Source: Betaproteobacteria bacterium RIFCSPLOWO2_12_FULL_62_58 (GTDB lineage Bacteria > Pseudomonadota > Gammaproteobacteria > Burkholderiales > SG8-41). From it: a stretch of 64,000 nt of DNA. The translations under genes and the position numbers were made by a program. The notes under the pieces were generated by a model, which saw only the letters and a program-made list of their open reading frames with translations, was not told the DNA's origin and searched no databases. Below, one piece after another: positions 1 to 64,000 of the stretch. Numbering within the stretch: the first letter of the stretch is position 1; each line of letters opens with the position of its first letter. The stretch spans positions 1 to 64,000 of the forward strand of contig MERI01000027.1 of the NCBI GenBank assembly GCA_001772005.1. Reading direction: 5' to 3'.

Positions 1-98
1 ATCACACGTCCCTGCGAATCCTTGCCCGCGACCAGCACCGGCCGCTTCCGGTCCGGCCAGCCCATCACCCAATCGCCTTCGATCTCCCGCTTTGGCAT
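1..98 (-). CDS. N-terminal fragment of an unidentified protein, cut by window edge
   Basis: An ATG at 98 is preceded 8 bases upstream by AGAGGAGA, a good ribosome binding site. It opens a frame starting MPKREIEGDWVMGW that runs off the left edge, leaving about 32 residues. This is too little to assign a family; no signal peptide or motif is visible. It is on the same strand as the carboxyltransferase and biotinyl-protein genes to its right and may be the distal gene of that operon, although a heptad-repeat spacer separates them. Confidence 0.55.
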   Translation of the reverse strand, partial: MPKREIEGDWVMGWPDRKRPVLVAGKDSQGRV

Positions 99-124
99 GT
101 GCTGTTCTCCTCTTGCCTTAAAAG

Positions 125-181
125 TGAGCGGTAAGCGGTGAGCAGTAGAAACCCTGAAATCTTTACCGTTCACTGTTCACT
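125..181. repeat. 7-base-period tandem repeat spacer, two inverted blocks
   Basis: The left block steps through GTGAGCG, GTAAGCG, GTGAGCA, GTAGAAA. The right block (TTACCGT, TCACTGT, TCAC) is close to its reverse complement, so the spacer could fold as an imperfect hairpin. It fills the gap between the fragment gene ending at 98 and the carboxyltransferase stop at 188. It belongs to the heptad-period spacers seen throughout this window. Confidence 0.7.
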
Positions 182-187
182 AAATAT

Positions 188-1756
188 CTATGGCCGGACA
201 CCGGCCTTGTATTTCGGACCGAGCTGTGACCTGAGACGGCCCTGTAGCGCGTCGATGAACTGGCACAAGTACGGGCGCGTTTCGCGCGGATCGATGAGAT
301 CCTCGGTAGCAAAGGCTTCCGCCGTGCGAAACGGCGACGCCAACTGCCTCAGTTCTTCCTCGATCTCCTTTTCACGCTGCGCGGGATCGGGCGCGTTTTC
401 GATCTCGCGCCGGTAGGCGGCCTTAACGCCGCCCTCCACCGGCAGCGAGCCCCATTCGGCCGACGGCCAGGCAATCTTGAAATTGAGACCGCGGCGGTCG
501 ATCACGCCGCCCCCCGCCACGCCGTAGCACTTGCGGACGATCACGGTGAACACGGGCACGCTCACCTGCAGCCCGATGTAGCGGGCGCGCACGCCTTCGC
601 GCAGGACGGCATCGGCCTCCGATTCGGCGCCTACCAAAAGCCCCGGGACGTCGGCGAAAAAAATGAGCGGAATGTTGAACGTGTCGCACAACTCGACGAA
701 ATGCCCCTGCTTGCGCGCCGCCTTGTAATCCATGATGCCGCCGAACATCGGATTATTGGCGATGATGCCGGCCACCTTGCCGTTCATGCGCGCGAGCGCG
801 GTGATGACCGCGCGCCCGAAGGTGGGCTGGATTTCGAACACCGAACCCTTGTCGACGACCATCTCGAGGAGTTTCTTCATGTTATACGCCTGGCGGTTCG
901 AGCGCGGCACGATATCCGCGAGCGCGTCCTCGCAGCGATCGGCCGGGTCGTCACATCGCGTCTGCGGCGGCAGTTCCCATACATTGCCCGGCATGTAGGA
1001 AAGAAACCGCCGGATTTGCCGGAAGCAATCTTCCTCGTCCTCGGCGACGTTGTCGATGGTGCCGGCGGTGTCCACCGCAACCCTGGATCCGCCGAGCTCT
1101 TCCTTGGTGAGCTTCTGGCCGAAGGCGCGCTCGACCACGGGCGGGCCCGCGGCGAAGATTTGTCCCGCGCCCTTCACCATGATCGACCAATGCGCGAAAA
1201 TGGCGCGCGCCGACGGTCCGCCCGCCGTGGTCCCCATGACAGCGCTCACCACCGGCACGATACCCATGAGATCGACGGAACGCTCGAAGCCGTCCTGACC
1301 GTAGCCCGGAACCACGGTGTAGCCCTTGCGCTTGGCGGTGTTGACCGTGCCGCCGGTGCCGTCGACCAGATTGACGAGCGGGATACGATATTCGTAAGCA
1401 AGGTCCTCCACGAAGCCGCCCTGGCCGCCTTTGCGGCGGTCGCTGCCGAAACCGGTGCCGGCACGAATGGTGTAGTCCTCGCCGCCGATTGCCACCGGCC
1501 GGCCGTCGATCCTGCCCAGACCCATGACATAAGGGGCCGGCTCGAATTCGACGAGGTTGCCCGTCTTATCGTATGTGCCGCGGCCGGCGAGTTTGCCGAC
1601 TTCGCGAAACGAGCCCGGATCGAGCACGCGGTCGATGCGCTCGCGCACCGTCAACTTGCCCGCGGCATGATGCCTGGCAACGGCTTCCAGCCCGCCGCAG
1701 GCTTCGGCGAGCTTGCGCCGGTGGTGGATGTCCTCGATTTCAACTCGCCAGCTCAT
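188..1756 (-). CDS. Acyl-CoA carboxylase, carboxyltransferase (beta) subunit
   Basis: The 522-residue product has the two crotonase-fold halves of propionyl/methylcrotonyl-CoA carboxylase beta subunits. Visible family signatures are LTVRERIDRVLDPGSF near the start, GGEDYTIRAGTG, and NPMFGGIMDYKAA and FADVPGLLVG in the C-terminal half. Such subunits transfer CO2 from carboxybiotin to an acyl-CoA in the cytoplasm. The start at 1756 (MSWRVEIED) was chosen because the extra 12 codons upstream lie inside an intergenic repeat; no convincing ribosome binding site was seen for either start. The gene for a small biotinyl protein lies 110 bases upstream in the same direction and is its likely carrier partner. 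No biotin carboxylase gene sits in this cluster, so that subunit must come from elsewhere, perhaps from 24636-26012. The acyl-CoA substrate is unknown. Confidence 0.88.
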   Translation of the reverse strand: MSWRVEIEDIHHRRKLAEACGGLEAVARHHAAGKLTVRERIDRVLDPGSFREVGKLAGRGTYDKTGNLVEFEPAPYVMGLGRIDGRPVAIGGEDYTIRAGTGFGSDRRKGGQGGFVEDLAYEYRIPLVNLVDGTGGTVNTAKRKGYTVVPGYGQDGFERSVDLMGIVPVVSAVMGTTAGGPSARAIFAHWSIMVKGAGQIFAAGPPVVERAFGQKLTKEELGGSRVAVDTAGTIDNVAEDEEDCFRQIRRFLSYMPGNVWELPPQTRCDDPADRCEDALADIVPRSNRQAYNMKKLLEMVVDKGSVFEIQPTFGRAVITALARMNGKVAGIIANNPMFGGIMDYKAARKQGHFVELCDTFNIPLIFFADVPGLLVGAESEADAVLREGVRARYIGLQVSVPVFTVIVRKCYGVAGGGVIDRRGLNFKIAWPSAEWGSLPVEGGVKAAYRREIENAPDPAQREKEIEEELRQLASPFRTAEAFATEDLIDPRETRPYLCQFIDALQGRLRSQLGPKYKAGVRP

Positions 1757-1760
1757 AACC

Positions 1761-1861
1761 ATGAACCGCCGATTGACGCCGATGAACGCCAAACAAACAG
1801 AAGGAAATTTCTCGCATGCGGTTCCAAATCTATCCGCGTCTATCCGCGTTTATCTGCGGTT
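1761..1861. repeat. 10-base-period inverted repeat between carrier and carboxyltransferase genes
   Basis: The right block (about 1829-1861) repeats a CTATCCGCGT-type unit three times. The left block (about 1761-1795) repeats CCGATGAACG-like units. The two blocks are roughly complementary, giving a long imperfect hairpin. A second member of the family is at 30794-30889. The repeat has encroached on the upstream end of the carboxyltransferase frame. Confidence 0.6.
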
Positions 1862-1866
1862 TCTCT

Positions 1867-2088
1867 TCAGCCCTCGAGCACTGCCACCACCTGACCCTCG
1901 GCCACGGGATCTTTCTGCTTCACGAGAATCTCCTTCACCGTGCCGCCGTCCTCCGTGATCACCGGGATCTCCATCTTCATCGATTCAATCACGATCAGCG
2001 TGTCTCCCGATTCCACCTTGTCCCCGGGCTTCGCCGTCACCTGCCAGACCGTGCCGGTAATCTCGGACTTCACTTCGATTCTTGCCAT
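1867..2088 (-). CDS. Biotinyl/lipoyl-domain carrier protein, 73 residues
   Basis: This stand-alone biotin carrier consists of one biotinyl domain. The biotin-accepting lysine is expected at K38 in the ESMKMEIP motif, and the flanking PGDKVESGDTL and VKQKDPVAEGQ turns are the usual hammerhead elements. It lacks the proline/alanine-rich linker of AccB, which accounts for the short length. The start is supported by GAGGAG about 9 bases upstream of ATG 2088. It is the first gene of the minus-strand unit, diverging from the GntR gene at 2289, and most likely carries carboxybiotin for the carboxyltransferase downstream. A lipoyl role is unlikely because the motif is MKM with a preceding ES. Confidence 0.88.
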   Translation of the reverse strand: MARIEVKSEITGTVWQVTAKPGDKVESGDTLIVIESMKMEIPVITEDGGTVKEILVKQKDPVAEGQVVAVLEG

Positions 2089-2234
2089 CTTCTGATCTCC
2101 TCAATGGTGAACGCCGCCTTGAGACTGCAGACGCGGTCATGCGGGGAAACCTCGGGGCCGATCCGGGGCGGACGCCCCGCGCGGCGAAACCGTGCACGGA
2201 GCGCCCAGCAAGCGCCATCCTAGGCGTCCGACGA

Positions 2235-2261
2235 ATTGTTGTCAAGAATATTGTTGACAAT
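2235..2261. promoter_or_regulatory. Probable GntR operator, tandem ATTGTTG(T/A)CAA
   Basis: Two copies of ATTGTTG(T/A)CAA lie 15 bases apart, and the outer halves TTGTCAA (2239-2245) and TTGACAA (2254-2260) form an almost perfect 22-base dyad. It sits in the 200-base gap between the divergent biotinyl-carrier gene and the GntR gene, which is where an autoregulatory FCD-type GntR protein would bind. The assignment to that regulator is inference. Confidence 0.5.
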
Positions 2262-2288
2262 CTTACAAAACGCCATTAAGGTTGCAGC

Positions 2289-3047
2289 ATGGTCAAGGCC
2301 CGCGTCGAATCCGGTCCGCCCGGTGGCGCCCCCAGCGAATGGGGCGCGCCGCTCACGCATTCGCTTGCCGAGCAGATTGCGGCGCGACTCTCGGAGCGCA
2401 TCGTCTCGGGCGCATACGCGCCCGGGCAACGGATCATGGAACAGGCCGTCGCCGCCGAATTCGCGGTAAGCCGCGGCCCGGTGCGCGAAGCGCTGCGGCT
2501 GCTGGAGAAGGATGGACTGGTGACGATCCTGCCGCGGCGCGGCGCGCAAGTCACCAACCTGAGTATCGCAGAGGTCGAAGAAATCTTCGACATCCGCGCG
2601 TCACTCAACGGGCTCCGCGACCGGGAGATCGCCGAAGACCCCGAGCGGATGCGCATCCTTCCGGCGCTTGAAGCGGAAGTTGCCAGGCTCTCGCGGTTCG
2701 CGCGCCAGCCCGAGTTCGGCGCGGAATACGTCGAAACGGTCTTCGGGCTGAACCGGCTGCTCACCCAGGCTTCGCGCAACAAGCGCCTGCGCTCCATCCT
2801 CGATTCACTGGCGTTGCAGACGCGGCGCTATTCCCAGCTCGGGCTCTCGACGCCGCAGCGCCGCCGCCAGTCGGCGCAGAACTGGCAGCGCCTGGTGAAG
2901 GCGATCCGCGACGGGGACGGTCGCGAAGCCGAACGCATCGCTCGTGAGCGCGTGCTCGAATCGCGCGATGCCGCAATCCGGATTCTGCAGGACCAGTTCG
3001 GCGCGCGTGCGGCCGCACCGGCCAAGAAGACGCGCCGCGCCGCGTAG
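2289..3047 (+). CDS. GntR-family transcriptional regulator, FCD type
   Basis: The 252-residue protein has an N-terminal winged helix (about residues 24-90) with the GntR signature: LAEQIAARLSERIVSG, then GPVREALRLLEKDGLV and PRRGAQV. An all-helical C-terminal ligand-binding domain of the FadR/FCD type follows, and the tail is basic and alanine-rich. The dyad just upstream and the divergent acyl-CoA carboxylase genes suggest it controls that unit, and perhaps the enoyl-CoA hydratase that follows on its own strand. FCD proteins usually respond to a carboxylic acid or acyl-CoA. The effector cannot be read from the sequence. Confidence 0.88.
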   Translation: MVKARVESGPPGGAPSEWGAPLTHSLAEQIAARLSERIVSGAYAPGQRIMEQAVAAEFAVSRGPVREALRLLEKDGLVTILPRRGAQVTNLSIAEVEEIFDIRASLNGLRDREIAEDPERMRILPALEAEVARLSRFARQPEFGAEYVETVFGLNRLLTQASRNKRLRSILDSLALQTRRYSQLGLSTPQRRRQSAQNWQRLVKAIRDGDGREAERIARERVLESRDAAIRILQDQFGARAAAPAKKTRRAA

Positions 3048-3085
3048 AGCGGGCGGATCGCGCGGCGTGTTCCGCGCGCGGTTGT

Positions 3086-3105
3086 AAGCGCTGCGCCCAG
3101 CGCTT
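3086..3105. promoter_or_regulatory. Inverted repeat AAGCGCTG-CGCC-CAGCGCTT upstream of the hydratase gene
   Basis: A perfect 8-base inverted repeat with a 4-base loop, extendable with one mismatch, ends 46 bases before the enoyl-CoA hydratase start and lies after the GntR stop. It has no T-run, so it is more likely an operator or RNA hairpin than a strong terminator. Its function is unknown. Confidence 0.35.
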
Positions 3106-3151
3106 AACATAGTCGCCTTTCGCTTCCGGCGCCTCACCCAGGACATCTCCC

Positions 3152-3958
3152 ATGACAGACCTTCCCGCTCTCAAGGATGCCGCGCTCACTATCGAAGGCC
3201 GCATCGCGGTGCTCACTTTCAAGCGCGACGACGTACGCAACGCGCTCACCAGCACCGATCTCGTCAACGAGATTCCCAATACGCTCGCCTGGGCAAACGC
3301 CAATCCCGAAATCTCGGTGCTGATCATGACCGGCGAGGGCAGCGCGTTCTCCGCGGGCGGCAACATCAAGACCATGGGCGAGCGCGCCAAGGCGCCGCCG
3401 TTCGTGCTGCAGCAGAACTACAAGCGCGGCATCCAGCGCATTCCAATCGCGCTGGAGGAAGCGGAGATCCCGGTGATCGCCGCGGTCAACGGTCCCGCTA
3501 TCGGCGCCGGGTTCGACATGGCCAACATGTGCGATATCCGCATTGGCTCGACCAACGCCCAGTTCGGCGAAACCTTCATCAATCTCGGCATCGTCCCGGG
3601 TGACGGCGGCGCCTGGTTCCTGCAGCGCCTGCTCGGTTACCAGCGCGCGGCGGACCTCGTATTCAGCGGCCGCATCGTCAAGGCCGAGGAAGCGAAAGAG
3701 ATCGGAATCCTGCTCGAAGTCACCCGGCCTGAGCAGCTTGTGCCGCGCGCCATGGAAATCGCCGGCAAGATCGCCGCCAAGCCGCCGCTTGCGGTGCGCT
3801 ATAACAAGCGACTGATGAAGCTGGCGCAACGCCAGAACCTCGAGGAGCACCTGGAAGTATGTTCCGCATTCCAGGCGATTTGCCACAAGACTGAGGATCA
3901 CGCCGAGGCGCTCGCCGCGTTTTTCGAAAAACGATCGGGCAGATTCACGGGCAAATAG
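3152..3958 (+). CDS. Enoyl-CoA hydratase/isomerase (crotonase family)
   Basis: The 268-residue crotonase-fold enzyme has oxyanion-hole elements at AFSAGGNIK and at NGPAIGAGFDMA, followed by the LGIVPGDGG segment where the catalytic acid usually lies. The GDGG form is seen in isomerase-like members as well as hydratases, so the exact reaction (hydration, isomerisation or ring cleavage of an enoyl-CoA) is open. It acts on a CoA thioester in the cytoplasm. It follows the GntR gene by 104 bases and lies opposite an acyl-CoA carboxylase, so a shared branched-chain or aromatic acyl-CoA pathway is a reasonable inference. Confidence 0.88.
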   Translation: MTDLPALKDAALTIEGRIAVLTFKRDDVRNALTSTDLVNEIPNTLAWANANPEISVLIMTGEGSAFSAGGNIKTMGERAKAPPFVLQQNYKRGIQRIPIALEEAEIPVIAAVNGPAIGAGFDMANMCDIRIGSTNAQFGETFINLGIVPGDGGAWFLQRLLGYQRAADLVFSGRIVKAEEAKEIGILLEVTRPEQLVPRAMEIAGKIAAKPPLAVRYNKRLMKLAQRQNLEEHLEVCSAFQAICHKTEDHAEALAAFFEKRSGRFTGK

Positions 3959-3970
3959 TCCGGAGCGAAT

Positions 3971-4660
3971 ATGATATTCAGACTGCTTGCCTGTCTCTCT
4001 CTGTGCTTGGCGACCGCATTGCCCGTCGGCGCGCAGGAAAAGTCGGAACCAAAACAGCTTCTGCCGATCGACGAGGCGGCGAAGGACCCGTCCTGGGTGA
4101 GCTTCAGGAACCGGTTGCTCACCGCGATCGAGAAGCGTGACAGGAAATTCGTGCTCTCCATCCTCGACCGCAACATTCGCAATAGCCAGGATGCCCCACG
4201 CGGCATCGCCGCGTTCCGCAAACACTGGGATTTCGACGGGGAAGACAGCGCGGCGTGGCGCGAGCTGCCGGCGGCGTTGTTCCTGGGTAGCGCGTGGCTC
4301 AAACCGGAAAAAGGGCCGCGCCAGCTTTGCGCGCCGTACGTCGCGGTGAAGTGGCCCGAGGATATCGACCCGTTCGACCACGGCGCGATCGTCACAAGGG
4401 AAGCGCTGATCAAGGCCGCGCCCGCGTCCGCATCCGCCACGCTCGCCACGCTGTCGTACGACATCGTGCCGGTCGCCGACTGGGAGGTGGCCGATCAAGC
4501 GCCGGAATCGAGGCAGAAGTGGGTGAAGATCAAGCTCAAGGGAAGCGACGGCTTTATTCCCGAGGAACAGATTCGCAGCCCGGTCGAGCACCGCGCCTGC
4601 TTCGTGAAGACCGAAAGCGGCTGGCGCATGACGGCGTTCGTCGTCGGGCTGGAAAAATAG
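3971..4660 (+). CDS. Exported protein of unknown function
   Basis: Residues 1-21 form a clear signal peptide with a cleavage site after PVGA. The 229-residue precursor is mainly soluble afterwards, with no membrane segment. The C-terminal part (DWEVADQAPESRQKWVKIK, then DGFIPEEQIRSP) resembles a bacterial SH3-like fold, which would suit a periplasmic or cell-surface role. It starts 12 bases after the hydratase and ends 4 bases before the phosphodiesterase, so the three genes are probably co-transcribed. I do not recognise a specific function. Confidence 0.75.
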   Translation: MIFRLLACLSLCLATALPVGAQEKSEPKQLLPIDEAAKDPSWVSFRNRLLTAIEKRDRKFVLSILDRNIRNSQDAPRGIAAFRKHWDFDGEDSAAWRELPAALFLGSAWLKPEKGPRQLCAPYVAVKWPEDIDPFDHGAIVTREALIKAAPASASATLATLSYDIVPVADWEVADQAPESRQKWVKIKLKGSDGFIPEEQIRSPVEHRACFVKTESGWRMTAFVVGLEK

Positions 4661-4664
4661 CCCG

Positions 4665-5609
4665 ATGACCACCCCCACAAGGTACAGGCTCGACCTGCAG
4701 GGCCACCGCGGCGCACGCGGGTTACTGCCCGAAAACACGCTGCCGGCCTTCGCGCATGCGCTTTCGCTCGGTGTCGACACCCTCGAACTCGACTGCGCCA
4801 TCACCAAGGACGGCGTCGTGGTGGTAAGCCACGACCCGATGCTCAATCCCGACATCACGCGCGGCCCCGATGGCAAATGGCTGGAACAGGAAGGCCCGCC
4901 GATTTGGCATCTCACTTTCGGGGCGCTCAAGCGTTACGACGTCGGGCGCATCAAGCCCGGCTCGGCTTACGGCAAGCGTTTCCCGCGGCAGCAGTCGGTC
5001 GACGGCACGCGCATCCCGCGGCTTGCTGACGTGTTCGCGCTTGCGCGCAAAGCCGGCAACGCTGCCGTGCGCTTCAACATCGAAACCAAGGTTTCCCCGC
5101 TTGCGCCGGAACAGACGAGCTCCCCGGAACAGTTCGCGCGCGCGCTGATCGCGGCGATCCGCGCCGAAAGGATGGCGGGGCGCGTAACGATTCAGTCCTT
5201 CGACGGGCGGACTCTGCAGATCGTGCAAAGGGAGGCGCCGGAGATTCCGACGGTCTATCTCACGGCGCGACAGAACTTCATGGACAACATCCAGGCTGAC
5301 AAGCCTGAATCGCCTTGGACCGCGAGCTTTCACGTGAGCCAATTCGGCGGCTCGATACCGCGCATGATCAAGGCGGCGGGCGGCGCGGTGTGGTCACCTT
5401 ATTACGGCGAAGCGACGCGCGAGAACGTCAAGGAAGCGCAAGACCTCGGTCTCAAGGTCGTGGTGTGGACCGTCAACAGCGCGACCGACATGCAGCGCAT
5501 GATCGAACTCGGCGTCGACGGTATCATCTCCGACTATCCCGACCTGCTGCGCGAGGTTGCGGCACAAGGCGGCCTGTCGCTGCCCATACCGACGCCGGTT
5601 GCGCCGTAA
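4665..5609 (+). CDS. Glycerophosphodiester phosphodiesterase family protein
   Basis: The 314-residue TIM-barrel protein has the GDPD catalytic signatures: GHRGARGLLPENTLPAF near the N-terminus, ELDCAITKDGVVVVSHDP with the second histidine, and NIETK carrying the metal-ligating glutamate. The family hydrolyses glycerophosphodiesters to glycerol-3-phosphate and an alcohol. No signal peptide is seen, so it is probably cytoplasmic, although relatives are often exported. It is tightly coupled to the preceding exported unknown protein. The substrate is not predictable. Confidence 0.85.
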   Translation: MTTPTRYRLDLQGHRGARGLLPENTLPAFAHALSLGVDTLELDCAITKDGVVVVSHDPMLNPDITRGPDGKWLEQEGPPIWHLTFGALKRYDVGRIKPGSAYGKRFPRQQSVDGTRIPRLADVFALARKAGNAAVRFNIETKVSPLAPEQTSSPEQFARALIAAIRAERMAGRVTIQSFDGRTLQIVQREAPEIPTVYLTARQNFMDNIQADKPESPWTASFHVSQFGGSIPRMIKAAGGAVWSPYYGEATRENVKEAQDLGLKVVVWTVNSATDMQRMIELGVDGIISDYPDLLREVAAQGGLSLPIPTPVAP

Positions 5610-5755
5610 AAAGGCGCCGCTGAACCTCGCAAGGGTGTCGTGCGATCCAGAACACGGTCGCTGCGGACAATGCCGGCCCCTCAAACGCACGCCGGGCCGC
5701 AATTTCGTTCTCCGAACCTCCGGAGCGGCGCTTCTTGACCAGTAAAACCAGGGAA

Positions 5756-5806
5756 AATTGATGTAAATCAATTATCGATGGCGCCAGCAGCGTAGCAGCC
5801 TAGAAT
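5756..5806 (+). promoter_or_regulatory. FNR/ANR-type box and promoter for the PAS-LuxR gene
   Basis: TTGAT-GTAA-ATCAA at 5758-5771 matches the FNR consensus TTGAT-N4-ATCAA exactly and extends to an 18-base dyad (5756-5773). A -10-like TAGAAT lies at 5801-5806, and the PAS-LuxR start is at 5876. The centre of the box is about 48 bases upstream of the predicted start of transcription, slightly further than the classic activating position. Oxygen or nitrogen-oxide control of the regulator is the natural inference. Confidence 0.65.
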
Positions 5807-5875
5807 GGGGCCAAAATTCCGGTCCGGGTGGGTGTAACAGTCCACACCGAAGGCCGAAAGCCAAGGAGGAGGCCC

Positions 5876-6523
5876 ATGCCCTCGCTTACCGATCTGCTTC
5901 TACGCACGGTCGACGGGATTTTTGCGGTCGATCCGCGCCAGCGCATCGTTTTCTGGAACACGGGCTGCGAACTGTTGTTCGGCGTCCCCTCCCGACAGGC
6001 AATTGGTCAGCCCTGTAGTTCGGTAGTGCGGGGCAAGAATTCCGCCCAACAGCCATTCTGCGGCGGTGTGTGTTGTATCGCGAATTTTGCCGAGGGGGCC
6101 AACATTCCGACTGCTTTTCCGCTTCGGGCATATAACGCCCGCGGCCAGGAAATGCGCTTGAACGTCAGCCTGCTGCTGGTGCCATCAGTCCGCAAGGACC
6201 AGCGGCTTTGCCTGCACCTGCTGCGCCATGGGGAGGCGATAGACTCGGCGCTGGCGTTGCAGACCGAGGTGCGGCCGGCGCGGCCTAATCACGCTCGCAA
6301 GGATGTTCATCACCCGGCCCCCGTCAACACCTGCGGACTGACCGCGCAGGAACAGGACATTCTCAAATTGCTGGCGGAGGGTCTCGCGGTGCGGTCCATA
6401 TCCCGGTTGAAGAATATCAGCGAGGTCACGGTACGTAACCACGTGCAGCATATCGAGGCGAAGCTCGCGGTTCACAGCCAGGCGGAAGCCGTCGCCTACG
6501 CTTACCGGCACGAACTTGTCTAG
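5876..6523 (+). CDS. PAS-domain LuxR-type regulator with a cysteine cluster
   Basis: The 215-residue product has an N-terminal PAS domain (about residues 1-125) and a C-terminal GerE/LuxR helix-turn-helix (about 153-215: LTAQEQDILKLLAEG, then SEVTVRNHVQHIEAKL). The PAS domain holds Cys31, Cys47, Cys62, Cys66 and Cys67. The closely spaced 62/66/67 group suggests metal, Fe-S or persulfide sensing. There is no receiver domain, so it is not a classical response regulator. The start at 5876 is set by AAGGAGGA 5-12 bases upstream; a longer frame from 5828 lacks this. It heads the sulfur-trafficking island and is the best candidate activator for the two dyads at 6876 and 15512. That link is inference. 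Confidence 0.85.
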   Translation: MPSLTDLLLRTVDGIFAVDPRQRIVFWNTGCELLFGVPSRQAIGQPCSSVVRGKNSAQQPFCGGVCCIANFAEGANIPTAFPLRAYNARGQEMRLNVSLLLVPSVRKDQRLCLHLLRHGEAIDSALALQTEVRPARPNHARKDVHHPAPVNTCGLTAQEQDILKLLAEGLAVRSISRLKNISEVTVRNHVQHIEAKLAVHSQAEAVAYAYRHELV

Positions 6524-6554
6524 CCGATTTCGACCTGTGCGGAAGGAGGGGAGC

Positions 6555-6830
6555 ATGACAGTAAAAAAGATCGCCGTGCTGGTGCGTGACCGTCAGAGCG
6601 AAGCGCTGCGCATGGCGCTGGGGCTGACGCTGGTGGATGACTTGGTCGATGTTTACGTGCTCGACCGCAAGCTCGAGGAGGAAAAGGAAGATCTCATGAA
6701 CCTGGAGCTGATGAAGGACATGGGAATGAATATCTACTCGAACCGCCCGGACAACTCGAGCGCGGAGTATCGCGCCACCGAGGAGATTGCGCAGCGGCTG
6801 CTCGAGTACGATCACATTCTCCCGTACTGA
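6555..6830 (+). CDS. DsrE-like small protein without cysteine
   Basis: The 91-residue alpha/beta protein begins MTVKKIAVLVRD, and its overall pattern resembles the DsrE/DsrF/TusCD fold used in cytoplasmic sulfur relay. It contains no cysteine, so it cannot itself carry a persulfide and would have to be a structural partner. The start at 6555 follows GGAAGGAGGGG; a longer frame from 6516 reads through this site and is rejected. It lies 31 bases after the PAS-LuxR gene and probably shares its transcript. The family assignment is from fold pattern only. Confidence 0.65.
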   Translation: MTVKKIAVLVRDRQSEALRMALGLTLVDDLVDVYVLDRKLEEEKEDLMNLELMKDMGMNIYSNRPDNSSAEYRATEEIAQRLLEYDHILPY

Positions 6831-6875
6831 ACAACCAAATTCGACACGCTGCGAACGCAATCCGCCCGTAGCGTG

Positions 6876-6922
6876 AATGATGTAAATACATCATTCTCAT
6901 CCCCGGCCGGCCCCTCTATATT
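6876..6922 (+). promoter_or_regulatory. Dyad AATGATG-N6-CATCATT with -10 element upstream of dsrE-like gene
   Basis: A perfect 9-base inverted repeat spans 6876-6895, and TATATT at 6917-6922 fits a -10 element. The centre of the dyad is 31.5 bases from the first base of the -10, putting it near -43 relative to transcription. LuxR-family activators commonly bind 18-20-base dyads at about this place. The same motif and the same spacing recur at 15512-15560 before the rhodanese gene. A GTG at 6873 would start translation ahead of the dyad and is therefore unlikely to be used. Confidence 0.7.
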
Positions 6923-6953
6923 GCCCGGAAGCAACCGAGGCGGGAGCGGGCGC

Positions 6954-7259
6954 GTGGCAAAACTGGGAATCCTGGTAACTACCGACCGGCACCTGACGCA
7001 TATCCAGGGGCTCACGCGGGCGGCATTGGCGCGGGGTCATGAGGTCATCGTTTTTGTCATGGACGGGGGCACGCGGTTGCTGCAAGACGCCGGCTTGACC
7101 GGCTTGGCCGGCCTCCCGGGCGTGACCTTGAGCCTATGCGAACACAGCGCTAAGCGGCATGGAATCGCGACCGAAGCGCTGTCGGCGGCGGTCGTCTGCG
7201 GCAGCCAGTTGAATAACGCCATGATGAATCACGAGGCCGACCGCGTCATCGTCATGTAG
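6954..7259 (+). CDS. DsrE-family sulfur relay protein
   Basis: The 101-residue product starting at GTG 6954 (VAKLGILVTTD) has the DsrE fold pattern, with two cysteines: one in LSLCEHSAKRHGI, where DsrE proteins carry the persulfide cysteine, and one in AVVCGSQLNNAMM. DsrE-type proteins accept and pass on sulfane sulfur, typically from TusA. The GTG start was chosen because the dyad operator and -10 lie upstream of it and GGGAGCGG precedes it; the longer frame from 6873 would translate through the operator. A 56-residue partner gene follows after 20 bases. Confidence 0.75.
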   Translation: MAKLGILVTTDRHLTHIQGLTRAALARGHEVIVFVMDGGTRLLQDAGLTGLAGLPGVTLSLCEHSAKRHGIATEALSAAVVCGSQLNNAMMNHEADRVIVM

Positions 7260-7279
7260 GCCGGTGCGGAGGGAGCGAG

Positions 7280-7450
7280 ATGCGGGTTCTGCAAATACTG
7301 ACTGACGGGCCGGGGACGGCGTCCGGCGACGTGCTCAAGCTGCAGACCACGGAACACGAGGTCGAGGTGATCGACTTCACGAACATGGACGTTTCCTACG
7401 AGGAGTTGGTCGACAAGATTTTCACCAGTGACAAAGTCATCTCTTGGTGA
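7280..7450 (+). CDS. Very small DsrH/TusB-like protein, 56 residues
   Basis: An ATG at 7280, preceded by GGAGGGAG, opens a 56-residue frame beginning MRVLQILTDGPG and ending DKVISW. The beta-alpha start and C-terminal tryptophan recall the DsrH/TusB subunit of the DsrEFH/TusBCD relay, but the protein is about half the usual length and has no cysteine. It lies 20 bases after the cysteine-bearing DsrE gene, so the two are almost certainly co-translated. Coding is supported by the ribosome binding site and position. The family call is tentative. Confidence 0.6.
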   Translation: MRVLQILTDGPGTASGDVLKLQTTEHEVEVIDFTNMDVSYEELVDKIFTSDKVISW

Positions 7451-7550
7451 CGGCGCCCGGGCATCCGGCGCGATACCCACGGCGGGGTCGCCGCACCATC
7501 GCCGGCACTGTAGTAACGGGCAGAGGAACGTGTAAGAGCATGGGACGAGC

Positions 7551-9314
7551 ATGAGCGGCATTCGGACGCGGGATCTCGATTGCGGATCCCTGAGAAACGG
7601 GATGCCCGCGGCCTTTTTTCGTCCCGCCCGTACCAAAGCCGCACGGCACGCGGCAATCCTGCAACGCGTTCTTGTCGGCCTGGTCGCACTGTCAAGCTTG
7701 ACGCTTCTCTTTGCGTTCCGCGGGCTCGATGACAACCGCTTCGTGAGCTGGCAATGGGTGTTCGCGCCCGCCGATCTGCCCGCGCTTCTGTCCGTCGCGG
7801 CAACCGGCGTGCTTCTCGCCTACTGGTTCTCGCGCGCGCCGTGGCCGGCGGACCGTGCCGCGCCTGCGTTGGGCGTTTTCGCTTTTCTTGCGGCCCTGCC
7901 CTTCTGGGGCGAGCCGGAGGTGATCGTGGATGCCGCACGCTACTTCGTGCAGGCGAAGCACCTTTCTCTTTTCGGCGTCGGCCATTTTCTGAACCAGTGG
8001 GGCCAACAAATCCCCGCCTGGACCGATTTGCCGTTGGTGCCTTTTCTCTACGGCCTTCTGTTCAGCCTGGCGGGGGAGACGCGGCTCGCGATCCAGGCGT
8101 TCAATTCGCTGCTCTTCGCGGGATCCGTAGTTCTGACGTACTTGGTGGGGAAGGCCCTGTGGGACCGGGCCACGGGCCTTTGCGGCGCGGTGCTTCTCCT
8201 CGGCATGCCGTACCTGTACACCCAGGTGCCCCTCATGCTGGTCGACGTGCCGGCAATGTTCTTTTTCACCTTGACGGCCTATGCCGCGATTACGACCGTG
8301 GCCCGGGGCGGTGTCCCGTGGCTCTTCGGGGCAGCCGTAGCGCTCGCCCTGGCAATGCTCGCCAAATATTCCGCTTGGATCGCGCTCGCCTTCTTCCCGG
8401 TGCTGGTCCTGGTCAGCGCCCGTCACGCGCGGCGCAAGGCGCTCGCCCGCGCCGGCGCAATCGTGCTGGGGGCGGCCGTGCTCTCCGGTGCGTTCCTGCT
8501 CGGGAAAGCGGGGGTTGTCGCGAGCCAGCTCGCGCTGTTCTGGAGCTACCAGGTGCCGGCACTGAGCCGCTGGCAGGAGGGCATCGCCTCGACCTTCTTC
8601 TTCCAGATCCATCCCTTCATCACACTTGCGGCGTTGGGCTCGGTTGCGCTGGCGATCATCCGAAAAGACTCGCGCTACGCCGGGGTCGGCGTGATCGTGC
8701 TGCTCGCGCTCATGCTCGGAGTGAGGCGCATCCGCTATCTCGTCATCGTAATGCCGATGCTGGCCCTGATGGCCGCCTACGGGTTGCGCGCCATCCGGGA
8801 AATCCCGACACGCCAGTTCATCGCGTCGTGCGCGGCGGTCTCGGCGCTGGCCGTGGCCGTGGCCGGTTACCTGCCGTTCCTGCGCACAACGAGCGCCATG
8901 AATCTCAAGCAGGCGGGCGAGGTGCTCGCCGCAATGGGCGGTGACACGGTCGAGGTCATCGTGCTGCCTGCAACGCGTTCCCGTGTCAATCCGGCGGTGG
9001 CGGTTCCGCTCCTGGATCTGTTCACGCACCAGCGTCTCGCCTATCGCCGCGACCTGAGCCCGGCGGTATCGCCGCAGCCTGGCGTGGAGGCGACCTCGCC
9101 GGTTCGCTTCACCTGGGAGGTCCCGGATGCGCCCTTCTTTCTGATAGCGCCAGAGCCGCACGCGCCGGTGGTACTGGTGATGAGCGCGGCGGATCAGCCC
9201 GTGCCGCAAGCGGTGGCAAATCGCCTCGCGGGTTATGCTGAGGCCCGGCAGCTTATGGTGACCGATCGGGTATTCCGCTTCCAGACCCTGGTGCGCATTT
9301 ATCGACCAACGTGA
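7551..9314 (+). CDS. Integral membrane glycosyltransferase, GT39/ArnT-like
   Basis: The product is up to 587 residues, with about a dozen hydrophobic segments. An early loop reads RYFVQAKHLSLFGVGHFL, and a periplasmic C-terminal part follows. This is the architecture of the dolichyl-phosphate-mannose/ArnT glycosyltransferases, which use polyprenyl-phosphate sugars at the outer face of the inner membrane. The start is uncertain: ATG 7551 and ATG 7602 are both weakly preceded, and the bases between them contain a GGGATC/GATCCC hairpin and a T-rich run that could terminate the upstream DsrE transcript. It lies between the DsrE genes and the sulfur transporter. Acceptor and donor are unknown. Confidence 0.7.
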   Translation: MSGIRTRDLDCGSLRNGMPAAFFRPARTKAARHAAILQRVLVGLVALSSLTLLFAFRGLDDNRFVSWQWVFAPADLPALLSVAATGVLLAYWFSRAPWPADRAAPALGVFAFLAALPFWGEPEVIVDAARYFVQAKHLSLFGVGHFLNQWGQQIPAWTDLPLVPFLYGLLFSLAGETRLAIQAFNSLLFAGSVVLTYLVGKALWDRATGLCGAVLLLGMPYLYTQVPLMLVDVPAMFFFTLTAYAAITTVARGGVPWLFGAAVALALAMLAKYSAWIALAFFPVLVLVSARHARRKALARAGAIVLGAAVLSGAFLLGKAGVVASQLALFWSYQVPALSRWQEGIASTFFFQIHPFITLAALGSVALAIIRKDSRYAGVGVIVLLALMLGVRRIRYLVIVMPMLALMAAYGLRAIREIPTRQFIASCAAVSALAVAVAGYLPFLRTTSAMNLKQAGEVLAAMGGDTVEVIVLPATRSRVNPAVAVPLLDLFTHQRLAYRRDLSPAVSPQPGVEATSPVRFTWEVPDAPFFLIAPEPHAPVVLVMSAADQPVPQAVANRLAGYAEARQLMVTDRVFRFQTLVRIYRPT

Positions 9315-9339
9315 GCGCGCATGTTCGAGAGGATCTACC

Positions 9340-10758
9340 ATGAGTGAGACCAAGAGGGGGTTCTGGGCGTTCGCGATCGTGGGGATTCTGCTGCTCATCA
9401 CAGGGGCAACTTACGCCTACCACGAGTACTACCTTTATCTCACGGTCTACCTGTGGTTCGGCTTCATCTACGGGATGTGCCTGCAATACGGCCGCTTCTG
9501 TTTCTCCTCGGCGTTCCGCGATCTGTTCGCCGTGGGCGTCCCGCGCATGGCCGTCGGCATCATGATCGCGATCGCACTCTTCGCCCTCGTGGGCGCGTTC
9601 GTAAGCGCCACGGGGATCAGCACCTTCCACTCCGCGCCCACCAGCGTGCACGCAGTGATCGCCGGGTTCATCTTCGGGGTGGGGATGTGTTTCTCGGGCG
9701 GTTGCGCCTCGGGCTCCATGTACAAGACCGGCGAGGGCAACATGAATGCGGCGCTGGTAGTGCTCTCCATCAGCGTCACCCAGGCCGTCTTCGTGGACAT
9801 CGGAGGGTGGGCGAACAATCTCGTGCCGGAATCCTGGACGAAGTCGGCGGCGGCGAAGGGGCTGCCGGCCTCGATCACCGTAACCGACGGCTGGGTGGAC
9901 CAGTATCTTGCCGGTTACGTGTGGGACCAGCCGGTGCTGAGCTTTGCCAAAATGCTGGGCTGGACCGACGATTCCGTCATTGGCGCCTTTCTCGGCAACT
10001 TCCTGGTCGGCGTGGTGCTGCCCGGCGCGCTGTTGCTGGTAGTTGTCTACTTCTTCTGGTCGCGTCGCGCTTTCATGAGGAAGCGGCTTACGGCGGGCCA
10101 GACGCGCCCCCGTTTTCGCGACGAGCTCGCCGGTTACTGGGCCATGATCATGGCCTCCAAGCGCACCGCCATCGCCGGACTCGCCCTCGGCATCGCGGCG
10201 GGGTTGCACATGTACGCGATCCAGGGCTTGCGCGTGAAATACGGTGTGCGCAACGCCGGCGCCTTGCTCGAACGCCTCGGTTTCGACTTCGGCCTTTCGG
10301 TGAACGGCACGGTGTTCGACCCTGGCTACTGGTATGTGACGACCCAGGAGGCGCAGTGGGTCGGCTGGGCGATGCACAAGCTCGGCTGGAACCAGATGGA
10401 CAACATCTTCTTCGGCTTCAACAACGGCATCCCCAATCCGCTCATCAATCCCGCCGACTGGATGTCGATCGCGCTCTTCGGCGGCGCGGCGGTGATGGCG
10501 CTGCTGCACAACGAGTTCAAGTTCAAGAAGCCGACGCTCGAGACCGCCACTTGGGCGGTCATCGGTGGCGCGCTCATGGGCATCGGCTCACGGTTGGGCT
10601 TGGGCTGCAACGTTGGCGCCTTTTTCGTGCGCGTCTCTCAGGGCGATCCCTCGGGCTGGCTGTTCGGGCTCGGCATGGTCGGCGGCGCCTATATCGGCGT
10701 CAAGTTTTTCAACTGGTGGACCGAGCGCCGGATGGCACGGGAGTTTGCATTGAGCTGA
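9340..10758 (+). CDS. YeeE/YedE-family (TsuA-like) sulfur compound transporter
   Basis: The 472-residue membrane protein is double-length for the family, with the repeated YeeE/YedE signatures FSGGCASGSMYKTGEG (Cys122) and LGLGCNVGAFF (Cys423), plus Cys47, Cys54 and Cys117. In TsuA, the thiosulfate transporter of this family, conserved cysteines lining the path are required for uptake. Thiosulfate or another sulfane-sulfur anion is therefore the likely cargo. A central hydrophilic loop (about residues 245-265) joins the two halves. TusA follows 19 bases downstream, the usual partner arrangement, and GAGAGGATC precedes the start. Confidence 0.9.
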   Translation: MSETKRGFWAFAIVGILLLITGATYAYHEYYLYLTVYLWFGFIYGMCLQYGRFCFSSAFRDLFAVGVPRMAVGIMIAIALFALVGAFVSATGISTFHSAPTSVHAVIAGFIFGVGMCFSGGCASGSMYKTGEGNMNAALVVLSISVTQAVFVDIGGWANNLVPESWTKSAAAKGLPASITVTDGWVDQYLAGYVWDQPVLSFAKMLGWTDDSVIGAFLGNFLVGVVLPGALLLVVVYFFWSRRAFMRKRLTAGQTRPRFRDELAGYWAMIMASKRTAIAGLALGIAAGLHMYAIQGLRVKYGVRNAGALLERLGFDFGLSVNGTVFDPGYWYVTTQEAQWVGWAMHKLGWNQMDNIFFGFNNGIPNPLINPADWMSIALFGGAAVMALLHNEFKFKKPTLETATWAVIGGALMGIGSRLGLGCNVGAFFVRVSQGDPSGWLFGLGMVGGAYIGVKFFNWWTERRMAREFALS

Positions 10759-10777
10759 ATAACGGAGGAGATGCATC

Positions 10778-11023
10778 ATGAAATTCGAGAAAAGCGGCGA
10801 GGGCCAGTACCTTTTGGACGTGAAGGGCTACGTCTGCCCCCATCCGCAGCTCTATACGAAGAAGGCGCTCGAACGGCTCAAGCCGGGCGAAGTGCTGGAA
10901 GTGCAGTTCGACAATCCGTCCTCGGGCGAGTCCATCGCCACGATGTGCGACAACACCGGCGATGAGGTTCTGGACCGCAAGCAAGAGGCCGGGCTGTTCG
11001 TCTGGCACGTTCGCAAGGCCTGA
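10778..11023 (+). CDS. tusA: TusA-family sulfurtransferase
   Basis: The 81-residue protein shows the TusA signature LDVKGYVCPHPQLYTKKAL, with the persulfide-carrying cysteine at position 20 in a CPxP motif. TusA proteins receive sulfane sulfur and pass it to DsrE or other acceptors in the cytoplasm. It is preceded by GGAGGAG and directly follows the YeeE/YedE transporter, so imported sulfur is probably loaded on it and handed to the DsrE protein at 6954. The symbol denotes family; the cell may have another TusA for tRNA thiolation. Confidence 0.9.
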   Translation: MKFEKSGEGQYLLDVKGYVCPHPQLYTKKALERLKPGEVLEVQFDNPSSGESIATMCDNTGDEVLDRKQEAGLFVWHVRKA

Positions 11024-11038
11024 CAGAGGAGCCGCGCC

Positions 11039-11224
11039 ATGCGCAACAGTCTCTGGATCATCATCACCATCGTGAGCGCCCTCCTGGGATTTGTCATGGG
11101 CTACGCCACCGCTCCGATGATGGAGACCGGCATGCTCAGCGGCAAGGGCGGAAAGCCCGCGTCCAAGATCGAGAGCACCAAGGAACTGAAGCAGTACTAC
11201 AAGGATCTGTTCAAGGAGAAGTGA
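11039..11224 (+). CDS. Tiny single-span membrane protein, first of a paralogous pair
   Basis: The 61-residue protein has one hydrophobic span (about residues 5-27, LWIIITIVSALLGFVMGY), a glycine-rich linker and a charged tail ending ELKQYYKDLFKEK. It follows TusA by 15 bases with GAGGAG before the start. The next gene encodes a recognisable paralogue with the same GFVxGY motif at the end of the span and the same ELxxxYxxLxK ending. I do not know a function. The position suggests a small accessory subunit of the transporter or of a membrane sulfur-relay complex. Confidence 0.75.
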   Translation: MRNSLWIIITIVSALLGFVMGYATAPMMETGMLSGKGGKPASKIESTKELKQYYKDLFKEK

Positions 11225-11225
11225 G

Positions 11226-11465
11226 ATGACCCCGCACGCCAAGGTCCGCCAGGACGAACAAACGGCTAACACGGGTTTGTGGGCCGCCATCGTGCTCATC
11301 GCGACCCTGTTCGGATTCGTCCTGGGCTACAGCGTGTCCACGCGCACGGGTGTCGAGCCGGGCTATTTCGACGCACCCGAGGCAGGCGGCTACGGCGTGG
11401 CGCCGACCGCCGCGCCGGGCATGACCGAGGAACTTCGGAAACATTACGAAGGGCTCATGAAATAG
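11226..11465 (+). CDS. Tiny single-span membrane protein, second of a paralogous pair
   Basis: The 79-residue protein has a polar N-terminus, one membrane span (about residues 18-36, LWAAIVLIATLFGFVLGY) and a C-terminal ELRKHYEGLMK. It shares with its upstream neighbour the LW...GFVxGY span, a following glycine/glutamate stretch and the terminal ELxxxYxxLxK, so the two arose by duplication. Its start overlaps the end of the previous gene's context (1-base gap), implying translational coupling. The function is unknown. Confidence 0.75.
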   Translation: MTPHAKVRQDEQTANTGLWAAIVLIATLFGFVLGYSVSTRTGVEPGYFDAPEAGGYGVAPTAAPGMTEELRKHYEGLMK

Positions 11466-11537
11466 GGCCCGGACTTTCCGGCAGCCTCTCGCACGCGGAT
11501 CGCCGGTGCCGGGTATGCCTCTTCGAGGAATCGACCG

Positions 11538-11753
11538 ATGCGAAAAATTCTTCTTGCCGTAGACGCGTCCAAGGGCTCGGATGCGTGCGTAAAGGCGTGC
11601 GCCCGGATTTTCTCGGCCGCGCCGCCGGAATCGGTAATCCTGTTGCACGTGCAGCAGCTTGGGGGTGGGCCGACCTTGATGCACGACCGAATGGGCGACA
11701 TCGTGAAGGCGGTCGTGAGCAAGGCCGAAGTGCCGGTGTTGCTGGCGCGCTAG
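11538..11753 (+). CDS. Half-length universal stress protein (UspA-like)
   Basis: The 71-residue protein begins MRKILLAVDASKGSD, the beta-1/nucleotide-contact motif of UspA proteins, and ends VVSKAEVPVLLAR, their last strand. The middle of the usual roughly 140-residue fold, including the GxxG-x9-GS ATP-binding loop, is missing. It may be a functional minimal dimerising unit or a product of internal deletion. It is the last gene of the transporter-TusA transcript before the FAD-enzyme remnant. A role in sulfur metabolism is suggested only by position. Confidence 0.65.
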   Translation: MRKILLAVDASKGSDACVKACARIFSAAPPESVILLHVQQLGGGPTLMHDRMGDIVKAVVSKAEVPVLLAR

Positions 11754-11782
11754 CGCGGCGCTCCACGACACCTCGCTGCGGA

Positions 11783-11896
11783 ATGAGCGGGCAGCCTGTG
11801 AATCCGGTGGACGGCGACGTCGTCATCTGTGGCGGCGGGCTCGCCGGACTCGGTGCGCCGCGCGCTGCTTTTCCCCGCACTGGGACGAACCCATGA
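11783..11896 (+). pseudogene. N-terminal remnant of an FAD-dependent oxidoreductase
   Basis: ATG 11783 opens a 37-residue frame containing DVVICGGGLAGL, a textbook dinucleotide-binding fingerprint of flavoprotein oxidoreductases, and then breaks. In the next frame the bases read as RRALLFPALG, a plausible continuation, so a short internal deletion or frameshift is likely. The frame ends at 11896, overlapping the start of the radical SAM gene, and the rest of the enzyme is absent. It is a degenerated gene, not a small functional protein. Confidence 0.6.
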
Positions 11897-13365
11897 GATG
11901 TGCGCTTATCATTCCGGCCTGGGCGCCGGAGGAAATCTTTTCTTCCCGCACCGCGCCCTCGCAGGTCAATTACTGGCAGCCCCTCGGGACGCTCTATGTC
12001 GCCGCCTGCCTGCTCCAGGCCGGCCATAACGTGAGGCTGTTCAACGGTGCCTTTCTCACCCACGAAGAAATTCTGCGCCAGGCGCGCGAATTCAAACCGG
12101 AAGTGGCGGGCATTTACGCGACGGCCTTCGGCTGGCCCGGAGCATTGAAAACCGCGGCCGATCTCAAGCGCATGGATCGAAGCATGTTTGTATGCGCTGG
12201 CGGCCCGTACCCGGTCGCGGCACAGGAGCGCTGCCTGGCAAATGGCGCTGCTCACTTCGACGCGGTGGTCACCGGCGAAGGCGAGCACACCGTGGTCGAA
12301 ATTCTGGACAGGCTCGCGGCTCGCCGAGGATTGGAAGGCGTTCTGGGCGTCGCATTCCGGCAGGGAGAGCGCATCATCAAGAATCCGCCCCGGCCGCTCA
12401 TCGAGGACCTGGATGCGCTGCCCTTCCCGGCGCGCGCGTTGCTGGAAGGCGCGGAGCGCTGTCCGCCTCCACCCGCCACTTACCGGCGCACGCCCGTGGC
12501 TACCATGATTACCTCGCGCGGCTGCGACCGCCGTTGCCTGTTCTGCTTTCAGATCGACCGGGAGCGCAAAGCGGGACGCCGCGGTGTGCGCCTGCGCAGC
12601 GTCGCGAACGTGCTGCTGGAAATCGAGTCCTGCCTCAAGCAGGGCTACCGCGAAATCAAGTTCCTGGACGATTCCTTCGCGGCCGATTACGACCGCGCCA
12701 TGCAAATCTGTCAGGCGATCCGGGCGCGACGGCTCGATTTCACCTGGTTTGCCTCGGCCTGTGTCAACCAGGTAGACAAGCCCTTGCTTCAGGCCATGAA
12801 GGACGCCGGCTGCTGGGCAATTCTCATGGGCGCCGAGAGCGGCGTGCAAAAGAACCTCAACACGCTGCGCAAGGCCTGCACCCTCGATCAGATCCGGCAG
12901 GCGGTGCGCGCAGCCAAAGAGGTGGGGCTGCAGGTAAGCACGCCCTTCCTCTTTGGCATTCCCGGCGAAACTTTCGCCGACGGCTTGAAGACCATCGAGT
13001 TCGCCATCGAACTCGATCCCGATCTTACGAACTTCCATTGCCTGACGCCTTTTCCCGGGACCGATCTTCACGACCGGTGCGAGAAATACGGCCGTCGGTC
13101 TTCGGAGCTCGCAGACTACACTTACCAGGGCGCGGCCTTCGCGCCCTATACCATGACGCGCGAAGAGATCCAGCAGTTGCGTCAGCTCGCGTTCAGGCGC
13201 TTCTATTCCCGGCCCGCCTTCCTGCTGCGCAGGCTGCTGCAAGTTCGCAGCCTGCGCGAAGTCCGGATTGCGGCGCGCGGCCTGAAGAGCCTGTTCTGGC
13301 TGTGGGCTGCCAGGAATCTTTTCTATCGCGGCAAGAAGGAGGAAGCGGTCTCGCGCCCCGGCTGA
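11893..13365 (+). CDS. B12-binding-domain radical SAM enzyme
   Basis: The 490-residue protein has an N-terminal cobalamin-binding-type Rossmann domain (about 1-150). The radical SAM core follows, with Cys211, Cys215 and Cys218 in RGCDRRCLFC ligating the [4Fe-4S] cluster and binding S-adenosylmethionine. GAESGVQKNLNTL and FGIPGETFAD are typical later core motifs. This architecture is shared by enzymes of lipid, cofactor and bacteriochlorin/hopanoid modification (BchE/HpnP-like), including methyltransferases and cyclases. The histidine-containing DxHxxG cobalamin motif was not seen, so cobalamin binding is unproven. It converges with the second radical SAM gene, and the two 3' ends overlap by 43 bases. 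Confidence 0.85.
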   Translation: MRCALIIPAWAPEEIFSSRTAPSQVNYWQPLGTLYVAACLLQAGHNVRLFNGAFLTHEEILRQAREFKPEVAGIYATAFGWPGALKTAADLKRMDRSMFVCAGGPYPVAAQERCLANGAAHFDAVVTGEGEHTVVEILDRLAARRGLEGVLGVAFRQGERIIKNPPRPLIEDLDALPFPARALLEGAERCPPPPATYRRTPVATMITSRGCDRRCLFCFQIDRERKAGRRGVRLRSVANVLLEIESCLKQGYREIKFLDDSFAADYDRAMQICQAIRARRLDFTWFASACVNQVDKPLLQAMKDAGCWAILMGAESGVQKNLNTLRKACTLDQIRQAVRAAKEVGLQVSTPFLFGIPGETFADGLKTIEFAIELDPDLTNFHCLTPFPGTDLHDRCEKYGRRSSELADYTYQGAAFAPYTMTREEIQQLRQLAFRRFYSRPAFLLRRLLQVRSLREVRIAARGLKSLFWLWAARNLFYRGKKEEAVSRPG

Positions 13366-14453
13366 GCGGGGGCAAGCCGCAGGTACTCGCGCGCCAACGC
13401 CGGGTATAGCCTCGGATTGAAGAGTATGTTGGTGATGAAGTAGCACTCATGAGTGCAATAACAGCGTCCCTGGTGGATGGAATCAAGGATGTGCCGCGCG
13501 CGGGTGCTGCCCAGCACCCGGCGCACGTCGTGGCCGTGCTCGCGCAGGTTTCCCAGGCTGTGCGGCAGCATCTCGCACGCGAAGAGTTCCCCACTCTCCG
13601 TCAGAACCAAATTCAGCCGGCCGGCATAGCAGGGGGTCTGGCGCCTCTGTTCGACGAGGGTGCGGTAAATCATGCGCCGCTGGAGGATGTCCTGCGCCGC
13701 CTTGAGCCGCCCGCCATTGAAGCGATAGATCGTGGCCGTGCGCGCTGTAAGCGCCTCTTCGAGACTTGCGGCAGCCTGACGGTACTTGTCCGGATCGACG
13801 TCCTTGCAGCGCGGATCGGGCGGGTTGCCGCGCACGAGGGAAATGGTGTGCGTGCGTAGATTCGGCAGCCCGCGCACGAAGCCGACGAGCGCGTCCATTT
13901 GGTCCTGGTTATCGCGGAACAGGACCGTGTTGATTCCGAGCTCGAAGTTCGGGTAGCGCTCCGGGAGTTTTGACAGCAGGCGATAGGTTCGCATCGCTTT
14001 CTCAAAGCCGCCGGGTGTGGCGCGAAGCCGGTCGTGCTCGCCGCCAATGCCGTCGAGCGAAACCTTGACGACCACGGTACTGTTGCGGCAATGACTCAGG
14101 ATCTGTTCGGTTCTTTCTGCGATCAGCTCAGGGAGCAGGCCGTTGGTGGAGTAAAGCATGATCGCAGGGCGGTTCGCGGCATAGAACGCGCGGCTCACCT
14201 CCACCAGGTCCTTCCGCAGATAAGGCTCCCCGCCGGAGAAGGCGAGCCACAGAAGCCGGCCCAGTGATGATGCGGTCCGCCGGACCTCTTCCAGTGAGAA
14301 TTCCTCAGACTTGGCCTCCGCGCGGTCCGCGCCGTTCAGGTAAAAGCAGAAAGGACAGCGGGCATTGCAGCGGCGTGTCACGAAAAAAGTGAACTGGATC
14401 GGCCGCCGCTTCCAGATGACCGAAGGCAGATGACGAAACGGCGAGTACCTCAT
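13323..14453 (-). CDS. Radical SAM/SPASM-domain enzyme
   Basis: The 376-residue protein has the radical SAM cluster motif at Cys29, Cys33 and Cys36 (RRCNARCPFC). A C-terminal SPASM-like region follows with TPCYAGRLNLVLTESGELFAC and CYCTHEC, which would hold auxiliary Fe-S clusters. SPASM enzymes modify peptides, proteins or small molecules. The start at 14453 is set by its ATGA overlap with the stop of the glycosyltransferase upstream, meaning the two are translationally coupled. The longer open frame reaching 14696 is shadow of that gene. The substrate is unknown. Confidence 0.85.
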   Translation of the reverse strand: MRYSPFRHLPSVIWKRRPIQFTFFVTRRCNARCPFCFYLNGADRAEAKSEEFSLEEVRRTASSLGRLLWLAFSGGEPYLRKDLVEVSRAFYAANRPAIMLYSTNGLLPELIAERTEQILSHCRNSTVVVKVSLDGIGGEHDRLRATPGGFEKAMRTYRLLSKLPERYPNFELGINTVLFRDNQDQMDALVGFVRGLPNLRTHTISLVRGNPPDPRCKDVDPDKYRQAAASLEEALTARTATIYRFNGGRLKAAQDILQRRMIYRTLVEQRRQTPCYAGRLNLVLTESGELFACEMLPHSLGNLREHGHDVRRVLGSTRARHILDSIHQGRCYCTHECYFITNILFNPRLYPALAREYLRLAPAQPGRETASSFLPR

Positions 14454-15451
14454 CGGGGATTCCCCGAGCGAAAAGCCCTGGCGAGAAAGAGCGCGGCGCC
14501 GCCGATGGCGCCGGTGCCCACGGCCAGCGGATAAACGAAAAGGTAGTACAACGTCGCGGCCGCGGCGAACAACCGGCCTCCGGCTGCGCGAAATCCCCGC
14601 AGCAGCCCGCGGTTGACGTGCAAATCGCCGGCGACCAGAGCGAATGTGAGCCCGAGCCAGGCTGGCGCAGCCGTCAGGAAGTAAGCGCCGAGACACAGTG
14701 TCCCGATAAAGTACGCCGCTACGCTAGCCTTGAGCTCGTGAGAGGCCGTCCCGGAGTCGGCGAATAGGTCTCTGTTGCGCAGCGAATACAGGGCCCAGTA
14801 CATCGCCTTGACGCAGGCGTTGCGCAGGGAGCGAAGCAAGGTGAAGTTGAAAATGTGCCGCACCTGGATGGCGGGATCCATCACGAGCCGGCATCCGGCG
14901 CGGCGCAGGCGGTGGCTGAATTCCACATCCTCGAGAATCGGCAGGAAGCCTTCGGCAAAGCCGCCGTGCCGGCGAAAAGTCTCGGCGTAGATCGCCAGCG
15001 CATGGGTCGCGACGTAGTCGGGATCGGCGGCCCGCTTGGTTTCGGAGTAGTGGATGAACGCCGACTGGAACCGGCTGAAAAAGGAGTCGTCGCAGGGCAG
15101 AGGGGTGTAGGTGCCGCCCGCGACCGTCCGCGGGTCGTATGCCGAGAGCGCTTGCCAGGCCAGGGCCAGCGTATCCTCGCGCAGCAGGCAGTCGGCGTCG
15201 GTAAAAAACAGCATTTCGCCGCGGCTGTGCGCCGCCCCCGCATTCCTTGCTCCGGCGGCGCCGTGATGGCGGGCGAGCCGGATCAGCCGGCAGGGAAACC
15301 GGCGGATGATTTCGGCGGAGTTATCGCTGGACGCATCGTCAACCACGACCACCTCGAAGCTTTTTTCGAAGCGCGAGGTAAAGGCGGCCTCCAGGCACCG
15401 GGCGATAGTCGCCGCGCCGTTGCGGTTCGGAATGATGATCGAGATAAACAA
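14450..15451 (-). CDS. Family 2 glycosyltransferase with C-terminal membrane segments
   Basis: The 333-residue protein opens with the GT2 nucleotide-sugar fold (ISIIIPNRNGAATI, VVVVDDASSDNS). It has the DxD-type motif FFTDADCLL and an ILEDVEFSHRL acid motif. Two or three hydrophobic segments near the C-terminus anchor it in the inner membrane. It overlaps the SPASM radical SAM gene by 4 bases, so the two products probably act on the same molecule. Its promoter lies in the region also holding the second AATGATG dyad. The acceptor is unknown. Confidence 0.85.
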   Translation of the reverse strand: MFISIIIPNRNGAATIARCLEAAFTSRFEKSFEVVVVDDASSDNSAEIIRRFPCRLIRLARHHGAAGARNAGAAHSRGEMLFFTDADCLLREDTLALAWQALSAYDPRTVAGGTYTPLPCDDSFFSRFQSAFIHYSETKRAADPDYVATHALAIYAETFRRHGGFAEGFLPILEDVEFSHRLRRAGCRLVMDPAIQVRHIFNFTLLRSLRNACVKAMYWALYSLRNRDLFADSGTASHELKASVAAYFIGTLCLGAYFLTAAPAWLGLTFALVAGDLHVNRGLLRGFRAAGGRLFAAAATLYYLFVYPLAVGTGAIGGAALFLARAFRSGNPR

Positions 15452-15511
15452 GATTGAGTCGTAAGGATCGGCCCGCCTTTACCAACATATTCATCGCGTT
15501 CACCCCACAGC

Positions 15512-15560
15512 AAAATGATGCATATGCATCATTTTCCTGGACGTGGGCCAAGTGTCTAAT
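15512..15560 (+). promoter_or_regulatory. Second AATGATG-N6-CATCATT dyad with -10 element, before the rhodanese gene
   Basis: A perfect 24-base palindrome occupies 15512-15535, with the same AATGATG/CATCATT arms and 6-base spacer as the dyad at 6876. TCTAAT at 15555-15560 fits a -10 element, and the centre-to--10 distance is 31.5 bases, identical to the first site. The site lies between the divergent glycosyltransferase (start 15451) and rhodanese (start 15679) genes, so it could act on both; the minus-strand side has only a weak -10 candidate. Confidence 0.7.
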
Positions 15561-15678
15561 TCTTCGACAGGTATCGAGGTTTATCCCTTGGAATCGCTCC
15601 GACGAGAACGCCCTGGGGCTGCTCGATGCGCGGTTGAGTTGTGGGCGAGTAAAGCGTGTCAACAAGGAGGAGCAAACC

Positions 15679-16707
15679 ATGGACAGTAAACTGATCTATC
15701 GATGCGGCGTTACGGGGCTGCTGGCACTGGCGTTCGTCGTGTGGGCTCCGGTGGCCGCCGCGAAGTGGGCGAATCCGCAACTTCTGGTTACGGCTGAAGA
15801 ACTGCAGAAAAACATTGAAAAACGCGATTGGGTGGTCGTCGACTGCCGTAGGCTCCAGACCTATCTCAAGGGCCATATCCCGGGCGCGATCAGCCTAGGC
15901 AAGCCGTGCGGCGAGGCCTTGCGAGATCCTACCTCGCGGATCTTCAAGGACGTAAAAAAGTACGAAAGCCTGTTCGGCAAGGCGGGTATCGCGAATAACA
16001 CCCATGTCGTCGTGTACTCGTACGACGACGACTTGAGAGACGCGACAGTCGCCTTCTGGGTAATGGAATACCTAGGCCATGACGGCAAGGTGCATCTGCT
16101 GAACGGCGGGCTGGACGCCTGGCGCAAGGCGGGCGGCCGGCTCGGTGATAAACCGACGATAAAGGAGCCGACGACGTTCACGGCGAAGGTGGTGAAGAGC
16201 CGCTACGCCACGACCGACGAGATCCTGAAGATTGCCAACGGACAGGTGAAGGGCGTGCAGCTCGTGGACTCCCGCACCGGGAAGGAGCACAAAGGCGAGG
16301 ACATCCGCGCGCTGCGCGGCGGCCACGTGCCGAACACCAGTCTGAACGTTTCGCACCTGGAAACCCTGCTCAAGGTCAAGGACCCCAAGACCGACAAGGA
16401 GACGTACATCGGCTACCTCGATCCGGACTTGGCGGAGAAGGCTTTCGGTAAGCTCGACAAGAACATCCGCACCATCGGCTACTGCCAGACTGGCACTCGC
16501 TCGACCATGACCTACTTGCAGTTCCGGCTCATGGGGTTCAAGGATCCGGCCAACTGGGACGACTCCTGGCAGGTCTATGGATCGACCATGGGCTATCCGG
16601 TGGCCGACGAACAGTGGTACGACTTCGCCAAGGTCAACTCGGACCTGAGCAGCCTCCAGAACAAAGTCAAAGCACTCGAGGCCGCCGTAAAACCGGCCGG
16701 CAAGTAA
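15679..16707 (+). CDS. Periplasmic tandem-rhodanese sulfurtransferase
   Basis: The 342-residue precursor has a signal peptide (about residues 1-28, ending VAAA) followed by two rhodanese domains. The C-terminal domain carries the active cysteine at 269 in GYCQTGTRSTM. The equivalent loop of the N-terminal domain reads VVYSYDDDLRD and lacks cysteine, so only the second domain is catalytic, as in thiosulfate sulfurtransferases. It would move sulfane sulfur from thiosulfate or polysulfide outside the cytoplasm. The start at 15679 is fixed by AAGGAGGAG; the longer frame from 15454 would read through the palindrome. A short coiled-coil-like tail (about 322-336) ends the protein. Confidence 0.9.
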   Translation: MDSKLIYRCGVTGLLALAFVVWAPVAAAKWANPQLLVTAEELQKNIEKRDWVVVDCRRLQTYLKGHIPGAISLGKPCGEALRDPTSRIFKDVKKYESLFGKAGIANNTHVVVYSYDDDLRDATVAFWVMEYLGHDGKVHLLNGGLDAWRKAGGRLGDKPTIKEPTTFTAKVVKSRYATTDEILKIANGQVKGVQLVDSRTGKEHKGEDIRALRGGHVPNTSLNVSHLETLLKVKDPKTDKETYIGYLDPDLAEKAFGKLDKNIRTIGYCQTGTRSTMTYLQFRLMGFKDPANWDDSWQVYGSTMGYPVADEQWYDFAKVNSDLSSLQNKVKALEAAVKPAGK

Positions 16708-16738
16708 TCGCGGGGCGCCAGCCTGCAAGCAGCAGTGT

Positions 16739-16776
16739 GCCGGACAGCATGCTTTGTATGCCGTCCGGCTTTTTTT
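16739..16776 (+). terminator. Rho-independent terminator of the rhodanese gene
   Basis: A 12-base stem (GCCGGACAGCAT paired with ATGCCGTCCGGC, one mismatch) with a 7-base loop is followed by seven T residues. It lies 32 bases after the rhodanese stop and closes the sulfur island. Confidence 0.9.
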
Positions 16777-16842
16777 GCACGCCGTGGAAAATACAGGACG
16801 CTGAGGATAACGAAAAAGACCGTCCTTCTGCGGCGTCGGGTT

Positions 16843-17388
16843 TTATGGCTGCGGAGCGGTCACCTTGTACACGACATCGTGCTCGCGCGCATGCTCCGTC
16901 ACTTTCAGGCCGATTTCCTGTCCCACGCTGACTTCCGGCACGGGCTGGTGCTCGACCTGCAAGGACTCGACCCGCTGGCGGAAGTCGCTCGTGTGGCCGG
17001 TGATATGGATTGTGTCCCCCACGCGCAGGCTGCCCGACTCCATTCGCACGATCGCGACAGAAATCTGGCTGAAGTAGTGGGTCACAACCCCGACGCGTTC
17101 CTCACCTGCCAGGGGAGCCGGTGCCGCAGGAGGGGCGGCCGGTGCGGCCGGCCGCGGGGTTGGGCTCACCGGTCGCGCCTTCTGGGCTGGCGCCGGTCGG
17201 GGCGCTGGTTTCTTGATCGGTGCGGCGCGCCGGGCGGCCGGCTTTTTCTTCGGCGCCACGCGCCGGGCCGTCGTTTTCTTCGCCGTGGCCTTTTTCTTGG
17301 CCGGTGCGGCTTTTTTCCGCATTGCCGGTTTTCTTGCCGGCGCCTTCTTCCGTTGTGCCTTGGATTTCGCTTTCCTTCTGGCAGCCAT
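16843..17388 (-). CDS. Lysine-rich histone-tail protein fused to an EF-Tu domain-2-like barrel
   Basis: Residues 1-60 are a Lys/Ala/Arg/Pro tail of the bacterial histone H1 kind (AARRKAKSKAQRKKAPARK). An alanine/proline linker follows to about residue 95. The last 85 residues resemble the beta-barrel domain 2 of translation GTPases (GVVTHYFSQISVAIV, LRVGDTIHITGH, VSVGQEIGLKV). Stand-alone barrels of this type exist as translation elongation factor-like proteins, but fusion to an H1-type tail is unusual. The start at 17388 follows GGAGGG; a longer frame to 17466 lacks it. Nucleic acid or ribosome binding is the likely role; this is inference. Confidence 0.8.
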   Translation of the reverse strand: MAARRKAKSKAQRKKAPARKPAMRKKAAPAKKKATAKKTTARRVAPKKKPAARRAAPIKKPAPRPAPAQKARPVSPTPRPAAPAAPPAAPAPLAGEERVGVVTHYFSQISVAIVRMESGSLRVGDTIHITGHTSDFRQRVESLQVEHQPVPEVSVGQEIGLKVTEHAREHDVVYKVTAPQP

Positions 17389-17534
17389 GTGTGCCCTCCA
17401 TCCGGTGTCCTGGGTAGATATCGACAACCACCTGTTAATCCTAGTCCACGGAGCGGGACATATCAAACGGAACCATTTTTGTGCCCCGGGCTTTGGGCGC
17501 AGGAGGCTCCCTCTGGGCGCCGGGATAGGCCCTC

Positions 17535-18314
17535 TTACAACGGAACCAGCAGATCGCCTTTTCCGATCTCCCCGCCGGCAACAACCTCCGCGTAAACGCC
17601 CATGTACGTGTGGCCGAATTCTTCCTGGAGAATGGCGGGAATGTTCAGGTCGCGCGCGGCTGTCTCGGGATTCACCGTGGTCGCAGCGCAGCGGGTGATG
17701 GGCGACACCACCCGTAGGCGCGCATGTCCCACCGTGATGCGGAAGCCGACCCAGCCGAGCTCGGCCCAGGCGGGCGCTCCCATATGGTAGAGATTCGCGC
17801 GAAAGCGGATTGGATCAACCGGGACCCCCGCGATCTTCTCCAGTTCGCCGATGCTCGCCAAGTTGACGAGCGACACGTACTTGTATGTCGTCGAATTGGG
17901 TTTTTGCTTCGCATCTGAAAACGTGTGGCCGGGTGCCTCCACGATTCTGGGCGGGCCGCCCGGGGAATCCGCCAGGAACTCGGCGAAGAACGCGTTGATC
18001 TGGTCGCGCCCCGCAACATCGGTGAGGCTGGCGCGAAGAAGCATCCGGCCATCGCGCTCGACCGTGAAGAGGCCGCTTTGTTCGTCAAAGCGTGTTCGAA
18101 GCTGCGCGAGCTTCTCATCGCGCATCAGCATGAAAAAATTCGTTTTTGGCAGCCATTCAGGGCGCTGCGGATCAAAGGATGCTGTGGCCCGCACGATGGC
18201 AAAGCGCCGGTCATGCGGCAGGCATTCGCCAGGAGTGAGGGTAACCCGCTCCAAAGGCTGGGCGCTCAGCCCCTTCACGGGGTAGCGGTAGATGTGTGCG
18301 ACGCTGATCGGCAT
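17535..18314 (-). CDS. MOSC-domain protein
   Basis: The 259-residue protein has the N-terminal MOSC beta-barrel domain (HIYRYPVKGLSAQPLERV) and C-terminal MOSC domain with the conserved cysteine in SPITRCAATTVNPETAARD. MOSC proteins bind molybdenum cofactor or transfer sulfur to it, as in the C-terminal domain of Moco sulfurase and in mARC/YcbX. No ferredoxin domain is fused, unlike YcbX. The start at 18314 (MPISVAH) is chosen over 18353 because the longer frame overlaps the channel gene's end. It may be co-transcribed with the channel upstream. Confidence 0.85.
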   Translation of the reverse strand: MPISVAHIYRYPVKGLSAQPLERVTLTPGECLPHDRRFAIVRATASFDPQRPEWLPKTNFFMLMRDEKLAQLRTRFDEQSGLFTVERDGRMLLRASLTDVAGRDQINAFFAEFLADSPGGPPRIVEAPGHTFSDAKQKPNSTTYKYVSLVNLASIGELEKIAGVPVDPIRFRANLYHMGAPAWAELGWVGFRITVGHARLRVVSPITRCAATTVNPETAARDLNIPAILQEEFGHTYMGVYAEVVAGGEIGKGDLLVPL

Positions 18315-18349
18315 GGGCGGGAAGCTATGTTCTTTTTCAACGCCTCCGC

Positions 18350-18853
18350 TCAACGACGCTCGCTTGCGGCCGATGGCGGCGCGTCCGCTTCACCGCTCGT
18401 TGAGGTCGCAGCCGCCGCATTTCGCCTGCTGTCATCGCTCCAGAAGCGCTCCATCGCGATGTAGGCGTATGAGGCCGACCATCCGATCAACAGCAGGCCG
18501 TTGAGTGCTTCCGCGCCGGCAAGCAATCGTAACTCTCCCCCAGGAACAACGTCCCCGTAGCCGAGAGACGTATACGTCTCCGCCGAGAAGTACAGGGAAA
18601 CACTCAGGGAGAAGCGGCTGGACTCGCCCAGCGTACCCAAACCCACGTAGCGGATAAGCACGTAGATCGCAAGAGCGTACAGGATGATCTCGGCAGCGTA
18701 AGCTAAGAACGTCCCGAAGATGACAACAATAAGTTTAGCCCGTGCGGGAACGCCGATGGCCGGGAGGCCTACCGTCAGCGCGCGCAGCACTTCGTAGTGA
18801 ATGGCCGTGGTGAGCACGAGCAGCAGAACGCAGAAAGCGCCAACTATTGCCAT
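18350..18853 (-). CDS. Two-span potassium channel-like protein
   Basis: The 167-residue membrane protein has hydrophobic spans at about residues 2-24, 40-70 and 105-130. Between the last two is a pore loop reading TSLGYGDVVP, matching the TxGYGD potassium selectivity filter. It lacks an obvious voltage sensor or RCK domain; the tail is short, alanine/serine-rich and probably disordered. Its start is 33 bases from the crossover end of an attC-like site, which is cassette-like spacing, so it may have been an integron cassette gene. The function beyond ion conduction is unknown. Confidence 0.8.
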   Translation of the reverse strand: MAIVGAFCVLLLVLTTAIHYEVLRALTVGLPAIGVPARAKLIVVIFGTFLAYAAEIILYALAIYVLIRYVGLGTLGESSRFSLSVSLYFSAETYTSLGYGDVVPGGELRLLAGAEALNGLLLIGWSASYAYIAMERFWSDDSRRNAAAATSTSGEADAPPSAASERR

Positions 18854-18885
18854 CGTTTCATCTCCAATCGTTTGCCGGTCCTGGG

Positions 18886-19110
18886 GCCCAACGAGGCTGT
18901 AGAAAAAGTCCCCAACGGGTCAAGTCATACAGTTTTAGGGGGTAGCTTGACCCCTCCGAGACATGCGATCGTTCAATACAGCGCGTTCTCAGCGGTCTCA
19001 TTTCGTCAAATTCATCCAAGAATTCCCGGTGAGGGTTTTTCTACAGCCTCAACGTTCGCGTTGACGGCGCGCGCCGTTCTTGCCCCGCGCCGTCGAACGC
19101 GCGGTTAGAT
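18886..19110 (-). other. Integron attC-like site, interrupted by a 158-bp insertion
   Basis: With the insertion removed, 18886-18892 joins 19054-19110 to give a 64-base site. Read in the minus (cassette) direction it starts ATCTAAC (RYYYAAC), ends GTTGGGC (GTTRRRY) and has arms CGCGTTCGACGGCGCG and CGCGTTGACGGCGCG. The one extra base in the first arm is the extrahelical base that marks attC polarity, and the polarity matches the DUF1780 gene whose stop is 5 bases away. Confidence 0.7.
18893..19050. mobile_element. MITE-like 158-bp element inserted in an attC site
   Basis: Perfect 15-base terminal inverted repeats GAGGCTGTAGAAAAA (18893-18907) and their complement (19036-19050) bound a non-coding element. 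The trinucleotide AAC flanks it on both sides (18890-18892 and 19051-19053), consistent with a 3-base target duplication. Inside, GGGTCAAG and CTTGACCC form a second inverted repeat (18917-18953). The termini resemble those of some insertion sequences, but no transposase is present and I do not assign a family. Confidence 0.75.
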
Positions 19111-19115
19111 GCCGA

Positions 19116-19763
19116 TCAGACGTCAAAAAGACCATCTGGCTTTCGCCACGTCTTTCGCACTTTGCCGACGAGTCGGCGGAGGAACTCCGGTGCGGTGTCT
19201 CGGGCGAGCAAGACGATGCCATATGGTGGAAACAGCACAGCAACTGATCGCCATCCCTGCGCGTCAAGCCGACGCAGATCCTGAGCCGTAGATTTCCGCG
19301 TGAGAAAACGGGTTCCGGTCAGATCCGCATAGACGAGTGCGTCCGTCGTGGAGCAGCCTCGCGGACCGTATTTCTTGCTCTTTCCGTCGAGCGCGGCAGT
19401 GACGGCGTCTACTAACTCGGAACGTTTCATTGGTCTTGGGTAGACGATTCGCTCTTTTGTTCCCGCAATGGAACGAGCTTTGTTCCAACGTGCGTCTCTC
19501 TGCTTCCACTGGTCTCCGCGACGGCGCCCGTCCTCGATAAGGTCTCGAACTTGGAAACGGGCTTCGCGAAAGCAAACATCTTCTGGTTCTTGACATGGCG
19601 CCTTGATTTCATCGTCCGCGAACCGGACGCCCACACTCCTGAGAAACGCACGGCAGACGGCCCGTTCCCGCTCGGGCTTGAGCGGGTTACTCAGATACCG
19701 AATCGTTTCCGAAGCATGCCGTCGCAACTTGCTAAGGTACGTCTGTTCAGATGCTCGCGTCAC
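19116..19763 (-). CDS. DUF1780-family protein (putative endonuclease) in an integron cassette
   Basis: The 215-residue soluble protein matches the DUF1780 pattern as I recall it: LSNPLKPERERAVCRAFL, then CQEPEDVCFREARFQV and a C-terminal QGWRSVAVLFPPYGIVLL. The DxxF...R(F)xV arrangement recalls nuclease folds, and the family is annotated as putative endonuclease without proven activity. Translation starts at GTG 19763, only 18 bases from the crossover end of one attC-like site, and the stop lies 5 bases before another, so it is a gene cassette. Its base composition is visibly less GC-rich than its neighbours, consistent with acquisition. Confidence 0.75.
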   Translation of the reverse strand: MTRASEQTYLSKLRRHASETIRYLSNPLKPERERAVCRAFLRSVGVRFADDEIKAPCQEPEDVCFREARFQVRDLIEDGRRRGDQWKQRDARWNKARSIAGTKERIVYPRPMKRSELVDAVTAALDGKSKKYGPRGCSTTDALVYADLTGTRFLTRKSTAQDLRRLDAQGWRSVAVLFPPYGIVLLARDTAPEFLRRLVGKVRKTWRKPDGLFDV

Positions 19764-19780
19764 TGCGTGATCCCCTCAGC

Positions 19781-19905
19781 ATCTAACGTACCCGAGCTCA
19801 CCGGCGCGCTCTAAGTGATGTCACGCGAGATCGCAACGCGGTATTACTGCGAGACAGTGTAGCGAAGTCCCCAACCAGCGCGACCGGTGCGGCGAGCAGT
19901 TAGTC
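19781..19905 (-). other. Integron attC-like site upstream of the DUF1780 gene
   Basis: In the minus direction this 125-base segment runs from GACTAAC (one mismatch to RYYYAAC) to GTTAGAT (GTTRRRY). Inner arms GCACCGGTCGCGC and GCGCGCCGGTGA pair with one extra T in the first arm, the extrahelical base. Length, polarity and boundary boxes all fit an attC site belonging to a cassette that once lay further right. Confidence 0.65.
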
Positions 19906-20117
19906 TCGAGAGGGGCCACTTCACCGCATACGCAACTGGACTTGTCACAGCAGCGTGGTTTCATTACGTTGAAATGCAGGTCCGAAGTTGACCGGCTCCT
20001 GACGCGGGTCGACAAAATGCTGTATGCGCTATACCGATCAAAACAGGATGGCGTTCCAACGAGATAGCGGTCTGATGTTCCCCTCTCACGACCTGCCGCT
20101 CTCCCGAACTCACGTAG
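19906..20117. other. Unassigned region beside the attC site
   Basis: No convincing gene is seen here. Two short minus-strand frames cross it, but one reads into the attC site and neither has a ribosome binding site or recognisable product. It may be the decayed body of another cassette. Confidence 0.4.
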
Positions 20118-20885
20118 CTACGCACCTGAGCGCCGGATGAATTCGAGCGCCGCCTGCGCGCAGCGCTGTGGAGCTGTGGCGGCGACATGATAGGAATTTC
20201 CGGGCAGCGCGAAATATCCGGATCGCGGAATCTTCCTCTGCCACTCCCGCACCGTCGAGACCGGATAGAGCGGATTGTCTTCGGTGGTGATGACGAGCGT
20301 CGGGCACTTGATGTCGGGTCAGTCGGGCGTCACGTCCACGCTTGGAACGGCGGAAATGAAGCCGAGTTGCGTCGAAAGCGGCGTGCGCCCCATGAGCTTG
20401 ATCCACCACTCGACGCCTGCCGTCGGAAACTCGGGGCCGAGACGTCCTGACATGGTCGACCGCGCCCAGCTCTCCACCCCGTTGTTCTCGATGTAGTCCG
20501 CCCACGAGAGATAGCGTGCGGCCGAGTCTTGTCCCCTGATCGGGGGCCCGAGCACGGTCAACGTCGTCACGCGCGCGGGGTAGCGTGCAGCAAAATGCAG
20601 CGCCATCGTGCCGCCCACCTTCGCGCCGACGAGATGAAAGCTGTCGATTCCCAGCCCATCCATCAGCGCGATGTAGTCGTCGACGACGCGGTCGAGCGAC
20701 CACGCGTAGTCCCGCGGCATAGGCGTCGAACGCCCGAATCCGCGCATGTCGGGGCGCACCACGCGAAGCTGGCGCGCGAGATGCGGCACCCAGCCATACC
20801 AGACGGCGCCGCTCTCGGCGTTGCCGTGGAGCAGCCAGCCCAGCATTCTCATTGCGACTTCAACCCTCCTCGCAGATTCCATCAA
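20118..20885 (-). pseudogene. Alpha/beta hydrolase broken by an in-frame TGA
   Basis: A 256-codon frame encodes an alpha/beta hydrolase: LLHGNAESGAVW (oxyanion region), PDMRGFGRST, LVGAKVGGTMALHFA at the nucleophile-elbow position, and GNSYHVA with the likely catalytic histidine. A single TGA at 20319-20321 interrupts it, and the same frame continues with DIKCPTLVITTEDNPLY and on to a normal stop at 20118. The nucleophile position reads GAKVGG, without serine. The N-terminus is also short: a GAGGAGGG ribosome site points to an internal ATG about 11 codons in, omitting the first strands. It was the distal gene of the LysR-flanked operon. Confidence 0.75.
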
Positions 20886-20921
20886 CGCCCGAAGAGTCGT
20901 GAGGTCAAGTTTTTCGTTTTT

Positions 20922-22055
20922 TTACTTGTCCAGGCGATACTTTGCTAGCTTCTTTGCGTCGAGGTTGAAACCGATGCCGGGACCTTCCGGCAGGATTAGA
21001 TCGCCGTTCTTGATCGCGAGGTCCTGATCCGCGACATGGTCCTTGGCATCGAGGAAACTGCTGATCTCATGTGCGTGCACCGCCTGGTAGGTGCAGGCAA
21101 AATGGCCGGCCGCTGCGGTGCCGATCTGCATGTCCGCCTGCGTGCCGTTGTGCACCGGCGTGTAGTGCGCCCTGGCGAGCGCGAGGATCTGCCGCGACTG
21201 TGTATAGCCGGTGCGCGCGCATTTGATTACGACGGCGCGGATACCGCCGAGCTTGAGTTCGTGCAGCACGTCGTCGGGGGTCATGCACGAGTCGTCGCCC
21301 GAAATCGGCACGCGCATGCGTTCGGCGGCAAAGCGTTTGCCCGCGCCGTCGCGTGCCGGGATCGGCTCCTCGATGAGAGCGATATTCAATTCCTCGAAGT
21401 ATGGTGCAGCTTCCAGCAAATCCTGCACGCTGTAGCCCTGGTTGCAGTCGATCGTGATCTCGATTTCGTCGCCCGTGTGCTTGCGCAGCGCCCGCAATAT
21501 TTCGATGTCCTTGTCGCGGTCGATGCCGCACTTTACCTTGAGCGCGCGAAAGCCGTGGTTCTTTATCATGTGCTCGGCATCGGCCAGCATCTCTTTCTTC
21601 GATCCCAGGCGCAGCCGCCAGTTGACGGGCAGCGGCTTCAGCGTACCGCCCAGAAGCTGAGCGCAGGAGACGCCCAGCGCCTTGGCTTGGGCGTCGTAAA
21701 GCGCCATGTCAATCGCAGCCTTGGCGGTCGGGTTCCACGCGATGGCGTCAAACACCGACCATACGCGCGCAAGATCGAAGGCGTGAACCCCTTTCAGCGC
21801 GTTCGCGAAGTGGTCGGTGATGATGGCGATAAGTGACTTCTGCGTCTCCCCGTAAATCGTCGGCCGCGGCGGCGCGTCAGCAATGCCCTGCGTGCCATCG
21901 GACAGCGTCACCACCACGATCACGTTGTCGATGGTGCTGATCTCGCCGCGCGCCCACTTGATCGGCCGCAGCATCGGTATGGCGACCGGGATCGCCTCGA
22001 TCCTGCGGATCGCAAGATCTCGGTACCGCACGTATGCCGCCAGTTGCTTGTTCAC
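20922..22055 (-). CDS. Mandelate racemase/muconate lactonizing enzyme family protein
   Basis: The 377-residue enolase-superfamily enzyme has the catalytic lysine motif LKVKCG. The three metal-binding acids lie in ITIDCNQG, ALIEEPI and PISGDDSC, and a second lysine is in AVVIKCAR. Such enzymes abstract a proton next to a carboxylate to racemise, epimerise, cycloisomerise or dehydrate. The substrate is not predictable. The start is uncertain: the frame extends to 22085 with TTG, but those codons lie in a heptad repeat. GTG 22055, preceded by GAGGA from the repeat, is preferred. It is the penultimate gene of the minus-strand catabolic operon. Confidence 0.85.
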   Translation of the reverse strand: MNKQLAAYVRYRDLAIRRIEAIPVAIPMLRPIKWARGEISTIDNVIVVVTLSDGTQGIADAPPRPTIYGETQKSLIAIITDHFANALKGVHAFDLARVWSVFDAIAWNPTAKAAIDMALYDAQAKALGVSCAQLLGGTLKPLPVNWRLRLGSKKEMLADAEHMIKNHGFRALKVKCGIDRDKDIEILRALRKHTGDEIEITIDCNQGYSVQDLLEAAPYFEELNIALIEEPIPARDGAGKRFAAERMRVPISGDDSCMTPDDVLHELKLGGIRAVVIKCARTGYTQSRQILALARAHYTPVHNGTQADMQIGTAAAGHFACTYQAVHAHEISSFLDAKDHVADQDLAIKNGDLILPEGPGIGFNLDAKKLAKYRLDK

Positions 22056-22100
22056 AATCGTCAATCCTCGATCCGCAATCCTCAATCCTCAATCCTTCGG
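22056..22100. repeat. 7-base-period repeat (CAATCCT units) between two genes
   Basis: Units CAATCGT, CAATCCT, CGATCCG, CAATCCT, CAATCCT, CAATCCT run without interruption. The array covers the start region of the enolase-superfamily gene and reaches the stop of the TctC gene at 22103, and appears to supply its ribosome binding site (GAGGA on the minus strand). Confidence 0.75.
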
Positions 22101-22102
22101 GT

Positions 22103-23068
22103 CTAGAGTTGTATGCCGAGCTCGCGGATGAGCTTGCCCCATTTGGCGCTGCCGGCGCGGATCGATTCGGCGAGCTGTTCGGGCGTGCCGCCCGCAGGTT
22201 CCGCACCGTCTGCGGCAAGGCTGGCCTTGACATCGGGCAACGTCAGCACGCGGTTGATTTCCTTGTTTAGCTGGACGATCAGCGGGTGCGGCGTCTTGGC
22301 CGGCGCGAGCACCGCAAACCAACCTTCTGCTTCGTAGCCCGGCAAACCCGATTCGGCGACAGTCGGCAAATCGGGGAACAAGCCTGAGCGTTTGGCGCCC
22401 GAGACCGCGAGCGAGCGCAGCTTCCCGCTTTTCACCTGCGGGATGGCGGGCGGAAATGGCGCAAACATGACCTCGACATGCCCGCCGACAAGATCGGTGA
22501 CCGCCGGCGCCGCACCTTTGTACGGCACGTGGGTCACACCGATCTTAGCGGTGGTGTTGAACAACTCACCAAACAGGTGATTCCAGGTGCCGCTGCCCGA
22601 TGAGGCGTAGTTGAGTTTGCCGCGGCTCGATCGCGCGAGCGCGATCAATTCCTTCACGCTCTTCGCGGGCAAAGAGGGATGAACCACCAGCAGACCCGGC
22701 GGCGTGGACACGAGAGTTACGGGCGCAAGGTCGCGCTGGGGATCGTAACCGAGCTTCTTGTAGAGGCTGTTGGCGACCAGCACGCCGCCAAAGGTGCCCA
22801 TCACGATCGTGTAACCGTCGGGCGGTGACTTGGTGGCGACCTCGACGCCGAGCGTGCCGCCGGCGCCGGGCCTATTGTCGATTACCACCTGCTGGCCCCA
22901 GGCTTCGGTGAGCTTTTGCCCGATCAGCCGGCCCAATACGTCGGTGTTGCCGCCGGGTGTGAACGGGATGATGAAGCGAATCGGTTTCGCCGGATAGCCC
23001 TGCGCCGCAACCGCTGCGGGCAGCAGCGCAAGCAGCGCGCAAACGACCAAACGATACATCACCCTCAT
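22103..23068 (-). CDS. Bug/TctC-family periplasmic solute-binding protein (copy 1)
   Basis: The 321-residue precursor has a signal peptide (MRVMYRLVVCALLALLPAAV) ending before AQGYPAKPIRF. The Bug family marks follow: FIIPFTPGGNTDVLGR, VIDNRPGAGGTLG and HVPYKGAAPAVTDL. These proteins bind carboxylates or other small organic molecules and deliver them to TctAB permeases. No permease lies in this operon, so it must share TctAB (39382-41324), use a distant pair, or act as a sensor. It follows the carboxyltransferase by 24 bases. The start at 23068 is preferred to 23089. Confidence 0.9.
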   Translation of the reverse strand: MRVMYRLVVCALLALLPAAVAAQGYPAKPIRFIIPFTPGGNTDVLGRLIGQKLTEAWGQQVVIDNRPGAGGTLGVEVATKSPPDGYTIVMGTFGGVLVANSLYKKLGYDPQRDLAPVTLVSTPPGLLVVHPSLPAKSVKELIALARSSRGKLNYASSGSGTWNHLFGELFNTTAKIGVTHVPYKGAAPAVTDLVGGHVEVMFAPFPPAIPQVKSGKLRSLAVSGAKRSGLFPDLPTVAESGLPGYEAEGWFAVLAPAKTPHPLIVQLNKEINRVLTLPDVKASLAADGAEPAGGTPEQLAESIRAGSAKWGKLIRELGIQL

Positions 23069-23092
23069 CTCTCGGCCCTCCGCCTTCATCCC

Positions 23093-24622
23093 TCAATAAC
23101 TTGTTGGCCAGGTGCGCATCAGGTGCTCGCCGACGCCGTTGGTGAGCCGCATGCGGTGCACTTCGAGCATGCGAATGAGCCAATTGCGCGTATCGCGCGG
23201 ATCGATCACGTCGTGCGCGGTGTAAATCGCTGCCATATCGTAAGCGGTGCTGCCTTTGCTCATCTTGGCCACGGCCTCTTGGTATTTCTCAGGCTCGTCG
23301 GGACTGACGCCGAAGACAACACGCGCCCCGAACTCGGGTTTCATGAAGCTCACCTCGGCCGTCACCCAACACGCGACTTCATCCGCATTGCCTCCCCCGC
23401 CCATATTGGACACCGCGAGCCCGTAGCTCTTGCGCATGACCACCGAAATCTTCGGCGTCGTGACGAGCGTCATGGCGTTGAACCAGTTCATCGCCTTGCC
23501 GGTCACGCCTTTGTGTTCGCCCTCCATGCCGATCAGAAAACCCGGTTGGTCGACCAGCATCACAATCGGAATGTTGAACGAATCGCACAACACGAAAAAG
23601 CTCTGCACTTTCTGGCACTCGTCGGCACCGATCGCGCCACCGCGGTGCAATGGATTGTTGGCGATCACACCGACCGATTTGCCGTCGAGACGTGCCAAGG
23701 CTGTGACGATCGCTTTCCCATACCGCGACTTCATCTCGAACATCGAGTCGCGATCGAAAACGCAACGGATCACCTTCTTCACATCGTAGACCTGGTTCGA
23801 AGATTCGGGGAGCAGCGTGAGAATCTTCCCCATGTCGGCACCCGACCCCTCGGCTACCGGGTACTCTGGCGGGGGCTCCATGTTGTGGCTCGGCAGATAC
23901 GAGAGGAACTGCTTGATCGCGTCGATCGCCTGCTCATCGGTGTCGACGACCTGATCCACCAGCCCGCTCACTTCGGAATGCACGCGCCAGCCGCCCAGCT
24001 CTTCGGCATCGACTTGCCTGCCGATCGCCATGGAAATAAGCCGTGGACTCGAGACTGCCATGATACCGCCTTTACGCATGACACAGAAATCGGACATCGA
24101 GGCATACCACGCCGAGGAGCCGAAGCAGTACCCGAGCACCGCTGCGGCCCACGGTGAGTCGCGCATGCGCTGGTACTCGACCGGATCATCCTTGGAACCT
24201 ATCGACGCGGCGCCCATCACGTCGGGCATGCGGGCGCCAGTCGATTCCCCGAGAAACACCATCGGAATGCCGCGCTTTCGCGCGACGGCCTTCATGTGCT
24301 TGAGCTTCTTGATGTTGATGCCCGCGCTCGATGCACCCTTTACCGTAAAATCATTGGATAAGACGGCTGTTTCCCGCCCGGCAACGCGGCCGAATCCCCC
24401 AACCTTGCCGTCGGCAGGCGTACTCTCCCTGTCCTCGGGACGGTTGGACACGGCATACCTGCCCGACTCCATAAACGAACCGGGATCGAATAGCCGCTCG
24501 ATGCGCTCGCGCGCGTTCAGCAGGCCCTGCGCTTTGCGCTGCGCGAGCTTCTCCGGCCCCCCCATGGCAAGCACTTTCTGCTTGCGCGCTTCGAGCTCTT
24601 TCAGCAAATCTTCAATTGGCAC
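23093..24622 (-). CDS. Acyl-CoA carboxyltransferase subunit (12S/PccB-like)
   Basis: The 509-residue protein has both carboxyltransferase halves: ARERIERLFDPGSFMESG, VLSNDFTVKGASSAG, then PLHRGGAIGADECQKVQSF and LVDQPGFLIGMEG, with the C-terminal NWPTSY-like ending (TWPTSY). It transfers a carboxyl group between carboxybiotin and an acyl-CoA. It is the fourth biotin-enzyme gene in a row, after the 5S-like subunit, biotin carrier and biotin carboxylase, and is a close paralogue of the subunit at 35633. The acyl-CoA substrate is unknown. Confidence 0.9.
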   Translation of the reverse strand: MPIEDLLKELEARKQKVLAMGGPEKLAQRKAQGLLNARERIERLFDPGSFMESGRYAVSNRPEDRESTPADGKVGGFGRVAGRETAVLSNDFTVKGASSAGINIKKLKHMKAVARKRGIPMVFLGESTGARMPDVMGAASIGSKDDPVEYQRMRDSPWAAAVLGYCFGSSAWYASMSDFCVMRKGGIMAVSSPRLISMAIGRQVDAEELGGWRVHSEVSGLVDQVVDTDEQAIDAIKQFLSYLPSHNMEPPPEYPVAEGSGADMGKILTLLPESSNQVYDVKKVIRCVFDRDSMFEMKSRYGKAIVTALARLDGKSVGVIANNPLHRGGAIGADECQKVQSFFVLCDSFNIPIVMLVDQPGFLIGMEGEHKGVTGKAMNWFNAMTLVTTPKISVVMRKSYGLAVSNMGGGGNADEVACWVTAEVSFMKPEFGARVVFGVSPDEPEKYQEAVAKMSKGSTAYDMAAIYTAHDVIDPRDTRNWLIRMLEVHRMRLTNGVGEHLMRTWPTSY

Positions 24623-24635
24623 GTTGTCCCTCCCC

Positions 24636-26012
<1,377 letters not shown>

Positions 26013-26034
26013 TTTTTACCCGCGGCCTTGGCTG

Positions 26035-26532
26035 TCAGGAGGTTTCCTTTCGGATCAAAATCAAGGGCTGGCCGTACTCCACCAACGTTCCGTTCTCGAC
26101 AAGGATTTGTTCCACCGTTCCGGCCATTCCCGCTTTCACTGAGTTGAATAGTTTCATCACCTCCACCAGGCACACCGTATCATCGGGCGAAACCTTGTCG
26201 CCTTGCTCGACAAACGGTTTTTCACCTGGAGATGGCATCCGATAAAACGTACCGAGCATCGGCGCAGTGACCGCCATGACACCTTCGGGTATTGCTTCTT
26301 CATGGCGTGGTTGTTGCGGGGCGGGCGAAGCCGACGCAGCCTCTTCATTGGCCGTCCTACGGGTTTGGCCCTCGTCTTTGTCTCCAGGGCGCTGCTCATG
26401 CTGGAGATGCAACGAGCTCCCGTGTCTGCGCAAATGAAGCTTCAAATCGCCAAACTCGAGACGCACCTCCTCGCATTCAGCCTCGTCCAGGATCGCTAAT
26501 ATCTTTTGAACATCTTCGTGGGTTAAGCTCAT
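26035..26532 (-). CDS. Biotin carboxyl carrier protein (AccB-like)
   Basis: The 165-residue protein has an N-terminal region with the EVRLEFGDLKLHLRR strand pair of AccB proteins, a charged linker rich in Ala/Pro/Glu, and a C-terminal biotinyl domain. The biotinylated lysine is expected at K127 in VEVMKLFN. The preceding APMLGTFYRMPSPG segment is an AccB signature. It carries the carboxyl group between the biotin carboxylase encoded 22 bases downstream and the transferase subunits on either side. Confidence 0.92.
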   Translation of the reverse strand: MSLTHEDVQKILAILDEAECEEVRLEFGDLKLHLRRHGSSLHLQHEQRPGDKDEGQTRRTANEEAASASPAPQQPRHEEAIPEGVMAVTAPMLGTFYRMPSPGEKPFVEQGDKVSPDDTVCLVEVMKLFNSVKAGMAGTVEQILVENGTLVEYGQPLILIRKETS

Positions 26533-26572
26533 ATGCCTCTTGCCGTCGACTGTGCGCTCACGTTCTGCTCGC

Positions 26573-28054
26573 TCAACCGTTCGGGTTGATGTCGATCCGT
26601 ATATCGCGCCGCTCGATGTAGATATGGCGGTACTTACGCCGCCGCGTCAGCTCGCGTACCAGGCGCACCAGGGGCTTTTCGAATGTATAGGCGGTGCGTG
26701 TCGGCCCCGCCGCGAGCATGTCGTCCACTTGTGAGCCCGCATACATGTAGCGCAGCAGACGTTCCTCGTCACTTGCACGCGGATATCTGCGCCGCAGCAG
26801 GGGAACACCCGCCTCAGGCGGTGCCGGCGTAAGAGCGATCTTGCGCGATCCGCCACTGACAATGCGATCGAGCACATCCGGTTCGACTGATGCGAGAAGC
26901 TTTCCATAATAGCCTAGCGCGTATTTTTTCACTTCGTCAGGAATGGTGCGATAGCGCTCGCCTTGCACAATGTTGAGTACTGCCTGCGCACCTACCAATT
27001 GTGAGAAAGGCGTCACCATCACCGGCCAGCCGAGCTCTGCTCGCACCCGCACGCATTCGGTCAGAACGTCCTGCAGTTTATGACCCAGCCCCGCCTGCTC
27101 GAGCTGTGCGCGCATATTGGAAAGCATGCCGCCGGGGATCTGATGCTGGTAGTGAAAGGCGTCATATTCGGCCGGTGTGCCGAGCGGCTTCCCTTCTTGC
27201 TGCGCCACCTGGTGGAAGTGCGTGCTGATATCGGCAATCAGCGCATCATCGAGGTTCACTTCGTAGCCTTCGGCGCGCAGGTTGCGGGCAACGGTCTGGA
27301 CCGCCGGCTGCGCCGCGCCGTTCGCGAGCGGCGCGATACACGTGTGCAACTGGTCGGCACCGAGTCGAGCGGCTTCGAGATATAGGAGCGGCGCCAGGCC
27401 GGTAAGCGCATGACTATGGAATTCAAGCGGTATCGTGCCGCAAACCTGTTTGAGCGCCGGCACCAGCGTACGCAGCCGGTCCAGTGTGAGCAGTCCGCTC
27501 GCGTCTTTGAGCATGATTGCATCAACCCCCGCGCGCTCGATCAGCTCTCTCGTTTTGGCCACGTACAGCGCATCGGTATGCACCGGGCTTTCACTGAACA
27601 CCACTGCGCCGACCGCCCGTGCACCGAGTTTCTTGACGAGGCGCAGGCTGTCAACGATGTTATCCATGTCGTTCAGCGCATCGAATGCGCGCACGCTGCG
27701 AATACCGTTCGCGACCAGCCGTTCGATCCACAGCGCATTGATGTCGTCCGGCAGTATGTCAAAGGAAAGCACGCTCTTGCTGCGCAGATTTGCCTGGAGG
27801 GGCGTGCGGGCCGTCCGCTCCCGCATGAGGCGGATCCGTTCCCACGGGTTTTCCTTCAAGTGACGGATGGCAACATCGAACTGCACCCCGCTCATGAGAT
27901 CGATGATTTCGAAGCCGGCCTGGTCCAGCTTTTCTGCGATCGGCAGCATCATCGCGGTCGTCATGCGCGTAGCCCACAGGCATTGATGGCCGTCGCGGAG
28001 GGTGGTGTCCATGAAGCGGATCTCACGCATGGGTGGCGGCTTGTCAGATGTCAC
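26573..28054 (-). CDS. Transcarboxylase 5S / oxaloacetate decarboxylase alpha-like subunit without biotin domain
   Basis: The 493-residue protein starts MREIRFMDTTLRDGHQ, the HMGL-like metal-binding motif with Asp16. It continues with AIMLKDASGLLT (the lysine normally carbamylated), the metal-binding HxH of LEFHSHAL, and the PYC_OADA conserved C-terminal domain. It ends without a biotinyl domain, as in the 5S subunit of methylmalonyl-CoA carboxyltransferase. The expected reaction is carboxyl transfer to or from a 2-oxoacid. GTG 28054 with GGGGAG 6 bases upstream is preferred to ATG 28030. Together with its three neighbours it suggests a mixed carboxylase/transcarboxylase. Confidence 0.85.
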   Translation of the reverse strand: MTSDKPPPMREIRFMDTTLRDGHQCLWATRMTTAMMLPIAEKLDQAGFEIIDLMSGVQFDVAIRHLKENPWERIRLMRERTARTPLQANLRSKSVLSFDILPDDINALWIERLVANGIRSVRAFDALNDMDNIVDSLRLVKKLGARAVGAVVFSESPVHTDALYVAKTRELIERAGVDAIMLKDASGLLTLDRLRTLVPALKQVCGTIPLEFHSHALTGLAPLLYLEAARLGADQLHTCIAPLANGAAQPAVQTVARNLRAEGYEVNLDDALIADISTHFHQVAQQEGKPLGTPAEYDAFHYQHQIPGGMLSNMRAQLEQAGLGHKLQDVLTECVRVRAELGWPVMVTPFSQLVGAQAVLNIVQGERYRTIPDEVKKYALGYYGKLLASVEPDVLDRIVSGGSRKIALTPAPPEAGVPLLRRRYPRASDEERLLRYMYAGSQVDDMLAAGPTRTAYTFEKPLVRLVRELTRRRKYRHIYIERRDIRIDINPNG

Positions 28055-28071
28055 CGCTAACTCCCCGGCAG

Positions 28072-28899
28072 CTAGTCTGCCGCGCGGCGCACTTCGCCGC
28101 CGGTCATGAGAAACACGTCGCCGCTGATCCAGCGCGCATGCGGCCCGCACAAGTAGCGAACCAGCTCCCCCACTTCTTCCGGCGTCCCCGGGCGCCCCAT
28201 GGGAACGACCGCGAGGCGCTGCTTCCAGCGCCCGTCCTCGCGCAGCACATCGACACGCGCGGTATCCAGTACGCCGGGCGCAATCACGTTGGCGGTGATG
28301 CCATGCGGACCGAGCTCGGCCGCGAGCACCGCGTTGAGGGCGTGTATTCCCGCCTTCGATGCAGCGTACGCCGAAACAGTGGGCGGGGCCTTGACCGCCG
28401 CAGCCGAAGAAATACTGATAATGCTGCCACCTGTACCCTGCCGGATCATCTGGCGGGAAACATACTTGCAGCAGAGCATTGTGCCTGTGAGATTGACGTC
28501 CACGATTCGGCGCCACAAGTCGTCATCGAGCTCCTGCAACGGCACGCGGTCGTTGCCGCGCGCGAACGTTGCGTTATTCACCAAAATGTCGATACGCCCC
28601 AGCTTTGCCGCGGTTTCGTCGACCAGCCGCTGTACTGCGGCCGACGATGTCACATCCACCGCCATCGCCAGCCCACGCACTCCGAACGCCTTCACTTCCT
28701 CCGCCACATCGTCCGCACCGCGCCAGCCGCTGTCGCGCTCGTCGCTCGGGATTTCATACCCCGGTTTAAGGCCGCTCCCCGTAACGACGACGTCAGCACC
28801 CCCTTGCGCGAGGCACAGCGCAATCGCCCGGCCCAGCCCGCGCTTGCGCGTTGCGCCCGTAACAATTGCGACTTTCCCGCGGAGCTCTAGGTCTGGCAC
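28072..28899 (-). CDS. SDR-family NAD(P)-dependent oxidoreductase
   Basis: The 275-residue classical short-chain dehydrogenase has the cofactor motif VTGATRKRGLG, the NNA segment (ILVNNATFARG), the catalytic serine in IISISSAAAV and the YAASK catalytic pair. Two residues between TGAT and GLG lengthen the usual glycine motif slightly. It probably reduces or oxidises a hydroxy/oxo intermediate in this catabolic operon. It is 17 bases from the 5S-like gene. Confidence 0.9.
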   Translation of the reverse strand: MPDLELRGKVAIVTGATRKRGLGRAIALCLAQGGADVVVTGSGLKPGYEIPSDERDSGWRGADDVAEEVKAFGVRGLAMAVDVTSSAAVQRLVDETAAKLGRIDILVNNATFARGNDRVPLQELDDDLWRRIVDVNLTGTMLCCKYVSRQMIRQGTGGSIISISSAAAVKAPPTVSAYAASKAGIHALNAVLAAELGPHGITANVIAPGVLDTARVDVLREDGRWKQRLAVVPMGRPGTPEEVGELVRYLCGPHARWISGDVFLMTGGEVRRAAD

Positions 28900-28944
28900 G
28901 AGCTGTTTCTCTCAAGCCAATAATTGCTTTCGCATGATCAGGTA

Positions 28945-29143
28945 TCACTCCATCTTGATATTGGCGTCCTTGATGATCTTTGCCCAGCGCGCTGTGTCTT
29001 CGCGGATGAATTTCTCGAACTCCGCGCGCGAGGCGCTGCCCCCGGGCACGATACCGACGGCGTTCTGGCGTTTCATGACTTCGGGTGCCAGCATCGAAAG
29101 GAACGCGATCGTACTCGCGACGGTAAAAGTCTGGAAATCCGGC
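28945..29143 (-). pseudogene. C-terminal remnant of a TctC gene
   Basis: The bases before the stop at 28945-28947 translate to LAPEVMKRQNAVGIVPGG, then SRAEFEKFIREDTARWAK and ANIKME, the last 50 or so residues of a TctC protein. The closest ending here is that of the copy at 30918. The bases before this motif do not continue as TctC, and the remnant abuts the stop of the intact copy at 29144. It records an earlier tandem copy that was largely deleted. Confidence 0.75.
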
Positions 29144-30130
29144 TCAATTCACCTGCAGCCCACGCTCGCGGACGATTTTCGCCCATTGCCCCGATTCCTG
29201 CCTGAGCTGCTTGGCGAAATCGGCCGGACTGTTGCCGATTGGGTCCATGCCCAGCTGATCAAGATGGGCACGCACCTCCGGGGACTGCAGCATCTTGACC
29301 ACGTCGCGCTGGATCTTCTCAGTTACCGCCTTCGGCGTGCCGGTAGGGGCCATCAGTGCCCACCAGCCCAGATTTTCGAAGCCCGGGATGGTGTCATCCA
29401 CCGTGGGCACGTCCGGCAACTGGCTGATGCGCTTCCGGCTGGTCACCGCAAGCGCGCGCATCCTGCCCTGGTTGATGTGGCCGACGGCCACCGGGACGTT
29501 GGCAGTGGTGAAGTTCACCTCACCCGAGAGCACCGCGGTGGCGGCAAGACCGCCGCTCTTGTAGGGGACGTGCATGACATCAATGCCGGCGGCAAAAGCG
29601 AAGCTTTCGCTCGCGAGATGCGTCTGCGAGCCCACTCCCGCAGAGCTGAAGGTGATGGTCTTCGGCCTCGCCTTGGCCATCGCGATCAGGTCCTTCACCG
29701 TCCTGGCGGCAACGCCCGGTTGAACCACGATTACCTGGGGGCTGCTCGCCAAGTTGGTGATCGGCACCAAGTCCTTCTCGGGGTTGTACGGGAGCTTCGG
29801 ATAGATGTGCGGATTGGCTGTGATGATGGTGCCCGAGGGCATATATAGCGTATAGCCGTCGGGATTGGCCCTGGCCACCAGACTGCCGGCGATGGCGCCG
29901 CCGGCGCCGGGCCGATTGTCGACGATCACGGGCTGGCCCCAGGCCTCGGAGAGCACCTGCCTCACGATGCGCGCCAGGATATCGGTCGCGCCCCCGGGTG
30001 AGAACGGCAACACCACGCGTACCGGCTTGGCGGGATAGCTCTGTGCCGCCGTGAAAGACATACCGAGCAGCACGGCCAAGGTAGAAACAAGCGCCACGCT
30101 GAACCGGCGTATTGTGATAGCGCAATGCAT
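29144..30130 (-). CDS. Bug/TctC-family solute-binding protein (copy 2)
   Basis: The 328-residue precursor has a signal peptide of about 29 residues ending FTAAQ. The mature part starts SYPAKPVRVVLPFSPGG and has VIVDNRPGAGGAIAG and MHVPYKSGGLAATAVL, the standard Bug fold. It sits between a TctC remnant and a carboxymuconolactone-decarboxylase-like gene in the LysR-flanked operon. The ligand is unknown, and no permease gene is adjacent. Confidence 0.9.
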   Translation of the reverse strand: MHCAITIRRFSVALVSTLAVLLGMSFTAAQSYPAKPVRVVLPFSPGGATDILARIVRQVLSEAWGQPVIVDNRPGAGGAIAGSLVARANPDGYTLYMPSGTIITANPHIYPKLPYNPEKDLVPITNLASSPQVIVVQPGVAARTVKDLIAMAKARPKTITFSSAGVGSQTHLASESFAFAAGIDVMHVPYKSGGLAATAVLSGEVNFTTANVPVAVGHINQGRMRALAVTSRKRISQLPDVPTVDDTIPGFENLGWWALMAPTGTPKAVTEKIQRDVVKMLQSPEVRAHLDQLGMDPIGNSPADFAKQLRQESGQWAKIVRERGLQVN

Positions 30131-30243
30131 GGAAATCCCCTCGTCAGTTATGGTTTCGTCGGTGACCTACGCGCCCAGCCTCTCGGCGGCTGCGACAAGC
30201 TCGGTGAACTTTGACAGCGCTTCCGTCGGGGCCTTACAGCGTT
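30131..30243. other. Short intergenic stretch with a possible gene tail
   Basis: On the minus strand a frame ending at a TAG near 30167 reads LSKFTELVAAAERLGA, which looks like the end of a degraded protein. Nothing upstream supports a full gene, and the family is not recognised. Confidence 0.25.
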
Positions 30244-30660
30244 TTATGCAACAGGCGTCCATCCTTCTGATTTCAATTCCTCTAACGCCTCGAGCATGCA
30301 TGTTACGCCGTACGTCAGCACTTTCATTCCGCACGGGTTGACGCACACCATGAGGGCCTCTGCAATCTCCTCGGGCTTCAGTCCCAACTTCAAGCCTTTT
30401 TTCAGGTGCTGCCTGAGGTGCGGCTGATTTGGGGGATTCGACATCTCGACCGCGAGCGCGATAATGTGAAAGAGCTCGTGCATTTTCTCGTCGTAGATGC
30501 GCGGCTTGGCGCGGATCACCTCGTCAAGCTTTATCAGAAGCTCCATGTAATCGGGGAAAGTCCTGGCGATGAACTCGTGTGCCGGATAGCGTCTTCCCCG
30601 CCGCCGCGCGATCTCGTCCGCGAGATTGGCGTTGCCTTGATCCGTTTGCTCCTGTGACAT
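30244..30660 (-). CDS. Carboxymuconolactone decarboxylase/AhpD-like protein
   Basis: The 138-residue all-helical protein has the CMD pattern: EKMHELFHIIALAVEM followed by GLKPEEIAEALMVCVNPCG. The cysteines are spaced CxxxC, not the CxxC of the AhpD peroxidase, so a peroxidase function is doubtful. CMD proteins range from gamma-carboxymuconolactone decarboxylases to enzymes of unknown activity. It lies in the catabolic operon between two TctC genes. Confidence 0.8.
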   Translation of the reverse strand: MSQEQTDQGNANLADEIARRRGRRYPAHEFIARTFPDYMELLIKLDEVIRAKPRIYDEKMHELFHIIALAVEMSNPPNQPHLRQHLKKGLKLGLKPEEIAEALMVCVNPCGMKVLTYGVTCMLEALEELKSEGWTPVA

Positions 30661-30793
30661 CTAACGTCCCCACTAATAAGAAAAAGAGGATTGGGTGCGG
30701 GTGCCGCGCAAGTTTCGCTTCAACCACAAGCTGGTCAGCCTGGATTCTTCCGTCATTCTAGAACCCGTCTCAAAAATCAAGATCAAGCATTAG

Positions 30794-30889
30794 CTGCAGA
30801 TAAACGCCGATAGACGTAGTTGAAATCCCCTGCTAACAAGTCTGTCGGGTTACGAGAAGTCGGCGTTCATCGGCGTCCATCGGCGGCTG
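30794..30889. repeat. 10-base-period inverted repeat, second member
   Basis: The left block (about 30794-30827) contains GCAGATAAAC, GCCGATAGAC. The right block (30859-30889) contains GGCGTTCATC, GGCGTCCATC, GGCGGCTG. They are roughly complementary and match the family at 1761-1861 in unit and period. It fills the 257-base gap upstream of the CMD gene together with AT-richer sequence. Confidence 0.6.
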
Positions 30890-30917
30890 TATATGGGTTT
30901 TTGAGACCAAGCCGCTT

Positions 30918-31907
30918 CTACTCCACCTTGATGTTGGCGTCCTTTATGACCTTGGCCCAGCGCACGGTCTCGTCGTGGATGAACTTTGCGAACTCCTCGG
31001 TCGACGCGCTGGCCCCTGGCTCAAGGCCGCCGCCATGCATGCGTTTGATCACGTCGGGGTTCTTGAGCCCTCTGTTGAGCTCCGCCAGAAGCTTATTCAC
31101 GACCCTGCGTGGCGTTTTCGCCGGCGCGAAGAGCCCAGTCCAGTTGCTGACGCTGAATCCCGGCACGCTTTCACCGACGGTCGGCAGATCGGGCAGCAGT
31201 GGCTGGCGCTGCGGCGTGGTCACCGCGAGAATTCGCAGCCTGCCCGATTTCTGGTGCGGCAGCGCCACGATGTAGGTTGCGAACATCACCTGGAGGTCGC
31301 CCGAGATGAGGTCCACGAGCGCGGGCCCGCCCCCCTTGTACGGCACGTGCGTCATGGGCAGACGCGTCAGCCGCTGGAACAGCTCTCCTGACAAATGATC
31401 CGGCTGGCCGACGCCGGAACTGCCGAACCGCACCTCCTTGCCCCGTTTCTTGGCCCAAGCGATGAACTCCGGGGGGTTCTTCGCGCCGCTGGAAGGATTC
31501 ACCACCATGACGTTAATGATATCCGCCAGGCGGCTGAGCGGGAGCAGGTCGCGTGCCACATCGTACGGCAGTTTCTGATACAAGGAGGGACTGATCGTGA
31601 TGGCGCCCGACACCCCGACGAACAGCGTATAGCCGTCCGGTTCGGCCCGCGCCAGCATTTCGGCTGCAAGACGGCCGCCGGCGCCGGGCCGATTGTCGAT
31701 CACCACCGGCTGGCCCATCTGCGTGGTGAATTGCTCCCCGATCGTGCGCGCTGCCAGGTCGGCCGCGCCGCCGGCCGGAAAGGGGACAAGCAAGCGAATC
31801 GGCCGAACGGGATACGTGGACTGCGCAAAGAGCATCGGCGTCCAAGATATCCACAGAACCGTCATGCACAATACGAAGCGCATCAACGCGGTCGCTTCTA
31901 TTCTCAT
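30918..31907 (-). CDS. Bug/TctC-family solute-binding protein (copy 3)
   Basis: The 329-residue precursor has a signal peptide of about 28 residues (ending LFAQ), then STYPVRPIRLLVPFPAGG. VVIDNRPGAGGRLAAEM and THVPYKGGGPALVDLISG identify the family. Its C-terminus (RWAKVIKDANIKVE) closely resembles the remnant at 28945, which suggests local duplication. It lies 149 bases after the M24-family gene. Confidence 0.9.
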   Translation of the reverse strand: MRIEATALMRFVLCMTVLWISWTPMLFAQSTYPVRPIRLLVPFPAGGAADLAARTIGEQFTTQMGQPVVIDNRPGAGGRLAAEMLARAEPDGYTLFVGVSGAITISPSLYQKLPYDVARDLLPLSRLADIINVMVVNPSSGAKNPPEFIAWAKKRGKEVRFGSSGVGQPDHLSGELFQRLTRLPMTHVPYKGGGPALVDLISGDLQVMFATYIVALPHQKSGRLRILAVTTPQRQPLLPDLPTVGESVPGFSVSNWTGLFAPAKTPRRVVNKLLAELNRGLKNPDVIKRMHGGGLEPGASASTEEFAKFIHDETVRWAKVIKDANIKVE

Positions 31908-32056
31908 GGCACTCCTCCTTGGAACGCGAGATCGCGGTCACACGATATTCATTCCTATACCAGGCCTCGACGGTGATAAATGCTCCCGGAAATCATCAGT
32001 CGACGTTCCCATTCGCCTACGCCAACGAACCGCTCCCCCGACAACTGCGGTGAGCT

Positions 32057-33325
32057 TCAGCAGGTGCCCGCCACCAGGATCTTATCCCTCGGGAATGAGT
32101 CGAGCATCTCGATCCCTTTTTCGGTTACTACCACCATATTTTCCAGCCGCACGCCTCCGACCCGGTGCTCCCCGTCCATGCTCTCTACGGCGATAACCAT
32201 CCCCGGCTCGAACACCTGCGGGTGGTCGAACGAGCAGTGGCGACTGACGATGGGCGGGTCGTAGAGCTCATGCAGACCGATGCCGTGCGCAAACTCCACG
32301 GTAAAGACTTCGGCCTCGTCTTTGTATCCCCAGGTCTTCGCCGGCGGGAAATGCTTGGCGGCATGAGCGGTAGTGTTGCCGGGGCGGATCGCATCCATGA
32401 CGCTGTCGAGGCGGTCGCGCAGGCGATTGTACATCCCCACCTCTTTACCACTTGGCTGTCGGCCCACAACGAAAGTCCGGTAAATACACGCGGAGTAGCC
32501 CAGGAACTGGGTCCTGCACATGTTGACGTAGAGCAGCTCGCCATGCTCGATGATCCGGCCGGTCGAATAGAACGCGCGCTCGAACGACATGGGGCCGCTG
32601 CGAGTAGCGACCCAGATCGCATCCGCGCCGAGATCATAGAGTGAGTTGATCGCGATGCGGTTGGCGTCGATGTCGGTGATTCCGGGACGCAGCCCCTCGT
32701 GAAGCCGCTGATACGCCGCGCCGCACATTGAGGCCACCATTCTGAAACATGTAATCTCGTCCTGGGTCTTGATCGTACGCATCTCCATCATCATCGGCCA
32801 GCCCTCGACGACCGTAATACCTTCTTTCCTCAAGGCCTCTTGGCCTAAACCGTCGATGGCGATGGTGGCGATCTTTTCCTTCGCCAGTCCTCTTTCGGCG
32901 AGTTCCTGGTGGATCTCGGTGGCGAACTTCGTGGTCTCATCGTTCGTCGCGCCCGGTCCCGCGATGCCTGCAAACCAGGCCCGGGCCACACGCCAATTCT
33001 TGATCCACGGCGCGTCCTCCGGCATCTGCTGATACCAGCCGGCATGGGCAAACACCACCGGGTCGCGGTCGTCGGCGAAGAAAAGCACATAGGTCGTTTG
33101 GTGCAGGGGAGCTACGCGCAGTCCCGTCAGGTAGCGGACACTCGGGGGCTCGCTGGCTACGAGAGCCGCAACGCCGTGCTTGCGCATGATTCTGCGGGCT
33201 CGTGCCGCTCGCTCCTCACGCAATCGGGCGACATTTATGCCCTCTTGCCAGTCGCGGACTGTAGTACCAAAAGACAACTTGGGCGTCATCGGTATCACCT
33301 TGGGCGTCGTCTGTACCGTATCCAT
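32057..33325 (-). CDS. M24-fold (creatinase/aminopeptidase P family) hydrolase lacking two metal ligands
   Basis: The 422-residue protein has the creatinase-type N-terminal domain and the C-terminal pita-bread domain (AHGIGLHELYD, IAVESMDGE, VRLENMVVV with His347, Glu381 and Glu395). In metal-dependent members two aspartates precede these. Here those places read VNMCRTQFLGYSACIYRT, with Asn268/Met269 and Cys280 instead. Loss of those ligands argues against a dinuclear metal peptidase and for a creatinase-like amidinohydrolase or other lyase/hydrolase. The family also includes the DMSP lyase DddP, which needs metal ligands. The substrate is unknown. Confidence 0.82.
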   Translation of the reverse strand: MDTVQTTPKVIPMTPKLSFGTTVRDWQEGINVARLREERAARARRIMRKHGVAALVASEPPSVRYLTGLRVAPLHQTTYVLFFADDRDPVVFAHAGWYQQMPEDAPWIKNWRVARAWFAGIAGPGATNDETTKFATEIHQELAERGLAKEKIATIAIDGLGQEALRKEGITVVEGWPMMMEMRTIKTQDEITCFRMVASMCGAAYQRLHEGLRPGITDIDANRIAINSLYDLGADAIWVATRSGPMSFERAFYSTGRIIEHGELLYVNMCRTQFLGYSACIYRTFVVGRQPSGKEVGMYNRLRDRLDSVMDAIRPGNTTAHAAKHFPPAKTWGYKDEAEVFTVEFAHGIGLHELYDPPIVSRHCSFDHPQVFEPGMVIAVESMDGEHRVGGVRLENMVVVTEKGIEMLDSFPRDKILVAGTC

Positions 33326-33410
33326 ATCTCTAAGTCTCCTTTTCCCTGAGTGGTTGGGTTAAACGGGCATGTGCCATTGCTCGTGACGGTCGTCTTCCGC
33401 GGCTCGCGCT

Positions 33411-34376
33411 CTATTCCGCACGGATGCCCGACTCTCGTGCGACTTTGCCCCATTTGGCGAGGTCACCTCTTACTTGTGCCGCGAATTCCGCGGGAGAGTT
33501 GCCGATCGGATCAGCGCCCTCCAGGACCAAGCGCTGCTGAACGTCGGGGTATTTCAGCATGTTAACAATTTCGGAATGAAGCTTGACGATCACCGCGCCG
33601 GGAGTCCCCGCCGGCGCAAATACCCCATACCACGACCCCGCTTCAAAACGGGGCAGCCCCGCCTCGGCAAACGTTGGAATGTCCGGTATCCCTTTCGCGC
33701 GTGCGGCGGATGCCACGGCAATCCCGCGCAATCGGCCCGACTTAACGTGAGGGATCACCGCAGGCAGGCTGTTGAACATCATTGACACCTGTCCGCCAAG
33801 CAGATCGATCATCGCGGGGGGGCCACCCCTGTATGGAACATGCAAAATGTCGAGCTTCGTCATGGATTTGAAGAGCTCGCCTGCAAGATGTGCGGAGCTT
33901 CCGTTTCCGAAAGATGCGTAGTTAAGCTGCCCCCGGCGCGCCTTCGCGAAGCCGATCAGGTCCCTTAACGATTTGACCGGAACGGAGGGATGCACGACCA
34001 GCATGAATGGTGTATCAATAAAGTTTGAAATCCGAGCAAAGTCTTTGAGAGGATCGTAGGGAAGCTTACTGAACACCACCGGATTGGTGGCGTGCGTCCC
34101 CGTGGTGCCCAACAGCAACGTGTATCCATCCGGGGCAGCCTTGCTTGCGAATTCCGTGCCGATAATGCCTGAAGCGCCTGCGCGGTTGTCGACAATGACA
34201 TTTTGTGCCCACGCCTCCGTGAGCTTCTGGCCAATGAGACGGGCCCACAAGTCGGCGCCGCCCCCCGCGGGAAATGGAACAATGATCCGTATGGGTTTGG
34301 TTGGAAAGCTCTGCCCCAAACCGTTGCCTACGGGGCAAATGACAAGAGCAACAGCAATTAAGATGCCTCTGATCAT
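33411..34376 (-). CDS. Bug/TctC-family solute-binding protein (copy 4), first gene of the LysR-flanked operon
   Basis: The 321-residue precursor has a signal peptide of about 22 residues (MIRGILIAVALVICPVGNG). It is followed by QSFPTKPIRIIVPFPAGG, VIVDNRAGASGIIG and LHVPYRGGPPAMIDLLGG. The start at 34376 has the strong ribosome site GGAAGGAG; a longer frame to 34457 would overlap the promoter. It is divergent from a LysR gene with 173 bases between, so its transcription is probably controlled by that regulator. Confidence 0.92.
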   Translation of the reverse strand: MIRGILIAVALVICPVGNGLGQSFPTKPIRIIVPFPAGGGADLWARLIGQKLTEAWAQNVIVDNRAGASGIIGTEFASKAAPDGYTLLLGTTGTHATNPVVFSKLPYDPLKDFARISNFIDTPFMLVVHPSVPVKSLRDLIGFAKARRGQLNYASFGNGSSAHLAGELFKSMTKLDILHVPYRGGPPAMIDLLGGQVSMMFNSLPAVIPHVKSGRLRGIAVASAARAKGIPDIPTFAEAGLPRFEAGSWYGVFAPAGTPGAVIVKLHSEIVNMLKYPDVQQRLVLEGADPIGNSPAEFAAQVRGDLAKWGKVARESGIRAE

Positions 34377-34549
34377 GTCGCTCCTTCCGCGTTTCGACGA
34401 TAGTTCCGAAAGCCGCGCCAAGATCACGCTTCCTATCCATTGCGGGTTAGCTTTCACTATGCGATTGCAGGCTACGCGTCAAAAAACGATAGGACAAATG
34501 GTATATTCTTATTATTTCGATAGCTTTCGTGCATACTTCTGGATGGGGC
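34377..34549. promoter_or_regulatory. Divergent promoter region between tctC copy 4 and the LysR gene
   Basis: This AT-rich stretch is unusual for the window. CGATAG occurs at 34487-34492 and again at 34518-34523, 31 bases apart (about three helical turns), with TATATTCTTATTATTT between. LysR regulators typically bind such divergent regions. The exact recognition sequence is not determined. Confidence 0.5.
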
Positions 34550-35476
34550 ATGGAACTGCGTCATCTTCGTTATTTTTTGGCCGTCGCGGACCGTCTGAGC
34601 TTTACCCGCGCTGCAGATCAGTTGCATGTAACCCAGCCGACGCTTTCGCATCAAATCAAGGACTTAGAAAAAGAAATCGGGAGCGTGCTGTTCGATCGTG
34701 TCGGGCGGAGAGTGTATCTCACCCCGTCCGGCGAAATTTTCCGCGAATACGCCCAAAAGGCACTAAAAGAAATCAACTCCGCCACCGCTGCAATCTCGGA
34801 ACTAGAGGGCTTGATGCATGGGACGCTCACGGTTGGGGTCTTCGAATCTTTTAGTACCTCGCTACTGCCGCCGCTGCTCGCTAAATTTTCCGACCTGTAT
34901 CCCGGAGTTCACGTTACTGTGCGCCAATTGCCGACCGGTCAATTGGAAGAGCATCTGGATAAAGGCAATCTAAACCTCGGCATCGCTTACTCACCGCCCG
35001 CTACCGACAAAATCGTGGCGGAGAAGCTGTTCGACGAGCCGCTGGCGTTGGTCGTGGGTACGAAACACCCGCTGGCGCACAAGAGAAAAATCCACATGGC
35101 CGCGCTCGACGGCGAGCCATTAATGCTGCTTACTGCTGAGTTTCCGTCACGCCGCCTGCTGGAAAGTCACTTTTCGTCGGTTGGCGCAAAGCCCCGCATC
35201 GTGCTCGAGATCAATTCCATTCACCCAACCCTCGCCACCGTGAGTTCCACCAAACTCGCGACGATCCTTACCAAGAGGATGGCGAAGACCGTCCCGGGAC
35301 TCCATTGCGTCGAGTTGGTGCCGACCATCACGCGTACCGTTGCATTGTTCTGGCGGCGGGGCGGCTACCGGACTGCGGCAGCGCGAGCCATGGCTGATCT
35401 GATCAAGGAAGCATGTGCCGCTTCAGCAGGGGCGCCCGGGGAAACCACGGTCGATGCACGGAAAACAACTTCGTAA
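34550..35476 (+). CDS. LysR-family transcriptional regulator (CynR-like)
   Basis: The 308-residue protein has the LysR winged helix (MELRHLRYFLAVADRLSF, then ADQLHVTQPTLSHQIKDLE) followed by a two-lobed effector domain (about residues 90-295: LTVGVFESFSTSLLPPLL, LALVVGTKHPLAHKR). The start at 34550 follows GGATGGGG and gives the canonical LysR beginning; the frame opens 7 codons earlier. It is divergent from the long catabolic operon starting at 34376, which it probably activates in response to a carboxylate. Confidence 0.9.
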   Translation: MELRHLRYFLAVADRLSFTRAADQLHVTQPTLSHQIKDLEKEIGSVLFDRVGRRVYLTPSGEIFREYAQKALKEINSATAAISELEGLMHGTLTVGVFESFSTSLLPPLLAKFSDLYPGVHVTVRQLPTGQLEEHLDKGNLNLGIAYSPPATDKIVAEKLFDEPLALVVGTKHPLAHKRKIHMAALDGEPLMLLTAEFPSRRLLESHFSSVGAKPRIVLEINSIHPTLATVSSTKLATILTKRMAKTVPGLHCVELVPTITRTVALFWRRGGYRTAAARAMADLIKEACAASAGAPGETTVDARKTTS

Positions 35477-35632
35477 ATCGAAGAACCACACTTCGTTTGG
35501 GCGCGGTGCCGCCGCAATAAAAAAGCCAATCACTTCCGCCCACTTTGCGTTCTCGGCCCTGATGTAGGGAGCGAACACCTCCCGCGGGCTGCCCAGCGGT
35601 TCCGCGCCTCACGCTCTCCCGCCCTCACGTTC

Positions 35633-37168
35633 TCAGTAGCTTGTCGGCCAGTTACGCAGCAAGTGCTCGCCCACCCCTTTTTTTATCCGCACACGGTGCA
35701 CCTGCAGCGTGCGGACGAGGTAATCGCGCGTATCGCGCGGGTCGATCACGTTCTGTGCCTCGTACAACTCCGCGAGGCCCCACGCCGAAGTGTCGCGCTC
35801 GACTTCGGCCTTGAGCTCTTTGAAACGTTCCGGATCGTCCTCGTGCTTGACGCCGTAGAGCACGTTCACCGACACCGCCGGATCCATGAACCCCAGGTCG
35901 GCCATGGGCCAGCACGCCACCTCGTCGGCGTTCTTGCCGCCGCCCATGTTGATGAAGGCCTGGCCGTAGTTCTTGCGCATGATGACGGTGATCTTGGGCA
36001 CCGTGACCAGCGAGAGCGCATTCATCCAGTTGATGACCTTGCCCGGCATGCCGCGCATTTCGCCTTCGACTCCGATCAGGAACCCGGGGACGTCCACCAG
36101 AAACACGATCGGCACGTTGAACGAGTCGCACAGCACCATGAAGCTGGTGACTTTCTGGCAGGCGTCGGCGTCGAGCGCGCCGCCCTTGAACAGCGGGTTG
36201 CTGGCGATGAAACCCACGCTCTTGCCGTCGAGCCTGCCAAGCACGGTGGCGATCGACTTGCCGAATCGCTCCTTCAGCTCGAAGCAGGAATCCTTGTCCG
36301 CGATCGCCGCAACGATCTTGCGCACGTCGTAAACTTTGTTGCGCGATTCGGGCAAGATGTCGAAGATCCCGCGGCACGCCTCATCGGAGCCCGGCGCCAC
36401 CGGATATTCAGGCGGCGGCTCCATGTTGTGGCTCGGCAGATACGAGAGGAACTTCTTGATCGCGTCGAGCGCCTGCTGGTCGGTGTCGACCGCAAGGTCG
36501 GCGAGGCCCGAGATCCCGGTCAGCAACTTCCAGCCGCCGAGTTCCTCCGGCTCGATCGGCTTGTTGATCGCGATCGAGGTCACGCTGGGGCTCGCGATCG
36601 CCATGATCGCGCCTTTGCGCATGACCACGAAATCCGACATCGCCGAATACCACGTCGAAGAGCCGTAACAGGCGCCGAGCAAGGCGGATGCCCACGGGCT
36701 TTCGCGCAGCCGCTGATACTCGGTCGGGTCCTGTGCGATGATCGCGCGGCCGGCGGCGCCCATGCGGTCCGGCATGCGCGCGCCGCTCGATTCGCCGAGG
36801 AGAACCAGCGGGAGCCCCCGCTTGCACGCGGCGAGCTTCACATGCTTGATCTTCTTCATGTTGACCACGGAAGAAGAGGCGCCGAGCACGGTGAAATCGT
36901 TGGACACGAGCGCGATCTCGCGCCCGGCAATGCGCGCGAAACCCGCTACCTTGCCGTCGGCCGGGGTCTTGTGCTTGACCTCCGGACGGATTGCGCGTGC
37001 GAAGCGGCCGGATTCGATGAAGGTGCCGGGGTCGATCAGATAATCAATACGCTCGCGCGCATTGAGATGACCTTCCGCCTTGCGTTGGGCCAGCTTTTCC
37101 GGCCCGCCCATCGCCAGCGCCTCGGCCGTCTTCTGCTGCAACTCCTCGATCAGTTTCTCAAATGCCAC
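35633..37168 (-). CDS. Acyl-CoA carboxyltransferase subunit (paralogue of 23093-24622)
   Basis: The 511-residue protein has the same plan and many identical stretches as the subunit at 23093: ALAMGGPEKLAQRKAEGHLN, SYLPSHNMEPPPEYPVA, and an NWPTSY ending. No biotin carboxylase or carrier lies beside it. It could exchange with the paralogous subunit on the same core enzyme and so change acyl-CoA specificity; this is inference. It is the last gene of the operon that begins with the amidohydrolase at 44470. Its end faces the LysR gene, with 156 bases between. Confidence 0.9.
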   Translation of the reverse strand: MAFEKLIEELQQKTAEALAMGGPEKLAQRKAEGHLNARERIDYLIDPGTFIESGRFARAIRPEVKHKTPADGKVAGFARIAGREIALVSNDFTVLGASSSVVNMKKIKHVKLAACKRGLPLVLLGESSGARMPDRMGAAGRAIIAQDPTEYQRLRESPWASALLGACYGSSTWYSAMSDFVVMRKGAIMAIASPSVTSIAINKPIEPEELGGWKLLTGISGLADLAVDTDQQALDAIKKFLSYLPSHNMEPPPEYPVAPGSDEACRGIFDILPESRNKVYDVRKIVAAIADKDSCFELKERFGKSIATVLGRLDGKSVGFIASNPLFKGGALDADACQKVTSFMVLCDSFNVPIVFLVDVPGFLIGVEGEMRGMPGKVINWMNALSLVTVPKITVIMRKNYGQAFINMGGGKNADEVACWPMADLGFMDPAVSVNVLYGVKHEDDPERFKELKAEVERDTSAWGLAELYEAQNVIDPRDTRDYLVRTLQVHRVRIKKGVGEHLLRNWPTSY

Positions 37169-37239
37169 GGCAAAAACCTCATCAACTTTTCGTCTCCTGG
37201 CCGATCGAAGCGCACGTTACGTACAGGATTTCACGTGTT

Positions 37240-37273
37240 AGGAGTTTGTCCGACCTAAGTCCGACAAACTCCT
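37240..37273. repeat. Hairpin repeat with TAAGTCCGAC core
   Basis: Perfect 11-base arms AGGAGTTTGTC and GACAAACTCCT flank the loop CGACCTAAGTCC. It lies 4 bases after the TctC stop (37277) in the transcribed direction and has no T-run. The TAAGTCCGAC core recurs in the hairpin at 50968. Confidence 0.55.
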
Positions 37274-37276
37274 GGT

Positions 37277-38281
37277 TCAGTCGACCTTGACGCCGGTGGC
37301 CTGCACCACCTTCGCCCATTTTTCGATCTCGCTCGCGATCTTCGCGGCCGCCTGCTGCGGCGTGCCCGGGATCGGTGTCGCGCCGTGGGTGAGCATGCGC
37401 TCGCGCACGGCGGGGCTCGCGAGCGCGCGCGCGATCTCGGCGTTCAGGCGTTCGATCACCGCCGTCGGCGTGCGGGCGGGCGCAAGCACGCCCCACCACG
37501 AGCTTGCCTCGAAGCCGGGATATCCGGATTCGGCAAACGACGGCACGCCGGGCAGCGCATCGGTGCGCCGGTCGCTGCCGACCGCGATCGCCCGCAGCTT
37601 GCCGCCATCGATGTGCGCCTTCAGCGACGAGACGTTGTCGGACACCATCGGCACGAAACCCGCGATGGTATCGATGATCGCGGGACCCGCTCCCTTGTAC
37701 GGAATGTGGTTGAGATCCACCTGCGCCATCAGCTTGAAGAGTTCGACCGCGAAATGGGACGCCGTGCCGATTCCGGGGCTCGCGAAGTCGAGCTTGCCCG
37801 GGTTGGCCCTGGCAAGCGCGACCAGTTCTTTCACCGTGCGCGCCGGAAACGACGGATGCGCCGCGAGCACGCTCGGTATCACCGCGAACAGCGTGACCGG
37901 CGCGAAATCGCGGCGGACGTCGTACTGGAGCTTGCGGTAGAGCGAGTGATTGATCGCCATCGTGCTCACGGAGTTGAGAAACACCGTGTAGCCATCGGGC
38001 GGGGACTGCGCCGTGAGGGTTGCGCCGAGGGTCGTGCCGGCGCCGGGACGAAAGTCAACGACTAGCTGCTGTTTCAGCTGCTCGCCGAGCTGGGGCGCGA
38101 CGGTGCGCGAGAGAAACTCCCCCGTGCCTCCCGGCGCAAACGCCACGATCCAGCGGATCGGCTTCGCTGGATAGCTCTGCGCGGCACAGGTGCCGGCTGC
38201 GAGCAAGATCACGAGCGCGGCCTGACACGCTGCCGCAAACGCGTGACTGGTGACTGCTGACTGGTGACTAGTGTGATTCAT
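37277..38281 (-). CDS. Bug/TctC-family solute-binding protein (copy 5) with repeat-derived N-terminus
   Basis: The mature part begins QSYPAKPIRWIVAFAPGG and has VVDFRPGAGTTLGATL and NHIPYKGAGPAIIDTI. The predicted start at 38281 gives 334 residues, but the first dozen (MNHTSHQSAVTSH) are encoded by an adjacent 7-base-period repeat. The hydrophobic signal segment (AFAAACQAALVILLAAG) starts only after that. The signal peptide therefore has an unusual polar extension, or translation starts elsewhere. The ligand is unknown. Confidence 0.88.
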   Translation of the reverse strand: MNHTSHQSAVTSHAFAAACQAALVILLAAGTCAAQSYPAKPIRWIVAFAPGGTGEFLSRTVAPQLGEQLKQQLVVDFRPGAGTTLGATLTAQSPPDGYTVFLNSVSTMAINHSLYRKLQYDVRRDFAPVTLFAVIPSVLAAHPSFPARTVKELVALARANPGKLDFASPGIGTASHFAVELFKLMAQVDLNHIPYKGAGPAIIDTIAGFVPMVSDNVSSLKAHIDGGKLRAIAVGSDRRTDALPGVPSFAESGYPGFEASSWWGVLAPARTPTAVIERLNAEIARALASPAVRERMLTHGATPIPGTPQQAAAKIASEIEKWAKVVQATGVKVD

Positions 38282-38338
38282 CCTACCTCCCTCATCCTTC
38301 ATCCCTCATCCTTCATCCTTCATCCTTCGACTCTCACT
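38244..38338. repeat. Two 7-base-period arrays (TGACTGG and TTCATCC units)
   Basis: 38244-38272 runs through TGACTGG/TGACTGC/TGACTAG units, and 38286-38338 through CTCATCC/TTCATCC units. The first array lies inside the 5' end of one tctC frame, and the second reaches to the stop of the next tctC. Period is strict although the units differ. Confidence 0.75.
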
Positions 38339-39308
38339 CCAGCCGGACGCCGGCGTCCTGGATCACCTTGCGCCACTTCACGATCTCGGACCGGATGAAC
38401 GCCGCGTACTGCTGCGGCGTGCTGCCCACGGGCTCGGCTCCGAGTTCGGAAATCCGTTTGTGGACATCAGCAAGCTTGAGGATGCGCGCAGTCTCGACGG
38501 AAAGCATTTCGACGATCGGCTTCGGCGTAGCGGCCGGGGCGAGCAGACCGAACCAAGTAACGGCTTCCAGCCCCGGCACGCCGGCCTCGGACACCGTCGG
38601 AATCTCGGGCGCAGCGGGCGTGCGCCTGGCGGAACTCACTCCCAGCGCGCGGATCCTGCCCGCTTGCACCTGCGGGAGATACACGGGAATGTTGTCCATA
38701 GTGAGCGAGATCTGGCCAGCCATGACGTCGGCCAGCACGCCGGCACTGCCCTTATAAGGGATGTGGTTGAGGTTCACGCCGGTCATGCTCTTGAAGAGTT
38801 CCATCGACAGGTGGGCTGTGCTGCCTGTGCCGGGTGAGCCGTAATTGAGCTTGCCCGGATTGGCCTTGGCGTAGGCGATCAGTTCCTTCACGCTCTTCAC
38901 CGGCAGCGAGTTACCGACGACCAGGATGTTCGGCACTACCGCCACGAGACTGATCGGCGCAAAGTCCCTCACCGCATCCCAGCTCAACTTCGGATAGAGC
39001 GTGTTGTTGATGCTGTGCGTGGCCGCCGCGCCCATGATGATGGTGTAACCGTCGGGCGTGGCGCGTGCGGCGATCTCGGTGCCGATGTTGCCGTTTGCGC
39101 CCGGCCGGTTGTCCACTATCACCGGCTGGCCCCAACTTTCATTCATCTTCTGCCCGATGAGCCGCGCCAGGATGTCGGTAGTCCCCGCCGGCGTGTAGGG
39201 CACGATGACGCGGATCGGCTTGTCCGGATACCTTTGCGCTTGAACCGGCGCGCCCGGCGCGAACAGGCAAGCACATCCACTTACCATTACGATCCAGAAA
39301 TGTCTCAT
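38334..39308 (-). CDS. Bug/TctC-family solute-binding protein (copy 6)
   Basis: The 324-residue precursor starts MRHFWIVMVSGCACLFAPG, with the signal peptide ending near VQAQ. RYPDKPIRVIVPYTPAGTTD, VIVDNRPGANGNIG and NHIPYKGSAGVLADVM follow. The start at 39308 is preferred to 39350, whose extra codons are strongly charged and lie in repeat-like sequence. It follows the TctA gene in the same direction and may share that permease with copies 5 and 7. Confidence 0.9.
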   Translation of the reverse strand: MRHFWIVMVSGCACLFAPGAPVQAQRYPDKPIRVIVPYTPAGTTDILARLIGQKMNESWGQPVIVDNRPGANGNIGTEIAARATPDGYTIIMGAAATHSINNTLYPKLSWDAVRDFAPISLVAVVPNILVVGNSLPVKSVKELIAYAKANPGKLNYGSPGTGSTAHLSMELFKSMTGVNLNHIPYKGSAGVLADVMAGQISLTMDNIPVYLPQVQAGRIRALGVSSARRTPAAPEIPTVSEAGVPGLEAVTWFGLLAPAATPKPIVEMLSVETARILKLADVHKRISELGAEPVGSTPQQYAAFIRSEIVKWRKVIQDAGVRLE

Positions 39309-39381
39309 TTGCTTTTCTCGCCTCACGTCTCTCGCCTCGCTCGCCTTCAATGCCGGCGGCCTTGATCACCTTGGCCCATTA

Positions 39382-40872
39382 TCAGGCCTCTTCGCGCTTC
39401 CGGCGCACCGCGGGCGCGACCATGATGGCCAGTATGAACACGGTCGCGATCATGAATGCGAGGCTGATCGGCCGCGTGAAGAACACGGTCGGATCCCCGC
39501 GCGAGATCAGCAGCGCGCGCCTCAGATATTCCTCCAGCAGCGGTCCCAGCACGTAGCCCAGTATGAGCGGCGCGGGCTCGCATTCAAGCTTGAGCAGGAC
39601 GTAGCCGAGCACGCCCACGAGGGCGCACAGGTACACGTCAAACTCATTGTTGTTCACGCTGTAGTTGCCGATGCAGCAGAACATGATGATCGAGGGAAAG
39701 AGCCACCGGTACGGCACCCTCAGCAGCCGGATCCAGACCCCGACCAGCGGCAGGTTGAGAATGACCAGCATGAGATTCCCGATCCACATGCTGGCGATGA
39801 TGCCCCAGAACAATTCCGGCTTCGCGAGCATCACGTGCGGGCCGGGTTCGATCCCCTGCATGGTCATCGCGCCCAGCATCAGCGCCATCGTCGCGGTGGC
39901 GGGGACGCCCAGCGTGAGCATCGGAATGAATGCAGTCTGGGCCGCAGCGTTGTTGGCAGCCTCCGGCGCCGCCACACCCTCGATCGCGCCCCTGCCGAAG
40001 CGCGACGGGTCCCGCGCCAGCTTTTTCTCCAGCATGTAGGTCGCAAATGAAGAGAGCGCCGGGCCGGTGCCGGGCAGCACGCCGAAGAAAGCGCCGACCG
40101 CCGTCCCGCGCACCATCGGCCAGGACGAGTCCTTGAGGTCCTTTGCGGTCGGCATCAACCCGGTGATCCTGCTGGTATACACCTCGCGGCTTTCGCGCTG
40201 CTCCAGGTTGACCACGATCTCCGCCACCGCGAACAGCCCCACCGCCATCACCGTGAAGCCGACGCCGTCGCTCAACGCAGGAACGCCGAACGCGTAGCGC
40301 GCCATGCCGGAATTGACGTCGGTGCCGACGACGCCGATCAACAACCCCAGCACCACCATGGCGAGTCCCTTGACCGCGTCGCCCTGACTCATCACGGCAG
40401 AGGCCACCAAGGCCATGAGCATCAACGCGGTGTACTCGGCCGCGCCGAAGAGCAGCGCCCATTCCCCGAGCGCAGGACCCACCAGCGCGATCAGCAGGGT
40501 GCCGACGCAGCCGGCAAAGAACGAGGCGATCGCCGCGATCGCCAGCGCCGGCCCGGCGCGCCCCTGGCGCGCCATCTGGTAGCCGTCGAGGCAGGTCACC
40601 GCCGAAGCCGTCTCGCCCGGCAGGTTGACGAGGATCGACGTGGTCGAGCCCCCGTACTGCGCACCGTAGTAGATCCCCGCGAGCATGATGAGCGCCGGCA
40701 CCGCGGGGAGACTGAACGTGAGCGGAAACAGCATCGCGATCGCGACCAGCGGGCCGATGCCCGGCAGCACGCCCACCAGCGTGCCCAACAGCACGCCGAC
40801 AAAGCAGTACGCCAGATTCTGCAGCGAGAACGCCACCGTGAAGCCGAAGACCAGGTTGTCCAGTAGGTCCAT
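39382..40872 (-). CDS. tctA: Tripartite tricarboxylate transporter, large permease subunit
   Basis: The 496-residue membrane protein has about 12 spans and the TctA motifs: GTLVGVLPGIGPLVAIAML, NLPGETASAVTCLDGYQMA, and GVLPGTGPALSSFATYMLEK with a repeat of the glycine-rich motif. TctA with TctB forms the membrane part of secondary transporters driven by cation gradients and fed by a TctC protein. It follows tctB by 2 bases. It is the only TctA in the window, against seven TctC proteins. Confidence 0.95.
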   Translation of the reverse strand: MDLLDNLVFGFTVAFSLQNLAYCFVGVLLGTLVGVLPGIGPLVAIAMLFPLTFSLPAVPALIMLAGIYYGAQYGGSTTSILVNLPGETASAVTCLDGYQMARQGRAGPALAIAAIASFFAGCVGTLLIALVGPALGEWALLFGAAEYTALMLMALVASAVMSQGDAVKGLAMVVLGLLIGVVGTDVNSGMARYAFGVPALSDGVGFTVMAVGLFAVAEIVVNLEQRESREVYTSRITGLMPTAKDLKDSSWPMVRGTAVGAFFGVLPGTGPALSSFATYMLEKKLARDPSRFGRGAIEGVAAPEAANNAAAQTAFIPMLTLGVPATATMALMLGAMTMQGIEPGPHVMLAKPELFWGIIASMWIGNLMLVILNLPLVGVWIRLLRVPYRWLFPSIIMFCCIGNYSVNNNEFDVYLCALVGVLGYVLLKLECEPAPLILGYVLGPLLEEYLRRALLISRGDPTVFFTRPISLAFMIATVFILAIMVAPAVRRKREEA

Positions 40873-40874
40873 CG

Positions 40875-41324
40875 CTACCAGCCGAACAAAGGATAGGGCA
40901 GCTTCAGGCCGTAGAAGAACACGCCGACGGCGAACGCCCCCATCACCAAGGTGAGGAACAGCGTCTCCTTGAAACGAAACTCATGGCCGGCGAGCGCGCT
41001 CACAAAAAACACCGCGACGAGCGCCGGGACGATGCCAAACCGGTCCATGAGGAAGCCGAACAGCACGATGGACAACGCGATCAGGGCGAGCGGCTTCCAA
41101 GCCCATTGCCCCTTGACCTGCTCGCCGGAGCGGATGCCGCGCGCGACGATGTACACACCGAAGAGGCAAAGAATTCCGCCCAGCATCGTCGGGAAATAGC
41201 CCGGGCCCATGCGCGCCGCCACGCCCATCGGATAGTCGCGGGCGATGACCACGGCCAACCCGCCGATCAGGATGAACAGCAGACCGGCAAGAATATCCGT
41301 GTTGTGGCGCAGGTCGAAGTTCAT
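40875..41324 (-). CDS. tctB: Tripartite tricarboxylate transporter, small permease subunit
   Basis: The 149-residue membrane protein has four hydrophobic segments and the TctB features DILAGLLFILIGGLAVVIAR and YPMGVAARMGPGYFPTMLGG. The start at 41324 (MNFDLRHNTD) is preferred to 41387, whose extra codons overlap the tctC stop region. It lies between tctC copy 7 (20 bases) and tctA (2 bases), the standard tctCBA order. Confidence 0.93.
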   Translation of the reverse strand: MNFDLRHNTDILAGLLFILIGGLAVVIARDYPMGVAARMGPGYFPTMLGGILCLFGVYIVARGIRSGEQVKGQWAWKPLALIALSIVLFGFLMDRFGIVPALVAVFFVSALAGHEFRFKETLFLTLVMGAFAVGVFFYGLKLPYPLFGW

Positions 41325-41344
41325 GCTATTGATTGTCGATGGCG

Positions 41345-42361
41345 CTACTCCCCCTTGATTCCCGCCACCTTGATGACTTTGTCCCACTTCGCGATCTCGT
41401 TTTGCATGAAGGCGGTGTACTGCTCGGGCGTGTTGCCTACCGGGTCCGCGCCGAGACCCTGTAGCCGCTCGCGCACGTCGGGAGACTTCAGCGCGCGCAC
41501 GAGCTCAGTGTGAAGCCGGTCGATGATCGCGCGCGGCGTCTTCGCCGGCGCCGACACGCCGTAGAAGGTGGTCACTACGTAGCCCGGCACCCCGCTCTCC
41601 GCCACCGTCGGGATGTCGGGTGCCGCCGGCGTCCGCTTCGGCCCGGTGACAGCAAGCGGGCGTAGCTTGCCCGCGCGCGCATGCTGGATGACCGTGGGCA
41701 CGTTGCCGAAGTAGATCCAGTGCTGTCCCGCCAGAAGCTCGACCACCGCCGGCCCGCCCCCCCGGTACGGGATGTGAACCCATTTGACGCCCGTCATGAA
41801 CTGAAACAGCTCCGCCGAAAGGTGGACCGTCGTTCCGATCCCCGATGAACCGTAATTGATCGCGCCGGGATTTTTCTTCGAGATCGCGACCAGCTCTTTC
41901 ACGCTCCTCGGCGGAAAGGATGGGTGCACCACCAGCAGATTCTGGGATTCCGCCGCCAGAGTGATGAACGCGAAGTCCTTGACCGAATCGAAGTTGAGCT
42001 TGAGCAGCGCCGGGTTGGTGGCGTGGCCGGGTGCATTGAGCATGATGGTGTGGCCGTCAGGCGGCGTGCGCACGAACATCTCGGAAGCAATCGCGGTGTT
42101 CGCGCCGCCCCGGTTATCGACCAACACCGACTGGCCCAGGCTTTCCGAGAGCTTGGGCGCCAGCACGCGCGCCACGATGTCGTTGGTGCCGCCAGGCGGA
42201 AATCCGACTATGAACCGGATCGGCTTCACCGGATAAGCCTGTCCTGAGCCTGTCGAAAGGGCCTGTCCTGAGCTGGCCGAAGGCGTCTGCGCCTGGACGC
42301 AAGTGCTGGCAAGCATACAACTGCCGCAAATCGCTGCCGTCAATCTCACAAAGCTTCCCAC
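41345..42361 (-). CDS. tctC: Bug/TctC-family solute-binding protein (copy 7), cognate to TctAB, with repeat insertion
   Basis: The 338-residue precursor has a signal peptide ending at VQAQ (residue 25). The normal mature start YPVKPIRFIVGFPPGG begins only at residue 43. The 17 residues between (TPSASSGQALSTGSGQA) are encoded by two units of a dispersed TCAGGACAGG-type DNA repeat that inserted in frame at the signal/mature junction. The rest is a standard Bug protein (VLVDNRGGANTAIA, VHIPYRGGGPAVVELL). It is directly followed by tctB and tctA, so it is the likely primary binding protein of that transporter. Confidence 0.92.
   Translation of the reverse strand: MGSFVRLTAAICGSCMLASTCVQAQTPSASSGQALSTGSGQAYPVKPIRFIVGFPPGGTNDIVARVLAPKLSESLGQSVLVDNRGGANTAIASEMFVRTPPDGHTIMLNAPGHATNPALLKLNFDSVKDFAFITLAAESQNLLVVHPSFPPRSVKELVAISKKNPGAINYGSSGIGTTVHLSAELFQFMTGVKWVHIPYRGGGPAVVELLAGQHWIYFGNVPTVIQHARAGKLRPLAVTGPKRTPAAPDIPTVAESGVPGYVVTTFYGVSAPAKTPRAIIDRLHTELVRALKSPDVRERLQGLGADPVGNTPEQYTAFMQNEIAKWDKVIKVAGIKGE
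42238..42283. repeat. Two units of a dispersed repeat inside tctC copy 7
   Basis: On the minus strand the units are CCTTCGGCCAGCTCAGGACA(GG) and CCTTTCGACAGGCTCAGGACA(GG). A third copy (TCGACAGGTTCAGGACAGGC) lies in the tkt-gap spacer at 51011-51030. Here the pair interrupts a coding sequence in frame. Confidence 0.8.
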
Positions 42362-42370
42362 GGCCTTTCC

Positions 42371-42428
42371 TCCTCTCGCCTCTCGCCTCTCGCCTCTCGC
42401 CTCTCACCTCTCACCTCACGCCTCACGC
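42371..42428. repeat. 7-base-period repeat (CTCTCGC units) upstream of tctC copy 7
   Basis: Eight units in a row: CTCTCGC four times, CTCTCAC twice, CTCACGC twice. It ends 10 bases before the tctC start and would have to contain or replace its ribosome binding site. The remaining bases to 42512 hold no recognisable gene. Confidence 0.8.
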
Positions 42429-42512
42429 TTTTCTTAACCACGCTCACCGTCCTGCTGCGGGTGTCCACACGCACGACATCGCGGATTCGGCTGTCGCTTG
42501 GCTGCCGCCGCC

Positions 42513-43034
42513 TCACCGCGCCTTCGGCGCAAAACCCTTCTGGTAGAGCGGCCCGCTCATGGTGCCGTCGACCGCTTCACCGATGATGCCTTGCGACAGG
42601 TCCTTGATCGCGATGAAGATCACGTCTTCGTCCGGCGTGGCCACCAGGGTATGCGGGGCGTTGGCCGGGATGTAAATTAGCGTGCCCGCGGGCGCCACCA
42701 CGCGCTTGCCGTTGACCGACCCGCGGAGTGTTCCCTTCGCCACGTAGTTGAACTGCTCGTTCTGGTGAGTGTGCATGCGCGAGCCGGTGCCGCGCGGCTT
42801 GTGGATGTACCCCACGAGCATGCGATTACCCTCGACGACCCCGCCGTGGGAAGTCGAATAGCCGGTTCCCGCCGGCACCTTCTTCAGGCTGGCCAAGCGG
42901 AACTGGTATTTGCCATTCCCGGCTCGGATCGCCCCATCCGTCTTCGTCTTACGGCGCGACGAAGACGGATTAGCCGCACGCGCGCGTGCGGCGGATGAAG
43001 GAGAATTTCGTGCCGCAGTCCTGCGCAATGCCAT
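42513..43034 (-). CDS. Single-domain cupin protein
   Basis: The 173-residue protein has an Arg/Ser/Ala-rich, probably disordered N-terminus (about 1-35) and one cupin barrel. Cupin motif 1 reads GTGSRMHTHQNEQFNYVAKG, with histidines and glutamate for metal binding; motif 2 reads IPANAPHTLVA. It could be a small metal-dependent enzyme or a binding protein. It sits between the amidohydrolase and tctC genes, suggesting a role in metabolism of the transported compound. Confidence 0.85.
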   Translation of the reverse strand: MALRRTAARNSPSSAARARAANPSSSRRKTKTDGAIRAGNGKYQFRLASLKKVPAGTGYSTSHGGVVEGNRMLVGYIHKPRGTGSRMHTHQNEQFNYVAKGTLRGSVNGKRVVAPAGTLIYIPANAPHTLVATPDEDVIFIAIKDLSQGIIGEAVDGTMSGPLYQKGFAPKAR

Positions 43035-43084
43035 ATTGATCACCTTGTCCCGTTAAATTTGAACATCGTCGTCTTCCTTCATTA

Positions 43085-43113
43085 ATCTGGAATTCGCGCG
43101 GCGAATTCCAGAT
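43085..43113. repeat. Perfect 13-base stem hairpin between amidohydrolase and cupin genes
   Basis: ATCTGGAATTCGC (43085-43097) and its exact complement (43101-43113) are separated by 3 bases. A further partial copy (GCGAATTACAGAT) follows directly. There is no T-run. It may attenuate or stabilise the operon mRNA, or be a mobile palindromic repeat. Confidence 0.55.
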
Positions 43114-43120
43114 CAGCGAA

Positions 43121-44470
43121 TTACAGATAATCAATGATTTTCCAGTCGCCGGATGTGGCGTTGACCACGTTCTTGTTGCGGCCCGGCCGGCGGTCGGCGT
43201 AGATCCTGCCTTCTTTCATCACCAGCTTGATGTTCTGCTTCTTCTGCAGGCAGGCGATGTCCTTCAGCGGATCGCCGTCGACTGCGATGATGTCGGCGAG
43301 CTTGCCGCCTTCGATCGTGCCGAGATCGCCGCCGAGTTTAATCGCCCGGGCGGCGTTCCCGGTTGCGGTCAGGATCGCGTCCATCGGCTTCATGCCGAGC
43401 TTGACGTAGATTTCGAGCTCCCCCGCGTTGCTTCCCATGTCGGGCTCGAAGCCCATGTCGGTGCCCATCGCGATCCTGACCCCGGCCTTGTACATCTTCT
43501 GGAAAGTCTCGAAACAGAACGGCTGCAGGTACTTCATCTTGCGCAGCACGAATTCCGCAGTTCCGTGCTCGCGCCGCAGCTGGATCGCATGATCGGTGCG
43601 ATGCGAAAGCGTGGGCGTCACCGGGATGCCGGCCTCCGCGATGAGGTCGATCGTTTCGTCGTCGTGAAACACCATGTGTTCGATGGTGTCGGCACCGGCC
43701 TTGAGCGCCATGCGCTGCGCCTGCGTGGTAAAGCAGTGCACCGAAGCGCTCTTGTGGAAGGCGTGCGCTTCGTCCACGATCGCGTCGAGCTCCTCCTGGG
43801 TCATGTTGCGAATATCGGGCTCTTCCTTGTCGGTGCCGCCCCCGCCTGAAGCACAGGTCTTGATCACGTCGCAGCCGGCAAGCAGGTTGGTGCGCGCAAG
43901 TTTCCTGAGTTCCCACGGCCCGTCGGCGGTATTGAAGCCGTGACGCGGCATGGCGCGCGGCTGGATGAGATCGAGGTGCGAGCCGGTGATGGTGGTGAAA
44001 CCGCCGATCAGCATGCGCGGGCCTTCCATGATGCCGGCGTCGATCGCATCCCGCACCGCGCACAACTCGTTGGTGAGCAGTCCGCGGTTGGAGTTCATCC
44101 CCAGGTCGCGCAGCGTGGTGAAGCCCATGTCGAAGCACAATTGCGCGTGGAACAGCGCGTACATCTGCTGCAGATGCGGCATGATCTCGAACTGCGCGAC
44201 GCGGTGATTGTGGAACGTCACGCAGTTGAACATCGAGGTGTGGATGTGCAGATCCATCATCCCCGGCATGAGGGTATAGCGCGCGGCGTCGATCACTTGC
44301 GCATCGCGCGGGATCTTGATTTTGTCCTGAGTGCCGACCTTCTTTATGCGGCGGCCCTGCATCACCACCACGGGATCCTTGACCGGCCTGCCGCCTTTGC
44401 CGTCGATCAGCGTGCCGCCCTTGATGAATTTCAGCGCGCCTTTTTCTTCAAGCGCTTTCATGCCCTGCAT
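43121..44470 (-). CDS. Metal-dependent amidohydrolase family protein
   Basis: The 449-residue enzyme has the amidohydrolase plan: a small beta-sandwich (GGTLIDGKGGRPVKDPVVV), then MPGMMDLHIHT with the first HxH metal pair. Later come SVHCFTTQAQRMALKAG with a histidine, TIEHMVFHDD, and AMGTDMGFEPDMG with the catalytic aspartate. It resembles the imidazolonepropionase/prolidase-like group that hydrolyses cyclic or amide bonds. The start at 44470 follows GGAGGAG by 8 bases. It is the first gene of the operon encoding cupin, TctCBA, two further TctC and a carboxyltransferase. Confidence 0.88.
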   Translation of the reverse strand: MQGMKALEEKGALKFIKGGTLIDGKGGRPVKDPVVVMQGRRIKKVGTQDKIKIPRDAQVIDAARYTLMPGMMDLHIHTSMFNCVTFHNHRVAQFEIMPHLQQMYALFHAQLCFDMGFTTLRDLGMNSNRGLLTNELCAVRDAIDAGIMEGPRMLIGGFTTITGSHLDLIQPRAMPRHGFNTADGPWELRKLARTNLLAGCDVIKTCASGGGGTDKEEPDIRNMTQEELDAIVDEAHAFHKSASVHCFTTQAQRMALKAGADTIEHMVFHDDETIDLIAEAGIPVTPTLSHRTDHAIQLRREHGTAEFVLRKMKYLQPFCFETFQKMYKAGVRIAMGTDMGFEPDMGSNAGELEIYVKLGMKPMDAILTATGNAARAIKLGGDLGTIEGGKLADIIAVDGDPLKDIACLQKKQNIKLVMKEGRIYADRRPGRNKNVVNATSGDWKIIDYL

Positions 44471-44550
44471 AGCGTGGACTCCTCCGTGAGGGAGCGATGT
44501 GTGCCGCCGCGGCAAAGCCGTCGCTCCGTAAGCGTCGCAATGGAACTTGA

Positions 44551-44579
44551 ACGCTAAAGACTCCCCCCTGGCTTGTCAA
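44551..44579 (-). promoter_or_regulatory. Candidate sigma-70 promoter for the amidohydrolase operon
   Basis: On the minus strand a perfect -35 TTGACA lies at 44579-44574, and 17 bases further is TAGCGT as a weak -10. Transcription would start about 75 bases upstream of the amidohydrolase start at 44470. Confidence 0.4.
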
Positions 44580-44593
44580 GCCAACGGGTGGTC

Positions 44594-45715
44594 TCAGCGA
44601 AAGTTTTTCGCGGCGGCGAGAAACTGCGCGTAGGCCTCGGGGTCGATGGTGCGCGCCGGCTGCCGCGCATCGGCCTGCAACCTGAACGCGGCAAGCGTCT
44701 TTTCGACGGCGGTGCGCTCCATGTCGCGCGTGATGAACACCAGACGGGAGCGGCGGTCTCCGTCCGGCCAATTTTCCAGCGTCACCGGTTCATGGATCAG
44801 CGTTTGCACCGCATGGACCGCCACCGGCCTGCCCTCGACGTTGAGCAACCCTTTCACGCGCAGCAGATTGGCGCCGCGCAGCGCCGCCAGCATGCCGAGC
44901 CACATCATGAGGCCGGCCGTGCTGACCGGCTCTTCGTGGTAGATGCAAAAAGCGCGGATATGTTCGTCGTGGCGGTTCACATCCGGCGCATGGTGGTCAT
45001 GGCGGCGGTGCTGGTGGCCGTGGCGCCTTTCGGCGTGGGTAAACGCTTCTTCACGCAGCCAGCGCGTCACCTCCTCGCCGGCGGCATGCGCGTCGTGGAG
45101 TTCCGCACCGAACAGTTCGTGCGGCGCGATCGCACCCCGCACGACCGTGAATATGTGCGCCCCGGGGTTGATGCGCGCCATGCGCTGTCGCAGCGTTTCA
45201 ATCGCAGCAGGCTGAGTGAGGTCGGTCTTGGTCATCAAGATGCGGTCGGCGATTGCGGCCTGCTTGACCGACTCGGGATGTTGATCGAGCTGGAGCGCGC
45301 CGTTGACGCTGTCGACCAGCGTCACCACGCTGTCGAGGCGGAACCAGGGGGCAAGTTCCGGGTCGGTCACCACCGTCTGGATGATCGGCACCGGGTCGGC
45401 GAGCCCGGTGGTTTCGACGAGCACCTTGTCGAACGCGGGAATCGCGCCGTCGCGGCGCTTGCGATAAAGATCGCTCAGCGTGTCCACGAGATCGCCGCGG
45501 ACCGTGCAGCACAGGCAGCCGTTGGAGAGCAGCACGGTATTTTCGCTGGGCGTGGCAATCAGCAAATGGTCGAGGCCGATCTCGCCGAACTCGTTGATGA
45601 TGACCGCCGCGTTGGCCATGCCCGGATGCTGCAGCAGGCGGTTCAAGAGCGTGGTCTTACCGCTGCCCAGAAAGCCCGTGATAATCGAAACCGGCGTGCG
45701 GTCAGGCGCGCTCAC
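44594..45715 (-). CDS. G3E-family GTPase (CobW/ZNG1-like metal chaperone)
   Basis: The 373-residue protein has the P-loop GFLGSGKTTLL, the INEFGEIGLDH motif and the metal-binding CxCC motif (NGCLCCTVRGDL). TKTDL provides guanine recognition, and a histidine-rich loop (HGHQHRRHDHH and more) precedes the CobW C-terminal domain. Such GTPases deliver zinc, cobalt or nickel to target enzymes. It lies between the amidohydrolase operon and fructose-bisphosphate aldolase, in the same direction. The adjacent amidohydrolase, a metal enzyme, is a possible client; this is inference. Confidence 0.9.
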   Translation of the reverse strand: MSAPDRTPVSIITGFLGSGKTTLLNRLLQHPGMANAAVIINEFGEIGLDHLLIATPSENTVLLSNGCLCCTVRGDLVDTLSDLYRKRRDGAIPAFDKVLVETTGLADPVPIIQTVVTDPELAPWFRLDSVVTLVDSVNGALQLDQHPESVKQAAIADRILMTKTDLTQPAAIETLRQRMARINPGAHIFTVVRGAIAPHELFGAELHDAHAAGEEVTRWLREEAFTHAERRHGHQHRRHDHHAPDVNRHDEHIRAFCIYHEEPVSTAGLMMWLGMLAALRGANLLRVKGLLNVEGRPVAVHAVQTLIHEPVTLENWPDGDRRSRLVFITRDMERTAVEKTLAAFRLQADARQPARTIDPEAYAQFLAAAKNFR

Positions 45716-45813
45716 GGTCGAGCTTCATCCGACGTAAAGCCGCAAACGCGCAAAGAACTGGACACGGGATAGGCGAAAGGAGAGAGGTGATAGCTGGAAA
45801 GCCCTTCGCATCC

Positions 45814-45840
45814 CGCCTGTCGCCTGTCGCCTCTCGATCC
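45814..45840. repeat. 7-base-period repeat (CGCCTGT units)
   Basis: Units CGCCTGT, CGCCTGT, CGCCTCT, CGATCC occupy the spacer between the aldolase stop (45872) and the G3E GTPase start (45715). Confidence 0.65.
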
Positions 45841-45871
45841 AAAGCGCTCGACGGCCTTGGCGGTCAGCGCT

Positions 45872-46906
45872 TCATGCCGCGAGCGCCTGCTTTTCCTGGT
45901 CAACCGAGTAGCGGCCGAGACACGCCAGACCGTTCATACGAGCGCGGTGCAGCAGCGCGGCCTGCGCCGCCGCCACGTTTGCCGCCGCGCCTTTCCATGC
46001 CTTGAGCGCCGGCTGCTGCAGGGCGCGGCCGTAGGAAAACGAGAGCGGCCACGGCAAACGATCCTTGAACATTTGATTCATGGCGTTGAGGTGCGCGGTC
46101 GCGACCTCGTCGCTCTGACCGCCGGACAGGAACACGATGCCGGCAACTGCCGCAGGCACGGTGCGCTTGAGGATGCGCACGGTGCGCTCGGCGACTTCCT
46201 CGACGCCCGCTTGCCGCGCACAGTTCTTGCCGGCGATCACCATGCTCGGTTTCAACACCGAGCGCTCGAGCGTCACGCGGTTGAGATAAAGCGCCTCGTA
46301 AACCGCATTGAGCGTCCATTCGGTGACTTCCTCGCAGCGCTCGACGGTGTGCTCGCCGTCCATCAGCACCTCGGGTTCGACGATCGGCACCAGTCCCGCT
46401 GCCTGGCAGATCGCGGCGTAACGTCCGAGCGCGTGCGCGTTGGCGGCGATGCAGGTCGAGCTCGGCATCTCCGCGCCGATCGTGATTACCGCGCGCCACT
46501 TGGCGAACTTCGCGCCCATCTTCACGTACTCGGCACAGCGCTTGCCGAGGTTATCGAGTCCTTCCGTCACTTTCTCATCAGGGCACAGCGCGAGGTCCTT
46601 GGCACCGGTGTCGACCTTGATGCCCGGCAGGATGCCGTTCCTGGCGAGCAGTTCGACGAAGGGGGTGCCGTTCGCCGACTTCTGGCGGATCGTCTCGTCG
46701 TAGAGGATCACGCCGCTGATGTGCTGCGCCAGACCCTTGGCGCCGAACAGCAGATCGCGGTAAGCGCGGCGATTTTCCTCGGTGTTCCCGACCTTGATGC
46801 CGGCGAAGCGCTTTTCGATGGTGCCGGTGCTCTCATCGGCGGCGAGTATGCCTTTCCCGGGCGCAACGATCGCCTGGGCGGTGGCGGCTAGATCGTGTCC
46901 TGACAT
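45872..46906 (-). CDS. Class I fructose-bisphosphate aldolase
   Basis: The 344-residue protein matches the class I (Schiff-base) aldolase as in animals and plants: GKGILAADESTGTIEKRF, IVEPEVLMDGEHTVERC, LKPSMVIAGK with an active lysine, and FLSGGQSDE. It interconverts fructose-1,6-bisphosphate with two triose phosphates and can also make sedoheptulose bisphosphate in the Calvin cycle. Many proteobacterial cbb operons use a class II enzyme, so the class I type is noteworthy. It follows pyk on the minus strand, separated by a heptad-repeat spacer. Confidence 0.93.
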   Translation of the reverse strand: MSGHDLAATAQAIVAPGKGILAADESTGTIEKRFAGIKVGNTEENRRAYRDLLFGAKGLAQHISGVILYDETIRQKSANGTPFVELLARNGILPGIKVDTGAKDLALCPDEKVTEGLDNLGKRCAEYVKMGAKFAKWRAVITIGAEMPSSTCIAANAHALGRYAAICQAAGLVPIVEPEVLMDGEHTVERCEEVTEWTLNAVYEALYLNRVTLERSVLKPSMVIAGKNCARQAGVEEVAERTVRILKRTVPAAVAGIVFLSGGQSDEVATAHLNAMNQMFKDRLPWPLSFSYGRALQQPALKAWKGAAANVAAAQAALLHRARMNGLACLGRYSVDQEKQALAA

Positions 46907-46930
46907 GGGGCCTCCTGCTTGTTGTGGGGT

Positions 46931-47022
46931 AAACGGTAGACGGTGAGCGGTGAGCGGCTATTTTACTACGATTGGCGCGCCCGGTTTGCCGCTTGCTGCT
47001 TACCGCTTACTGCTTGCTCACG
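46931..47022. repeat. Two inverted 7-base-period blocks between fba and pyk
   Basis: The left block has GTAGACG, GTGAGCG, GTGAGCG. The right block (from about 46989) has GCTGCTT, ACCGCTT, ACTGCTT, GCTCAC, near its reverse complement. The right block overlaps the last codons of pyk at 47018. Confidence 0.7.
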
Positions 47023-48445
47023 CATGCCTATGCTCGCCGACCTTGACCACCTTGAGCGTATTGGTACCGCCGGCCTTGCCGAACGGCTCGCCGATCGTGA
47101 GCACGATGTAATCGCCGTTTCGCACCGCGCCGCGTTTCAGCAACTCGTCCTCGGCCAGGTGCAGCGCTCTCTCGGGATTGCGCGCGCCCTTGAACTTGAC
47201 GGGATACACCCCGCGAAACAGCGTCACCCGGCGCCGCGTCTCGATTACGGAACTCATGGCGTAGATCGGCACTGTCGTCGCCATGCGCGACATCAACAGC
47301 GGGGTTTTCCCGCTCTGCGTCATCGCCGCGACCGCCTTGATGTCAAGGTTGTTGGCGGTGAACACCGTGGCGCGGGCGATCGCCCCCTCGACGTTCCCGG
47401 GAAGGTTGGCGTGCCGGCGCTCGGTGCTGAGCGTGTCCTCCTTCTCCGCCTCGACGCACACGCGTGCCATGGCCGCGACCGTCTCCGCCGGGTAGTGACC
47501 CGACGCGGTTTCCGCCGAGAGCATCACCGCGTCGGTTCCATCCAGCACTGCATTGGCCACGTCCGACACCTCGGCGCGCGTCGGGATCGGGCTGTTGATC
47601 ATCGACTCCATCATCTGGGTTGCGGTGATGGTGAGCTTGTTCTTCTCGCGCGCCATACGGATCATGCGCTTCTGGAGCGCGGGCACAACGGCGTCGCCCA
47701 CCTCCACCGCGAGGTCGCCGCGCGCCACCATGATCGCGTCGGAAGCCTCGAGAATCTCCTCGAGCGCGGAAATCGCTTCCGCGCGCTCGATCTTGGCGAC
47801 GATCAGGCTCCTGCCGCCCGCCTTCTGCATGAGGTCACGCGCCCATCTAATGTCGGCACCCGAGCGCGGGAACGACACGCCGAGAAAATCGGCCTTGATC
47901 TCCGCGGCGACCTGGATGTCGCGCACGTCCTTCTCGGTCAAAGCCGGCGCGGTAAGCCCGCCGCCCTTGCGGTTGATGCCCTTGTTATTGGACAGCACGC
48001 CGCCCTGCTCGACCACGCAGGCGATGCGCGGCCCCTTTACCGAGGATACGCCGAACACGATACGACCGTCGTCGAGGAGCAGGGTGTCCCCTGGGCGCAC
48101 GTCGTCGGGCAGTCTCTTGTAGTCAAGACCCACGCGGTGCTCATCGCCCACTTCGCACTCGGCGTCGAGCACGAACCTGCCGCCGGCAGCGAGCGTGACC
48201 CTGCCATCCTTGAACTTGCCGATGCGGATCTTGGGTCCCTGCAGATCGACCAGCACGCCGATCGCTTGACCGGCCTTCCGCGCGAGCGCGCGCACGAGTT
48301 CGACGCGCTTGCGGTGCTCGGCTGCGGTGCCATGCGAGAAATTCATGCGCACCACGTCCAGCCCCGCCTCGATCATGCGCGCCAACGTCTTCGGATCGCT
48401 CGATGCCGGGCCGAGCGTTGCGACGATCTTGGTGCGGCGGAGCAT
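47018..48445 (-). CDS. pyk: Pyruvate kinase
   Basis: The 475-residue enzyme begins MLRRTKIVATLGPASSDPKT and has VVRMNFSHGT, the catalytic-lysine region of domain A (LIVAKIERAEAISALEEIL), and the substrate loop TATQMMESMI. It converts phosphoenolpyruvate and ADP to pyruvate and ATP. It sits downstream of pgk in the cbb cluster, as in several chemolithoautotrophs, linking CO2 fixation to central metabolism. Heptad-repeat spacers lie on both sides. Confidence 0.95.
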   Translation of the reverse strand: MLRRTKIVATLGPASSDPKTLARMIEAGLDVVRMNFSHGTAAEHRKRVELVRALARKAGQAIGVLVDLQGPKIRIGKFKDGRVTLAAGGRFVLDAECEVGDEHRVGLDYKRLPDDVRPGDTLLLDDGRIVFGVSSVKGPRIACVVEQGGVLSNNKGINRKGGGLTAPALTEKDVRDIQVAAEIKADFLGVSFPRSGADIRWARDLMQKAGGRSLIVAKIERAEAISALEEILEASDAIMVARGDLAVEVGDAVVPALQKRMIRMAREKNKLTITATQMMESMINSPIPTRAEVSDVANAVLDGTDAVMLSAETASGHYPAETVAAMARVCVEAEKEDTLSTERRHANLPGNVEGAIARATVFTANNLDIKAVAAMTQSGKTPLLMSRMATTVPIYAMSSVIETRRRVTLFRGVYPVKFKGARNPERALHLAEDELLKRGAVRNGDYIVLTIGEPFGKAGGTNTLKVVKVGEHRHA

Positions 48446-48451
48446 GAGAAT

Positions 48452-48622
48452 GCAGGATTGAGCTATTAGGATTGAGGATTCAGGGAAAGTGTAAAGTGCA
48501 AATACAATGATTTCAACGCGTTTTCTCGATCCTCACTCCTCGATCCTCGCTCCTCATTCCTCGCTTCTCGATCCTCAATCCCCAATCCTCAATCCTCAAT
48601 CCTTGATCCTTGATCCTGCTTC
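48452..48622. repeat. Long 7-base-period repeat (CTCAATC units) reaching into pgk
   Basis: After a short GGATTGA block near 48452-48480, at least thirteen consecutive 7-base units (CTCGATC, CTCACTC, CTCGCTC, CTCAATC, CTTGATC and similar) run from about 48528 to 48620. The last third lies within the 3' end of pgk. Confidence 0.8.
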
Positions 48623-49791
48623 GCGCGCTGCTCCAGGATTTCAATCGCCGGCAGCTTCTTGCCTTCCAGGAACTCGAGGAACGCGCCGCCACCCGTCGAG
48701 ATATAGGAAATCCGGTCGGCGATTCCGTATTTCGCGACTGCTGCGAGCGTGTCGCCTCCGCCCGCGATCGAAAACGCCGTGGAATCAGCAATCGCGCGAG
48801 CAATAGTTCTCGTGCCCTCGCCAAACTGGTCGAATTCGAACACTCCGACCGGCCCGTTCCAGACGATGGTGCCGGCTTTGCCGAGCACGCTCGCCAGCGC
48901 ACGCGCCGTCCGGGGGCCGAGGTCGAGGATCAGATCGTCGTCCGCTACGTTCTCGGCCGCTTTGGTTTCGGCACGCGCCTGGGCTGATAGTTCTTTGGCG
49001 CACACGACATCGATCGGCACCGGCACCGTTCCGCCCTTGGCCTTCATGATATCGATGATCTTGCGCGCTTCGTCGACCAGCTCCGGTTCGGCGAGCGACT
49101 TGCCGATTCTGCCGCCGACCGCAAGCAGGAACGTGTTGGCGATACCTCCGCCGACGATCAGCTGGTCTACTTTCTCGGCGAGCGCGGCGAGAATGGTAAG
49201 CTTGGTCGACACCTTGGAGCCGCCGACGATCGCGACCAGCGGCCTCGCCGGTCTTTCCAGCGCCCGTGCGAGCGCCTCCATTTCGGCGGCCATCAGCGGC
49301 CCTGCGCACGCCGTCTTCGCGTACTTGGCGATGCCGTGCGTGGTCGCTTCGGCCCGGTGTGCGGTGCCAAAGGCATCGTTGACATAAACATCGCACAGCG
49401 CAGCCATCTTCCGTGCCAGCGCATCGTCGTTCTTTTTCTCGCCCTTGTTGAACCGGCAGTTCTCAAGCAGTACCACGCGGCCTGGCTCGACCGTCACACC
49501 GCCCAGCCAGTCGCGCATAAGCGGAACTGGCGTGCCAAGAAGCGTTGAAAGATGTTTGGCCACGGGCGCGAGCGAATCGACCGCGCTGAACTTGCCTTCC
49601 TTGGGTCGGCCGAGGTGCGAAACCAGCATCAGCCGCGCGCGCTGCGCCAGCGCGTGCCTGATGCCGGGCAGGGCCGCCCGGATGCGCGTGTCGTCCGTAA
49701 TCCCGCCGTCTTTGAGCGGAACATTGAGGTCTTCGCGGATCAGGACCCGCTTCTCGCGCAGGTCGAGATCGGTCATCTTGAGGATGCTCAT
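48589..49791 (-). CDS. pgk: Phosphoglycerate kinase
   Basis: The 400-residue protein has the bacterial PGK order: [10 protein letters not shown], the substrate-binding [25 protein letters not shown], and GGSKVSTKL in the hinge. The nucleotide-binding C-terminal domain ends [19 protein letters not shown]. It uses ATP to phosphorylate 3-phosphoglycerate in the Calvin cycle. The last nine residues or so (QDQGSRIED) are encoded by the adjacent heptad repeat, extending a C-terminus that normally ends near EQRAK. Confidence 0.95.
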
Positions 49792-49796
49792 TTCAT

Positions 49797-49866
49797 TCGC
49801 AGTGAAAAGTGAAACAAGCTCCGCAAGTGGTTTTACGTTTCACTATTCACTTTTCACGTTTCACGG
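49797..49866. repeat. 7-base-period repeat (TTTTCAC units) between pgk and gap
   Basis: AGTGAAA units at 49800-49815 and GTTTCAC, TATTCAC, TTTTCAC, GTTTCAC at 49838-49865 form two complementary blocks. They fill the whole spacer between the pgk start and the gap stop. Confidence 0.75.
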
Positions 49867-49868
49867 TT

Positions 49869-50882
49869 TTACTTGGCGCTCATCAGCGCGACCGTTGCGT
49901 CCAGCATCCGGTTGCTGAAACCCCACTCGTTGTCATACCAGGCGAGCGCTTTCACCAGCGTTCCCCCGGTGACTTTGGTGAGCGTGGCGTCAAAGATACT
50001 CGAAGCGGGGTTGTGATTGAAGTCCACCGACACCAGGGGTGCCTTGTTGTACTCGAGCACGCCCTTCAGCTCGCCTTCGGCAGCCGCCTTCATCACCGCG
50101 TTGACTTCGTCGACCGTGGTCGGCCGCGCCGCCGTGAAGGTGAGATCCACAACCGAGACGTTGATGGTCGGCACGCGGATCGCGAATCCGTCGAGCTTGC
50201 CGCTGAGTTCCGGCAGCACCAGGCCGACTGCGGCAGCGGCGCCGGTCTTGGTCGGGATCATCGACATCGTCGCCGCGCGCGCGCGGCGCAGGTCTTCGTG
50301 GTAGACGTCGGTCAGCACCTGGTCATTGGTGTACGCGTGCACCGTGGTCATCAGCCCCTGCACGACGCCGATTTTGTCGTGCAGCGCCTTCACCATCGGC
50401 GCCAGGCAGTTGGTGGTGCAAGAGGCGTTGGAAATCACCGTGTGGCCGGGCTTCAGCGTTTTGTGGTTGACACCGTAGACGATGGTCGCATCGACGTCCT
50501 TACCGCCAGGGGCCGAGAGGATTACTTTCTTGGCGCCGGCCTTGAGATGCGCGCCGGCCTTGTCCCTGCTGTTGAAAAGACCGGTGCACTCGAGCACAAC
50601 GTCCACGCCCAACGTTCCCCACGGCAGCTCGGCGGGATTTCTCATCGCCAGCACCTTGATGCGATCGCCGTTGACCACCATGGACTCACCGTCGACCTCC
50701 ACTTTGCCGGGAAATTTGCCGTGCGCGGTGTCGTAGCGCGTCAAATGCGCGTTGGTCTCGGCGTTGCCCAGATCGTTGATCGCGACGATCTCGATGTCGT
50801 GCTTCTTGCCGCCCTCGTAGTGAGCGCGCAGGATGTTGCGGCCGATGCGGCCATAGCCGTTAATGGCGACTTTGATGCTCAT
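49869..50882 (-). CDS. gap: Glyceraldehyde-3-phosphate dehydrogenase, type I
   Basis: The 337-residue enzyme has the NAD-binding start [20 protein letters not shown], the active-site [12 protein letters not shown] with the catalytic cysteine, and [14 protein letters not shown] at the C-terminus. In the Calvin cycle it reduces 1,3-bisphosphoglycerate. It lies between tkt and pgk, the usual cbb order. A repeat-rich 159-base spacer separates it from tkt. Confidence 0.95.
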
Positions 50883-50967
50883 CGAATTTCTCCCGATACG
50901 GAAACAAGCAAAATTCTACAGTCAGGGCGCCAAAATTCATTGATTTATGACAAACTCGGCGCTTCTA

Positions 50968-51030
50968 GCAGCCTGTACGGACGGTTAAGTCCGACGGGCT
51001 GCCAGCCCCCTCGACAGGTTCAGGACAGGC
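50968..51030. repeat. Hairpin repeat plus dispersed TCAGGACAGG unit between tkt and gap
   Basis: Arms GCAGCC (50968-50973) and GGCTGC (50997-51002), with inner arms CGGAC/GTCCG, enclose the TAAGTCCGAC core also found in the 37240 hairpin. TCGACAGGTTCAGGACAGGC at 51011-51030 is a copy of the repeat inserted in tctC copy 7. Confidence 0.6.
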
Positions 51031-51041
51031 TTGGCGGCCGG

Positions 51042-53033
51042 TTACAAAACGCCTTTCACCGCAACAGCGACGTGCTCCGCCGTAAAGCCGAAAAACTTGA
51101 ACAGCTCGCCCGCCGGCGCGGACTCCCCAAAGCGGTCGATCCCGACCACCGCGCCGTCGAGTCCCACATATTTGCGCCAATAATCAGTGACGCCGGCCTC
51201 AACGGCGACGCGCGCCACGCCGCGCGGCAGCACGCTTTCGCGGTAAGCCGCGTCCTGGCGGTCGAACACAGAGGTCGAGGGCATCGATGCCACCCGTACC
51301 GCCACGCCCTCCGCGGCAAGCACCTGTTGCGCGTCGAGCGCGAGTTGCACTTCCGAGCCCGTCGCGATAATGACGCAGCGCGGCACCCCGTTTGCCGCTT
51401 CCGACAAAACATAGCCGCCGCGCCCGATCGCCGCGACGGTCTCCGCGCTGCGCTTCTGGAACGGCAGGTTCTGGCGCGACAGCAGCAGGCTGGTCGGCCC
51501 GGCGCGGCGCTCGATCGCGGCAATCCATGCGATGGCCGTCTCGAGCGCGTCGCACGGCCGCCACACCTCCATGTTCGGCATCAGGCGCAAGCTCGCGGCG
51601 TGCTCGACCGGCTGGTGCGTCGGCCCGTCCTCGCCCAGCCCGATCGAATCGTGAGTGAACACAAAAATCGCCCGAATTTTCATCAGCGCCGCGACCCTCA
51701 ACGCGTTGCGGCAATAATCGGAAAACACGAGGAACGTCCCCGCATACGGGATCAGGCCGCCGTGCAGACTCATGCCGCTCGCCACGGCGGCCATGCCGAA
51801 TTCGCGCACGCCGAACGAGAGATAATTGCCGCCATTCGCCCGGGTCACCGGCTTCGAGCCGGACCACATGGTGAGATTGGACCAGGTGAGATCGGCCGAG
51901 CCCCCGAACAGCTCCGGCAACACCGACCCCAGGCCCTCGAGCGCATTCTGCGAGGCTTTGCGCGTCGCGACGGTTTCCGCTTTCTCGCGCACCTTGGCGA
52001 TAAACGCTTCACAGTGCGCGCGCCAGAGCGCCGGCAGTTCGCCTGCCATGCGGCGCCTGAACTCGGCCGCAAGTTCCGGGTGCGCTTTTGCGTAGGCTGC
52101 GAGTTTCTTGTTCCACTCCCCTTCCAACTGCGCGCCACGCCGCCGCGCGTCCCAGCCGGCATAAACGTGCTCCGGCACTTCGAACGGCGCATGTTTCCAA
52201 CCGATGTTCTCGCGCGTGGCCGCGACTTCCTTCTCTCCCAGCGCCGCGCCATGACAGTCGTGGCCGCCCTGCTTGTTGGGCGCGCCCTTGCCGATCACGG
52301 TCTTGCAACAGATCAGCGTCGGCCGCTGGCTCTGCGCCCTGGCTTCATTAAGCGCGCGTTCCACCGCGTGGAAGTCATGGCCGTCGACATCGGAAATTAC
52401 GTGCCAGCCGTAGGCGCGGAAGCGCATCGGCGTGTCGTCGGTGAACCAGCCCGCGACACGGCCATCGATCGAGATCCCGTTGTCGTCATAGAACGCGACA
52501 AGTTTGCTCAGCCCCAGCGTGCCGGCGAGCGAGCACGCCTCGTGCGAGACGCCCTCCATCAGACAGCCGTCGCCGACGAAGACATAGGTGTAATGGTTGA
52601 CGATGTCGAAACCATCGCGATTGAATTCGGAGGCAAGCAGCTTCTCGGCGAGCGCCATGCCGACCGCGTTGGCGAAACCCTGGCCGAGGGGGCCGGTGGT
52701 GGTCTCCACGCCCGGCGCGCAGCCGTACTCCGGGTGCCCCGGTGTCTTCGAGTGCAGCTGGCGAAAGCGTCTGAGCTCGTCCATCGGCAGGTCATAGCCG
52801 GTGAGATGCAGCAGGGCGTAGAGCAGCATCGAACCGTGGCCGTTGGACAGCACGAAGCGGTCGCGATCCGCCCAAGCCGGGTGGGCCGGATTGTGTCGCA
52901 GATGGTGGTTCCACAGCACTTCGGCGATTTCTGCCATGCCCATCGGCATGCCGGGATGGCCGGAGTTGGCCTTTTGTACGGCGTCCATCGCCAGCGCGCG
53001 GATCGCGTTCGTCAATTCGGCACGAGAACTCAT
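51042..53033 (-). CDS. tkt: Transketolase
   Basis: The 663-residue enzyme shows the N-terminal [17 protein letters not shown], the thiamine diphosphate motif [19 protein letters not shown] with a downstream NN-type ending (AFYDDNGIS), and the central pyrimidine domain with [17 protein letters not shown]. It moves two-carbon units between sugar phosphates in the regenerative part of the Calvin cycle. It lies between prk and gap. Confidence 0.95.
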
Positions 53034-53204
53034 CTACGTTCCTTGCAGCGGGAGGGTGGCGCGGAAAAGCGCTAATTATCGTCGAAAGCGGCGCGCTTGC
53101 CTATTCGCCTGCCGCGCGGCACGGGTACGCTGTCACATGGCGGCGGCGCAGCGCGCCGGTCATTGCCAGGCGGATGCCGGTATTCGTGTTCGGTTCCGGG
53201 CCCC

Positions 53205-54086
53205 TCAGCGCCCAAGCGCCTGCTTCCTGCGGTCCATCAGGCGCCAGATCATCGGCGTGAAGATAAGCTGCATCGCGAGGTCCATCTTGCCCCCCGGCGC
53301 GACGATCGTATTGGGGCGCGACATGAACGAGTCGTGCAGCATGGTGAGCAGGTACGGGAAATCGATGCCGCGCGGGTTGGCGAAGCGGATCACGAGGAAA
53401 CTCTCGTCCGGCGACGGGATGTGGCGCGCGATGAACGGGTTGGAGGTGTCCACGATCGGCACGCGCTGGAAATTGATGTGCGTGCGTGCGAACTGCGGGC
53501 AGATGTAGTTCACGTAATCGTGCATGCGCCGCAGGATCGTGCCGGTGACCGCCTCGGTCGTGTAGCCGCGCGCGGCGCGGTCGCGATGGATTTTCTGGAT
53601 CCATTCCAGGTTGATGACCGGCACCACGCCGATCAGCAGGTCCACATGCTTGCCCACATCCACTTGGTCCGCCACCGCCGCGCCGTGCAGGCCCTCGTAG
53701 AACAGCACGTCCGTGTCCCCGGGCAGGTCCTCCCACGGCGTGAATGTTCCCGGCGGCTGCCGGTGCGGCGCCGCCTCCTCTTCGTTGTGCAGGTATTTCC
53801 GGATGCGGCCGAGCCCGGTCTCAGCGTACGAGCGGAACAGGTTCTCCAGCTCCTCGAACAGGTTGGCCTCGGGACCGAAATGGCTGAAGTGCTGGTTGCC
53901 GCGGGCGGTTTCCTCGGCCATCTTGCGCCGCATCTCCCCGCGGTCGTAGCGATGGAACGCGTCGCCCTCGACGAAGGCCGCCTTCACGCCCTCGCGCCTG
54001 AAAATCTGCTCGAACGTCCGCGACACCGACGTGGTCCCGGCGCCCGAGGAGCCGGTGATCGAGATGATCGGATACTTTGCGGACAT
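53205..54086 (-). CDS. prk: Phosphoribulokinase
   Basis: The 293-residue protein is of the octameric bacterial type. SITGSSGAGTTSVSR is the P-loop, FVEGDAFHRYDR contains catalytic residues, and FYEGLHG and RIPIVD-type segments follow (QRVPIVDTSNPF). It phosphorylates ribulose-5-phosphate to the RuBisCO substrate. The start at 54086 (MSAKYPIIS) is preferred to 54164, whose codons overlap fbp. It is 16 bases downstream of fbp, and 171 bases follow before tkt with no clear gene. Confidence 0.95.
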   Translation of the reverse strand: MSAKYPIISITGSSGAGTTSVSRTFEQIFRREGVKAAFVEGDAFHRYDRGEMRRKMAEETARGNQHFSHFGPEANLFEELENLFRSYAETGLGRIRKYLHNEEEAAPHRQPPGTFTPWEDLPGDTDVLFYEGLHGAAVADQVDVGKHVDLLIGVVPVINLEWIQKIHRDRAARGYTTEAVTGTILRRMHDYVNYICPQFARTHINFQRVPIVDTSNPFIARHIPSPDESFLVIRFANPRGIDFPYLLTMLHDSFMSRPNTIVAPGGKMDLAMQLIFTPMIWRLMDRRKQALGR

Positions 54087-54102
54087 GGCCTGTCCCCTTC
54101 CC

Positions 54103-55173
54103 TCAGACCGGCGCGCGGAACAGTCCGCGCGAACTAAACAGCGGCGCGTCGTATTCGCGCTCATTGTGATCGCGGTGATAGCGCTCGATGCGCTCGACTT
54201 CGTCCTTCGAGCCGAACACGAAGCCGATGCGCTGGTGCAGGTTCTGCGGCTGCACCGCGAGCACCGGCTCCACTCCGGTGCTCGCGCGCCCGCCCGCTTT
54301 CTCGATGACGAAACCGATCGGGTTTGCCTCGTAAAGCAGGCGCAGCCGTCCCGGCGTCGCCGGGTCGCGGCTGTCTCGCGGATACAGGAACACGCCGCCG
54401 CGCATCAGGATCCTGTGCGCCTCGGCGACCAGCGCGGCGATCCAGCGCATGTTGAAGTTCTTGCCGCGCGGTCCCGGGTGCCCGGCAAGGCATTCGTCGA
54501 CATAGCGCTTGACCGCGGGCTCCCAAAAGCGCGCGTTGGACGCATTGATGGCGAATTCGCTCGTCTCCGGAGGCACCTTGAGGTCTTCGTGCGTCAGTAC
54601 GAACTCGCCGATCTCGCGGTCCAGCGTAAAGCCGTTCACCCCGCGCGCGGTGGCAAGCACCAGCATGGTGGCCGCGCCGTAGATCGCGTAGCCGGCGCAC
54701 ACCTGCTGCGTGCCGGGTTGCAGAAAGTCCTGCGGCGCCGGCTCGTTCACCCCTTCCGGGCAGCGCAACACCGAAAAGATGCTGCCCACAGGCGCGTTGA
54801 TATCGATATTGCTCGAGCCGTCGAGCGGATCGAACGCCAGCAGGTAGCGGCCGCGGGGGTAGTCGGACGGGATCTGATGCGGCGCCTCCATCTCCTCGGA
54901 CACCATGCCGGCGAGGTGCCCGCCCCATTCGTTGGTGCGCACGAAAATCTCGTTCGCGAGCACGTCGAGCTTCATCTGCGCTTCGCCTTGCACGTTGCGC
55001 GAGCCGGCGGCGCCGAGCGCGTCGGCAAGCGCGCCCTTGCCGACCAGGTAGGCGATGCGCTTGCAGGCGAGGCGGATGTCGTTAAGCAGGGCCGTGAAGC
55101 CCCCGGTCGCGTGGCTGTACGAGCGCTGCTCGGCGATGATGAATTCGGTCAGAGTCTTGCGCTGGAAGGGCAT
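54103..55173 (-). CDS. fbp: Fructose-1,6-bisphosphatase, class I
   Basis: The 356-residue enzyme has the class I motifs MVSEEMEAP for metal binding, [13 protein letters not shown], and GGVFLYPRD. It hydrolyses fructose-1,6-bisphosphate in the Calvin cycle. The start at 55173 ([12 protein letters not shown]) matches the family beginning. The 116 bases upstream to cbbS hold only a doubtful 27-codon frame (55202-55285) with no ribosome binding site. Confidence 0.95.
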
Positions 55174-55289
55174 ATGGTTTGCCTTGCGCGAAGCGCTGCG
55201 CCTAGGCCGGCGCGAGGCGCCACACACGCGCGGCGTGCAGCGCCTCGAGTTGGGCGAGACCAAGGATGAGCGCTTTGAGGCTCATGGCG

Positions 55290-55670
55290 TCAGCGCGCCG
55301 CGTTGCCCGCTGCGCTGCGGTGCACCAGCATGGCCGTGCCTTGGGTCTGCCTCAGCTTGTCGTAGCCGACCAGCCGCACGTGGTGGTTCGGGTTGGCCTC
55401 GCGACAGGCCTCCACCTCGGCAAGCACGCTGTCCACGCTGGTCTCGCCGAACAGCGGCAGCTTCCACATGTACCAGTAATGGTCTGTCGCACGCTCCGGT
55501 TCGGTGTGCTCGACGGCCGGCGACCAGCCTTGCGCGAGAAGGTATTCCACCTGCCGCCGGATGCGCTCCGGCGTCATGGCCGGCAAATAGGAGAAAGTGC
55601 CCAGCCTGCGGCTCGCCGGATCGGAGAGCCGTGACCGGTAGTCCTGTATTGCGGGTGTTTCAGCGCTCAT
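55290..55670 (-). CDS. cbbS: RuBisCO small subunit, form IA
   Basis: The 126-residue protein has the small-subunit signatures [51 protein letters not shown] and [10 protein letters not shown]. The sequence is of the form IA type found in proteobacteria, without the C-terminal extension of red-type small subunits. It lies 18 bases after cbbL. Confidence 0.95.
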
Positions 55671-55688
55671 CGGTTTGCTCCTTGTCGG

Positions 55689-57146
55689 CTAGACGTTGGC
55701 GACGTCAAGCTTGTCGACCGTGTCGAATTCGAACTTGACCTCCTTCCAGGTCGCCATCGCCGCCTTGAGCTCCGGGCTCGTTCTCGCAGCCGCGATGAGG
55801 ATGTCCTTGCCCTGCTTCTCGACTTGGCGGCCCTGGTTGCGCGCCTCCACGCAGGCTTCCAGGGCGACGCGGTTGGCACAGGCGCCCGCGGCGTTGCCCC
55901 ACGGGTGGCCCAGCGTGCCGCCGCCGAACTGGAACACCGCGTCGTCGCCGAAGATCGCGAGCAGCGCCGGCATGTGCCAGACATGAATGCCGCCCGAAGC
56001 CACGGCGAACGCGCCCGGCATCGCGCCCCAGTCCTGGTCGAAAAAGATGCCGCGCGAGCGGTCCTCCTTGACACGCTTCTCGCGCAGCAGGTCGATCCAG
56101 CCCAAGGTCGAGGCGCGGTCGCCTTCCAGTTTACCCACTACCGTGCCGGTGTGCAGGTGATCGCCGCCCGAGAGCCGCAGCGCCTTGAGCAGCACGCGGA
56201 AGTGGATGCCGTGATGCGGGTTGCGGTCGAGCACCGCGTGCATCGCGCGGTGGATGTGCAGCAGCACGCCGTTGTTGCGGCACCAGTTGGCGAGACCCGT
56301 GTTGGCGCAGAATCCGCCCGTCAGGTAGTCGTGCATGACGATCGGCATGCCGAGCTCCTTGGCGTACTCGGCACGCTTGTACATCTCCTCGGGCGTCGGC
56401 GCGGTGACGTTGAGGTAGTGCCCCTTCCGCTCGCCGGTCTCGGCCTCGGCCTTCCTGATGGCCTCGGCGACGAACAGGAACCGGTCCCGCCAGCGCATAA
56501 AGGGCTGCGAGTTGACGTTCTCGTCGTCCTTGGTGAAATCCAGCCCCCCCCGCAGGCATTCATACACGGCGCGACCATAGTTCTTGGCGGAGAGCCCCAG
56601 CTTGGGCTTGATGGTGCAGCCCAGCAGCGGCCGGCCGTACTTGTTCAGCTTGTCGCGCTCGACCTGGATGCCGTGCGGCGGGCCGCCACAGGTCATCACG
56701 TAGGCGATCGGAAAACGCACGTCTTCGAGCCTGAGGGCGCGCACCGCCTTGAAGCCGAACACGTTGCCGACCAGCGAAGTGAAGACGTTCACCACCGAGC
56801 CCTCCTCGAACAGGTCGATCGGGTAGGCGATGAACGCATAGAAGCTGCCCGGATCGCCGGGCACGTCCTCGATGCGGTAGGCACGGCCCTTGTAGTGCTC
56901 GAGATCGGTGAGCAGGTCGGTCCACACCGTGGTCCAGGTCCCGGTAGAGGACTCGGCGGCCACCGCGGCCGCGGCCTCCTCGCGATCCACGCCCGCCTGC
57001 GGGATGATCTTGAAACAGGCGAGAAGATCGGTGTCTTTCACCCGGTAGTTCGGCTCCCAATACGCGTCGCGGTATTGCTTGACGCCCGCCTGATAACGTG
57101 GGGCGCGTTCGCCGATCGTGTCCGTCGTCTGTCCCTTGCCCGCCAT
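55689..57146 (-). CDS. cbbL: RuBisCO large subunit, form IA (green type)
   Basis: The 485-residue protein carries [13 protein letters not shown], the carbamylated-lysine motif [17 protein letters not shown] and [18 protein letters not shown]. Loop 6 is [11 protein letters not shown], and [17 protein letters not shown] follows. The residues after the N-terminus ([33 protein letters not shown]) identify form IA. The start at 57146 (MAGKGQTTD) follows AAGGAAG. It is the first gene of the cbb operon, divergent from cbbR. No carboxysome or cbbQO genes lie in the window. Confidence 0.97.
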
Positions 57147-57268
57147 GGCGCGCTTCCTTTCAAAAATCACTGGCAACATCCAGCATAAGCATGTCTTAGT
57201 CTTAGTATAATGACAATTAAGAATTTCTTGGTATCAATATAAGACAATTTTATGTTTCAGAAGAGTCG
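57147..57268. promoter_or_regulatory. cbbL-cbbR intergenic control region
   Basis: This AT-rich 122-base region separates divergent cbbL and cbbR. On the minus strand TATACT (57209-57204) is a possible -10 for the cbb operon. GACAATT occurs at 57212-57218 and 57243-57249, 31 bases apart, with an imperfect TTAAGAA/TTCTTGG dyad between. CbbR is expected to bind here and respond to a Calvin cycle metabolite; the exact sites are inferred. Confidence 0.65.
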
Positions 57269-58291
57269 ATGAAGAACGTCACGCTGCGCCAACTGCGCGC
57301 GTTCGAGGCCGTGGGACGTCATTTGAGCTTCTCGCGCGCGGCGCAGGAGTTGCATCTGACCCAACCCGCGGTGTCAATGCAGATGAAACAGCTCGAGGCG
57401 GTAAGCGGCCTGCCGCTGTTCGAGCAGATCGGCAAGAAAATCCACCTCACCGAGGCCGGGCGCGAGCTCTACCACTACACCCAGACGGTGCAGCACCAGC
57501 TCGAGGAGGCGGCGCAGACGCTCGCCGCCATGAAGGGCATACGCCACGGCAAGCTGGACATCACCCTGATCAGCACCGCCATGTATTTCGCACCGAAATT
57601 CATCGCCAGGTTCTGCCGCATGCACTCCGGATTGACGCTGAAACTCTCGGTGTGCAACCGCGAGGCGCTGCTCGCGCGCCTGGCGCAGAACGCAACCGAG
57701 CTCGCGATCATGGGGCATCCGCCGCAAGACATGGATATCGTGACATCCCCGTTTGCGCCCAATCCGCACGTCATCGTCGCCGCCCCCGATCACCCGCTGG
57801 CCAAGGCGCGCCGCGTCCCGTTGAAGCGCGTAGCCGCCGAAACGTTCCTGGTGCGCGAGCCAGGCTCGGGCACGCGGCGGCTGATGCAGCGCGTGTTCGC
57901 GGAGCACGGCCTGAGCATCAACGCCAGCATGGAAATCGGCAGCGATGAAACGATCAAGCAGGCGGTGATGGCCGGCATGGGTATCGGCTTTCTGTCGTCG
58001 CACACCATGCAGCTCGAGCTGCACGCCAAGCGGCTGGTCATGCTCGATGTCGTCGGCTTCCCCATTATCCGCAACTGGTACGTCGTCCATCGCGCGAATA
58101 AGCGACTCTCGCCGGTGGCGCGCGCGTTCAAGGAATTCCTGCTGGGGGAGGCGGCCGGTTTGCCGCAGGAGAGCGGGGAAGGGCCGCGGCACAGCCCCGC
58201 GCGGCGCGGCGTCGATTCAGCGCTTCAGGATCCGGCCTCTGCGAAACGCACCGGACCGGCGGCGGGCAAGCACGCGCCGCGTGCTTCCTGA
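57269..58291 (+). CDS. cbbR: LysR-type regulator of the cbb operon
   Basis: The 340-residue protein has the LysR helix-turn-helix (LRQLRAFEAVGRHLSFSRAA, HLTQPAVSMQMKQLE) and an effector domain (LDITLISTAMYFAPKFIARF, PGSGTRRLMQRVF) of the CbbR type. Divergence from cbbL makes the assignment secure. The last 40 or so residues are a low-complexity, Arg/Pro-rich tail. It converges with ntrX, with 40 bases between. Confidence 0.92.
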   Translation: MKNVTLRQLRAFEAVGRHLSFSRAAQELHLTQPAVSMQMKQLEAVSGLPLFEQIGKKIHLTEAGRELYHYTQTVQHQLEEAAQTLAAMKGIRHGKLDITLISTAMYFAPKFIARFCRMHSGLTLKLSVCNREALLARLAQNATELAIMGHPPQDMDIVTSPFAPNPHVIVAAPDHPLAKARRVPLKRVAAETFLVREPGSGTRRLMQRVFAEHGLSINASMEIGSDETIKQAVMAGMGIGFLSSHTMQLELHAKRLVMLDVVGFPIIRNWYVVHRANKRLSPVARAFKEFLLGEAAGLPQESGEGPRHSPARRGVDSALQDPASAKRTGPAAGKHAPRAS

Positions 58292-58331
58292 GGCTCGGGC
58301 AGCGGGCCTGTCGCGCAGTGCTGCGCGCAGA

Positions 58332-59591
58332 TTACTCGTCGGGCTTGCGGGTGAGCTTGATCCCCAGCTGCTTGAGCTTGCGGTAGAGATGGGTCCGCTC
58401 CAGTCCGACCGTCTCCGCGACGCGGCTGATGTTGCCGCCTTCCTTGGCGATATGGTGCTCGAAATAGACGCGCTCGAAGGCATCACGCGCATCGCGTAGC
58501 GGCACATCGAACGGCAGATCGTAGGCCGCCGCGAGCGGCGTCAGCGCCGGTTGCGGCAGCACGCGGTTGACTTCCTCGACCGCGATGTGCTCGGCGAGCG
58601 CGGTGAGCGCCAGCGTCTGCACCGCGCTCTGCAACTGCGCGAGATTGCCCGGCCAGTCGTAATTTCTGAGCGCGTTGAGCGCCGCGGTCGAAAACTGGCG
58701 CTGCGGGGCCTCCTTGGCTTCGACCATGCGCGACAGCATCAGGTTGGCGAGATCCGGCACGTCCTCGCGGTGCTCGCGCAGGCTCGGCACCCGGATGGTG
58801 GCGGCGGCGAGCGCCGCGTAGAGCCGGGCGTCGAACGCCCCCTGCGCCACCAGCTCGGGCAGCGCGCGCGTCGCGCCGCAGATCACCCGCGCGTTGTAGC
58901 GTTCGACTTTGCCGATGAGCAGCAGCAAGCCCTTCTGCTCCACCTTGTTGAGGTCCGCCACGTCATGAAGGAACAGCGTGCCCTCGCGCGCCTGGTTGAG
59001 CAGCTCGAGCGGCGCGTCAGCGAGCCCCGCGGTGGTGTCCGGCACCAGCCATGGCGTGTTGCGTGGGTGCAGGAAGCGCGCAGCAAGCTCGATACCGCTG
59101 CCCGGCTCGCCGGTCAGCAGCACGGGGGTCCGCAGGTTGGCGATGCGTTCGAGGCGCTGCTTGAGATCCACGATGAGCGGACCGCGGCCGAGGCTGGCCA
59201 GTGACAGCGCCGGCTGCGGCTGGTCAGCGCTGTGGCGCAACGCGCGCCCCACGGTTGCGAGCAGCTTCTGCAGCGCGATCGGTTTTTCCAGAAAGTCGTA
59301 GGCGCCGATGCGGGTGGCCTCCACCGCGGTGTCGATGGTGCCGTGGCCGGACATCATCACGACCGGCATGGTGAGCAAACCGGCGCTCGCCCATTCCTTG
59401 AGCAGGGTAATCCCGTCGGTATCCGGCATCCAGATGTCGAGCAGCACCAGGTCGGGGCGCGTGCGACTGCGGAAAGCGCGCGCTTCGCCCGCGTTCTCCG
59501 CCAACCGCACCTGATACCCTTCGTCGGAAAGGATTTCCGACAACAACTCGCGGATGCCGATTTCGTCGTCGACAACGAGGATCTGTTGCAT
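58332..59591 (-). CDS. NtrX-like response regulator with degenerate AAA+ domain
   Basis: The 419-residue protein has a receiver domain (phosphoacceptor Asp52 in VLLDIWMPDTDG), a central region derived from the sigma-54 AAA+ domain, and a Fis-type helix-turn-helix (about 384-413, GGNISRVAETVGLERTHLY). The Walker A place reads GEPGSGIE with Ile167 instead of lysine, the Walker B region reads TLFLHDVADL, and no GAFTGA loop is present. It is therefore unlikely to hydrolyse ATP or activate sigma-54 in the usual way. It lies 26 bases after the ntrY-like kinase gene. Confidence 0.88.
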   Translation of the reverse strand: MQQILVVDDEIGIRELLSEILSDEGYQVRLAENAGEARAFRSRTRPDLVLLDIWMPDTDGITLLKEWASAGLLTMPVVMMSGHGTIDTAVEATRIGAYDFLEKPIALQKLLATVGRALRHSADQPQPALSLASLGRGPLIVDLKQRLERIANLRTPVLLTGEPGSGIELAARFLHPRNTPWLVPDTTAGLADAPLELLNQAREGTLFLHDVADLNKVEQKGLLLLIGKVERYNARVICGATRALPELVAQGAFDARLYAALAAATIRVPSLREHREDVPDLANLMLSRMVEAKEAPQRQFSTAALNALRNYDWPGNLAQLQSAVQTLALTALAEHIAVEEVNRVLPQPALTPLAAAYDLPFDVPLRDARDAFERVYFEHHIAKEGGNISRVAETVGLERTHLYRKLKQLGIKLTRKPDE

Positions 59592-59617
59592 AGGTTCCGT
59601 CTATTCTACATCCTGCG

Positions 59618-61813
59618 CTAAGCGGCGGATTTTTGCCCGGCGCTGCGCGCCGCCGCCGACGGCAGGGAAACCGTCACGCGCGCGCCGTGCGGCGGGATAT
59701 TCATTATGGCGACCTGGCCGCCGTGTTCTTCGAGGATTTTCTTGACGATCACAAGACCCAGGCCGGTGCCCTTGGGCTTGGTCGTCACGTACGGCTCGAA
59801 CACCCGCTTCATCAGATGTTCCGGAAAACCGCTGCCGTTGTCGGTGACGGACAGGCGCACCGCGCCACCGGCCGCTTCGCTCGCGATCACGATGTTCGGG
59901 GTGGCGGTGTCCACGAGCGCGTCCTGGGCGTTCTGCAGCAGATTGTGGATCACCTGCCTCAGTTGCGCCGCATCGCCGATCACCGGCGGCAAGTCGGGCG
60001 CGAGTTCGAAGCGGATGCTTGAGCCCAGCGACTCATAGAGCGTCAACACGTCGCGCACCAACGCGTTGAGGTCAAGCTCCCGCATCGACGGCTCGGGCGT
60101 ACGCGCATACTGGCTGAAGGCGTCGACCATGCGCTTCAACGCCGACACCTGATTGATGATGGTCTGGGTCGAGCGCGCGAGGATCTCGGCATCATTCGCC
60201 GCGAGCTTGGGTTCGAGCTTCACCTGCAGGCGCTCGGCCGAAAGCTGGATGGGCGTGAGCGGGTTCTTGATTTCGTGCGCCAGCCGCCGCGCGACTTCCG
60301 CCCAGGCCGCATCACGCTGCGCCTGCAGCAAGCGCGTAATGTCGTCGAACACCACGACCGACCCGGTTTCCGCGCTCTGCGGCAGACGCGTGCCGCGCAG
60401 CAACAGCACCTGCATTCCGCCCTTCACCCCACGTTCGGCCTGCTGCTCCCACTCGCCGGCGCCGGCGCGCTCGAAGGCGGCGCCGATCCCCCGTGCGAGT
60501 GCTGCAAGCGAGGCGTCGTGCTCGCCCCACTGCTGCAGCTTGCGGCCGAGGAGCGGCCCGCAATCCACGCCCAGGATGTGCGCCGCGCTGGGGTTGGCGG
60601 AGCGCAGCCGCAGGCGGTCGTCAAACGCGAGCACTCCCGCCGACAGGTTGGCGAGTATGCTCTCGAGATAGCCTTTCGCGTGCGCGAGCTGCGCCTGGTT
60701 GCGTTCCGCCTGCGCACGCGCTTCCGCGAGCTGGAGCGTCATGCTGTTGAACGATTGCGTGAGCATGCCGAGCTCGTCGGCGCTCGCGACCGCGGCGCGC
60801 TGGCTGAAATCCCCTTGCGCCACCGCGCGCGTTCCCTCGGCCAGCACGTTGAGCGGGGCGGACAGCCGGTCGGAAAGCAGGAACGCGAGCGCGAGCGCCG
60901 AGAGCAGCGCGAGCAGGAGCGTCAACGTGAGCGTGATGCCGTAAAGCCGCTTCAGGCCCCGCCGCGCAAGAGTGAGTTCCTGGTATTCGCGATAGCCGGT
61001 CTGCACCGTTTCCGCATCCTGCGCCAGCTGCTTCGGCACCGGCTGCATGAGCTGCAGCACGCGTGTTTCTTCAGCGAGCGACAGCACGTTAACCGGTGCC
61101 AGCACGCGCAGATAGAGCCCGCGATCGGGGATCGATTCGATCGCGCTATAGGTTTGCTGCAGCCGGATCCTGCGCAGCGCGACGGCCCCGGGCGGGTCGG
61201 GCAAGAGTCCCGCGCGCTCGTTGCTGGAAAACGCGATCACCCTGCCGCGCTGGCTGAAGAGCGTGGCCTCCTGGACGCCCCCCTGCTCGCGCAGGGCGTT
61301 GAGCGCGGCGAGGTGCTCCGCGGGTGGCCGCACCGATAGCGTCTGCGCCATGGTGTCGGCTTTGACGACCAGGTCGCGCAGCATGTTGTCGAGCGCGCTG
61401 CGCCCGAGATTGAGTCCGCCTTCGAGGGCGCGGTCGAAGCGCACTTCGAACCACGATTCGATGCTCTTGGCAAGAAACTGCACCGAGACACCGTAGATCA
61501 GCGCGCCGGGCAGCAGCGCCATCAGCGCGAACAGCAGCACGAGCCGCAAGGTAAGCTTCGATCCAAACACGCCGGACTTGAGCTTGCGCCGCAGCGTGAC
61601 GAGCTGGTAGACCACGAGCGTCGCCAGGATCACGGCCACACCACCGTTGAGCAGCAGCAGCAGCGGATAGTGCTCGGCAAACAACGTGGTGTTGGCGCTC
61701 GCCGTGGCAAGCAGAAACAGACCCACCGCGCCCAGGCTTACGCTCAGGATCAACAAATACCTGATGCGGTTGTTTGCGCGCCCCGGTAGCGGCTTTTGCG
61801 CGTGCGGCATCAT
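59618..61813 (-). CDS. NtrY-like membrane sensor histidine kinase
   Basis: The 731-residue protein has four predicted membrane spans, with a periplasmic segment between the last two. A HAMP domain follows (about residues 325-380, LSDRLSAPLNVLAEG), then a PAS domain (ILANLSAGVLAFDDRLRL). The kinase core has the H-box RRLAHEIKNPLTPIQLSAER, an N-box (VIHNLLQNAQDAL) and G-boxes (DNGSGFPEHLM, GTGLGLVIVKKI). It phosphorylates the NtrX-like regulator encoded downstream. The ATGA overlap with the DUF4390 stop fixes the start at 61813. Confidence 0.92.
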   Translation of the reverse strand: MMPHAQKPLPGRANNRIRYLLILSVSLGAVGLFLLATASANTTLFAEHYPLLLLLNGGVAVILATLVVYQLVTLRRKLKSGVFGSKLTLRLVLLFALMALLPGALIYGVSVQFLAKSIESWFEVRFDRALEGGLNLGRSALDNMLRDLVVKADTMAQTLSVRPPAEHLAALNALREQGGVQEATLFSQRGRVIAFSSNERAGLLPDPPGAVALRRIRLQQTYSAIESIPDRGLYLRVLAPVNVLSLAEETRVLQLMQPVPKQLAQDAETVQTGYREYQELTLARRGLKRLYGITLTLTLLLALLSALALAFLLSDRLSAPLNVLAEGTRAVAQGDFSQRAAVASADELGMLTQSFNSMTLQLAEARAQAERNQAQLAHAKGYLESILANLSAGVLAFDDRLRLRSANPSAAHILGVDCGPLLGRKLQQWGEHDASLAALARGIGAAFERAGAGEWEQQAERGVKGGMQVLLLRGTRLPQSAETGSVVVFDDITRLLQAQRDAAWAEVARRLAHEIKNPLTPIQLSAERLQVKLEPKLAANDAEILARSTQTIINQVSALKRMVDAFSQYARTPEPSMRELDLNALVRDVLTLYESLGSSIRFELAPDLPPVIGDAAQLRQVIHNLLQNAQDALVDTATPNIVIASEAAGGAVRLSVTDNGSGFPEHLMKRVFEPYVTTKPKGTGLGLVIVKKILEEHGGQVAIMNIPPHGARVTVSLPSAAARSAGQKSAA

Positions 61814-62391
61814 GGCGTCACCGTCCAGCGGTACCAGTCGGAGCCGACGTTCCATTCGCGCGAGCCGAGGGTGCTCAACTGGAACGGTTTCGGCAACTGC
61901 GACGTGTCGAGCCGCAGCCGCAGCGCGGCGGTATAGGTGGTGTCTTTCCTCAGCGTGCCGGGCTCGATTTCTTCACGCCGGCGCAGGCGGCTCATCACTT
62001 CGAGCGCGTCGGCGAGCGCCCCGAAGTTCTGGTAGAGATTGCCGACACCGATGCGATACTGGCGGGTGAGCGCGTGATACGACAGGCGGTACTGCTGCTG
62101 GGTGGTGACGATCTTGTCGCTGAACCAGTACCAACGCGGGCGGAGCAGCTCGAATTCGAGCAGGAAATACAGCGATACGCCCTTGTTGAGCACGTCCTCG
62201 AGCGTGGGAGTGAGCGCGATCTCGAAGTTGGCCTCAAGCACGTAGCTGTCCTCGCCGACGGACAGTGAAGCCCTCCTGACTTCGATCCCGTCGGCGCGCG
62301 CGCAGAGCGGCGACCCGATCGCGAGCCACAGCGCGAGCAGCGCAGCGAGGAAGCTAATTCTTCTGCAGCAGCGCGTAGAAGAAACCGTCAT
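61810..62391 (-). CDS. DUF4390 protein, exported
   Basis: The 193-residue protein has a signal peptide (about 1-32, FLAALLALWLAIGSPLCARA) and one DUF4390 domain (GVSLYFLLEFELLRPRWYWF). Its function is unknown; the gene is typically found between rsmB and ntrYX in betaproteobacteria, exactly as here. Its start overlaps the end of rsmB by 38 bases and its stop overlaps ntrY by 4, so translation of the three is coupled. Confidence 0.88.
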   Translation of the reverse strand: MTVSSTRCCRRISFLAALLALWLAIGSPLCARADGIEVRRASLSVGEDSYVLEANFEIALTPTLEDVLNKGVSLYFLLEFELLRPRWYWFSDKIVTTQQQYRLSYHALTRQYRIGVGNLYQNFGALADALEVMSRLRRREEIEPGTLRKDTTYTAALRLRLDTSQLPKPFQLSTLGSREWNVGSDWYRWTVTP

Positions 62392-63637
62392 GCCGTTCGT
62401 CCGGAAGCATTTGGCCCATGGGCTGTTGTTGGTTGGTGTCGGCCCCGGGAAGAGTCAGGCGTTGCGCGTCGCGCTGGCGCTTCAGAAACTCTGCAACCTG
62501 CAAATGATTTTCCTCGTGAAACACCGAACACGTGGCGTACAGCAATTTACCACCACTGGCCAGTAACTGCCACAGCGCGTCGAGCATGCGCCGCTGCACC
62601 AACGCGAATTGCGCGATGTCCGCAGGGCGCCGCAGCCATTTGATATCGGGGTGACGCCGCACCACGCCGGAGGCGGAACACGGCACGTCGGCGAGGATGC
62701 GGTCGAACGGTCTTCCGTCCCACCAGTTGCCTGGGTCGCAGGCGTCACCGCACACTACGCGCGCCGCGAGCCCGAGGCGCGCGAAATTGGCGCGTACGCG
62801 CTCGAGACGCGCTGCGTCGCTGTCGAGCGCAGTAAGATCGACATCGGCAAGCTCCAGCATGTGCGCCGCTTTCCCCCCGGGCGCCGCGCACGCATCGAGC
62901 ACGCGCAAACCCGGGCCGAGATCCAGCAAGGGCGCTGCGCGCTGCGCCGCGGCGTCCTGCACCGAGACCAGCCCGTCGGCAAAGCCGGAAATGCCGGCGA
63001 CCGGCCGGGGCCGCTCGAGCAATACTGCAGCTTCCCCGATGGCGCGGGCTACGGTGCCGTTTGCCGCAAGCTGCGCGAGATAGGCCTCCATCGTCGTGCG
63101 TCGGCGATTGACGCGCAGTGTCAGCGGCGGATGCCGGTTGCCGGCATCAAGAATTGCGGCGTGATCGGCCGGATATTCGATGCGCAGCTTGTCGATCCAC
63201 CACTGCGGATACGAGAAGCGCCCGACATCCGAATGCCGCGCCTGGGCCACGAGCGCCGCGCGCCGACGCAGGAAAGCGCGCAACACCGCGTTGGCGAGGC
63301 CTTTGGCCGCACCGAGGCCGAGCCGTTCACAGGCGCGCACCGCGTGGTCGACGATGGCATGTGGTGCCGCCTTCGTGTATTCGAGCTGGTAGAGCGCGAC
63401 CCGCAGCAGCCCGCGCAGCTTGTCGTCGCGCAACGGCTTGTCGACCAGAGCATCGAGCAGGGCGTCGAGCCGGCCGAGAAAACGCAGCGTGCCGAAGCAG
63501 AGGTCCTGCGTCGTCGCACGCTGCTGCGCGGACAGGCCAGGATGGCCTCGCCACAACATCGCGAGCTCCGAATCAAGGCTGCGCCCGCCCAACACCTGAC
63601 CGATGACCGCGCTGGCGAGGCGCTGGACTTCCTGCAT
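62354..63637 (-). CDS. rsmB: 16S rRNA (cytosine-967-C5)-methyltransferase RsmB
   Basis: The 427-residue protein has the N-terminal NusB-like helical domain (VIGQVLGGRSLDSELA) and the C-terminal RNA m5C methyltransferase fold. VLDACAAPGGKAAHMLE is the SAM site, DVPCSASGVVRRHPDIKW has one catalytic cysteine, and LLYATCSVFHEEN has the other. It methylates C967 of 16S rRNA. The start at 63637 is 8 bases past the fmt stop; an alternative at 63661 overlaps fmt. Confidence 0.93.
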   Translation of the reverse strand: MQEVQRLASAVIGQVLGGRSLDSELAMLWRGHPGLSAQQRATTQDLCFGTLRFLGRLDALLDALVDKPLRDDKLRGLLRVALYQLEYTKAAPHAIVDHAVRACERLGLGAAKGLANAVLRAFLRRRAALVAQARHSDVGRFSYPQWWIDKLRIEYPADHAAILDAGNRHPPLTLRVNRRRTTMEAYLAQLAANGTVARAIGEAAVLLERPRPVAGISGFADGLVSVQDAAAQRAAPLLDLGPGLRVLDACAAPGGKAAHMLELADVDLTALDSDAARLERVRANFARLGLAARVVCGDACDPGNWWDGRPFDRILADVPCSASGVVRRHPDIKWLRRPADIAQFALVQRRMLDALWQLLASGGKLLYATCSVFHEENHLQVAEFLKRQRDAQRLTLPGADTNQQQPMGQMLPDERHDGFFYALLQKN

Positions 63638-63644
63638 AAAAGAT

Positions 63645-64000
63645 CTAGCCCATGCGCGCACCGCGCGCGACGTCGAATCCAGCGAGAAACGCTCGCGCGG
63701 GAAGCCGCTTGCCGCCCGCGCGTTGCAGTTCCATGAGTCGCAGCCCGTCCGCGCCGCAGGCGACCACTATGCCCGTCGCGCCGCTTTCGCACACTTCGCC
63801 CGGCGGCGCGCTGACGCCGCGCTCCACCCGGGCACGCCAAATTTTCAGCACCGCACCCTCAAGCGAAGTTTGCGCACCGGGTGCCGGACTCAAGGCACGC
63901 ACCTTCCGTTCGATCGCCTCCGCGCTTTCGGCCCACTCGATGCGCGCCTCGCGCTTGTCGATTTTCTCGGCGTAGGTTGCCCGGGCGGCCTCCTGCGGCC
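63645..64000 (-). CDS. fmt: Methionyl-tRNA formyltransferase, C-terminal part, cut by window edge
   Basis: About 117 codons are present. ATYAEKIDKREARIEWAESA joins the catalytic to the C-terminal domain, and LSPAPGAQTSLEGAVLKIW and LRLMELQRAGGKRLPARAF are conserved Fmt C-terminal motifs. The catalytic N-terminal domain lies beyond 64000. The enzyme formylates initiator Met-tRNA. It precedes rsmB as in other betaproteobacteria. Confidence 0.92.
   Translation of the reverse strand, partial: PQEAARATYAEKIDKREARIEWAESAEAIERKVRALSPAPGAQTSLEGAVLKIWRARVERGVSAPPGEVCESGATGIVVACGADGLRLMELQRAGGKRLPARAFLAGFDVARGARMG

Follow-up and report, generated by a model that had tools for sequence, protein, structure and literature searches.

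The yeeE, tusA and dsrE genes, together with small conserved genes, form the YTD cluster, which has lately been recast as yeeE-tusA-dsrEFH type II (PMC12998232, PMC9751629, PMC13293266). What the cluster does is a matter of dispute, and it is a leading candidate both for sulfur disproportionation and for the oxidation of sulfur (PMC12998232, PMC13293266). A literature search for a regulator of the YTD or dsrEFH type II genes found none described; the words 'regulator' and 'LuxR' are absent from PMC13293266, and 'regulat' is absent from PMC12998232. Sulfur-oxidation genes are under the control of SoxR and sHdrR, which are ArsR-type sulfane-sulfur repressors (PMC12423496).

Several described regulators resemble the one considered here. 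The PAS-LuxR proteins of Streptomyces (the PimM group), like the present protein, combine a PAS domain with a single LuxR HTH; they are pathway-specific, as the present protein would be, and bind a palindrome of 16 bp located in the -35 region of their target promoters, a layout similar to that of this locus (PMC9774167). VqmA, a PAS-LuxR receptor from Vibrio, is an activator with a palindromic site and is the top full-length Foldseek match to the present protein (PMC8284805; PDB 6ide, 6ugl). The lux-box of LuxR-type proteins is a palindrome of about 20 bp that lies near -42.5, over the edge of the -35 element, as does the motif described below (PMC4471428). The reading favoured here, with a probability of about 0.85, is that the PAS-LuxR protein encoded at 5876-6520 has its operators in two dyads of a sulfur island, where it would act as a dimer near -43.5 to activate the dsrE-led and rhodanese promoters.

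The sulfur island and its dyads

The window, which is the whole stretch of DNA that was analysed, comprises 64,000 nucleotides of contig MERI01000027.1 from Betaproteobacteria bacterium RIFCSPLOWO2_12_FULL_62_58. Because full-length dsrA and soxB are present in the genome, the host is very likely a sulfur oxidiser. The island has the synteny of the YTD or yeeE-tusA-dsrEFH type II cluster, with Sulf_transp, TusA and DsrE proteins and 91-aa and 56-aa neighbours, and loci from Desulfobulbaceae and Nitrospirota share its gene order. Its genes are as follows.

5876..6523, plus strand: PAS-LuxR regulator of 215 aa, the proposed binder (Pfam GerE 8.9e-14, PAS 2.6e-5)
6555..6830, plus strand: conserved 91-aa protein that may be a DsrF/H-like subunit of DsrEFH type II; it adjoins DsrE in the islands, and the subunit is proposed from PMC13293266
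6954..7259, plus strand: DsrE/DsrF-like sulfurtransferase, first gene behind operator 1 (Pfam DsrE 1.5e-5)
7280..7450, plus strand: conserved 56-aa protein, candidate DsrH-like subunit; its order behind DsrE is conserved, and the assignment is proposed from PMC13293266
at 7551: PMT-type glycosyltransferase
9340..10758, plus strand: YeeE/YedE-type sulfur transporter (Pfam Sulf_transp 6e-39)
10778..11023, plus strand: TusA sulfurtransferase (Pfam TusA 1.8e-18)
at 11893: B12 radical-SAM protein
minus strand: another gene of the radical-SAM type and one for a family-2 glycosyltransferase
15679..16707, plus strand: rhodanese/mercaptopyruvate-sulfurtransferase-like protein, behind operator 2 (Pfam Rhodanese 9.3e-26)

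The 91-aa protein (6555..6830) has no match in Pfam or NCBIfam. The rhodanese-like protein matches the NCBIfam 3-mercaptopyruvate sulfurtransferase model at 1.1e-18, which is under that model's cut-off. The two dyads lie upstream of the dsrE-like and rhodanese genes.

6875..6896, plus strand: predicted operator 1, dyad GAATGATGTAAATACATCATTC, with 10-bp arms and a 2-nt centre, upstream of the dsrE-like gene
15512..15535, plus strand: predicted operator 2, dyad AAAATGATGCATATGCATCATTTT, a perfect 24-bp palindrome in the interval that separates the rhodanese gene from the divergent glycosyltransferase gene

The preliminary description had given the coordinates of both dyads and had called the second a 24-base palindrome, and these points hold; the arms of the first dyad, described as 9 bp, are in fact 10 bp. 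In a scan of the window, AATGATG-N6-CATCATT occurs without mismatch at 6876-6895 and 15514-15533, with no third copy. Pattern scans of the 5.88-Mb genome, with up to 3 mismatches, find the window's two dyads to be the sole matches to AATGATGYANNTRCATCATT at fewer than 3 mismatches, the runner-up, AATGATGCAACAACACAATT, having 3. Both dyads lie within the island of the PAS-LuxR gene itself. The looser pattern TGATG-N6-CATCA occurs 7 times, and the cores of the five other occurrences are dissimilar. Rfam gives no match anywhere in the window; an RNA element was rejected as the identity of the dyad on this ground and because the dyad lies upstream of the -10.

Homologous islands of Beta-, Gamma- and Alphaproteobacteria and of some Nitrospirota carry the same dyad in both of the places that it occupies in the window. 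Within the same family, a genome of another genus (G010) carries both dyads in the same places, and in a genome of a further genus (G035) the match is exact at site 2 and has one mismatch at site 1. A further 80 islands from Pseudomonadota, Nitrospirota, Rokubacteria and Desulfobacterota were gathered by their YeeE protein. With the window and G035 included, site 1 is represented before dsrE by 27 instances and site 2 before the rhodanese gene by 25, as compared to only 3 matches of equal quality elsewhere. The motif averages 74-82% identity to the window, whereas the flanks average 25-29%, which is the level of unrelated DNA. Judged by sequence comparison, the two dyads are real, widely conserved control sites. 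Versions of the motif with a GC core (ATGATG-GTGCAG-CATCAT and similar) also recur in relatives and were left out of the site counts.

Promoter layout and the direction of control

Each dyad precedes a -10-like hexamer at the same distance.

6917..6922, plus strand: -10-like hexamer TATATT, its first base 31.5 from the centre of dyad 1; predicted transcription start near 6929
15555..15560, plus strand: -10-like hexamer TCTAAT, its first base 31.5 from the centre of dyad 2; predicted start near 15567

The consensus of 44 dereplicated sites is AAATGATGCAAATGCATCATTTCC, with half-sites ATGATG-N6-CATCAT in which T-G-A-T-G is nearly invariant. The sole conserved element downstream of these sites is T-A-n-A-A-T-T, beginning at +31.5. 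Matches to TATAAT average 3.70 of 6 at this offset and at most 2.4 at any other, and at least 4 of 6 positions agree in 28 of the 44 sites, versus 6% in the background. Each set of sites shows the element on its own, with z 4.5 for site 1 and z 4.8 for site 2, and at site 1 it occurs on the gene side only. At site 2 there is also a weak left-hand -10 that faces the glycosyltransferase gene (z 3.1), which is suggestive only. In both site classes the -35 is poor, consisting of TTYCC with an average of 3/6 matches and a 17-bp gap to the -10, and the edge of the dyad overlaps the edge of the -35 position. If the hexamer is taken as -12 to -7, the centre of the dyad lies near -43.5. The equal 31.5-base spacing at the two sites, the predicted placement of the dyads near -43 and the meaning attached to that spacing, all put forward in the preliminary description, are thus upheld by the larger set of sites.

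With its fixed dyad distance and poor -35, the layout is that of a LuxR-type, class-II-like activator promoter, as measured from predicted start sites. A PAS-LuxR dimer would bind the 18-24-bp palindrome centred near -43.5, overlapping the edge of the poor -35, and the bound protein would activate the sigma-70 promoters of both the dsrE-led yeeE-tusA operon (YTD / dsrEFH type II) and the rhodanese gene. We infer all three of binding, dimerisation and activation rather than repression. The same protein could instead, though this is unlikely, be a repressor that obstructs the -35 region and comes off in response to a sulfur signal. The overlap of the dyad edge with the -35 position, where the right flank is TTYCC at a 17-bp gap to the -10, would suit such a role, and the regulators of sulfur oxidation in Hyphomicrobium, SoxR and sHdrR, are repressors (PMC12423496). 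However, the position of a repressor site could drift, yet the spacing to the -10 is strictly fixed and the -35 averages only 3/6, and it is at this very place that lux-box and PAS-LuxR activators bind (PMC4471428, PMC9774167). Therefore, the fixed distance to the -10 and the weak -35 favour an activator over a repressor.

The PAS-LuxR protein as the proposed binder

The presence of the dyad follows that of the PAS-LuxR gene. Among 48 testable islands, the dyad is found in 25 of the 27 that have a PAS-LuxR ortholog and in 0 of the 21 that lack one (Fisher p = 1.1e-11, in a test that ignores relatedness). On a YeeE tree, supported branches show at least 4 changes in the presence of the gene, each of them matched by the dyad; independent pairs are concordant in 4/4 cases, with a sign test p of 0.125, the most extreme value possible for four pairs. 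An even sample of the class, consisting of 369 genomes, was searched with a profile of 26 PAS-LuxR orthologs. Homologs were found in 9 genomes, 7 of them strong (E below 1e-80) and 2 weak (E about 1e-45). All 7 strong orthologs have an exact ATGATG-N6-CATCAT beside the gene, and the two weak, diverged homologs have neither the island nor a dyad in the 3.6 kb examined around the gene. Just one of the other 360 genomes, G438, carries an exact AT-core dyad. The PAS-LuxR protein, already named as the likely binder in the preliminary description, is very probably the binder of the dyads, and the two sites, recurring before dsrE and rhodanese genes in step with the regulator gene, define a predicted regulon as had been suggested.

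There are exceptions to this pattern. A genome of the same genus (G003) keeps the PAS-LuxR gene and an FNR box, and no dyad within one mismatch was found in that genome; there the site-1 gap has shrunk to 54 bp, and site 2 would lie beyond the end of the contig. A related group (L068, L069, L075 and L081) is without site 1; L068 and L075 retain site 2, and in L069 and L081 the contig does not include its position. Exact dyads also occur in G093 and G438 despite the absence of a close PAS-LuxR gene, and these are treated as chance or as sites of another regulator.

The exact dyad of G093 precedes an sHdr-type sulfur operon, which lends something to the proposal that a different regulator encoded elsewhere, whether of the FNR/CRP, NsrR-like or ArsR type, binds the dyads and that the PAS-LuxR gene is a passenger; the gap between the half-sites of TGATG-N6-CATCA likewise equals that of CRP-type sites. 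This proposal is improbable, given that no dyad is found in the 21 testable islands without the PAS-LuxR gene, that true FNR boxes are separate and of different geometry, and that two sites in a whole genome fit a dedicated local regulator, not a global one. The dyads were also rejected as FNR (TTGAT-N4-ATCAA) or CRP (TGTGA-N6-TCACA) sites in themselves, since the consensus of the 44 sites is ATGATG-N6-CATCAT. Least of all can the similarity be put down to chance or to a shared recent duplication of promoter DNA: although two window matches are unremarkable when 3 mismatches are allowed (38 of 100 shuffles reach this number), the exact sites are unique in the genome, the 52 instances keep to the two positions in islands that have diverged and whose flanks cannot be aligned, and chance, which had been doubted from the outset, is ruled out because both the dyad, across genera and phyla, and the 31.5 spacing are conserved.

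The PAS-LuxR gene itself appears to be regulated, and the following feature lies upstream of it.

5758..5771, plus strand: FNR-type box TTGATGTAAATCAA, its centre 111 bp upstream of the start codon of PAS-LuxR

When 28 PAS-LuxR upstream regions were compared, 8 contained a box of the form TTGA-N6-TCAA versus 0.15 expected, with a further FNR box in G003. Because such boxes recur upstream of the gene, it is likely under FNR-type control, and their separate occurrence agrees with the earlier view that the half-site spacing of the dyads is unlike that of FNR. In L057, L058, L078 and L080, and in L113 with 1 mismatch, there is a dyad in front of the PAS-LuxR gene as well, as autoregulation would predict; in L078 and L080 the dyad and the FNR box directly abut. 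No -10 was found at +31.5 on either side of these dyads, which number 5 cases only. An FNR-type input would thus drive the PAS-LuxR gene, with control by its own product as well in some lineages.

The protein has a PAS-LuxR one-component architecture, with Pfam PAS at residues 13-52, a single GerE at 155-209 and no receiver domain. An AlphaFold2 model (mean pLDDT 77.9) has a PAS domain and a four-helix LuxR HTH joined by a disordered linker at 122-151. The top full-length Foldseek matches are VqmA and the LOV-HTH protein EL222; when the domains are taken separately, the PAS part aligns with FixL/DOS at a Z of about 14, and VraR/DegU align with the HTH at about 13. Three cysteines of the PAS domain, Cys47, Cys62 and Cys66, reach at least 90% conservation in an alignment of 26 orthologs and are present in all 27 full-length orthologs as read. 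The PAS domain may sense a sulfur or redox signal through these conserved cysteines. More tentatively, Cys47, Cys62 and Cys66 might respond to sulfane sulfur or redox state so as to make the protein a persulfide-responsive LuxR-type activator which, together with FNR control, would respond jointly to a lack of oxygen and to the supply of sulfur in turning YTD/dsrEFH-II on, other phyla having swapped the regulator for two-component systems; this extension is possible but doubtful. In the islands of Nitrospirota and Desulfobacterota that lack PAS-LuxR, the genes just upstream resemble those of other sensors, or of a sensor kinase together with an NtrC-like response regulator of 444-445 aa that contains a receiver. 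Different lineages seem to have exchanged the regulator, as judged from upstream genes identified by eye.

Comparison with known systems

The proposed regulon differs from each of its closest relatives. The PAS-LuxR proteins of Streptomyces bind CTVGGGAWWTCCCBAG in antibiotic clusters (PMC9774167), whereas here the motif is AAATGATG-N6-CATCATTT before sulfur genes. VqmA has a site centred on GG-N6-CC and the ligand DPO, shares 16% identity and has no link to sulfur (PMC8284805). As compared to the lux-box (PMC4471428), the motif here has an unrelated sequence and a centre at about -43.5, and a PAS domain serves as the sensor. SoxR and sHdrR, unlike PAS-LuxR, belong to another protein family and are repressors (PMC12423496).

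A named candidate regulator, an exact predicted operator and predicted starts make the physiology of the cluster testable, including the inducing signal and whether anoxia is involved. The predicted operator could also be used to trace additional genes of this pathway in other genomes. Like the YTD or yeeE-tusA-dsrEFH type II cluster, the island has yedE/yeeE, tusA, dsrE and small conserved proteins (PMC9751629, PMC12998232, PMC13293266), to which the islands of Pseudomonadota add the PAS-LuxR gene, glycosyltransferases, a B12 radical-SAM protein and a rhodanese. The arrangement is the first predicted switch for a sulfur-oxidation or disproportionation cluster for which no regulation was found described, and it is a new regulon with a regulator of a known kind.

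Arrangement of the dyad, the FNR box and the PAS-LuxR gene

Upstream of the gene for the PAS-LuxR regulator in two of the homologous islands (L078 and L080), the dyad immediately adjoins the FNR box (TTGATCTACATCAATGATGTTATTGCATCAT). This arrangement suggests that autoregulation is in cross-talk with FNR. No dyad was found in L160 (G003:C44), from a genome of the same genus as the host, despite the presence of both the PAS-LuxR gene and the FNR box; there, the 91-aa gene and dsrE are separated by a gap shrunken to 54 bp.

G093, whose genome lacks any close PAS-LuxR, also contains an exact ATGATGCAAATGCATCAT (L040 10965-10982), about 600 bp upstream of an sHdr-type gene run with the order rhodanese-TusA-DsrE2-HdrC-HdrB. 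On the rhodanese side of this dyad, a -10 hexamer at the usual spacing was looked for and none was found. GC-core dyads (ATGATGGTGCAGCATCAT or its complement) recur across many genomes of the family and were seen in G041, G049, G053, G056, G059, G012 and, in the host genome, G000:C216.

Putative regulator genes of other islands

Six islands without PAS-LuxR (L076, L115, L119, L124, L129 and L135) carry genes that by appearance encode NtrC-like response regulators and/or sensor kinases. These genes lie upstream of the 91-aa gene, as if a swap of the regulator had taken place there. In G010, a short MerR/HTH_17-like gene is located immediately behind site 2, between it and the rhodanese gene (L037, about 14500-14900).

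Genes between tusA and the radical-SAM gene

Two short features of the window lie here:
11538-11753, universal-stress-protein-like short ORF
11783-11896, FAD-dependent amine-oxidase-like gene, apparently reduced to a remnant (MSGQPVNPVDGDVVICGGGLAGLGA...)

A longer relative of the first is found upstream of PAS-LuxR in L151 (632-1111). The amine-oxidase-like gene is likewise remnant-like in L049 (14805-15107), whereas L053 (4914-6350) and L050 (3697-5109), at the position flanked by tusA and the B12 radical-SAM gene, encode the protein intact, with a length of about 470 aa, suggesting that the gene decayed in parallel in the window and in L049.
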